27,624 nt of DNA, taken from contig JAUYLU010000013.1 in the NCBI GenBank assembly GCA_030699625.1, positions 1 through 27,624 on the forward strand, read 5' to 3'. Positions 1 to 27,624 of this stretch are shown here, piece by piece. Position numbers and translations under genes: made by a program. The notes under the pieces were generated by a model. The model searched no databases, was not told where the DNA came from, and saw nothing but the letters and a program-made list of their open reading frames with translations. Origin of the DNA: a bacterium (GTDB lineage Bacteria > Patescibacteriota > Minisyncoccia > Phycocordibacterales > VMEP01). Each line of letters starts with the position of its first letter. Positions within the stretch are counted from its first letter, which is position 1.

Positions 1-21
1 GCCACGGGCGGGGTTCCTTTT

Positions 22-612
22 TTAGCCGACGTTCAGTTTCTCTTCCACCCGCACCTTTTCCACGAGCTCGATGACTTTTTTCACAAGCCGCTTCGGGTTT
101 GCGTCGAAGATGATGCGGTCGTTCACCCGGTTACTCTTCTCCATGATGTTCTTGAGCACCTCGTCCATGTCCCAGTTCCCCTCGAGGACGCCGATGGGCT
201 TCTGGTCCTCGTAAGCGATGGTGAATTCGTGCACCGTGCCGATGCGCCCGCAACCGATGAAGACGGCGTCGCACGAACGGGTGAGCAGAAGGTCGCGCCC
301 CGAGTAGCCGAAGCCGGTATAGACGATGAGGTCCATGTAGTCGATGGGAAGCCGGTACACTTCCTGGTGCTCCTTCTGGTTCGAGGCGGGCGAGAGCCCG
401 ATGGAAATGCCCTTCGCCTCCTTCGCGCCCATGGCCGCCCAGAGCGGGAAGCCCGTGGTCGCGCCCGTGACGAGAATGCCGCCCTGCTTCACGATCTCGC
501 GCCCGAGGTCCTTCGCCTTGTCGAGCGCGTCGAGCCCGCAGTGCCCCGTCTCCGCGGCGCCCGAGACGCCGAGCTTGAGCCGCAGATGCTCGTGCTTGTT
601 GTTATTTTCCAT
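22..612 (-). CDS. LOG/SLOG-family Rossmann-fold protein
   Basis: 196 aa if started at the ATG at 612; a longer in-frame start at 657 would read through a repeat element and is less likely. Visible features are a Gly-rich nucleotide-binding turn GGILVTGATTGFP (about residues 44-56) and GCGRIGTVHEF (about 120-130), which matches the position of the PGGxGTxxE signature of lysine-decarboxylase-like (LOG) proteins. The closest recognisable group is the TIGR00725-like branch, whose substrate is generally unknown; some LOG relatives are cytokinin-riboside phosphoribohydrolases. The PGG is not intact, so enzymatic assignment is uncertain. The start codon directly abuts the end of the structured repeat at 613-824, giving AACAGG immediately before ATG rather than a normally spaced Shine-Dalgarno. 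It is the last gene on the left; what follows lies outside the window. Confidence 0.8.
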   Translation of the reverse strand: MENNNKHEHLRLKLGVSGAAETGHCGLDALDKAKDLGREIVKQGGILVTGATTGFPLWAAMGAKEAKGISIGLSPASNQKEHQEVYRLPIDYMDLIVYTGFGYSGRDLLLTRSCDAVFIGCGRIGTVHEFTIAYEDQKPIGVLEGNWDMDEVLKNIMEKSNRVNDRIIFDANPKRLVKKVIELVEKVRVEEKLNVG

Positions 613-824
613 CCTGTTAGAAATAAAGATTACTTTGTTTCGACATCGCTCGGGCAACGCCGGAAGCGAGCTTCCGCGCGTCCTCGCTTGCCGAAATATG
701 GAACGCTCACTTTATTCTCTGATATTGATTTCATACTGCCAACTTTAAATTTCTCTCTCATTTTAGCATTATACGCGTTCCCGTAAATCTTTGGCTCATT
801 TGCCAAAGATTTATCTCTAACAGG
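613..824. repeat. Structured repeat, CCTGTTAGAAAT family, copy 1
   Basis: Terminal inverted repeats pair 613-627 (CCTGTTAGAAATAAA) with 810-824. Inside are an arm GGAACGC (700-706) with GCGTTCC (775-781), and a perfect 11-bp hairpin at 785-795/802-812 (AAATCTTTGGC). A GC-rich palindromic segment (around 655-690, CGGAAG..CTTCCG) is an extra insert compared with the copy at 15301-15432. The element fills nearly all of the gap between the metallo-beta-lactamase gene (stop 837) and the LOG gene (start 612). No protein-coding potential is seen. Confidence 0.75.
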
Positions 825-836
825 ACCATTTCTTTA

Positions 837-2225
837 TCATTTCATGTCGAGCGTCACGCGGTCCCCCGGCATGGGAGCGGACGCGTTCACCCCGAGATAG
901 TCGCGGAGCTTTTGCACGAAGAAGAGCGCCGCCTTCGGCTCCCCCATGACCGCGAACACTTGCTTCGCCTTGTCCTTGGTGCGGCCGACGAATTCCATGA
1001 GCCCGTCCGAGTCCTTGTGCGCCGAGTAGCCAGAGATGGTTTCGACGCGGGCGCGGATGGGCACCTCCTCGCCGAGGATCTTCACCGTACCGGCGCCGTC
1101 CTGCATGATCCTCCCCGGCGTGCCTGCCGCCTGATAGCCCACGAGAAGGAGCGTGTTTTTTTCGTCGGGAAGGTAGTTCTTCTCGTGGTGGATGATGCGC
1201 CCGCCGTTCGACATCCCCGACCCGGCGATGATGACCTTGGGGTCCGGAGAATTCAAGATGGCGCGCGACTCCTCGGTGGTCATGGTTTTCACGAGGCCCG
1301 GGAAATTGAAGACATCGTCTCCTCCTTTGATGAGGGCCCGGGCGCGGCCGTTGAAATAGCCGCTCCACTTGGCATAGAGGCCGGTCACCTTGATGGCGAG
1401 CGGCGAATCGAGGTAGATGGGCACCGGCGGGATGTTCATGTTCTCGACGAGGCTGTTGATCTCGTAGAGGATCTCCTGCGTGCGCTCGAGCGAAAAGGCG
1501 GGAATCATAAGGACGCCCTTCTCCTTCACCGTGCGCTCGATGATGGCCTCGAGCCGCCGCTTCCGCTCTTCGTGCGGCTCGTGGTTCCGGTCGCCGTAGA
1601 CGCTTTCGATGACGAGATAGTCGGCGTCCGTCACCTCTTCGGGGTCCGGGAGAAGCGGCGAGGGGCTGTTGCCGAGGTCGCCGGTAAAGACTATCTTTCT
1701 GCCATTGTAAGAAAATTCGACCATGGAGGAGCCGAGGACGTGCCCCGAGTCGCGAAAACGGGCGACGATGCCTCCGGCAAGCGGGATGTCCTCGTGGTAG
1801 TCCGCCGTCTTCCAGAGGCGCATGGCGGCGGCCACGTCCGCTTCGGCATAGAGCGGCGGCAGATTGTCGCGCCTCGCTTCCTTCTCAAGGACGCCCATGC
1901 TGTCGTAGAGCATGGCCTCGGCGATGTCGCGGGCGGGCGGCGTCGAATAGATGGGGCTTGTGAAGCCGTCATGGACGAGCTTCGGGATGCGCCCGACGTG
2001 GTCGATGTGGGAGTGGGTGACGAAAAGGGCGTCCACCGAGGCGGGGTCGTAGGGGAACGGGGCGCGGTTTTCCTTGTCGCCCACCCGGAAATGCCCCTGG
2101 ACGAGGCCGCAATCGACGAGGAGGCGCGTCCCCGCCCCTTCGAGCATGAAATGGGCGCCGGTCACCGTGCCGACGCCGCCCCAGAACGTGAGTATGAATT
2201 CTTCCTTTCCTTTCGGAGTGGCCAT
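837..2225 (-). CDS. Beta-CASP metallo-beta-lactamase-fold ribonuclease
   Basis: 462 aa, normal length for bacterial MBL-fold RNA-specificity-domain exonucleases (YsH/CPSF-73-like). The metal-binding motif THSHIDH is at residues 70-76, the motif 3 histidine is H162 (SGHVLGSS) and the motif 4 aspartate is D183 (FTGDLG). Beta-CASP motif A acid is E207 in ESVYGDR, a second motif GSGMSNGGRIIHH lies at about 335-347, and SGYSAH at 398-403 forms the C-terminal motif. The family processes or degrades RNA in the cytoplasm; whether this one is endo- or 5'-exonucleolytic cannot be told. It starts at the ATG at 2225 with no Shine-Dalgarno. A likely extended -10 (TGCTAGAAT) sits just upstream, so it is probably its own transcription unit. 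The gene upstream is ndk, 329 bp away. Confidence 0.92.
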   Translation of the reverse strand: MATPKGKEEFILTFWGGVGTVTGAHFMLEGAGTRLLVDCGLVQGHFRVGDKENRAPFPYDPASVDALFVTHSHIDHVGRIPKLVHDGFTSPIYSTPPARDIAEAMLYDSMGVLEKEARRDNLPPLYAEADVAAAMRLWKTADYHEDIPLAGGIVARFRDSGHVLGSSMVEFSYNGRKIVFTGDLGNSPSPLLPDPEEVTDADYLVIESVYGDRNHEPHEERKRRLEAIIERTVKEKGVLMIPAFSLERTQEILYEINSLVENMNIPPVPIYLDSPLAIKVTGLYAKWSGYFNGRARALIKGGDDVFNFPGLVKTMTTEESRAILNSPDPKVIIAGSGMSNGGRIIHHEKNYLPDEKNTLLLVGYQAAGTPGRIMQDGAGTVKILGEEVPIRARVETISGYSAHKDSDGLMEFVGRTKDKAKQVFAVMGEPKAALFFVQKLRDYLGVNASAPMPGDRVTLDMK

Positions 2226-2554
2226 GCTGGATAGTTAAGGGAATTCTAGCAGATTTCCGCAAAAATTTCCGGACAAAAAAAATACCCCTGTGGGCGCAGT
2301 GGTGCTTTTTTAGGGTTATCGTCTAGCTATTGGCCTCTACAAAAGAGTAGGTGGGTTTCCTCGACGATGCGCCACGGCGCATCGAAAGTTAGAATCCCTT
2401 AATTTTCTTAAATCGGAGGACAACAACGACCAATAACCCTGTGCGTATTGTGGGGAAAGAAAGTGAACTTTGCAATATTGACGTTTTGGAAATTCCGGCC
2501 TCTGATGAGCAGAGAGCGGAAATGTCGTGAAGAGAAGCCGCTGAAAAAGGATTT
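2226..2554. other. Intergenic region between ndk and the MBL nuclease
   Basis: 329 bp without a recognised gene. It contains an 8-bp perfect hairpin CGATGCGC/GCGCATCG (2364-2383, loop CACG), a T-rich run on the minus strand near 2273-2282 preceded by a weak CCC/GGG stem that could be the ndk terminator, and a plus-strand GGAGG at 2415-2419. The GGAGG is followed by a 34-codon open frame (2426-2530) that lacks an ATG/GTG/TTG at the right distance. No RNA family is recognised. Confidence 0.5.
2243..2251 (-). promoter_or_regulatory. Extended -10 promoter element for the MBL nuclease
   Basis: Reading the minus strand, TGC precedes TAGAAT, which fits an extended -10 (TGnTAtAAT). It ends 17 bp before the ATG at 2225, so the transcript would have a leader of about ten bases without a Shine-Dalgarno. 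No convincing -35 is seen at 16-18 bp. Confidence 0.4.
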
Positions 2555-3163
2555 TTATTCGCGCGTGCCGTCGAAGTTGACGTCGTAGAGGATCTGCTCC
2601 TGCACCAGCGAATACGAGTGAAGCTCGTCGGACGAGAACCAGTGGGCAATCTCCGCCTTCGCTTCTTCGGGGGAACCGGACGCATGGATCAGGTTGCGCA
2701 AAGAGCGCCCATCGGTATCCGACATTTCGTACGAGTCGATGACGTAGTCTCCACGGATGGTGCCGACGTCGGAACTAAGGGGTTCCGTGCCCCCCGCGAG
2801 TTTCCGGACGATTTTTACGGCGTGCGCCCCCTGCCATACCATGGCCACTACCGGTCCGCTCGTCATGTATTTCATGAGCGCCTTCAAAACGCGATCAGTG
2901 ATGACAAGCGGGTCTTCGGAGGGAGGGGCCATGCCTTTCGCCCGGTAATGTGCGATCGTCTTTTCGCCGGTCACGCGCCGCCAGTTCGGGTCGAGCGTAT
3001 AGTGCTTTTCGATATGCGCCGGATCGGAAATGAGCATCTTCAGGGCCACGAGCTTAAGGCCACTCCTCTCGAAGCGCTTCACGATTTCGCCCACGAGCGA
3101 GCGCTGTACCCCGTCGGGCTTCACGATGACGAGCGTTTTTTCGTGCTTATAGTGAGTTTTCAT
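2555..3163 (-). CDS. ndk: Nucleoside diphosphate kinase
   Basis: 202 aa. Opens with the family signature TLVIVKPDGVQRSLVGEIVKRFE at about residues 10-32, continues with MTSGPVVAMVWQG (about 100-112), and has the phosphorylated active-site histidine H160 in NLIHASGSPEEA. The enzyme transfers the gamma phosphate between NTPs and NDPs via this histidine. It is clearly longer than the usual 135-155 aa: an insertion of roughly 35-45 residues (DPNWRRVTGEK through VLKALMKY) precedes the SGPV motif and the C-terminus is extended. Start chosen at the ATG 3163, with a good -10/-35 pair upstream and no Shine-Dalgarno. It lies downstream of the large ATPase gene (stop 3222) but probably has its own promoter. 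Confidence 0.95.
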   Translation of the reverse strand: MKTHYKHEKTLVIVKPDGVQRSLVGEIVKRFERSGLKLVALKMLISDPAHIEKHYTLDPNWRRVTGEKTIAHYRAKGMAPPSEDPLVITDRVLKALMKYMTSGPVVAMVWQGAHAVKIVRKLAGGTEPLSSDVGTIRGDYVIDSYEMSDTDGRSLRNLIHASGSPEEAKAEIAHWFSSDELHSYSLVQEQILYDVNFDGTRE

Positions 3164-3185
3164 CGACGGTAACTAATAACTAATG

Positions 3186-3214
3186 ACTATAACGGAATTC
3201 TGTCACAGTTACAA
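3186..3214 (-). promoter_or_regulatory. Probable sigma70-type promoter for ndk
   Basis: On the minus strand, TTGTAA (3209-3214) is followed after exactly 17 bp by TATAGT (3186-3191). The predicted start lies about 15 bases before the ndk ATG. The segment GAATTCCGTTATA around the -10 recurs before rpsJ (about 26195-26210), suggesting a shared promoter type. Confidence 0.55.
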
Positions 3215-3221
3215 GCCATCG

Positions 3222-5939
3222 TTATGGGTTAACCTTGTATTTTTGCCGGATGGCCTCTTCGATTTCCTCGCGCGGCCTGCCGTACCGCTCCTCGGAGGCG
3301 CGTTTGACGGTCTCCGCCCGGCCGGTAGATTTTTCCCGCGGCGGCAAAAGTTCGAGACTGAACGGCTGGGTGGGCTCGCCGTTCACGAGAAGCTTCGCGT
3401 AGGCGCTCCTGTTCTCGAGCGCGGTAAGATCGACGGCAGTGAAAACGGGCGCGAACTGCTTTTCGAGATATGCTGCATCGTCCTGCCCGACACGGAACGA
3501 CACGAGGGAGCCGACGTTCCCGAAGACCGCGTCCTTGATGCGCTGGTCAAGCTGGGCGATGTACTGGTGCGCCACGGTGAGCGAGAGGCGGTACTTCCGC
3601 GCCTCGGAGAGAATGGTGGCGATGGAATCGGTGGTGACGTTCTGGAATTCGTCGATGTAGAGGAAGAAATCGGAGAGCGCGGAGCCTCGGGCGATGGCGT
3701 CCGCTCGCGAGAGGGCCGCCATGAGGAGCTTCCCCACCACGATGAGACCGATGAGCGCCGAGTTGATCTCGCCGAGGCGCCCCTTGGAAAGGTTCACCAA
3801 AAGTATTTTTTTATGGTCGATGACGTCCCTGAAATTGAAGGCCGAGCGTTCCTGGGCGACGATGGGACGCATGATGTCGTTCGAGAGGAAGACGTCGAAC
3901 TTGTTGGTGATGTAGGGAACGAAGTTTTGGAGCCCCTGCTCGCCCGTAGTGCGCTCGGCGTTCTGCCAAAACTGGAGAAGAAGAGGATTCGTCGCTTTGG
4001 AGAGCTTCATATGGCGGTATTCCTTGTCCGACATCACCCGGGCGATGTCGAGCAGCGTGCTCCCCGACTCCGGATGCTCCATGACGAGGAAGGCGGCGTT
4101 TCGGAAATACTGTTCGAAGGCGGGGCCGCCCGCCACTTTCATGTCGAAAAGCTTGTTGAAGATGGCGAGGAGCTCGTTCACCACGAAGGTTTTCTGCTCG
4201 GGGAAGCGCGGATCGTACTCGAGCATGTTGAGCCCGAGCGGCCGCGCGGTGGCCGACGGATCGAAATAGATGACGTCTCCCTCGCGGTCGGGCGGAATAT
4301 GCGAGAGCACCTCGTCGAGGTCTTGCCCGTGCGGGTCGATCATACAGACGCCCGCACCCTTCTCGATGTCCTGGATGGCCATCTGTTTCAAGAGGGTGCT
4401 TTTGCCGGTGCCGGTGCTCCCGATGACATAGAGGTGGCGCATGCGGTCTTCGGCGGCGATGCGGACTTCGGTCTCGCGCCCCTGGTAGCGGTTCATGCCG
4501 AGGAGCGTGCCGCCGCCTGGAAGCGACAAGGGGGCGGGCGCGGTCTTCGACTTCGCGCTCACGGTCGGCACGGCAGCGATCGCTTTCGGCACGTGGAACA
4601 TGGTGGTGATTTCCTTCAGATTGAGCGGCACGGCCGACGGTTCGGAGAAGAGACGGTAGGAAAATTCATGGAAAAACGTCCGGGCCGCGCGTCCCTCCTT
4701 TATCTCGAAAGAAATGCCGTTTCCCTCGGGCTCCCGAAGCTGGTTCCAGGCGGCGGTGACATCGCCCATGAGCTCCTTGGCTCGCAGGAGCGTCGTCGCC
4801 GATACCGCCACCCGGATGTTCGCCGAGAGGATGGTGCTCCCGATCTTTTCCTTGATGAGGGCTTTGCCGCGCTCGCTCTTCGCCGAGGGCGCCTCCGCCT
4901 TCTTCGCTTTCACGAAAAGCTCGTTTCCCGCCCGGGCGAAGGACTCCATGAGCCCGCGGGCCGGGAGCGCCCGCGAAAGCGGCACGCCCCGGTCCACCTG
5001 CTCGATGACCTCGCCGAAGCGCTTCATGAAATAATCCCCCGCCGGCGAGAGGAGCACCTGCACCGCCACGCCTTCCCCTTCCTTCCTGATCTTCCCGAAG
5101 GCGCCGAGGAGCGCTTCGAGCGGGTCGTGCTCGAACTTCTCGTAGGTCTTTATGGAAAATGCCTCGTGCACCGAAGAGACGCCGACGGCGCCGAGCGATG
5201 CCCCGCCCTCGACGAAAACGTTGTAATCGTCGGGAGTCTCGATGAGCGAGGCGCCGGGATAGAACGAGAGGAACTGCTTCTCGAAGAGCGCCGTTTTGTC
5301 CCTTGGCACCGCCGCGTAAAGCGAGAGCGCTTCCTCCCCCTCGGGAAGCGCCCATTCAAGGGCGAAATAGTTCTTGCCGGGCTCGGTCTTTTTCCCGTCG
5401 GAAAGAGAAAGCATGCCGGCGTAAAACTGCTCCATGCGGGCGATGAACTCTTTCGTTCCTGCCTTGTCGTCGGTTGTCCGCGGGAGGGCGACGCGGTAGA
5501 GCTTCATGTTGACGCCCTTGAAAAGCTTATCGCGCGCCGACATGCCCTCGATCTTCCCCGCCGCGACGAGGTATTGGACGAGGAAGCGATGGAAGTCGTC
5601 GTCGACGTGCGGGTCCTTGAGCTCCCCGACCACGCCCATGGCGTTCTTCACCCCGCGTTCGAGGAGGATGCCGAGGAGCTCCTCCATTTTCGCGTCGTGC
5701 GCCTCTTTTTTCAGGTTGAGCGCGATGCCCTCGCGTTCTTCCTGCTTCATCTCATAGGAAGGATGGAGCGCGGCGGGCTCGCCCTTGTATTCCTCGACGG
5801 CCTCTGCGGCGCGCGCTTCGCGCGAAAGCGAGCGCTCCGCCTGTTCGAGACGCGCCGACGCCGTCATCTTTTCGCGCAAATACCCCATCTCCGCTTCGGG
5901 AGAGGCGAGTTTTTTCTCAAATGAAGACCGCGGCTCCAT
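3222..5939 (-). CDS. VirB4/TraG-like P-loop ATPase (DUF87/TraM-recognition type)
   Basis: 905 aa from the ATG at 5939. A charged N-terminal region of about 110 residues (probable coiled coil) is followed by a long middle domain. The motor domain comes last: Walker A GSTGTGKST with its lysine near residue 513, IDPHGQD shortly after, and Walker B LYIDEFQN with acidic pair near D763/E764, then a C-terminal SLTVAHQYIAQLD segment typical of TraD/TraG coupling proteins. Proteins of this type pump DNA or protein in type IV secretion, conjugation or competence-like systems. No transmembrane anchor is obvious, and no other type IV secretion gene lies in the window, so its partner machinery is unknown. 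The upstream in-frame start at 5984 would overlap the transposase stop. TATAGT lies 6 bp before the chosen ATG. Confidence 0.85.
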   Translation of the reverse strand: MEPRSSFEKKLASPEAEMGYLREKMTASARLEQAERSLSREARAAEAVEEYKGEPAALHPSYEMKQEEREGIALNLKKEAHDAKMEELLGILLERGVKNAMGVVGELKDPHVDDDFHRFLVQYLVAAGKIEGMSARDKLFKGVNMKLYRVALPRTTDDKAGTKEFIARMEQFYAGMLSLSDGKKTEPGKNYFALEWALPEGEEALSLYAAVPRDKTALFEKQFLSFYPGASLIETPDDYNVFVEGGASLGAVGVSSVHEAFSIKTYEKFEHDPLEALLGAFGKIRKEGEGVAVQVLLSPAGDYFMKRFGEVIEQVDRGVPLSRALPARGLMESFARAGNELFVKAKKAEAPSAKSERGKALIKEKIGSTILSANIRVAVSATTLLRAKELMGDVTAAWNQLREPEGNGISFEIKEGRAARTFFHEFSYRLFSEPSAVPLNLKEITTMFHVPKAIAAVPTVSAKSKTAPAPLSLPGGGTLLGMNRYQGRETEVRIAAEDRMRHLYVIGSTGTGKSTLLKQMAIQDIEKGAGVCMIDPHGQDLDEVLSHIPPDREGDVIYFDPSATARPLGLNMLEYDPRFPEQKTFVVNELLAIFNKLFDMKVAGGPAFEQYFRNAAFLVMEHPESGSTLLDIARVMSDKEYRHMKLSKATNPLLLQFWQNAERTTGEQGLQNFVPYITNKFDVFLSNDIMRPIVAQERSAFNFRDVIDHKKILLVNLSKGRLGEINSALIGLIVVGKLLMAALSRADAIARGSALSDFFLYIDEFQNVTTDSIATILSEARKYRLSLTVAHQYIAQLDQRIKDAVFGNVGSLVSFRVGQDDAAYLEKQFAPVFTAVDLTALENRSAYAKLLVNGEPTQPFSLELLPPREKSTGRAETVKRASEERYGRPREEIEEAIRQKYKVNP

Positions 5940-5945
5940 GCTTTT

Positions 5946-5951
5946 ACTATA
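5946..5951 (-). promoter_or_regulatory. -10 box immediately before the ATPase gene (leaderless candidate)
   Basis: TATAGT on the minus strand ends 6 bp before the ATG at 5939. No Shine-Dalgarno exists, so a transcript starting at the usual distance would begin at or next to the start codon. The -35 position would fall inside the palindrome at 5953-5971 and does not match consensus. Confidence 0.45.
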
Positions 5952-5952
5952 A

Positions 5953-5971
5953 CCTAAGGGCGGCCCTTGGG
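5953..5971. repeat. REP-like palindrome, downstream copy
   Basis: Contains AAGGGCGGCCCTTGGG, the same palindrome as at 6437-6457 and 6644-6660. It overlaps the 3' end of the transposase gene and supplies its last codons (PKGRP and the stop), which suggests that the gene end has been overwritten by, or co-evolved with, the repeat. Confidence 0.8.
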
Positions 5972-6616
5972 ATACGAGAGCCACTCGTCTATAAAATTTT
6001 TGAAATCGCCGAATGAGGAAAAATACTCCGGAAACGCCTCCGTGTCCAGAATATCTTTCTCTGGTCTTGCCTCCCCTATATAGTCTAGATAACTTGAATA
6101 TATGTACTTCTCAAGATACTGTTTCGCGTTTTCTCTATTTAAAATGGTATTTTCTTTCCACCCCGCTTCTACGTTCTTTACTGGATTTAAATGGATATAT
6201 GAAAGGAGATATTTCAAGTACGTATCATTGTTGGCGTGCGTTGCCTTGAATTTCCCCTCAAACAGAGCCCCCGTTCTCCCATTTTTCTTGTTAAAGTACA
6301 TGGAATAAGCGGTTGATAATTTGCTCATAAATTTCGTTATTCCGCCTTCTGAGATTTCTTTAACCAGCAAATGGAAATGATTGGGCATTAAACAATAGGC
6401 GCCAAGCGCGACAATGCTGTTGCCTTTATCTACGCTCCCCAAGGGCCGCCCTTGGGGAATATCTTTCAATACCACCGGTTGCGTACCATTTGCGTAGAAC
6501 AGGAGTTTGACAAATCTCTCGCGGTCTCTATTGTCAAGGAATATATCTCGCTTGTCGGTTCCTCTGTTGTAAATATGGTAAAACTCTCCCTCGGAAAAGG
6601 TCAACTTACGCTGCAT
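5954..6616 (-). CDS. REP-associated tyrosine transposase (RAYT, Y1/IS200-like)
   Basis: 220 aa. N-terminal FYHIYNRGTDKRDIF (about 12-26), the HUH metal-binding motif MPNHFHLL with H80 and H82, then LSTAYSMYFNKK (about 100-111), which holds the likely catalytic tyrosine (Y104 or Y107), GALFEGKFKA, and YLLSYIHLNPVKN (about 137-148). These are standard for single-domain HUH transposases of the RAYT branch, which nick and join single-stranded DNA at palindromic REP sequences. The gene is bracketed by AAGGGCGGCCCTTGG palindromes on both sides and holds a third copy in frame (residues about 52-61, DIPQGRPLGS). It appears intact. Start is ATG 6616 with TATGAT 6 bp upstream and no Shine-Dalgarno. AT-richer than the neighbouring genes, consistent with mobility. 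Confidence 0.92.
   Translation of the reverse strand: MQRKLTFSEGEFYHIYNRGTDKRDIFLDNRDRERFVKLLFYANGTQPVVLKDIPQGRPLGSVDKGNSIVALGAYCLMPNHFHLLVKEISEGGITKFMSKLSTAYSMYFNKKNGRTGALFEGKFKATHANNDTYLKYLLSYIHLNPVKNVEAGWKENTILNRENAKQYLEKYIYSSYLDYIGEARPEKDILDTEAFPEYFSSFGDFKNFIDEWLSYPKGRP
6437..6457. repeat. REP-like palindrome inside the transposase gene
   Basis: A perfect 10-bp inverted repeat (CCCCAAGGGC and its complement) around a central C. It is in frame within the transposase coding sequence between its N-terminal motif and the HUH motif, so the gene tolerates it as a short insertion. Confidence 0.8.
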
Positions 6617-6622
6617 TTTAAA

Positions 6623-6628
6623 ATCATA
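6623..6628 (-). promoter_or_regulatory. -10 box immediately before the transposase gene
   Basis: TATGAT on the minus strand ends 6 bp before the ATG at 6616. There is no Shine-Dalgarno. This repeats the arrangement seen before the ATPase and fibre-like genes. Confidence 0.4.
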
Positions 6629-6643
6629 CCATCCTTAAGGATT

Positions 6644-6660
6644 CCAAGGGCGGCCCTTGG
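6644..6660. repeat. REP-like palindrome, upstream copy
   Basis: CCAAGGGCGGCCCTTGG, an 8-bp inverted repeat around one central base, 28 bp before the transposase start. A short GC hairpin GCCCCG/CGGGGC (6664-6678) lies next to it. Confidence 0.8.
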
Positions 6661-6684
6661 TGAGCCCCGTTGCGGGGCGATTTT

Positions 6685-7734
6685 CTAAAATTCCTCGAAT
6701 TCGCCCTCGTGAACGTTCGAAGGCGAGACGAGCGCGTCGTCGTAGGCGGTGCCGGAAGGATGCTCGCAGGTGAGGCCATAAGTGGTGACGGCGGTGATCG
6801 GGCCCACTTGGACGGAGCCGGACGACGCGGTGGAGGTGGCAACGATCTGTCCCGTCGTTTCGTTATAAATCACGCAGCTTATGGGGGTGCCGCACGTGGA
6901 GTTCCAGGAGAGCGTCGAGGAGCCGCCCATGCCGGTCACCTCCGGGCTTGCGGTGAGCGAGGCGCAGGTCGGCGTGCACGCAGAGACGGGAGGCACGGCG
7001 GCGCTGCACGAGCCGCTGCACTGGATGGTGCCGAGATCGCGGAGGCCGCAGGAGTTCGCTTCCGAGAGGCATTGGTTGCCGAGATCCGGCGGGTCGGGCG
7101 GCGGGAACTGCGCGCTGCACGAGCCGTCGCATTGCACCGTGCCCTGGTTCGTCGAGCCGCAGGAGTTCGGCGGCGAATTGCATACTTGTCCTTCGTTCGG
7201 CGAGCAGGTCATCGAAGCGCTGTTCGAGACGCCGCTCATGTCCACCCATCCCACCACGTCTGAGCCCCAGGCGTAGCCGGAGAACGACGTGCCGCTCGCC
7301 GAGACGCCATCAAGATGCACCCAGCCGTCCCAGCCGCCGCCGTTCGCGAGCCCACGGAACCACCCGGTGACCGCGCCAGTCGCCTGGCTTACGTTCGGCG
7401 TGCAGGGTGACGTGGGACACCCGCTCACATCTGCCGGCTGGAACGAGAACCAGCCGAGGTTCTCGCTCCATGCGTATCCTGAAAAATTGCCGGACACGGG
7501 GTCTATGGTCACACCGTAGTTCGAGCTTCCGCAGCTCCCGTCGTTCGTGCAGTTGAACGAAATCCAGCCGATGTTGTCGCTCCAGCCATAGCCCGAGACC
7601 GTATCGCCCGTGCCCGCTTGCGCGTCGCGCGAGGGGGAGACGGAGATGGAGAAAAAGTACGAAAAGAAAACCACGGCTCCCATAAGTACGAGAAGCTGGA
7701 GGAGTGATGGAACTGCTTTTTTAAAGAAAATCAT
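6685..7734 (-). CDS. Secreted GYAWS-repeat, cysteine-rich surface protein
   Basis: 349 aa. A hydrophobic segment at about residues 10-31 and a possible signal-peptidase site after AQA (residue 40) indicate export. Three tryptophan-rich repeats follow (GYGWSDNIGWISF at 48-60, then GYAWSENLGWFSF and GYAWGSDVVGWVDM). Next are two Cys-rich units of the form NSCG..GT(V/I)QC(D/S)GSCSA, separated by a Pro-rich linker, and a C-terminal Ig-like stretch ending with TTYGLTCEHPSG. Such architectures are frequent in predicted surface proteins of Parcubacteria; their function is not established. It is the last of four same-strand genes, 46 bp after the shorter fibre-like gene, and is probably cotranscribed with it. 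Confidence 0.75.
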   Translation of the reverse strand: MIFFKKAVPSLLQLLVLMGAVVFFSYFFSISVSPSRDAQAGTGDTVSGYGWSDNIGWISFNCTNDGSCGSSNYGVTIDPVSGNFSGYAWSENLGWFSFQPADVSGCPTSPCTPNVSQATGAVTGWFRGLANGGGWDGWVHLDGVSASGTSFSGYAWGSDVVGWVDMSGVSNSASMTCSPNEGQVCNSPPNSCGSTNQGTVQCDGSCSAQFPPPDPPDLGNQCLSEANSCGLRDLGTIQCSGSCSAAVPPVSACTPTCASLTASPEVTGMGGSSTLSWNSTCGTPISCVIYNETTGQIVATSTASSGSVQVGPITAVTTYGLTCEHPSGTAYDDALVSPSNVHEGEFEEF

Positions 7735-7780
7735 ACGAGAAGACTATTGGGGATGCCACAATCTGCTCTGCTTGCTATTT

Positions 7781-8593
7781 TCATTTATAGCAAATATGAA
7801 TGAATGGACCTCCACTATTAATAGTGAGGTTCGCATCGGCAAAACCGGCCGGGCAATTGCACCACCCCGTAAATGGGTTGACAACCCGGCCATTTAGACC
7901 AGTGCAGTAACCATCCACGTCTGCATACATCCCCCCGAACCCGTAAGAACCGCCACGGATGGTGCCGTACACGTGCACATCGTCCGCCACCACATAGTTC
8001 AGCCGGTTGGTGCCGCGCGGCTGCAGGTAGTAGCCGTTATTGTAGCGGTCGTAGAAGACATCGGCCTGGGTCCAGCCGTAATTGTAGGAATTGTCGTTCA
8101 CCGTGTAGTTGAGGCGGCTCGTGCCGTTCGGGTCGAGGTAGTAGCCGGTGTTCTGGGCGTCGTACTGCAGGCCGTACTGGTAGGAGTTGCCGCTGTCGTC
8201 GACGTACCAGCGCCAGTTGTTGTCGGCGGCGTTGAAGAAGCCGGAGTAGAAGGGGTGCATCATAAGCGTGCCTTCGTTGGTGCCCGCCGCGTCCTTGAAG
8301 TTGAGGCCCGACCAGCCGTTCTTGCTCCCGCGGATTGTCGCCGCGCCGTAGGTGGATTCCGCGCCGCCGGAGAGGGCGGCGGTGGTACCGGTCATGCCGA
8401 GGGAGCCGACGGTGAGGCCGCCCGACTTGGTCTGGGCGGTGGCGCCGACGTTCACGGGCGCCGAGGCGTTCCCGCCCGGGGCCGTCGCCGTCGGCCCCGT
8501 CCAGGCGAAGACTTGCGAGACGCCGATGGAGAGGATGAGGGCGATGACGAGGGTTTTCAGGGACTGGAGGAGCTCTTTTGAAATGAATGGCAT
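7781..8593 (-). CDS. Secreted fibre-like protein, shorter paralogue
   Basis: 270 aa. An N-terminal hydrophobic helix (about 13-30) ends in QVFA followed by WTGPTATAPGGN, a likely signal peptide and a conserved mature N-terminus. The body holds tail-fibre or pilus-tip-like repeats: NTGYYLDPNGTSR, NNGYYLQPRGTNR and GTIRGGSYGFGGMY. The C-terminus has paired cysteines in NPFTGWCNCPAGF and ends HICYK. It is a paralogue of the gene at 9177-10127, with a stretch of nearly identical DNA. Start ATG 8593 is only 4 bp after the stop of the upstream membrane protein, so it is cotranscribed. Related repeats occur in phage fibres and in PilV-type adhesins; a surface adhesive role is inferred. Confidence 0.72.
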   Translation of the reverse strand: MPFISKELLQSLKTLVIALILSIGVSQVFAWTGPTATAPGGNASAPVNVGATAQTKSGGLTVGSLGMTGTTAALSGGAESTYGAATIRGSKNGWSGLNFKDAAGTNEGTLMMHPFYSGFFNAADNNWRWYVDDSGNSYQYGLQYDAQNTGYYLDPNGTSRLNYTVNDNSYNYGWTQADVFYDRYNNGYYLQPRGTNRLNYVVADDVHVYGTIRGGSYGFGGMYADVDGYCTGLNGRVVNPFTGWCNCPAGFADANLTINSGGPFIHICYK

Positions 8594-8597
8594 GGGG

Positions 8598-9152
8598 CTA
8601 ATTCGTTTTCATCGGAGGCGGGGGCGGCACAACGACCTCCGGAGGAGGCATGGCGATAAAAATGGAGACGGCGGTGACGCGCGTCGCCCTTGAGATCTCT
8701 TCCGCAGTGATTACCGACACCGATTGGCCTGCCATCAAATCGGATGCCTGGAGCGCCCGCCGCACGAAGGGTTCCGGGGGCATCGGGGGTACTGTTGACC
8801 CCGTCTTCGAGGTCTTGGTGAAATTCCTCAGCTCCTCGTTCAAGAGCTCCTGGCTCTTCGGCTCCAGTTTTTCGATGATCGTCGAAGCGGTGATGACGAC
8901 GGCAATGGTATTTTGCTTCCTCTCGAACGGGTTCAAGGGCCATGTTTTGACATACACCGTGTCGCCTTCGACGCGGTCGATGGTTCCCGAAACGCTCTTG
9001 GAATTTGCCAGAGCGGGCACGGACTGATATTCCGGGAAACGCTTTTTCAGGGACTCCGAGGCCTGCCAATAGCCTACCTGCCACCCGATGACGGCGGCGA
9101 CGGCTATGAAGATGAGCGGCAATGCCTTCGTTATTTTAGATGGTTGTTCCAT
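8598..9152 (-). CDS. Membrane-anchored protein of unknown function
   Basis: 184 aa, not recognised. One hydrophobic segment at about residues 10-30 (ALPLIFIAVAAVIGWQVGYW) would anchor it with most of the chain outside. The middle resembles a small beta-rich domain (SVSGTIDRVEGDTVYVKTW), followed by a helical stretch and a C-terminal Pro-rich tail with runs of P (PPPEVVVPPPPPMK). It lies between the two paralogous fibre-like genes, 24 bp after the first and 4 bp before the second, so it is likely part of the same surface assembly. No Shine-Dalgarno precedes the ATG at 9152. Confidence 0.6.
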   Translation of the reverse strand: MEQPSKITKALPLIFIAVAAVIGWQVGYWQASESLKKRFPEYQSVPALANSKSVSGTIDRVEGDTVYVKTWPLNPFERKQNTIAVVITASTIIEKLEPKSQELLNEELRNFTKTSKTGSTVPPMPPEPFVRRALQASDLMAGQSVSVITAEEISRATRVTAVSIFIAMPPPEVVVPPPPPMKTN

Positions 9153-9176
9153 GGATGTAAGATGTAAATTATTTAA

Positions 9177-10127
9177 TCACTTATAGCAAATATATAGACC
9201 CGGGTTAATGCTTACAAATTCAAAAGTAGAAAAACCACCTGGACAGCTGCACCCGCCTGTAAATGGGTTGACTCTAAAACAGCCACTATCACCAAAAGCA
9301 TACATCCCCCCGAACCCGTAAGAACCGCCGCGGACGGTGCCGTAGACATTGATGTTGTCGGCATCCACGTAACCGACGCGGCTCGTGCCGTTCGGGTCGA
9401 CATAGTAGCCGTTGTTGTTCGCATCGTAGAAAATGGGGCTTTGAAGCCAGCCATAGGAGTAGAGGTTGTCGTAGACGCCGTAGTTCATCCTGCTCGTGCC
9501 GTTCGGATCGAGGTAGTAGCCGGTGTTCTGGGCGTCGTACTGGAGGCCGTACTGGTAGGAGTTGCCGCTGTCGTCGACGTACCAGCGCCAGTTGTTGTCG
9601 GCGGCGTTGTAGAAGCCCGAGTAGGACGGGTGCATCATGAGGGTGCCGAAGTTGGTGCCCGCCGCGTCCTTGAAGTTGAGGCCCGACCAGCCGTTTTTCG
9701 AACCCTTGACAGTGGCCGCGCCGTAGGTGGATTCCGAACCGCCGGAGAGGGCAACGGTGGTGCCTAATATGCCGATAGTGCCATTGCCGTCGATTGTGAA
9801 CCGGTCGCCGACGCCGTTTTGATGAATAGCGAATTTCCCGTCATTGTTTTGCGAAAACCACCACCCGGAAATCCCTCCGGTATTATCGGTATCGTAAACA
9901 CCGATGCGCATCGCGGGGTCGCCGCCGTTTCCCGTACCCGCTACCCGCAGCCAGCCGGACTTCGTTTGATATGTCGATCCTGTATTAATCGGCGGGGCCG
10001 TGTTCCCGCCCGGGGCCGCGGCCGTCGGTCCCGTCCAAGCGTAGACGTAGGAGACGCCGATGGAGAGGATGAGGGCGATGACGAGGGTTTTCAGGGATTG
10101 GAACAGTTCCCGCTTGAATGCATCCAT
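9177..10127 (-). CDS. Secreted fibre-like protein, longer paralogue
   Basis: 316 aa from the ATG at 10127; the longer frame to 10169 has no better start. A hydrophobic helix (about 14-31) ends in YVYA before WTGPTAAAPGGN, a likely signal peptidase site. The body holds SGWLRVAGTGNGG, a central NGWSGLNFKDAAGTN segment, and the repeats NTGYYLDPNGTSR and NNGYYVDPNGTSR. The C-terminal cysteine pair is CSCPGGF and the end is YICYK. Compared with the 270-aa paralogue it has about 45 extra residues after the signal region (IGVYDTDNTGGISGWWFSQN and on). First gene of the surface operon, 19 bp after map, with an extended -10 just before the ATG. Confidence 0.75.
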   Translation of the reverse strand: MDAFKRELFQSLKTLVIALILSIGVSYVYAWTGPTAAAPGGNTAPPINTGSTYQTKSGWLRVAGTGNGGDPAMRIGVYDTDNTGGISGWWFSQNNDGKFAIHQNGVGDRFTIDGNGTIGILGTTVALSGGSESTYGAATVKGSKNGWSGLNFKDAAGTNFGTLMMHPSYSGFYNAADNNWRWYVDDSGNSYQYGLQYDAQNTGYYLDPNGTSRMNYGVYDNLYSYGWLQSPIFYDANNNGYYVDPNGTSRVGYVDADNINVYGTVRGGSYGFGGMYAFGDSGCFRVNPFTGGCSCPGGFSTFEFVSINPGLYICYK

Positions 10128-10133
10128 GCGGCA

Positions 10134-10142
10134 AGTATAGCA
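10134..10142 (-). promoter_or_regulatory. Extended -10 promoter of the surface-protein operon
   Basis: Minus strand TGCTATACT, ending 6 bp before the ATG at 10127. A start at the normal distance would give a leaderless message. It overlaps the end of map, so the operon may be driven both by read-through and by this promoter. Confidence 0.5.
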
Positions 10143-10146
10143 AGCT

Positions 10147-10908
10147 TTACGCAGTGAGTATTTCCACACCTTCCCTCGTGATGGCGATGGTATGTTCGAA
10201 ATGGGCCGCCCGCGTGCCGTCGACGGTCTTCCAGGTATAGCCGTCTTTGTCGAGGTAGACGTCCTCTTTGCCCTCGGTGAGCATCGGCTCGATGGCGAGC
10301 ACCATGCCGGGTTTGAGCTTCGGACCGTTCCCCTTCATCTTGTAGTTCGGAATGTACGGCTCCTCATGCACTTCGTAGCCGACGCCGTGGCCGCCAAGCA
10401 GGGTGACGATGCCGAAGCCGAGCGGCTTCACGTATGCCTCGATGGCCTTCCCGATATCGCCGACGAACCCGCCCGGCCATGCCGCCTTGATGCCGACGGA
10501 AAGCGCCTCCTTGGTCGTCTCCATAAGCTTTTTGCCGGGGGTGTCGGCGGCGCCCACGGAAACGGTGAGGGCCGCGTCGGTGATGAGCCCGTCATGGCGG
10601 ATGCCGAGGTCGAGCGAAACCAAGTCGCCTTCTTTCAGCTTCCGCATATCGGGAATGCCGTGCACCACTTCGTTGTTGATGGAAACGCAGAGCGACGCGG
10701 GATACGGGTACGGCGCGCCCCACGGCTGGTAGCGGAGGAATGCCGGCTCGTCGTCCATCTCGCGGATGAGCTTTTCGGCACGTTGATCGAGTTCGAGCGT
10801 GGTCACTCCCGGTTTTGCGGCCTTCCCCACTTCGGCGAGCACGCGGGCAAGCCGCTTCCCCCCCTCGCGGAGGACGGAGATTTCCTCCTTTGTCTTTATG
10901 GTGATCAT
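10147..10908 (-). CDS. map: Methionine aminopeptidase, type I
   Basis: 253 aa, normal length. Removes the initiator methionine from nascent proteins. All five metal ligands are present: D100 (SLDLG), D111 (TDAALT), H174 (GGHGVG), E207 (AIEPM) and E239 (FEHT), with H83 in VVHGIP. The start ATG overlaps the adk stop by 4 bp (ATGA), so translation is coupled. The adk-map order after secY is the usual spc-operon end; infA, rpmJ, rpsM and the rest do not follow here. Confidence 0.97.
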   Translation of the reverse strand: MITIKTKEEISVLREGGKRLARVLAEVGKAAKPGVTTLELDQRAEKLIREMDDEPAFLRYQPWGAPYPYPASLCVSINNEVVHGIPDMRKLKEGDLVSLDLGIRHDGLITDAALTVSVGAADTPGKKLMETTKEALSVGIKAAWPGGFVGDIGKAIEAYVKPLGFGIVTLLGGHGVGYEVHEEPYIPNYKMKGNGPKLKPGMVLAIEPMLTEGKEDVYLDKDGYTWKTVDGTRAAHFEHTIAITREGVEILTA

Positions 10909-11525
10909 GAAAACACGCGCTCGACGATGGCCTTGTGCACTTCTTCTATGGAGCGGCTGCCGTCGATCTCGACGAAGCGGTAGACGGGGTCGTTCTTCAT
11001 GTACTCGATGGCGAAGGTGACGCTCGTGTCGAACCAGTCGAGCCGCTTTTTGACGCTCTCGTCGTTCTTGTCGTCCAGACGGCCGCGCTCATGGAGGCGC
11101 TTCTCGGAGAACGCGCGCGGCACGTCCAAATAAATGACCGTGGGAACGCGGTCGTAGAAGCGCATGGCGGTGGTGAGCACGCGCGCTTCGTCGTGGTAGC
11201 GCGGCGTGCCGTCGATGATGAGGTGCTCGTCGCCCGTCATGCGCATAATCATGTCTTTCGTCCACAGATAGACGGCGAGGAACGATGGCTGGAGCACGCT
11301 TCTCTCGTACATTGCTTTCGAGCGCGACTGCGAGAACCCGGGCTCGGCGATGAACTTCCTGAAAAGCGCGCCGGTCTCGAGATAATAGATGGCGCGCGCC
11401 GGGTCGTTCTTTTTCAAATATTCCTCAAGCAGGCGCGCTTGCGTTCCTTTGCCGGAACCGGAGCGGCCGATGAAGATAAGGGTCTGCGGAGCGTTTATGG
11501 TTTTTAGTTTTGAGTCTTCGGGCAT
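10905..11525 (-). CDS. adk: Adenylate kinase-family nucleoside monophosphate kinase
   Basis: 206 aa. P-loop GRSGSGKGT at residues 20-28, ETGALFR for the NMP-binding site, LIIDGTPRY in place of the usual DGFPR, and RLHERGRLDD followed by KRLDWFDT for a short LID. The LID has no cysteines, so it is not a zinc-type LID. Position between secY and map supports adk over cmk or tmk. Divergent NMP site (GTPRY) makes exact substrate preference slightly uncertain. The ATG at 11525 has no Shine-Dalgarno; TACAAT lies 7 bp upstream. Confidence 0.88.
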   Translation of the reverse strand: MPEDSKLKTINAPQTLIFIGRSGSGKGTQARLLEEYLKKNDPARAIYYLETGALFRKFIAEPGFSQSRSKAMYERSVLQPSFLAVYLWTKDMIMRMTGDEHLIIDGTPRYHDEARVLTTAMRFYDRVPTVIYLDVPRAFSEKRLHERGRLDDKNDESVKKRLDWFDTSVTFAIEYMKNDPVYRFVEIDGSRSIEEVHKAIVERVFS

Positions 11526-11532
11526 CGGTTAT

Positions 11533-11538
11533 ATTGTA
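11533..11538 (-). promoter_or_regulatory. -10 box before adk
   Basis: Minus strand TACAAT ends 7 bp before the adk ATG. It could allow adk-map to be transcribed separately from secY, with a very short or absent leader. The 69-bp gap above it is an A/T-rich spacer of repeated AACTGAAAACT words. Confidence 0.35.
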
Positions 11539-11594
11539 CCTTTTTCCTACTGCCCTAAAAACTACCGACTACAAACTGAAAACTGAAAACTACC

Positions 11595-12869
11595 CTAGTA
11601 GTATTCGCGCATCGAGATCTGCGCCTCGATCTTTTTCACGAGGTCGAGCACCACCGAGACCACGATGAGGAGCGCGGTGCCGCCGATGGCGAGTGCGGCG
11701 ATGCCGGTGAGCCCTTGCATGAGGAGCGGGAGGACGGCGATGGAACCGAGAAAGAGGGCGCCGAAGAGGGTGATGCGGTTCAGCACGCGGGCGATGTACT
11801 CCGCCGTGGAGTGGCCGGGGCGCACGCCGGGAATGAAGGCGCCGTTCTTCTGGAGATTCTCGGCGATGGAGTTCGGATCGAAGGTGACCGCGGTGTAGAA
11901 ATAGGTGAAAAGGAAGACGAAGGCGAAGTAGACGGCGCCGTAGACCCATCCGTTCGAGACCACCGAGACCATGAAGGACCCTATCTTCTGGAGGATTGGG
12001 TTCGCCATGCCCGAGAGGAAGGTGCCGATGAGCTGGGGAAAGAGAAGGATGGAGAGGGCGAAGATGATGGGGATGACGCCCGCCTGGTTGAGACGGAGCG
12101 GGAGGTACGTGGAGGTGCCGCCGTACATCTTCATGCCGCGCACCCGTTTCGCGTAGGTGACGGGGAGCGGCCGCTCGGACTCGGTGATGAAGACGACCCC
12201 CGCCACGATGACAGCCGCGGCGGCGAGGAAGGCGAGGTAGAGCGGAAGCTGGGAAACGTCGAAGGCGAAGAGAAGCTGGCCGACCTGCGAGGGGATGGAA
12301 GCGACGATGCCCGCGAAGATGATGAGCGAGACGCCGTTCCCGATGCCGAACTCGGAGATGAGCTCGCCGAGCCACATGAGGAAGAGCGAACCGCCGGTGA
12401 TGACGGCGAGGTTCACCGCCCGGTCGAACATGGAAAGCGGATCGATGACGCCCTGCCGCTCGAGGAGGATGAGGAGCGAAAGCCCCTGAAGGATGGCGAG
12501 CGGCACCGAGAGGAGCCGCGAATACTGGGTGAACTTGCGCCTGCCGAGCTCTCCCTCCTCGTGGTAGAGCTGTTTCAGCGACGGCACCATGATGGTGAGG
12601 AGCTGCATGATGATGGAGGCGGTGATGTAGGGGCCGACGCCGAGCATGACGAGCGAGAGGTTCGAGAGGCCGCCGCCGCTAAAGATATTGAGGAGCCCGA
12701 AGAACTGGTTGTTCGAAAAGAACTGCTCGAGACGGAGCGCGTCGATGCCCGGAATGGGCACCGCGGCGAGCACCCGGAAGAGGACAAGGATGCCGAGCAC
12801 GAAAAGGACGCGCTTCCGAAGCGTCGGGTCGGTCGCGATGAACTTGAGCTTTGCTAAAAATCCTTCCAT
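11595..12869 (-). CDS. secY: Preprotein translocase subunit SecY
   Basis: 424 aa from ATG 12869; the in-frame extension to 12929 reads back into rplO and is rejected. Ten hydrophobic segments can be traced, starting with RVLFVLGILVLFRVLAAVPIPG, and the plug region NIFSGGGLSNLSLVMLGVGPYITASI follows. The conserved cytoplasmic loops TESERPLPVTYAKR and PEFIPGVRPG-like GAFIPGVRPGHSTAEYI are present. SecY forms the membrane protein-conducting channel with SecE/SecG. It starts 4 bp after the rplO stop, the normal spc-operon arrangement. Confidence 0.97.
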   Translation of the reverse strand: MEGFLAKLKFIATDPTLRKRVLFVLGILVLFRVLAAVPIPGIDALRLEQFFSNNQFFGLLNIFSGGGLSNLSLVMLGVGPYITASIIMQLLTIMVPSLKQLYHEEGELGRRKFTQYSRLLSVPLAILQGLSLLILLERQGVIDPLSMFDRAVNLAVITGGSLFLMWLGELISEFGIGNGVSLIIFAGIVASIPSQVGQLLFAFDVSQLPLYLAFLAAAAVIVAGVVFITESERPLPVTYAKRVRGMKMYGGTSTYLPLRLNQAGVIPIIFALSILLFPQLIGTFLSGMANPILQKIGSFMVSVVSNGWVYGAVYFAFVFLFTYFYTAVTFDPNSIAENLQKNGAFIPGVRPGHSTAEYIARVLNRITLFGALFLGSIAVLPLLMQGLTGIAALAIGGTALLIVVSVVLDLVKKIEAQISMREYY

Positions 12870-12873
12870 GAAA

Positions 12874-13314
12874 TTAGGAGACGGTGCCTCCCGCTTTTTC
12901 CACTTCCGCCCTGGCACCCGCCGACACAAGACATCCCTCTATCGCGAGCTTCTTGTCGATGGCGCCGCCGAGGAGCTTCACCTTCGGCATGCGGCCGCGC
13001 ACTTTGCGCACGAGCCCCTTCTCGAAGAGCGCCGACGGCGAGACGGTCTCGCCCGCGCCAAACGCCGCGGCAACCACCGGAAGCGGGATCGCCACGGGCG
13101 CGGCGCCGACCGAGGTATAGCGGAAACCACGCTTGTTGATGGTAACGCCGCGGAGGCGGGGCAATTTCTTGATGACATCGCGGAGCGCCGGACGGATTTT
13201 ATGCCCCGCGCGCGCTTTCTGGCCTTTGGTGCCGCGACCCGAGGTCTTGCCGCGCTTCCCACCCCGGCCGACGGTCATCTTTTTCCTGTTTGGATGTGCC
13301 CGTTTGATGTTCAT
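12874..13314 (-). CDS. rplO: 50S ribosomal protein L15 (uL15)
   Basis: 146 aa, normal length. Basic Gly-rich N-terminus (HPNRKKMTVGRGGKRGKTSGRGTKGQKARAG begins at about residue 6) and C-terminal KVKLLGGAIDKKL typical of uL15. It starts 1 bp after rpsE ends, so there is no room for rpmD, which normally sits here. Followed after 4 bp by secY. Confidence 0.96.
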   Translation of the reverse strand: MNIKRAHPNRKKMTVGRGGKRGKTSGRGTKGQKARAGHKIRPALRDVIKKLPRLRGVTINKRGFRYTSVGAAPVAIPLPVVAAAFGAGETVSPSALFEKGLVRKVRGRMPKVKLLGGAIDKKLAIEGCLVSAGARAEVEKAGGTVS

Positions 13315-13315
13315 G

Positions 13316-14014
13316 TTATTTGGAATGCGCCCTCGGGCCGCCCACTTCGGAAAGCGCCTTCAAGGCCGCCCGCGCGTTATTGAGCTTGTTCTTGCTGCCG
13401 GAGAATATCTTCGCCGAAACGTCGCGCACGCCTCCGAGCGCAAGCACGTTCCTCACCGAGCTTCCGGCGATGAGGCCGCGCCCATGGTTCGGCTTGATGA
13501 ACACCTTCGCCGAAGAGAACTTTGCGGAAACGTCGTGCGGGATGGAGAAATCCTTGGTAAGGCGGAGTGTAAGCATGTGTTTCTTCGCGTCCTTCATGGC
13601 CTTCTCGATGGCAAGCGAGGTGTCCGAAGCCTTCCCGATGCCGACGCCGACCGACCCCTTGCGGTCGCCCGCAACGAGCGCGACCGAGAAGCTGAAACGC
13701 CGTCCGCCCGCAACCACGCGCGTCACGCGCCTGATATCGATGATCTTCTGGTCGAATTCTGGCTTTGCGCGCTCGTAGAGGCGCCGTCCGCCCATGCGGG
13801 GCGGCCGCTTCCCGCCACGCCGCCGCGCGTCCCTGAAGTCGGGCTTCGGCGCCTCTTTCGGCTCTTCCTTCGGCTCTTCCTTCGGCTCCTCCTTGGCTTC
13901 GGCGGGAGCCGCAGGCGCCGCCGCGTCGCCGAGCACCTCGGGAGCCTTCTCAACGGCCGCGAGCTCCGCTTCCGCGAGCACTTCTTCTTTTTTAAGTTCT
14001 TCTTTTTCGTCCAT
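13316..14014 (-). CDS. rpsE: 30S ribosomal protein S5 (uS5) with acidic N-terminal extension
   Basis: 232 aa against about 165 in most bacteria. The first 65 or so residues are a low-complexity E/A/P/K tail with a short tandem repeat (KEEPKEEPKEEPKEAPKP). The S5 core begins near FDQKIIDIRRVTRVVAGGRRF and continues through GDRKGSVGVGIGKA and HDVSAKFSSAKVFIKP to GVRDVSAKIFGS-like GVRDVSAKIFSGSKNKLN. S5 helps decoding accuracy and mRNA unwinding in the 30S subunit. The start at 14014 has no Shine-Dalgarno; it is 5 bp after rplR. Confidence 0.96.
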   Translation of the reverse strand: MDEKEELKKEEVLAEAELAAVEKAPEVLGDAAAPAAPAEAKEEPKEEPKEEPKEAPKPDFRDARRRGGKRPPRMGGRRLYERAKPEFDQKIIDIRRVTRVVAGGRRFSFSVALVAGDRKGSVGVGIGKASDTSLAIEKAMKDAKKHMLTLRLTKDFSIPHDVSAKFSSAKVFIKPNHGRGLIAGSSVRNVLALGGVRDVSAKIFSGSKNKLNNARAALKALSEVGGPRAHSK

Positions 14015-14019
14015 GGTAT

Positions 14020-14367
14020 TTAAAACTGAAGCCCGCCTTCGCGCGCGCCCTCAGCGAACGCCCGCACCCGCCCCGCATAGGCGAAGCCGCCGCGGTCGAA
14101 AACCGCTTTGGTGATCTTCTTCGCAAGCGCCGCCTTCCCGAGAAGCTTCCCCGCTTCTTTGGCCCGGAGGACCTTCGTTTTCGCCTTCACGTTCGCGTCG
14201 GACGCCGCGGCGAGCGTCTTCCCTTTCTCGTCATCGATGAGCTGTCCGTAGAGATAGCGGTTCGAGCGGAACACGGAAAGGCGCGGCATCTTTTCGGTGC
14301 CCTTTACTTTGGCGCGGATGCGGGCGCGCCGCCTCGTTCTGTTGTCGCTTACGATGGTTCGTTTCAT
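14020..14367 (-). CDS. rplR: 50S ribosomal protein L18 (uL18)
   Basis: 115 aa from ATG 14367; a longer frame to 14550 only reads back through rplF and is rejected. The core RLSVFRSNRYLYGQLIDDEKGKTLAAAS and the C-terminal FDRGGFAYAGRVRAFAEGAREGGLQF are diagnostic. It binds 5S rRNA. Four bp after the rplF stop and 5 bp before rpsE. Confidence 0.97.
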   Translation of the reverse strand: MKRTIVSDNRTRRRARIRAKVKGTEKMPRLSVFRSNRYLYGQLIDDEKGKTLAAASDANVKAKTKVLRAKEAGKLLGKAALAKKITKAVFDRGGFAYAGRVRAFAEGAREGGLQF

Positions 14368-14371
14368 GGTT

Positions 14372-14905
14372 TTATGCGGACTTCTTGCCCTGCTTTCGCT
14401 TAATGACCTCGCCTTCGTACCTGAATCCTTTCCCCTTGTAGGGCTCGGGCTTCTTTTTCGCCCTGACCGCCGCGGCGAACGACCCCACGAGCTCCTTGTC
14501 GATGCCTGAAATGGTGATGACGTTCTTTTCTGCCTTGACGGAGAGCCCATCGGGGATACGCATCTTTACCGGATGCGAGAACCCGAGCGCGAGCACGAGG
14601 TCTTTCCCCGCCACTTCCGATTTGAAGCCGACGCCTTCGAGGAGAAGCTTCTTCTGGTACGGCGCGTGCACTCCTTTCATCATGTTCTTCAGGTGCGCCG
14701 CGTAGGCGCCCCAGAGCGCTTTCGTCGCTTGGTCGCGGCGCGCCGGCGTGAGGGCGATCTCCTGCCCCGAAATCTCGATGGCGATGTCATCCTTGAACTC
14801 GCGCGAGATTTCCCCGAGCGGCCCTTTGACCGATACGGCGACACCGTTCTTTTTCACTTCGGTCTTTTCGGGAATATGCAGTTTTTGTTTTCCGAGACGC
14901 GACAT
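14372..14905 (-). CDS. rplF: 50S ribosomal protein L6 (uL6)
   Basis: 177 aa, normal length. Starts MSRLGKQKLHIPEK, with two repeated L6 domains and the C-terminal KKPEPYKGKGFRYEGEVIKRKQGKK, the conserved rRNA-binding tail. It follows rpsH by 5 bp. No Shine-Dalgarno. Confidence 0.97.
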   Translation of the reverse strand: MSRLGKQKLHIPEKTEVKKNGVAVSVKGPLGEISREFKDDIAIEISGQEIALTPARRDQATKALWGAYAAHLKNMMKGVHAPYQKKLLLEGVGFKSEVAGKDLVLALGFSHPVKMRIPDGLSVKAEKNVITISGIDKELVGSFAAAVRAKKKPEPYKGKGFRYEGEVIKRKQGKKSA

Positions 14906-14910
14906 GATGG

Positions 14911-15300
14911 TTACCAGATCTTAAAGAGCGCCTCGCCGCCGACCATTTCCCTGCGCGCTTCCTTGTCGGTAAGAATGCCTTTCGGCGTCGAAAGCACGAG
15001 CGCGCCGTATCCTTCCTTCACTTTGCGGATTTCCTTGACGCCGAGGTACACACGCTTCGACGGCTTCGAGACGCGCTCAACACCCTTTATTTTCGGTTTC
15101 CCACCCTCGTAGAGGAGGCCGACCTCGAGCGACGCGCCCACTTTCTTCGGTCGCTTCGCCACCGAACGAACGAAGCCGGTCTTAAGGAGCGCTTCGCCGA
15201 TGGCGTTCTTCAGATTCGAGTACGGAAGCGAAATGGATTCGCGCCGCACGTCGCTCCCGCTTTTGAGCCTCACCAAAAAGTCTGCAATGGGATCGGTCAT
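14911..15300 (-). CDS. rpsH: 30S ribosomal protein S8 (uS8)
   Basis: 129 aa. N-terminal MTDPIADFLVRLKSG and C-terminal GALVLSTPKGILTDKEARREMVGGEALFKIW; the usual STPKG(I/L) and GGE motifs are present. It binds 16S helix 21 and in E. coli represses the spc operon; here the region upstream is occupied by a structured repeat that ends directly at the ATG (TAACGGG before ATG), so any regulation could involve that structure. Confidence 0.96.
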   Translation of the reverse strand: MTDPIADFLVRLKSGSDVRRESISLPYSNLKNAIGEALLKTGFVRSVAKRPKKVGASLEVGLLYEGGKPKIKGVERVSKPSKRVYLGVKEIRKVKEGYGALVLSTPKGILTDKEARREMVGGEALFKIW

Positions 15301-15432
15301 CCCGTTAGAAATAGGGAACGCTCGCTCTTTGTGGGAGAAACGTCTTTCTATTATTAATTTTGATTTTCTGTTTCATTGCTTTTCGACCTCGCGTTCCCGT
15401 GAACCTTTATACAAAGGTTCATTTCTAACAGG
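15301..15432. repeat. Structured repeat, CCTGTTAGAAAT family, copy 2
   Basis: Outer stem 15301-15312 (CCCGTTAGAAAT) with 15421-15432 (ATTTCTAACAGG), 11 of 12 paired by identity. Arm 1 pairs GGGAACGC (15314-15321) with GCGTTCCC (15391-15398). Arm 2 is a perfect hairpin GAACCTTT/AAAGGTTC with loop ATAC (15401-15420). It fills the gap between the rpsN stop (15440) and the rpsH ATG (15300). Same architecture as 613-824 but with different arm 2 sequence, so the pairing is conserved rather than the bases. Confidence 0.78.
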
Positions 15433-15439
15433 ACCAGGA

Positions 15440-15625
15440 CTACCAACTTGATTTCTTGATGCCGGGGATCATACCCTCGTTCGCGAGCTCCCGAAAGCAG
15501 ATGCGGCAGAGGTCGAAGTCGCGCATATAGCCGCGCTTCCTGCCGCACTTGAAACAGCGCCGCACGGTCCGGCTTTTGAATTTCGGCGTTTTTCGCGAGC
15601 GCGCTTTGGTTGATGTCTTTGCCAT
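15440..15625 (-). CDS. rpsN: 30S ribosomal protein S14, zinc-binding type (uS14)
   Basis: 61 aa, the length of the short type Z form. The zinc ligands are C24, C27, C40 and C43 in CFKCGRKRGY..DLCRICFRELA, and the end GMIPGIKKSSW is typical. A 300-bp gap containing a repeat separates it from rplE, unusual for adjacent spc genes. Confidence 0.97.
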   Translation of the reverse strand: MAKTSTKARSRKTPKFKSRTVRRCFKCGRKRGYMRDFDLCRICFRELANEGMIPGIKKSSW

Positions 15626-15796
15626 AGGGGTAATTTTTAGTTTTTAGCAATTAGTTTTTAGTTAAAATTCAAAAACGGGGGCTCCCTGTTCCTGAACTAA
15701 CAACTGAAAACTAATAACTATAAACTTATTCCGTCAATATCGCGCCTCGGATTCTTTTCGGCTTTTAGGTAAAAGCGGAAAAGAAGGCGGGCGGAT

Positions 15797-15819
15797 TAAA
15801 CAAAAAAGCTCTCTGGAGC
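15797..15819 (-). terminator. Weak terminator or attenuator after rplE
   Basis: On the minus strand a 4-bp stem GCTC/GAGC with loop CAGA is followed by TTTTTTGTTT. The stem is short, so efficiency is doubtful. The same hairpin-plus-T-tract layout occurs before rpsS at 19998-20023. Confidence 0.35.
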
Positions 15820-15860
15820 GTAGGGCTATGGTCGCATGCGATGGGGAAAAAGTCAATCAA

Positions 15861-15917
15861 GTAGTAGATTTTGCCATTGCGCGGGGCGCAGGCAAAGCCC
15901 ATGGCAAAATTCACTAC
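15861..15917. repeat. Three-way-junction palindrome, copy A
   Basis: Outer stem GTAGTAGATTTTGCCAT (15861-15877) with 15901-15917, 15 of 17 complementary. Inner arm 1 TGCGC/GCGCA; inner arm 2 GGC-AAA-GCC. It starts 9 bp past the rplE stop. The variant arm with GTAGTGA lies on the right side, so it is inverted relative to copies C and D. Confidence 0.8.
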
Positions 15918-15925
15918 CTGGTCAA

Positions 15926-16495
15926 TTACCGCTTCCCTTTGACCTCCTCCTCTTTTTTGAAGGGAAATCCGAGGTGGGAAAAGAACGCTTCGGCCTCCTT
16001 CTTGTTCCGAGCCGTGGTAACCACGGACACGGCGAGGCCGAAAACGTCCTTGAGGTCTTCGTCTGCTGTTTCGGGGAAGATGGTGTGCTCTTTTATGCCG
16101 ATGGTGAGATTCCCCATGTCATCGACCGCGCGCTTCGACACCCCCTTGAAGTCCTTGGTGCGGGGAAGGGCTACATTGAGGAATTTCTCGAGGAAGCCGT
16201 GCATACGGGCGCCGCGGAGCGTTGCCGCATAGCCGATGGTCTCGCCTTCCCGCGTCTTGAAGGAAGCGATGGCCTTCTTGGCGCCCCGCGGCGCAGGCTT
16301 CTGGCCCGCGATCCTTCCGACGCGCTCGGCGATGAAGTCGTTGCGCTTTTTGTCGCGCTTCGCCTGGGTACCGGTGCCAGAAGACACCACCACTTTCATG
16401 ATGCGGGGCGCTTCCATGGGGCTCGTGTAACCGAACTCTCCCTTCATTTTTGAAAAGGCCTCTTTTTCTTTTTCCGCTACGGTCTTGTATTTCAT
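15926..16495 (-). CDS. rplE: 50S ribosomal protein L5 (uL5)
   Basis: 189 aa. The core includes PRIMKVVVSSGTG, AGQKPAPRGAKKAIASFKTREGETIG, TLRGARMHGFLEKFLNVALPRTKDFKG and NLTIGIKEHTIFPE. It binds 5S rRNA and contacts the P-site tRNA. Unlike nearly all other ribosomal genes here it has a strong Shine-Dalgarno (AGGAGG, 5 bases before the ATG) and a plausible promoter in the 109-bp gap after rplX, so it may head its own unit. Confidence 0.97.
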   Translation of the reverse strand: MKYKTVAEKEKEAFSKMKGEFGYTSPMEAPRIMKVVVSSGTGTQAKRDKKRNDFIAERVGRIAGQKPAPRGAKKAIASFKTREGETIGYAATLRGARMHGFLEKFLNVALPRTKDFKGVSKRAVDDMGNLTIGIKEHTIFPETADEDLKDVFGLAVSVVTTARNKKEAEAFFSHLGFPFKKEEEVKGKR

Positions 16496-16604
16496 ATACC
16501 CTCCTAAATTTTTTTACTAAAGCACTCTATCGTATTTTGGCATTTTTACCAAACAATCCATTAGTGATGATGAAATTTTCAGTGAAAAATTTTGGCGGGT
16601 GAAT

Positions 16605-16910
16605 TTAGAGTTCAGCGCCGCTCTTTTTCGAAACGCGCACGCGCTTCCCGCCGGCGATTTTCATCCCCGTGCGGGTCTGCTTTCCGGACTTCGGGTCGAT
16701 GAGCGCCACGTTCGAGGCGTGGAACGGCATGGCGATCGAAAGAATCTCTCCTTTCTGGTTCGCGCGGTGAGCGCGCTTGTGGCGCTTCAGCACGTTCACT
16801 CCCTCGACCACCACGCGGCCGCGGTCAGGAAGGGCGCGGAGCACTTTTCCCTTTTTTCCCCGGTCCTTGCCGGAAAGCACTATGACGATGTCTCCTTTTT
16901 TGATATGCAT
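16605..16910 (-). CDS. rplX: 50S ribosomal protein L24 (uL24)
   Basis: 101 aa. N-terminal KOW motif MHIKKGDIVIVLSGKDRGKKGKVL and VVVEGVNVLKRHKRA are diagnostic; NVALIDPKSGKQTRTG and RVRVSKKSGAEL complete it. It initiates 50S assembly. Placed between rplN and rplE as usual. Confidence 0.97.
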   Translation of the reverse strand: MHIKKGDIVIVLSGKDRGKKGKVLRALPDRGRVVVEGVNVLKRHKRAHRANQKGEILSIAMPFHASNVALIDPKSGKQTRTGMKIAGGKRVRVSKKSGAEL

Positions 16911-16969
16911 GGTTGAACTAATTTTTAAATTTCTAATTTTATAATTTAAAATTAAAAATTAAAAATTTT

Positions 16970-17338
16970 TTATAGGACTTCGGGCGCAAGCGAGATTATT
17001 TTTTGGTAGCCGAGCTCGCCGATCTCGCGGGGAATCGGCCCGAAAATGCGCCCCGCCCGCGGCTCCCCCTTGTCGTCGATGAGCACGACGGCGATATCGT
17101 CGAAGGAAATGTACGAGCCGTCTTTGCGACGGAAGGGCTTCCGCTGGCGCACGATGAGGCCTTTCACCACTTCCTTCTTCTTTACGAGCTTGCGCGGCTC
17201 GGCGAGCTTCACGGAGAGTATCACCACGTCCCCGATCTCGGCGTAGCGGCGCTTCGAGCCCTTCGGCACTTTGAAAACGCGTCCTTCTTTGGCGCCGGAA
17301 TTGTCGGTAATGATGACGTTGGTGCCTGCCTGTATCAT
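16970..17338 (-). CDS. rplN: 50S ribosomal protein L14 (uL14)
   Basis: 122 aa, canonical length. MIQAGTNVIITDNSGAKEGRVFKV at the start, VKGLIVRQRKPFRRKDGSYISFDDIAVVLID in the middle and RIFGPIPREIGELGYQKIISLAPEVL at the end are the uL14 signature. Separated from rpsQ by a 71-bp A/T-rich spacer with inverted AAGTTTAATAAGT words. Confidence 0.98.
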   Translation of the reverse strand: MIQAGTNVIITDNSGAKEGRVFKVPKGSKRRYAEIGDVVILSVKLAEPRKLVKKKEVVKGLIVRQRKPFRRKDGSYISFDDIAVVLIDDKGEPRAGRIFGPIPREIGELGYQKIISLAPEVL

Positions 17339-17409
17339 GGCGTTTAGTTTTTAAGTTTAATAAGTCACGCTTCGCTTTAGTTGAATAAGGGAAAACTTAT
17401 AAAACTTTT

Positions 17410-17670
17410 TTAACTTATTAACTTATTAACTACTCTAAACCGCTTGTCGCGAGAGAGAGGCCTTGTCTCCTCGATGGTGACCGTGGAGCCGAGCGCGGGC
17501 TTCTCGCCCTCGACGTGCGCCTTGTAGCGATTGTCGATCTTCATGAATTTCCCGTACTTCGGGTGCTTCATGAAGCGCGAAACCGAAACGACCACGGTCT
17601 TCGCCATCTTGTCGGACACGACGGTGCCCTTCATGCGCTTCCTATGCGGCTGTGTATTCTTCTTTTCCAT
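17410..17670 (-). CDS. rpsQ: 30S ribosomal protein S17 (uS17)
   Basis: 86 aa. RKRMKGTVVSDKMAKTVVVSV, HPKYGKFMKIDNRYKAH and SLVTIEETRPLSRDKRF-like TVTIEETRPLSRDKRFRVV are the family hallmarks. It binds 16S rRNA early in 30S assembly. The start lies 23 bp after the rpmC stop, in an A/T-rich spacer with no Shine-Dalgarno. Confidence 0.97.
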   Translation of the reverse strand: MEKKNTQPHRKRMKGTVVSDKMAKTVVVSVSRFMKHPKYGKFMKIDNRYKAHVEGEKPALGSTVTIEETRPLSRDKRFRVVNKLIS

Positions 17671-17693
17671 TTCTAATTCCTAACTCCTAATTT

Positions 17694-17873
17694 CTAATTT
17701 CTATTCCTAAGCTCGGTCATCAAGCGGGCGATTTCCTTCTTGAGATGCATTCCTTCCTTCAGGTTCTTCACCTTGCTTCCCGAAAGGCCGAAGCGGAACA
17801 TCCGGAGCGCTTCCCTCTTTTCTTCGATGAGCTTCGCCAGATCCTCTGTTTTCTTTCCCTTGAATTCGCTCAT
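17694..17873 (-). CDS. rpmC: 50S ribosomal protein L29 (uL29)
   Basis: 59 aa, found by reading the gap between rplP and rpsQ. Translation begins MSEFKGKKTEDLAKLIEEKR, continues EALRMFRFGLSGSKVKN, and ends HLKKEIARLMTELRNRN. The two helices with the (F/R)GLSGS-type linker and the terminal KKEIARLMTEL fit L29, and the position between rplP and rpsQ is canonical. The ATG at 17873 is 3 bp beyond the rplP stop, and AGG lies just before it. Confidence 0.93.
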   Translation of the reverse strand: MSEFKGKKTEDLAKLIEEKREALRMFRFGLSGSKVKNLKEGMHLKKEIARLMTELRNRN

Positions 17874-17876
17874 GGC

Positions 17877-18299
17877 CTATTGCATCTCGCGCGAGACGAT
17901 CTTTATCTTCACCGGGAGCTTGGTGCCCGCTTTGCGGAGCGCCTCGCGAGCGACCGCCTCCGTCACGCCGTCCACTTCGAAAAGGACGCGCCCCGGCTTC
18001 ACCTGCACCTCGTAGCCCGCCGGGTCGCCCTTGCCCTTTCCCATCGGCACTTCCGCCGCCTTCCTCGTGAACGGGCGGTCCGGAAAAACGCGCACCCAGA
18101 GCTTCCCGGATTTCCCGAGATGGCGCGACATAGCGCGCCGCGCCGCCTCGATCTGGTTCGAGCGGATGCGCGCGGGCGTCACCGTCTTCAGCCCGTACGA
18201 GCCGAACGACACCGACGTGCCACGCGTTTCCACCGCTCCGTCGATCTTCCGGCGATTGGTGTGCCACTTCCTGTATTTCACTTTCTTGGGAAACAACAT
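17877..18299 (-). CDS. rplP: 50S ribosomal protein L16 (uL16)
   Basis: 140 aa. MLFPKKVKYRKWH at the start, the central RIRSNQIEAARRAMSRHLGKSGKLWVRVFPDRPFTRKAAEVPMGKGKGDPAGY and FEVDGVTEAVAREALRKAGTKLPVK are the uL16 signature, close to the peptidyl transferase centre. A 187-bp structured gap lies upstream, unusual since rpsC and rplP are normally adjacent. Confidence 0.97.
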   Translation of the reverse strand: MLFPKKVKYRKWHTNRRKIDGAVETRGTSVSFGSYGLKTVTPARIRSNQIEAARRAMSRHLGKSGKLWVRVFPDRPFTRKAAEVPMGKGKGDPAGYEVQVKPGRVLFEVDGVTEAVAREALRKAGTKLPVKIKIVSREMQ

Positions 18300-18310
18300 G
18301 GCTGATTTTT

Positions 18311-18489
18311 AACGAGCGTAGCGACTGTAAAAATCGCCATCCCGTTCTGATTTTGCCGCAATTGTACACGCAACGCGCGTGGCCGAATAGGCCTCCCCTC
18401 TATGGGCGAAGCGCGTTGCCGTAGAAATATTTCTTACGATAGGATACATGGTTATATATTGCAAAATCAGAACTGGGATGGCGGTTTTA
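18311..18489. repeat. Long structured inverted repeat between rpsC and rplP
   Basis: Outer arms 18332-18356 and 18461-18488 pair over about 27 bp with one bulge and one mismatch (core CGCCATCCC and TTCTGATTTTGC). Inside, GCAACGCGC (18370-18378) pairs with GCGCGTTGC (18411-18419), and AGAAATATTTCT (18423-18434) is a perfect palindrome. The right arm overlaps the rpsC stop codon. The left flank AACGAGCGTAGCGACTGTAA resembles the flank of the element before rplC. Confidence 0.75.
18436..18464 (-). promoter_or_regulatory. Possible promoter for rplP and following genes
   Basis: TTGCAA (18459-18464) and TATCGT (18436-18441) are 17 bp apart on the minus strand. Each box matches consensus at four of six positions. 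It lies in the structured gap, so the transcript would carry a folded leader of about 130 bases before rplP. Confidence 0.35.
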
Positions 18490-19167
18490 TGAGCGCTTCG
18501 CTTCCGGCTTCTTCTCGGCAAACACTTCCCCCTTGTAAATCCACACCTTGATGCCGATGTCGCCGTACGGAAGGTGGGCCTTCTCTCTCGCGAAGTCGAT
18601 GTCCGCGCGCAAGGTCTGGAGCGGGATGCCGCCCTTTTTGATCTCCTCACGGCGCGCCATGTCGCCGCCGCCCAAACGCCCAGAGAGGGCTATCTTCGCG
18701 CCCTTCACTTCGCGGTTCGCCATGATTTTGTCGGCGGTCTGCTTCAGAACGCGGCGGAATGGCAGGCGCTTCTCAAGCCCTTCGGCCACCATGAATGCCA
18801 CGATGGCGGCGTTCCCTTCGGGGGAGGGCACCTCCTGGATGTCGACCTTGAACTCCTCGGGAATGCGTATTGCGTGGCGCTTCATGAACGCGAGGAGATC
18901 CTGGCGAAGCTTTGTCGAGCCCTCGCCCGAGCGGCCGATGATCATGCCGGGACGCGATGTCTTCAAAATGATGCGGAGCTTCTTCTCGGAGCGCTCGATT
19001 TCGACGCCCGACACGTAGAAACCGCGCATGCGCTTCGTGAGATATTCGCGGATGAGCACGTCGCCGCGGAGAAGCTCCTGATACTTGCCGCGCGCGCCGA
19101 ACCAGCGCGACTTCCAGTCCCGGAGAATTCCCAATCTATGTGAAAATGGATGGACGACGTGGCTCAT
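18487..19167 (-). CDS. rpsC: 30S ribosomal protein S3 (uS3)
   Basis: 226 aa. HPFSHRLGILRDWKSRWF at the start, KH domain with GMIIGRSGEG at residues 74-83, and the C-terminal domain GAKIALSGRLGGGDMARREEIKKGGIPLQTLRADIDFA are diagnostic. It lines the mRNA entry channel. Starts 30 bp after rplV; the stop codon is embedded in the stem of the downstream repeat. Confidence 0.98.
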   Translation of the reverse strand: MSHVVHPFSHRLGILRDWKSRWFGARGKYQELLRGDVLIREYLTKRMRGFYVSGVEIERSEKKLRIILKTSRPGMIIGRSGEGSTKLRQDLLAFMKRHAIRIPEEFKVDIQEVPSPEGNAAIVAFMVAEGLEKRLPFRRVLKQTADKIMANREVKGAKIALSGRLGGGDMARREEIKKGGIPLQTLRADIDFAREKAHLPYGDIGIKVWIYKGEVFAEKKPEAKRS

Positions 19168-19197
19168 GGTCGGTAGTTAGGAGTATGGAGAGAGGAA

Positions 19198-19533
19198 TTA
19201 GGAGTTAGGTTTTCGTTCGGCGAGCACGACGGTGATGTTGCTTGAGCGCTTCAATATCGGGAACGCCGAGCCGCGTGCCCGCGGCATCGAGCGCTTGAGC
19301 GTTACCCCCTTGTCGACGCGGAACTCCTTCACCACGAGATCAGCCGCTCCGAAGCCCTTTTGTTTCGCGTTCGCGATGCCGCTCTTCAAGAGCTTCTCGA
19401 GCGGCGTTCCGGCGCGCTTTACCATGATGCGAAGGAGCACGAGCGCCTCATCGGCGGGCTTCCCCGTGACCGCGTTCGCGACGAGGCGCACTTTGCGCGG
19501 CGACTGTCTATAGTTGGTGAGTCTCGCTAGCAT
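19198..19533 (-). CDS. rplV: 50S ribosomal protein L22 (uL22)
   Basis: 111 aa. LTNYRQSPRKVRLVANAVTGKPADEALVLL and AFPILKRSSNITVVLAERK, with the loop MPRARGSAF that reaches into the exit tunnel. A weak AAGG lies 7-8 bases before the ATG. It follows rpsS by 13 bp. Confidence 0.97.
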   Translation of the reverse strand: MLARLTNYRQSPRKVRLVANAVTGKPADEALVLLRIMVKRAGTPLEKLLKSGIANAKQKGFGAADLVVKEFRVDKGVTLKRSMPRARGSAFPILKRSSNITVVLAERKPNS

Positions 19534-19546
19534 GATGGTGCCTTAT

Positions 19547-19921
19547 TTATTTCTTGGGGGCGGCGGGCGCGCTCGCTGCCGGAGCCGCGCCGCCTTCGGC
19601 GGCGCCTTTCGCGGCCTGGGCGGCGGCAATCTCGGCCTCTTTCTTCTTCATCTCGAGCTCCTTCTGCATCTTGCCGCCGTGGCGGACGAACTTCCGCGTC
19701 GGCGAGAACTCGCCGAGCTTGTGGCCCACCATGTCCTCGGTCACGAGGACCTCGATATGGGTCTTCCCGTTGTACACGCCGAAGGTGAAGCCCACCATTT
19801 CAGGCGAGATGTCGGCGCGGCGCGACCACGTCTTCACCACGCCCGCGCTCCCAGGCTTTTTGCCCTCAATTTTCTTGAGCAGGCGTTCATCAACATAGGG
19901 CCCTTTTTTGAGCGATCGCAT
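19547..19921 (-). CDS. rpsS: 30S ribosomal protein S19 (uS19) with Ala/Lys-rich C-terminal tail
   Basis: 124 aa; the core is complete at about residue 92 ([41 protein letters not shown]). The remaining 32 residues ([20 protein letters not shown] and Ala/Pro run) are a low-complexity tail. It heads a transcription unit: a near-consensus promoter and a structured leader lie upstream. Confidence 0.97.
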
Positions 19922-19966
19922 GATTGTTCGGCGCTGGATTTCGGCGAGGAAGAGGCTTGCAGTCCT

Positions 19967-20031
19967 AGAGTGGACGCCACTCTCCGTTCTCCGTTCGTTA
20001 AAACAAAATAGCTCCAGCGAGCTTGGCGTCC
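19967..20031 (-). promoter_or_regulatory. Structured leader with possible attenuator before rpsS
   Basis: In the transcript, GGACGCCA near the start can pair with TGGCGTCC about 50 bases later, enclosing a hairpin AGCTC-GCTG-GAGCT followed by ATTTTGTTTT that looks like an intrinsic terminator. The distal partner can instead form its own perfect 7-bp hairpin AGAGTGG/CCACTCT (19967-19983). The two foldings exclude each other. Confidence 0.45.
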
Positions 20032-20060
20032 ATACTACACGGGGCGAAAATGGTTGTCAA
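20032..20060 (-). promoter_or_regulatory. Strong sigma70-type promoter for the rpsS unit
   Basis: Consensus TTGACA (20055-20060) and TAGTAT (20032-20037) separated by exactly 17 bp on the minus strand. The -35 box begins directly at the edge of palindrome copy B. Confidence 0.75.
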
Positions 20061-20061
20061 A

Positions 20062-20130
20062 CCAGGTAGTAGAATTTGGCATTGCGCTGTAAGCGCGTTT
20101 TGAAAAACCATGCCAAATTCTACTACCTGG
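20062..20130. repeat. Three-way-junction palindrome, copy B
   Basis: A perfect 21-bp outer inverted repeat (20062-20082 with 20110-20130), core GGTAGTAGAATTTGGCAT. Inner arm 1 GCGC-TGTAA-GCGC and arm 2 GTTT-TGAA-AAAC. It lies between the terminator of the HExxH gene and the rpsS promoter. Confidence 0.85.
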
Positions 20131-20136
20131 TCAAAT

Positions 20137-20159
20137 AAAAGAGCGCTCCAAGAGCGCTC
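20137..20159 (-). terminator. Intrinsic terminator of the HExxH gene
   Basis: Perfect 8-bp stem GAGCGCTC/GAGCGCTC with a TTG loop, followed on the minus strand by TTTTATTT. The stop codon of the gene sits on the edge of the stem. Confidence 0.85.
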
Positions 20160-20577
20160 AATTACCTATTCTAGCCTCGCTTTTATATAACCAGTCAAGG
20201 AAGCCGGGATTTGCCTCAAAGAAACCTATCGCCAAGCCATCTATCCATTCTTCGGCGTCGACATGGTCTCTGTAAGAGACCCCTTGCATCTCCAGCACTA
20301 AGTGGATCAATTCGTGGGCTATCGTGATCAGGCGGTCGCAATGAGAAAGATCGTCGGCCACATATATTACCCTTTTACCCAAGGGGTTGCCGATGATGGC
20401 TCCTGCTACCGGCTTCCCGTAGAACCGATCTATCGTGGAACGGGGAACGATATAAATACCTGCCAGTCTGTCGAGTACCTTATAGAACGGGATTGTGCTT
20501 TCAAGCTGTATCGACCGGCTCTCGTCAAAGACATACGTTCCGTAAAAAGCGACCGGAGGTCTGTCCGCATGTGCCAT
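20158..20577 (-). CDS. Putative HExxH metallopeptidase, accessory gene
   Basis: 139 aa from ATG 20577. This start is chosen over the in-frame one at 20604 because AAAGGAG lies 7 bases before it. HELIH at residues 88-92 is a zinc-protease-type motif, followed by DAEEWIDGLA where E109 or E110 could be the third ligand; this layout resembles ImmA/IrrE-like (M78) peptidases but overall similarity is not established. No signal peptide. It lies with the gene at 20676-21260 between rplB and rpsS, where these are normally adjacent. It has its own terminator and a good Shine-Dalgarno, unlike the ribosomal genes, and is visibly less GC-rich, consistent with an accessory insertion. Confidence 0.7.
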   Translation of the reverse strand: MAHADRPPVAFYGTYVFDESRSIQLESTIPFYKVLDRLAGIYIVPRSTIDRFYGKPVAGAIIGNPLGKRVIYVADDLSHCDRLITIAHELIHLVLEMQGVSYRDHVDAEEWIDGLAIGFFEANPGFLDWLYKSEARIGN

Positions 20578-20618
20578 TGGATACTCCTTTCCATAGAACA
20601 CCATACTAGATTCTATCT

Positions 20619-20650
20619 AAAACAAAAGCCGCCCGGATTTCCGAAGCGGC
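20619..20650 (-). terminator. Intrinsic terminator of the unrecognised accessory gene
   Basis: Stem GCCGC..CGGA/TCCG..GCGGC (20628-20650) with a short AAA loop, followed on the minus strand by TTTTGTTTT. Confidence 0.75.
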
Positions 20651-20675
20651 CTTACTTTATCCATTGGTTCAGCGG

Positions 20676-21260
20676 TTACACCACCGCCCGTTCAATGGAC
20701 TCTCTCCAGTGAATCTGGGAAAACAATTCCCATCGGGGGTCTTTGAGACGTTTCAGCTCTTCTAACGGCGGCTCTTTGATTTCCTTCCCCAAGAGGTGCG
20801 GATGCACGTAGGTCTTCGGCCGGTGAAGCCGACCCCCTTCCGCCGGAATGACGAGGAGAGGAATGGCAAGGACTGGATCATCCTCATTTCTGAAGGACAT
20901 TCCCTGAAGCTGAAAGATGAGACATTCCCCCGCCCAGTGCAATTGACCTTTCGCTGATGGAAACCACTGCATTGCCTCTTTAGTCCTGCCGACGAAGAGA
21001 ATCGACGCTTCGTCCGGCCAGATGGCCTCGAGGTCTTCTTCCGGCTCGAGCAGGTACCACTGGGGCGCTTCATGCTCGCTCCGCCAGCGAAGGGCCACTT
21101 TCTTGCCGCCTGGGAAAACCGCTCGCCCGAGAAGCGGGACGTTCGCCCGTTCGAGAAGTCCCCGCCATCTGCAAAGATAGCTCCACGGCAACCGCTTATC
21201 GTACAGCTCTACGGAAAGACGAAGTGAAGCATCGTCGAAACACTCGAAATCTGCATCCAT
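20676..21260 (-). CDS. Hypothetical accessory protein between rplB and rpsS
   Basis: 194 aa from ATG 21260, which has AAAGG six bases upstream; the in-frame ATG at 21266 overlaps that site. Not recognised. It is Trp/Arg/Glu-rich (RWRGLLERANVPLLGRAVF, GKKVALRWRSEHEAPQWYLL), with no membrane segment, signal or cysteine motif; likely cytoplasmic and globular. It has its own TTGACT promoter upstream and an intrinsic terminator downstream, so it is an independent unit inserted in the S10 operon. It shares Shine-Dalgarno and promoter style with the zinc-ribbon gene at 24449-25153 but no obvious protein similarity. Confidence 0.65.
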   Translation of the reverse strand: MDADFECFDDASLRLSVELYDKRLPWSYLCRWRGLLERANVPLLGRAVFPGGKKVALRWRSEHEAPQWYLLEPEEDLEAIWPDEASILFVGRTKEAMQWFPSAKGQLHWAGECLIFQLQGMSFRNEDDPVLAIPLLVIPAEGGRLHRPKTYVHPHLLGKEIKEPPLEELKRLKDPRWELFSQIHWRESIERAVV

Positions 21261-21293
21261 GGGCATCCTTTCTTTGCGTGTTCACCTGAAAAG

Positions 21294-21322
21294 AGGCTAC
21301 CAGTCTCTTTTCATAAAGTCAA
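21294..21322 (-). promoter_or_regulatory. Promoter of the unrecognised accessory gene
   Basis: TTGACT (21317-21322) and TAGCCT (21294-21299) separated by exactly 17 bp on the minus strand. The -35 box follows directly from the T-tract of the rplB terminator. Confidence 0.6.
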
Positions 21323-21338
21323 AAACGCCCCGAGGGCG
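21321..21338 (-). terminator. Intrinsic terminator after rplB
   Basis: CGCCC/GGGCG stem with a TCG loop (21326-21338) followed on the minus strand by TTTTT. It ends the rplC-rplD-rplW-rplB unit before the accessory genes. Confidence 0.65.
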
Positions 21339-21413
21339 GCTTTTAACCGTACATTCTCCTTTCGTTTCTTGCCCTGCCTGCCAGCAGCAGGCAGGCGTTA
21401 GCTACAGAACTTC

Positions 21414-21447
21414 GCCAGTAAACTACGATATATCGTAGTTTATTGGC
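21414..21447. repeat. 34-bp palindrome across the rplB stop codon
   Basis: Inverted repeat with one mismatched pair, core AAACTACGATATATCGTAGTTT split as two 11-base halves. The right half includes the last codons and stop of rplB. Just downstream is a second inverted repeat CCTGCCTG/CAGGCAGG (about 21373-21396). Confidence 0.75.
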
Positions 21448-22297
21448 TCGTTTCTTTTCTTTTTTTACCAACTCTCCGCCTAGAAACAATAAAAGGATTG
21501 GAATATTTTTTCGGAGTGCGCGTCTTCTGGCCTTTGCCGGTGGGCTTGCCCCAGAGCGACTTGGCGCGGCGCAAACCGCGGCCTTGCCTCCCTTCGCCTC
21601 CGCCGTGCGGATGGTCGACGGGATTCATGGCGGTGCCGCGCACAGTCGGGCGGATGCCGAGCCAGCGCGAGCGGCCGGCCTTGCCGATGTTCCGGAGCTT
21701 GTATTCTTCATTCGAAACTTCGCCGATCGAGGCGAAAGCGCGGTCGGGAATTTTCCGCACCTCGGTCGAGGGAAGGCGGAGAGAGGCGTAGCCGTCTGCC
21801 TGCGCGATCACCTCGGCGAAAACGCCGGCGCTCCGCACGAGCTTCGCGCCGCTCTTCGGCAGGATTTCTACGTTGTACACGAACGTGCCCACGGGGATTT
21901 TATGGAGCGGGAGGCGGTTCCCGGGAGTGAGCGGAGCGTTTTCGGACGTGAGAAGCGTGTCGCCGGGGCGCACTTTCTTCGGGAGGAGCATGTAGCGGCG
22001 CTCGCCGTCGCGGTAGCACACGAGGCCGATGAAGCCCGAGCGGTACGGGTCGTACTCGATGGTCTCGACCCTCGCCGGAATGCCGATTTTGTCGTAGGCG
22101 AAATCGACGTCGCGGGAAACGCGCTTGTGGCCGCCGCCCTTGTGGCGCATGGTGATGCGTCCGTCGGCGTTTCGCCCGACGCCGCGCTTCCTCCCTTTGG
22201 TAAGTGCCTTGTGCGGTTCCCCATGGGTAAGCACGCCACGGTAAGAAACGGTGGACATATGCCGGCGCGACGGAGTTGTAGGTTTATAAGACTTCAT
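21440..22297 (-). CDS. rplB: 50S ribosomal protein L2 (uL2)
   Basis: 285 aa. GVLTHGEPHKALTKGRKRGVGRNADGRIT near the N-terminus, RHKGGGHKR, and the C-terminal PTVRGTAMNPVDHPHGGGEGR with the conserved histidine H229 near the peptidyl transferase centre. Length slightly above the usual 275. Followed by an intrinsic terminator and accessory genes rather than directly by rpsS. Confidence 0.98.
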   Translation of the reverse strand: MKSYKPTTPSRRHMSTVSYRGVLTHGEPHKALTKGRKRGVGRNADGRITMRHKGGGHKRVSRDVDFAYDKIGIPARVETIEYDPYRSGFIGLVCYRDGERRYMLLPKKVRPGDTLLTSENAPLTPGNRLPLHKIPVGTFVYNVEILPKSGAKLVRSAGVFAEVIAQADGYASLRLPSTEVRKIPDRAFASIGEVSNEEYKLRNIGKAGRSRWLGIRPTVRGTAMNPVDHPHGGGEGRQGRGLRRAKSLWGKPTGKGQKTRTPKKYSNPFIVSRRRVGKKRKETSQ

Positions 22298-22363
22298 AAC
22301 TTTTTACAATTAACTTATGACGGGATTTCTTTGTTAATTGTTATTTGTCATTTGTTAACTGTT

Positions 22364-22714
22364 TTAAACAAACTCTATCTTCTCACCTTTTTTCAAATAG
22401 ACAAGGGCTTTTTTGCCGCCGCCGCGCGTGCCCCATGTGCCGCGCACGAATATTTTCTTTCTTGGCACAGCGACCACGCGCACCTTCATCGGCTTCACTT
22501 TATAGAGCGCCGTAATCGCCTTTGCCACAAGCATCTTGTTCGAAGAGGGCGCCACGTCGAACGTGTAGACGTTCTGCTCGCCGAGGACGGTGGCCTTTTC
22601 GGTGATGCGCGGGCGGATAAGCACGCCGTGAAGCGCGCCCGAACGCGCGCCGAGCTGTGCGGGCGAGGGAGCCGGTGCGGCATTTTTCTTCTGTTGTTCC
22701 TTTGTGCGTGCCAT
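22364..22714 (-). CDS. rplW: 50S ribosomal protein L23 (uL23)
   Basis: 116 aa. An Ala/Pro-rich N-terminal extension of about 20 residues precedes the core VLIRPRITEKATVLGEQNVYTFDV, NKMLVAKAITALYKVKPMKVRVV and KKALVYLKKGEKIEF. It sits at the exit tunnel and binds trigger factor and SRP. The start is 2 bp after rplD ends. Confidence 0.96.
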   Translation of the reverse strand: MARTKEQQKKNAAPAPSPAQLGARSGALHGVLIRPRITEKATVLGEQNVYTFDVAPSSNKMLVAKAITALYKVKPMKVRVVAVPRKKIFVRGTWGTRGGGKKALVYLKKGEKIEFV

Positions 22715-22716
22715 GA

Positions 22717-23439
22717 TTATTCCGTTTTTTCCTTCTTCGCCCTTGCCTTTTTCCCGGCTGCTTTCGCCATTTTCTTTTCGCCGAGCTTGCCCTCGACGAA
22801 GGCGATGCTCTCCTTCGGCTCGACGATGACCACGTAGCGGTGCGTGGCGAGGTCCAAGGGGTTCAGGTTCCGCACCTCCCCCACTTCGGCATTCGGAAGG
22901 TTTGCGAAGCTTTTGGCGATAGCTGCCTCGCGCTTCGGCACGGCGAGAAAGATATTATTGTGCTTTTTCGTGTTCAGGGTAGCGAAACCGTCCACCTTGG
23001 AAAGCGCCACGAGCGCGCTCGACGCTTCCTTGGTCTTCGGCACTTTGAAATCAAGCGCGTCCACAAAGAGAAGCTCCCCCTTCCTCAATTTTTCCGAAAG
23101 GAGGGTGACGAGCGCCTTCGTCTTCATTTTTTTGTTCACCTTTTTATCGTAATTGCGCTTGTTCGAGGGCCCGTGGGTGACGCCGCCGCCCTTCCAGATG
23201 GGAGAGCGACGCGAGCCGTGACGGGCGCGGCCGGTGCCTTTCTGGCGCCACGGCTTTTTGCCGCCGCCCCGCACTTCGCCGCGGCCTTTGGCGTGCGCGG
23301 TGTTCGTCCGCGCGTTCGACTGCATGGACACTATCACCTGGTGCACGAGGTCGGCGTTCCACGGAAGCCCGAAAACGCGTTCCGGGAGCGCGATGGTGCC
23401 CGCTTCTTTTCCTTTTTGATTGTAAATTTTCGCTTCCAT
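22717..23439 (-). CDS. rplD: 50S ribosomal protein L4 (uL4)
   Basis: 240 aa from ATG 23439; an upstream TTG at 23448 is less likely. VHQVIVSMQSNARTNTAHAKGRGEVRGGGKKPWRQKGTGRARHGSRRSPIWKGGG is the tunnel-loop signature. A Lys/Ala-rich tail (KKMAKAAGKKARAKKEKTE) ends it. The 46-bp gap after rplC carries an AAGTATTAAG/CTTAATACTT hairpin. Confidence 0.97.
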   Translation of the reverse strand: MEAKIYNQKGKEAGTIALPERVFGLPWNADLVHQVIVSMQSNARTNTAHAKGRGEVRGGGKKPWRQKGTGRARHGSRRSPIWKGGGVTHGPSNKRNYDKKVNKKMKTKALVTLLSEKLRKGELLFVDALDFKVPKTKEASSALVALSKVDGFATLNTKKHNNIFLAVPKREAAIAKSFANLPNAEVGEVRNLNPLDLATHRYVVIVEPKESIAFVEGKLGEKKMAKAAGKKARAKKEKTE

Positions 23440-23485
23440 GTGATTCAAGAATTAAGTATTAAGAATAAAGAATTAAGCTTAATAC

Positions 23486-24106
23486 TTACTTCATACTTCT
23501 TACTTCTACTACGGTGCCGCGCCGGCCCGGAATAGCGCCCGAAATGAGGAGAAGCTTCGCCTCCGGGTCCACCTGGAGCACTTTCAGGTTCTTGACCGTG
23601 ATGCGGTCGCCGCCCATGCGCCCGGGCATGCGCTTGTTCTTGATGACGCGCTGGGGCCAGGTGGCGCCGATGGAGCCCGCTTCGCGTTCGGCGTGCTTGT
23701 TACCGTGAGAGCGCCTGCCGCCGGCAAAGCCGTGGCGCTTCACCACGCCTTGGAAGCCCTTGCCTTTAGAGATGGCGGCTACCTCGACGACGTCGCCCGG
23801 CTTGAAGATGGAAATGTCGATGGCACTGCCGCGCGAGAAGCCCTTTACCTCGTCGGACGGGAGGCGGAATTCTTTCATGCCGCGCACGGGCGCAAGCTCT
23901 TTGAGCTGGCCCTGAACCGCCTTCGAGAGGCGCTCCTTCTTCTGGGTGCCGTAGCCCACTTGCACCGCCGCGTAGCCGTCTTTGCCGCCGTCCTTGACCG
24001 CGGTCACGGTCACGGGCGCCGCCTTAAGGACGGTGCCGGCAAATGCCCGCCCGTCTTCGGCGAAGAATTGCGTCATATGGAGCTTGGTGCCGATGAAGAA
24101 TTTCAT
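23486..24106 (-). CDS. rplC: 50S ribosomal protein L3 (uL3)
   Basis: 206 aa. MKFFIGTKLHMTQFF, the central KGFQGVVKRHGFAGGRRSHGNKHAEREAGSIG and MPGRMGGDRITVKNLKVL are diagnostic. It heads a unit with its own promoter about 210 bp upstream and a folded leader; rpsJ, its usual neighbour, is about 1.7 kb away. Confidence 0.97.
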   Translation of the reverse strand: MKFFIGTKLHMTQFFAEDGRAFAGTVLKAAPVTVTAVKDGGKDGYAAVQVGYGTQKKERLSKAVQGQLKELAPVRGMKEFRLPSDEVKGFSRGSAIDISIFKPGDVVEVAAISKGKGFQGVVKRHGFAGGRRSHGNKHAEREAGSIGATWPQRVIKNKRMPGRMGGDRITVKNLKVLQVDPEAKLLLISGAIPGRRGTVVEVRSMK

Positions 24107-24116
24107 GGTTGATTTT

Positions 24117-24228
24117 AACGAGCGCGAGCGAGTATAAAATCTTCACCCTGTTAAATAATTTCGCTCCGCGAAATTAGACCGAAGGTCTATTTAACAGGGT
24201 TAGGAAAAATATACTCGTTCCACTCGTT
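24117..24228. repeat. Structured repeat before rplC, CCTGTTA family, copy 3
   Basis: The core 24146-24199 is a compact three-way junction: outer stem CCCTGTTAAATA with its perfect complement, arm ATTTCGC/GCGAAAT with loop TCC, arm AGACC/GGTCT with loop GAA. Outer flanks extend the pairing: AACGAGCGCGAGCGAGTATA on the left matches the complement of the right flank (24203-24228) with a few differences. Its ends match the CCTGTTAGAAAT ends of the copies at 613-824 and 15301-15432. Confidence 0.75.
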
Positions 24229-24312
24229 ATTTTTCACTAAAAAATCCGCAATGGCCTTCCCTGTGCGGAGTGGTCCATTGGTCCCCCGTTAGAGGACTTA
24301 GATAACTTCCGC

Positions 24313-24340
24313 AGTATACAGAAGACCTATTAAAAAGCAA
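24313..24340 (-). promoter_or_regulatory. Probable promoter for rplC-rplD-rplW-rplB
   Basis: TATACT (24313-24318) with TTGCTT (24335-24340) 16 bp upstream on the minus strand. A terminator lies just before it, so the unit needs its own start. Confidence 0.5.
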
Positions 24341-24401
24341 GGAGTACCTGCCCCGTAGCGAGCTTCGCTCTGCTACTGGGGTACATGAGGTCGAAAAATT
24401 T

Positions 24402-24430
24402 GCAAATAAAACGGCGCGCCGAAGCGCGCC
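24402..24430 (-). terminator. Intrinsic terminator of the zinc-ribbon gene
   Basis: Stem GGCGCGC/GCGCGCC closed by a TTCG tetraloop (24413-24430), followed on the minus strand by GTTTTATTTG. Confidence 0.82.
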
Positions 24431-24448
24431 AAGATGTGTTTTGCACGA

Positions 24449-25153
24449 TTACCTGAACTCGACGTAGACCGTTATCTCAATCCCGAGAGAACGACAGCGC
24501 CGGCCGAATTCAGCGAGAAGCGATGCGTTGGTGAACGTACCGCCTCGGACGAAGAGCTTGTAGGGGCGATCAAACCGAAACCACTTGCCATTGGGCGGAT
24601 ACCCCTCGACCCGGAAGAGTTGGAAGAAATCCTTCCGAAATTGCTCGGTTTCTTCTGGCTTCTTTCCTTGCTGCGGCCCCCGCCGATCCAAGTCGCCATT
24701 TGTCTCTTCCGGGAAATACGGGTGAAGCGCTTCCAGCCTGCGTGCCATGTCGAGCACCTGTTCCGCCTTGTTCCACTCTTCATCGCTGAGTCCAGTTTCT
24801 TTTACTGTTGTCTTGAGGCCCGGCCCAGGAAGAATCTGGTCGAAGGCATATGGCTGGAGCACTCCGTCTTCGAGGCGAAAGTGCCCGACCCTCGACCAAT
24901 CGAAGCCGTTCGTTTCGGGAAACCTTCCCCCGCAAAGTGCGGCAACCTGCTCGCGCGTGAATTCCATATCCTGACGGTAGATACGGTGGCCATGGTGACT
25001 GTCGGGAGAGCCGATTCCCACGGGACAGTCGCAGACGTAGAAGAGCTCGTCGCAGCTTCCGCAGTAATTCTTATAGAGCACCTTCCCGCATTTACCGCAC
25101 TGACCGGCCGGACCAAGCAGCTTTTTACATTCTTCCCGAGTGAGTGATGGCAT
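24449..25153 (-). CDS. Hypothetical accessory protein with N-terminal zinc ribbon
   Basis: 234 aa. Not recognised. The N-terminus has C9, then C19-x2-C22 (QCGKCGK) and C31-x2-C34 (YCGSC), then C41 and C43 (VCDC): two CxxC knuckles of a zinc-ribbon type. The middle is helical (DEEWNKAEQVLDMARRLEAL) and the C-terminus (YKLFVRGGTFTNASLLAEF..GIEITVYVEFR) looks alpha/beta. No signal peptide or membrane segment. The ATG at 25153 has AGGAGG four bases upstream, and it has a good promoter and its own terminator. It separates rpsJ from rplC, which are normally adjacent, so it is an independent inserted unit. Confidence 0.68.
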   Translation of the reverse strand: MPSLTREECKKLLGPAGQCGKCGKVLYKNYCGSCDELFYVCDCPVGIGSPDSHHGHRIYRQDMEFTREQVAALCGGRFPETNGFDWSRVGHFRLEDGVLQPYAFDQILPGPGLKTTVKETGLSDEEWNKAEQVLDMARRLEALHPYFPEETNGDLDRRGPQQGKKPEETEQFRKDFFQLFRVEGYPPNGKWFRFDRPYKLFVRGGTFTNASLLAEFGRRCRSLGIEITVYVEFR

Positions 25154-25175
25154 ACTTCCTCCTTGTGTGCTGAAC

Positions 25176-25204
25176 TTCGCTTACGATATCTCCCAGTAGA
25201 ACAA
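25176..25204 (-). promoter_or_regulatory. Promoter of the zinc-ribbon gene
   Basis: TTGACT followed after 17 bp by TATCGT on the minus strand, about 25-30 bp before the Shine-Dalgarno of the gene. Same layout as the promoter of the accessory gene at 20676-21260. Confidence 0.6.
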
Positions 25205-25242
25205 AAGTCAAACAAAAAAGTCTTGTGGACGTTCCCCGTTTA

Positions 25243-25278
25243 TTACCGCATGTGTACCGGCCGGTACATATGCGGTAA
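25243..25278. repeat. 36-bp near-perfect palindrome
   Basis: Two 18-bp arms meeting at CCGG|CCGG, with a single mismatched pair; core TGTACCGGCCGGTACA. A shorter outer pair CCCCGT (25234-25239) and ACGGGG (25291-25296) extends it. On the minus strand it is followed by CTTTTTTGTTT, so it could act as a terminator or as a protein-binding dyad. Confidence 0.75.
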
Positions 25279-25321
25279 TCGGCACACAGTACGGGGTACA
25301 CGGGGCATAAAAATTTGCAAA

Positions 25322-25391
25322 CCCGGTAGTGAAATTTCGCGATGCGCCGTGGCGCGGCAATAAAATTGCTTCGCAAAATTCTACTACCGGG
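25322..25391. repeat. Three-way-junction palindrome, copy C
   Basis: Outer stem 25322-25342 with 25371-25391 (18 of 21 complementary), core GGTAGTGAAATTTCGC. Inner arm 1 GCGCC/GGCGC, inner arm 2 GCAAT-AAA-ATTGC. Same orientation as copy D. Confidence 0.8.
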
Positions 25392-25396
25392 CAAAC

Positions 25397-25424
25397 AAAA
25401 AAACCGCCGTGCGGCGGTTTTTTT
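25397..25424. terminator. Bidirectional intrinsic terminator
   Basis: Seven A, stem CCGCC/GGCGG with loop GTGC, then seven T. It works on either strand by sequence. It lies between palindrome C and the putative small-RNA segment. Confidence 0.8.
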
Positions 25425-25504
25425 GCGGAATTAACTTCCTAACTTCCTCTATTGCTTGCTTACATCACCCGCTCATAGAAACGGCATGGCTAATTTACGA
25501 TCCA

Positions 25505-25550
25505 GAATTCCTTATTCTAATGTTCTCAAGAACATTAGAATAAGGAATTC
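25505..25550. repeat. Perfect 46-bp palindrome (22-bp arms)
   Basis: Arms begin GAATTCCTTATTCTAATG and are perfectly complementary around a two-base centre CA. No T-tract follows on either side, so it is not a simple terminator. It could be a hairpin in a small RNA or a recombination remnant. Confidence 0.8.
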
Positions 25551-25710
25551 ACCGAACGGGATTTATCCCCGCCTCGATTTTTATTTTGTTTTACATCCCC
25601 GCACCAAATTTGAGAGAATTTCACTTTCATTTTTACTTCAAGCAGGATGACTTGACCTCTCTTTACGGTGGATAAAAACTTTGCGGTGAAATTGGTGCGG
25701 GACTTAAGAA

Positions 25711-25739
25711 AATATAATCAGAAACAAAAAACCTCCCAA
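25711..25739 (-). promoter_or_regulatory. Possible promoter inside the rpsJ-downstream region
   Basis: TTGGGA followed after 17 bp by TATATT (25711-25716) on the minus strand. It overlaps the rpsJ terminator hairpin and would start a transcript covering the inverted repeats down to the terminator at 25397-25424. Confidence 0.35.
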
Positions 25740-25746
25740 CTGGGAG
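25725..25746 (-). terminator. Intrinsic terminator after rpsJ
   Basis: CTCCC/GGGAG stem with a 4-base loop followed on the minus strand by GGTTTTTTGTTT; on the plus strand the stem is followed by ATTTTTTG, so it may act both ways. Confidence 0.8.
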
Positions 25747-25770
25747 ATTTTTTGTTTGCTTCGTTATTTT

Positions 25771-26163
25771 CTAAAGCATTTTTACGTCGATGTCGACGCC
25801 GCTTGGGAGCGAGAGGTTGGTGAGCGCCTCGATGACCTTGGCCGACGGGTTCACGATGTCGATCAAGCGCTTGTGGATGCGCATCTCGAACTGCTCGCGC
25901 GCGTTCTTGTAGATGAAGGCGGCGCGGTTCACCGTGTACTTCTTTATCTCGGTCGGGAGCGGGATGGGACCCTCGATCTTCGCGTCGTAGCGAAGGGCGG
26001 TGTCGATGATCTGCTTCACCGAGAGGTCGAGCACCTTGTTCTCGTAGGCCCGCACGCGGATGCGGAGCTTCTGGATGCCATCCTCTATTATCTTGGGGGC
26101 TTTCCCAGCCGCTTTTTTGGGAGCGGCCGGTTTTTTCTCTTTAGCTGGCGCTTTGGTGGCCAT
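25771..26163 (-). CDS. rpsJ: 30S ribosomal protein S10 (uS10)
   Basis: 130 aa from ATG 26163 ([11 protein letters not shown]); an upstream in-frame start at 26193 is less likely. The first 30 residues are a Lys/Ala/Pro-rich extension. The core begins [18 protein letters not shown] and ends [26 protein letters not shown], with IHKRLIDI typical of S10. It follows tuf by 82 bp and ends at a terminator, separated from the rest of the S10 operon. Confidence 0.97.
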
Positions 26164-26245
26164 TAAAACTGACTTATGACTTATAACTTTCAACTTATAA
26201 CGGAATTCGCCATCAGTTAAAAGTCATTTGTCACCAGTTCGAAAA

Positions 26246-27448
26246 TTACGCAGTAATTTTGGTGATGACGCCCGCGCCCACGGTCTTTCCGAGTTCGCGG
26301 ATGGCGAAGCGCAGCTTTTGCTCCATGGCGACCGGCGCCACGAGCTTCACATTGAAGTTGACCTTGTCGCCCGGCATGACCATCTCGACGCCCTGGTTCA
26401 GGGTCACCTCGCCGGTGACGTCGGTGGTACGCATGTAGAACTGCGGTTTGTAGCCGTTGAAGAACGGCGTGTGGCGGCCGCCTTCCTCCTTCTTGAGGAC
26501 GTAGACCTCCGCTTCGAAGTCGGTGTGCGGCGTCACGCTCCCGGGCTTCGCGATGACCTGGCCGCGGGTGATGTCTTCCTTCTTGGTGCCGCGGAGGAGG
26601 ACGCCGGCGTTATCGCCCGCCATGCCTTCCTGGAGCTGCTTGTTGAACATCTCGATGCCGGTGACAGTCGTCTTCGAGGTCGGCTTGATGCCGACGATCT
26701 CGACTTCCTCGCCGACTTTGACGGTGCCGCGCTCGATGCGGCCGGTGACTACCGTGCCGCGGCCTTCGATGGAGAAAACGTCCTCGACCGGCATGAGGAA
26801 GGGCTTCGAAACGTCGCGTTCCGGCTGGGGAATATATGAATCGAGGGTATTCGCGAGCTCGAGTACTTTTTGGGCCCACTCGTCGCTCATATCCTTCGCT
26901 TCGAGGGCCTTCAGACCGGAGCCGCGGATGACAGGAGTGCCCGCGCCGTCGAATTCATGCTTCGTGAGAAGCTCTCGGATCTCTTCCTCCACGAGGTCGA
27001 TGAGGTCCTTATCGGGCACCATGTCGCACTTGTTGAGAAAGACGACGAGCTTCGGCACGCCAACCTGGCGGGCGAGAAGCACGTGCTCCCTCGTCTGGGG
27101 CATGACGCCGTCGGTGGCCGCGACCACGATAATGGCGGCGTCCATTTGGGCGGCGCCGGTGATCATGTTCTTGATGTAATCGGCGTGTCCGGGAGCGTCG
27201 ACGTGCGCGTAGTGGCGGTTCGGCGTCCAGTACTCCGAATGGTGGAGGGCGATGGTGATGCCGCGCGCCTTCTCTTCCGGCGCATTGTCGATGTTATCGA
27301 TGCCTTCGACGCGCGCGCCGTATCCCTTGTCCTTGTTCATGTCGAGGACGTGAAGGATGGCGGCCGTGAGGGTCGTCTTGCCATGGTCAACGTGACCGAT
27401 GGTGCCAACGTTCATGTGGGGCTTATCTCGCTTGAATTCTTCTGCCAT
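26246..27448 (-). CDS. tuf: Elongation factor Tu
   Basis: 400 aa. GTPase motifs G1 GHVDHGKT (18-25), G3 DAPGH (84-88) and G4 NKCD (139-142) are intact, as is the conserved threonine of switch I in RGIT. Domain 2 ([13 protein letters not shown]) and domain 3 ([14 protein letters not shown]) follow. It delivers aminoacyl-tRNA to the ribosome. The usual cysteine of DCPGH is alanine and switch I reads [11 protein letters not shown] rather than GITINTSHVEY. No Shine-Dalgarno; a palindrome (copy D) lies just upstream. Confidence 0.98.
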
Positions 27449-27494
27449 AGGGGTGCTTAGGTGCTAAAAAATAATAGTGCAAGAGCGCGCCAAC

Positions 27495-27559
27495 CCCGTA
27501 GTGAATTTTGCCGTTGCGCTTGGGCGCAAGGCGTAGCTCACGGCAAAATCTACTACAGG
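27495..27559. repeat. Three-way-junction palindrome, copy D
   Basis: Outer stem CCCGTAGTGAATTTTGCCG (27495-27513) with 27541-27559, three mismatches in 19. Inner arm 1 is a perfect TTGCGC/GCGCAA hairpin, arm 2 GGC-GTA-GCT with one wobble pair. It lies 47 bp before tuf. Confidence 0.78.
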
Positions 27560-27601
27560 ACCAAAATATAACGAGTACAATGGTTTGCCATCGTTCGGGA
27601 G

Positions 27602-27624
27602 CGGCGAAAACATTGTTTTCGCCG
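27602..27624. repeat. Hairpin at the window edge
   Basis: Perfect 10-bp inverted repeat CGGCGAAAAC/GTTTTCGCCG with an ATT centre. No T-tract follows on the minus strand. It may belong to the end of the next gene beyond the window. Confidence 0.55.

Follow-up and report, generated by a model that had tools for sequence, protein, structure and literature searches.

Four copies of a short foldback element lie between the ORFs of the ribosomal block in the window, the 27,624-nucleotide stretch of patescibacterial DNA analyzed here as a whole, and all four sit in the gaps where a sequence-only reading had located them. Copy A occupies 15857..15921 on the minus strand, on which its GTAGTGA end comes first (covariance model E 1e-16), and the direct repeat TCAA stands on both sides of it, at 15853..15856 and 15922..15925, as indicated by sequence reading and family statistics. 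Copy B (20062..20130, minus strand; E 8e-20) has a perfect 22-bp stem and lies between two copies of GTCAAA, at 20056..20061 and 20130..20135, with a shift of one base. Copy C (25322..25391, plus strand), recognized by its fold and by the covariance model (E 1e-18), is flanked by CAAA at 25318..25321 and 25392..25395, and copy D (27494..27560, plus strand; E 6.5e-15) by CCAA at 27490..27493 and 27561..27564, the latter pair by sequence reading.

The surroundings hold several other features. Two ORFs at 20158-21266 adjoin copy B between apparent rplB and rpsS in the ribosomal operon, and one of them weakly resembles an IrrE/M78 peptidase, under the Pfam cut-off. Copy C adjoins an ORF at 24449-25153, between apparent rpsJ and rplC, that has no Pfam match at E 0.001. 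A perfect 22-bp hairpin with a 2-nt loop at 25505-25550 is unrelated to the foldback element, and the ORFs at 7781-8593 and 9177-10169 are neighboring paralogs with 87% identity across a 300-nt stretch. The minus strand also carries a RAYT gene (Pfam Y1_Tnp) at 5954-6616, which is flanked by, and contains within its ORF, a palindrome of its own around CCAAGGGC.GCCCTTGG.

Each of copies A-D folds better than 200/200 of its own dinucleotide shuffles on both strands (z -4.0 to -10.7). The outer stem claimed to be common to them was confirmed; GTAGTGA.. pairs with ..TCTACTAC in the window copies, and the stem covaries in 10 copies of the genome. The interior agrees less well with the description of a conserved three-way junction with two inner hairpins. 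In the predicted DNA fold, two inner hairpins stand at the end of the stem in copies A, B, and C, but copy D has one only, as its arm 2, said always to pair, is open on both strands in the best fold, and some other copies lack inner arms altogether. Arm 1 has the proposed TGCGC/GCGCA form in the window copies and a GCGC-type arm recurs in the copies on contigs C5 and C6, but this is not a general rule; neither arm is of this type in C70, and those of C59 and C71 are so only loosely. The use of GTAGTGA versus GTAGTAG as an orientation mark holds for copy A against C and D. Copy B has GTAGTAG on both arms and is the sole one without the GA/CT mismatch among 10 aligned copies. The junction is one interior among several, and conservation lies in the covarying foldback stem, which a mismatch or bulge interrupts at a set position.

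The genome to which the window belongs (571 kb in 73 contigs, 87.8% complete) contains further copies. A covariance model built from 10 of its copies matched 11 places at E < 1e-9, and a pattern search likewise gave further copies; there is also a longer copy on contig C28 (E 5e-9 when searched as a short locus), a weak copy on C1 (E 0.02), and half a copy on C51. The sequence-only reading had named two findings that would speak against it, a genome without further copies and copies with unpaired inner arms; copies abound, although inner arms are sometimes unpaired or absent, and as a whole the reading was not refuted. Among 60 genomes treated as relatives (the window's own is one of the 60), the model matched 10 at E <= 0.01, most of them with several copies each, while the single other genome of the same family gave no match at that threshold. 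A strict pattern matched 9/286 genomes drawn from the phylum and its reversed control matched 0. A scan of one genome per species gave at least 116 matching stretches; among the matches listed, 104/116 loci had a copy with a paired inner stem, and of these 88 were named as Patescibacteria-type and 16 just as 'bacterium'. Matches named Methylomirabilis, Rufibacter, a Flavobacteriaceae, and a Thermoproteota all belong to the 12 loci that lack a paired interior; they were taken as chance. Viral contigs, searched for a possible phage origin, gave 0 with the joint pattern and 16 stretches with the element pattern; none of the latter folds as the foldback element, so they were taken as chance and a phage origin was rejected. 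Within one genome, copies that are 94-98% identical occur at different loci, mostly as halves of doublets. Two congeners share orthologous copies (L255/L256), and this pair therefore offers no empty site.

The family consensus reads C-CCN-GTAGTGAA, an inner stem of ~8 bp that is variable but paired, an interior, the other side of the inner stem, and TTCTACTAC-NGG-G. In the 10 genome copies, 7/22 stem pairs have changed on both sides, and the stem covariation of 0.296 was reached by 0/500 shuffles (0.104 +/- 0.020), with slid controls at or below 0.073. We also assembled 124 copies selected by their ends, GTAGTGAA...TTCTACTACNGGG, alone. The inner stem is paired at seven or more positions in 111 of them, compared with a shuffled mean of 23.1 and a maximum of 35 in 1000 shuffles, and a single inner-stem position is CG in 32, TA in 26, and GC in 19 of the 84 copies in this set that belong to the mismatch class. 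A larger set of 175 copies was chosen partly by pairing, and its pairing was for this reason left out of the evidence. The two arms differ at a fixed place, either by GA versus CT (mismatch class, 131/175) or by one extra A (bulge class, 44/175). The interior consists of two hairpins, as in the window, of a single hairpin, of ~60 nt of AT-rich sequence, or of nearly nothing, which leaves 30-nt hairpins; one such mini-hairpin lies in frame inside an apparent argS ORF, judged by eye (L384, ~1993-2020). Inverted doublets with 5-6 bp between GTAGTGA ends are common in three genomes that were chosen for them (28 loci read).

In the 131 mismatch-class copies, positions -5..-2 equal +2..+5 at frequencies of 0.75, 0.83, 0.78, and 0.76 (expected 0.47, 0.33, 0.28, and 0.49), and the outer neighbors of these four central positions show a slight excess (0.45 and 0.47, expected 0.39 and 0.37); positions -1/+1 are mostly occupied by the stem-closing C and G. 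The repeats are direct and hence not part of the foldback. An exact 4-bp direct repeat flanks 54/124 end-selected copies (shuffled mean 4.9, maximum 14 in 2000 shuffles), and all 54 fall among the 84 of the mismatch class. TCAA, TTGA, and TATG are the commonest, and the target looks like G-TNNA-C, to judge from these flanks. In the bulge class, which has many members in inverted doublets, direct repeats around single units are hardly apparent; direct repeats are visible at the outer ends of some doublets (e.g. L272, L273), and the 30-nt mini-hairpins had no clear one by eye.

A gene appears to accompany the ends in longer versions of the element. GIY-YIG ORFs between or beside element ends at L109 and L081 were the first pointer to a parent, and a scan of the fetched loci yielded 11 GIY-YIG ORFs, L290 among them with ends on both sides. 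GIY-YIG genes were present in 21/22 end-rich or carrier genomes searched. We examined 51 distinct GIY-YIG ORFs from loci fetched for part of the matches in the searches of 22 genomes and 60 relatives, and GTAG-type ends enclose each of the 13 closest to the query (the query being one of them; E <= 1.8e-26; 11 genomes). These ends were found by an automatic inverted-repeat scan in 11 cases and by eye in L434 and L420, where the scan chose a neighboring unit; those of L414 and L420 have variant letters. L290, L434 (the same as L081), and L421 (the same as L109) had suggested the idea, and the other ten of the 13 are independent of it. None of the remaining 38/51 ORFs had such a GTAG-type pair as best inverted repeat in the scan; directly upstream of L436, which is among the 38, stand tandem minis of the foldback family. 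Control ORFs of similar size from the same loci reached an inverted-repeat score of at least 12 in 4/106 cases and of at least 10 in 8/106.

The units measure 309-351 bp where their own ends were picked, and their sole gene encodes a GIY-YIG nuclease of ~85-95 aa between CCNGTAGTGAA... and ...TTCTACTACNGG, each followed inward by ~8 bp that vary in sequence yet pair. The 4-bp direct repeat, read by hand, is exact in 9/13 units (TATG, AATG, TGAG, TGGA, TCAA), agrees at 3 of 4 positions in L417 and L434, and is absent in L419 and L420. In 8/13 units the right-hand repeat overlaps the ATG at which a downstream ORF starts. These ORFs measure 63 to 487 aa, although some run off the locus, and by eye some of them look like SecE, TypA, and EngB. 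The overlap is rarer in the miniatures (20/350 flanks, compared with 40/1750 shifted control windows). The gene lies behind the GTAGTAG end in 7 units and behind the GTAGTGA end in 4, two further units having variant ends, and its direction is thus not tied to the orientation mark. GTAG-type GIY-YIG genes were found in 5/60 relatives, namely in 4/10 carriers and 1/50 others (Fisher p 0.002), and one GTAG-ended unit (L442) resides in a genome in which the covariance model found no miniature. At the E <= 1.8e-26 threshold, 6/10 carriers, the window's genome included, had no GTAG-type gene, and their copies may therefore be relics or have moved otherwise. The window's own assembly holds three GIY-YIG genes of other types and no GTAG-type one, so that its copies may likewise be relics.

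The encoded protein is a bare GIY-YIG domain (Pfam PF01541, E 2.8e-18), which places it in the GIY-YIG family, and no NCBIfam model scored above its cut-off. The columns that are invariant in 12 aligned proteins (10 of GTAG-type units and 2 more distant) include the domain's tyrosines, one arginine, and one glutamate, residues with a catalytic role. Among solved chains, SLX1 structure-specific endonucleases come closest (best E 5e-4), followed by a UPF0213 protein (E 0.01). SLX1 cuts branched DNA, and an SLX1-like nuclease would for that reason suit foldback ends. More distant GIY-YIG genes, L423, L440, and L428 of the window's own genome (G000:C59:7141-7392), have an end that is related to the present one yet distinct from it (CCCGTTAGAGA or a similar sequence), and perhaps represent a sister family, as far as the ends tell; the ends of L423 are TGCATCCCGTTAGAGA...TCTCTAACGGGATGCA.

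The foldback repeat behaves as mobile DNA, judging by its direct repeats, its lack of strand preference, and its near-identical copies at different loci. The mobile structured element proposed beforehand is supported by these observations, by the additional copies that the genome and many other Patescibacteria contain, and by the longer version that carries an ORF. The search for a matching transposase, which the sequence-only reading had recommended, turned up a GIY-YIG nuclease gene in its place. As for the marks of a MITE, the element has terminal inverted repeats, the 4-bp direct repeat, which A, C, and D have in exact form and B with a one-base shift, would be its target-site duplication, and the putatively autonomous relatives with the same ends would be the GIY-YIG units of 11 genomes. 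The window copies are therefore probably non-autonomous, MITE-like miniatures of a ~309-351-bp GIY-YIG mobile element of Patescibacteria, moved by its nuclease. Within this reading, it is well supported by sequence that the GIY-YIG unit is mobile and carries its gene between its ends, and the role of the nuclease as mover is inferred from association. GIY-YIG enzymes are known as nucleases and not as strand-transfer enzymes, and the nuclease may therefore be only one part of the machinery, or a passenger.

Other movers and readings were weighed against this one. A structured RNA with a regulatory, insulating, or processing function, spread by copying, would account for the strong covariation; yet the window had no Rfam match at gathering score (0 matches), and the flanking direct repeats and the ORF-bearing version speak against it. 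Neither does placement support the regulatory or insulating module that the sequence-only reading had offered as an alternative. Copies between co-directional ORFs run with transcription in 43 cases and against it in 43 (86 in total), and among 172 placed copies of the 175, 27 lie between divergent ORFs, 19 between convergent ORFs, 23 inside mechanical ORFs >100 aa, and 17 at a locus edge. We thus consider an RNA function very improbable. Recombination by Xer or another tyrosine recombinase at inverted arms around a 6-bp core, as in dif modules, is scarcely credible. Tandem copies do give CTACTACGGG-6 bp-CCCGTAGTGAA joints (L110), but only the central 4 bp are strongly alike on the two sides, and positions -1/+1 belong to the stem, so that the 6-8 bp core of such sites is not found. 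Phage_integrase-type genes occur in 57/60 genomes, carriers or not, with none found in the window's own assembly; they fail to separate carriers from others, and tyrosine recombinases were rejected as movers.

That the copies are REP/BIME-like palindromes mobilized in trans by a RAYT (Y1 transposase), for instance the product of the gene at 5954-6616, appears highly unlikely despite several resemblances. Y1_Tnp genes are present in 10/10 carriers and 30/50 others (p 0.023), the GTAG at the stem foot is reminiscent of REPs, and the inverted doublets of three genomes are reminiscent of BIMEs. However, 15 RAYT loci inspected with their flanks by eye (14 from carriers) have short palindromes of their own that differ per gene and are unlike the foldback element; a solitary end match occurred in 3/70 RAYT-search loci, all in non-carrier genomes and with no partner end. 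The RAYTs of carriers are scattered on the tree with weak clustering (11 changes, shuffled mean 13.4, 26/500 as low), and 4-bp direct repeats are not expected of Y1 enzymes. Although Y1 genes are commoner in carriers, RAYTs were rejected as movers on account of these other palindromes and of a phylogeny that fails to track the element. That the copies are ordinary MITEs of a DDE transposase, and the GIY-YIG gene a cargo or hitchhiker, is unlikely but deserves more consideration, as terminal inverted repeats, a 4-bp duplication, and a palindromic G-TNNA-C target preference are a DDE-type outcome. Against this, no kilobase-scale unit with foldback ends was seen in 16 end-rich genomes, among the matches listed, or in the regions read, and no DDE transposase gene lay between the ends of the units read; GIY-YIG is the only gene seen repeatedly in that position, and compensatory change in the inner stem is unexpected for plain terminal repeats. 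Solitary ends were also followed up as possible signs of kilobase-scale autonomous elements, which were rejected; where this could be told, they proved to be degenerate partners, 30-nt minis, doublets, or chance.

The sequence itself shows the ends of the preferred GIY-YIG element and their pairing, the gene that they enclose, the direct repeats with their position at start codons, and the dispersal, and the following course of events would be consistent with these features. The full element comprises two foldback ends around one GIY-YIG gene and is flanked by what would be a 4-bp target direct repeat, often TATG or TGAG, and such a repeat overlaps the start codon of the ORF downstream. Its ends may fold back, either as a single strand or as a cruciform, and the nuclease would cut at the base of the folded structure, with the conserved mismatch or bulge possibly marking the strand to be cut. 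A staggered cut made in the target by the same enzyme, followed by gap filling, would leave the direct repeat. Expression of the nuclease may borrow the start codon or ribosome-binding site of the host, and miniatures could be moved in trans by the same nuclease. The stronger proposal, for which we see about even chances, is that these units form a class of ~310-bp elements without a known transposase, in which a ~90-residue SLX1-like GIY-YIG nuclease would cut both its own ends and a G-TNNA-C or start-codon target, leave a 4-bp duplication, borrow the host translation start, and spawn miniatures of 30-130 nt.

Prokaryotic mobile elements are sorted by few kinds of enzyme, namely DDE, HUH/Y1, tyrosine and serine recombinases, Cas1, and reverse transcriptases. 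If the present reading is true, an element that has covarying foldback ends, duplicates its target, and is run by just one small structure-specific GIY-YIG nuclease would be an added kind that could rank among the smallest autonomous elements. It would also give a reason for the several small GIY-YIG genes per genome in the genomes searched, and if the nuclease link is confirmed at the bench, the jumping gene would be one of an unusual kind. Searches of the open-access literature gave no description of a GIY-YIG transposon.

Insertions in rRNA genes may belong to the same picture. GIY-YIG frames occur inside the 23S rRNA genes of two genomes, apparently at the same site, open in G048 (L473, ~3904-4160) and broken by stops in G054 (L468, ~3391-3580); the inserts have perfect inverted repeats of 24 and 18 nt, respectively, whose sequences are not the same. 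As read from these stretches, rRNA genes thus contain the same design with other ends. The 23S stretches obtained from 14/23 genomes contained no GTAG-type element. According to a 2024 survey of rRNA insertions in CPR bacteria (PMC11270868), every GIY-YIG protein lies in an insert that resembles neither group I nor group II introns, and the other unclassified inserts mostly lack an ORF and are short; the survey suggests that some short inserts are RNase III-type intervening sequences. Other GIY-YIG genes have foldback ends of their own, as in L423 with its CCCGTTAGAGA-like end and in the two 23S inserts, and the class may therefore explain part of the non-intron rRNA insertions. If true, the reading would offer a cause for short insertions in Patescibacteria, perhaps including the non-intron rRNA ones described in PMC11270868.

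Among known systems, the rRNA inserts of PMC11270868 are alike in having a GIY-YIG gene in an insert that is neither group I nor group II and in occurring in the same hosts, but that paper treats rRNA genes and its main text does not contain the term 'inverted repeat'. Bacterial MITEs and other small mobile sequences, such as MITEAba12 and RU-1, are likewise short, dispersed, and without a gene, with inverted ends and a target direct repeat, whereas the likely parent here encodes a GIY-YIG nuclease and not a transposase, and the inner part of the ends varies yet pairs. REP/BIME sequences with their RAYT (TnpA_REP) are also short palindromes with inverted doublets and a GTAG near the stem foot; in contrast, direct repeats are present here, no Y1 gene was seen between or beside the ends, and the palindromes beside the RAYTs of these genomes are different ones. 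In integron attC sites and IS200/IS605 ends, too, a foldback stem has a fixed mismatch or bulge that possibly marks the strand, but the foldback element has no integrase or Y1 gene tied to it and is flanked by direct repeats. Finally, in free-standing and intron-borne GIY-YIG homing endonucleases, a single GIY-YIG gene is the only gene of the mobile unit, as it is here; homing, however, copies that unit into an allelic site without target duplication, whereas the foldback element occupies many sites and has terminal inverted repeats and flanking direct repeats.
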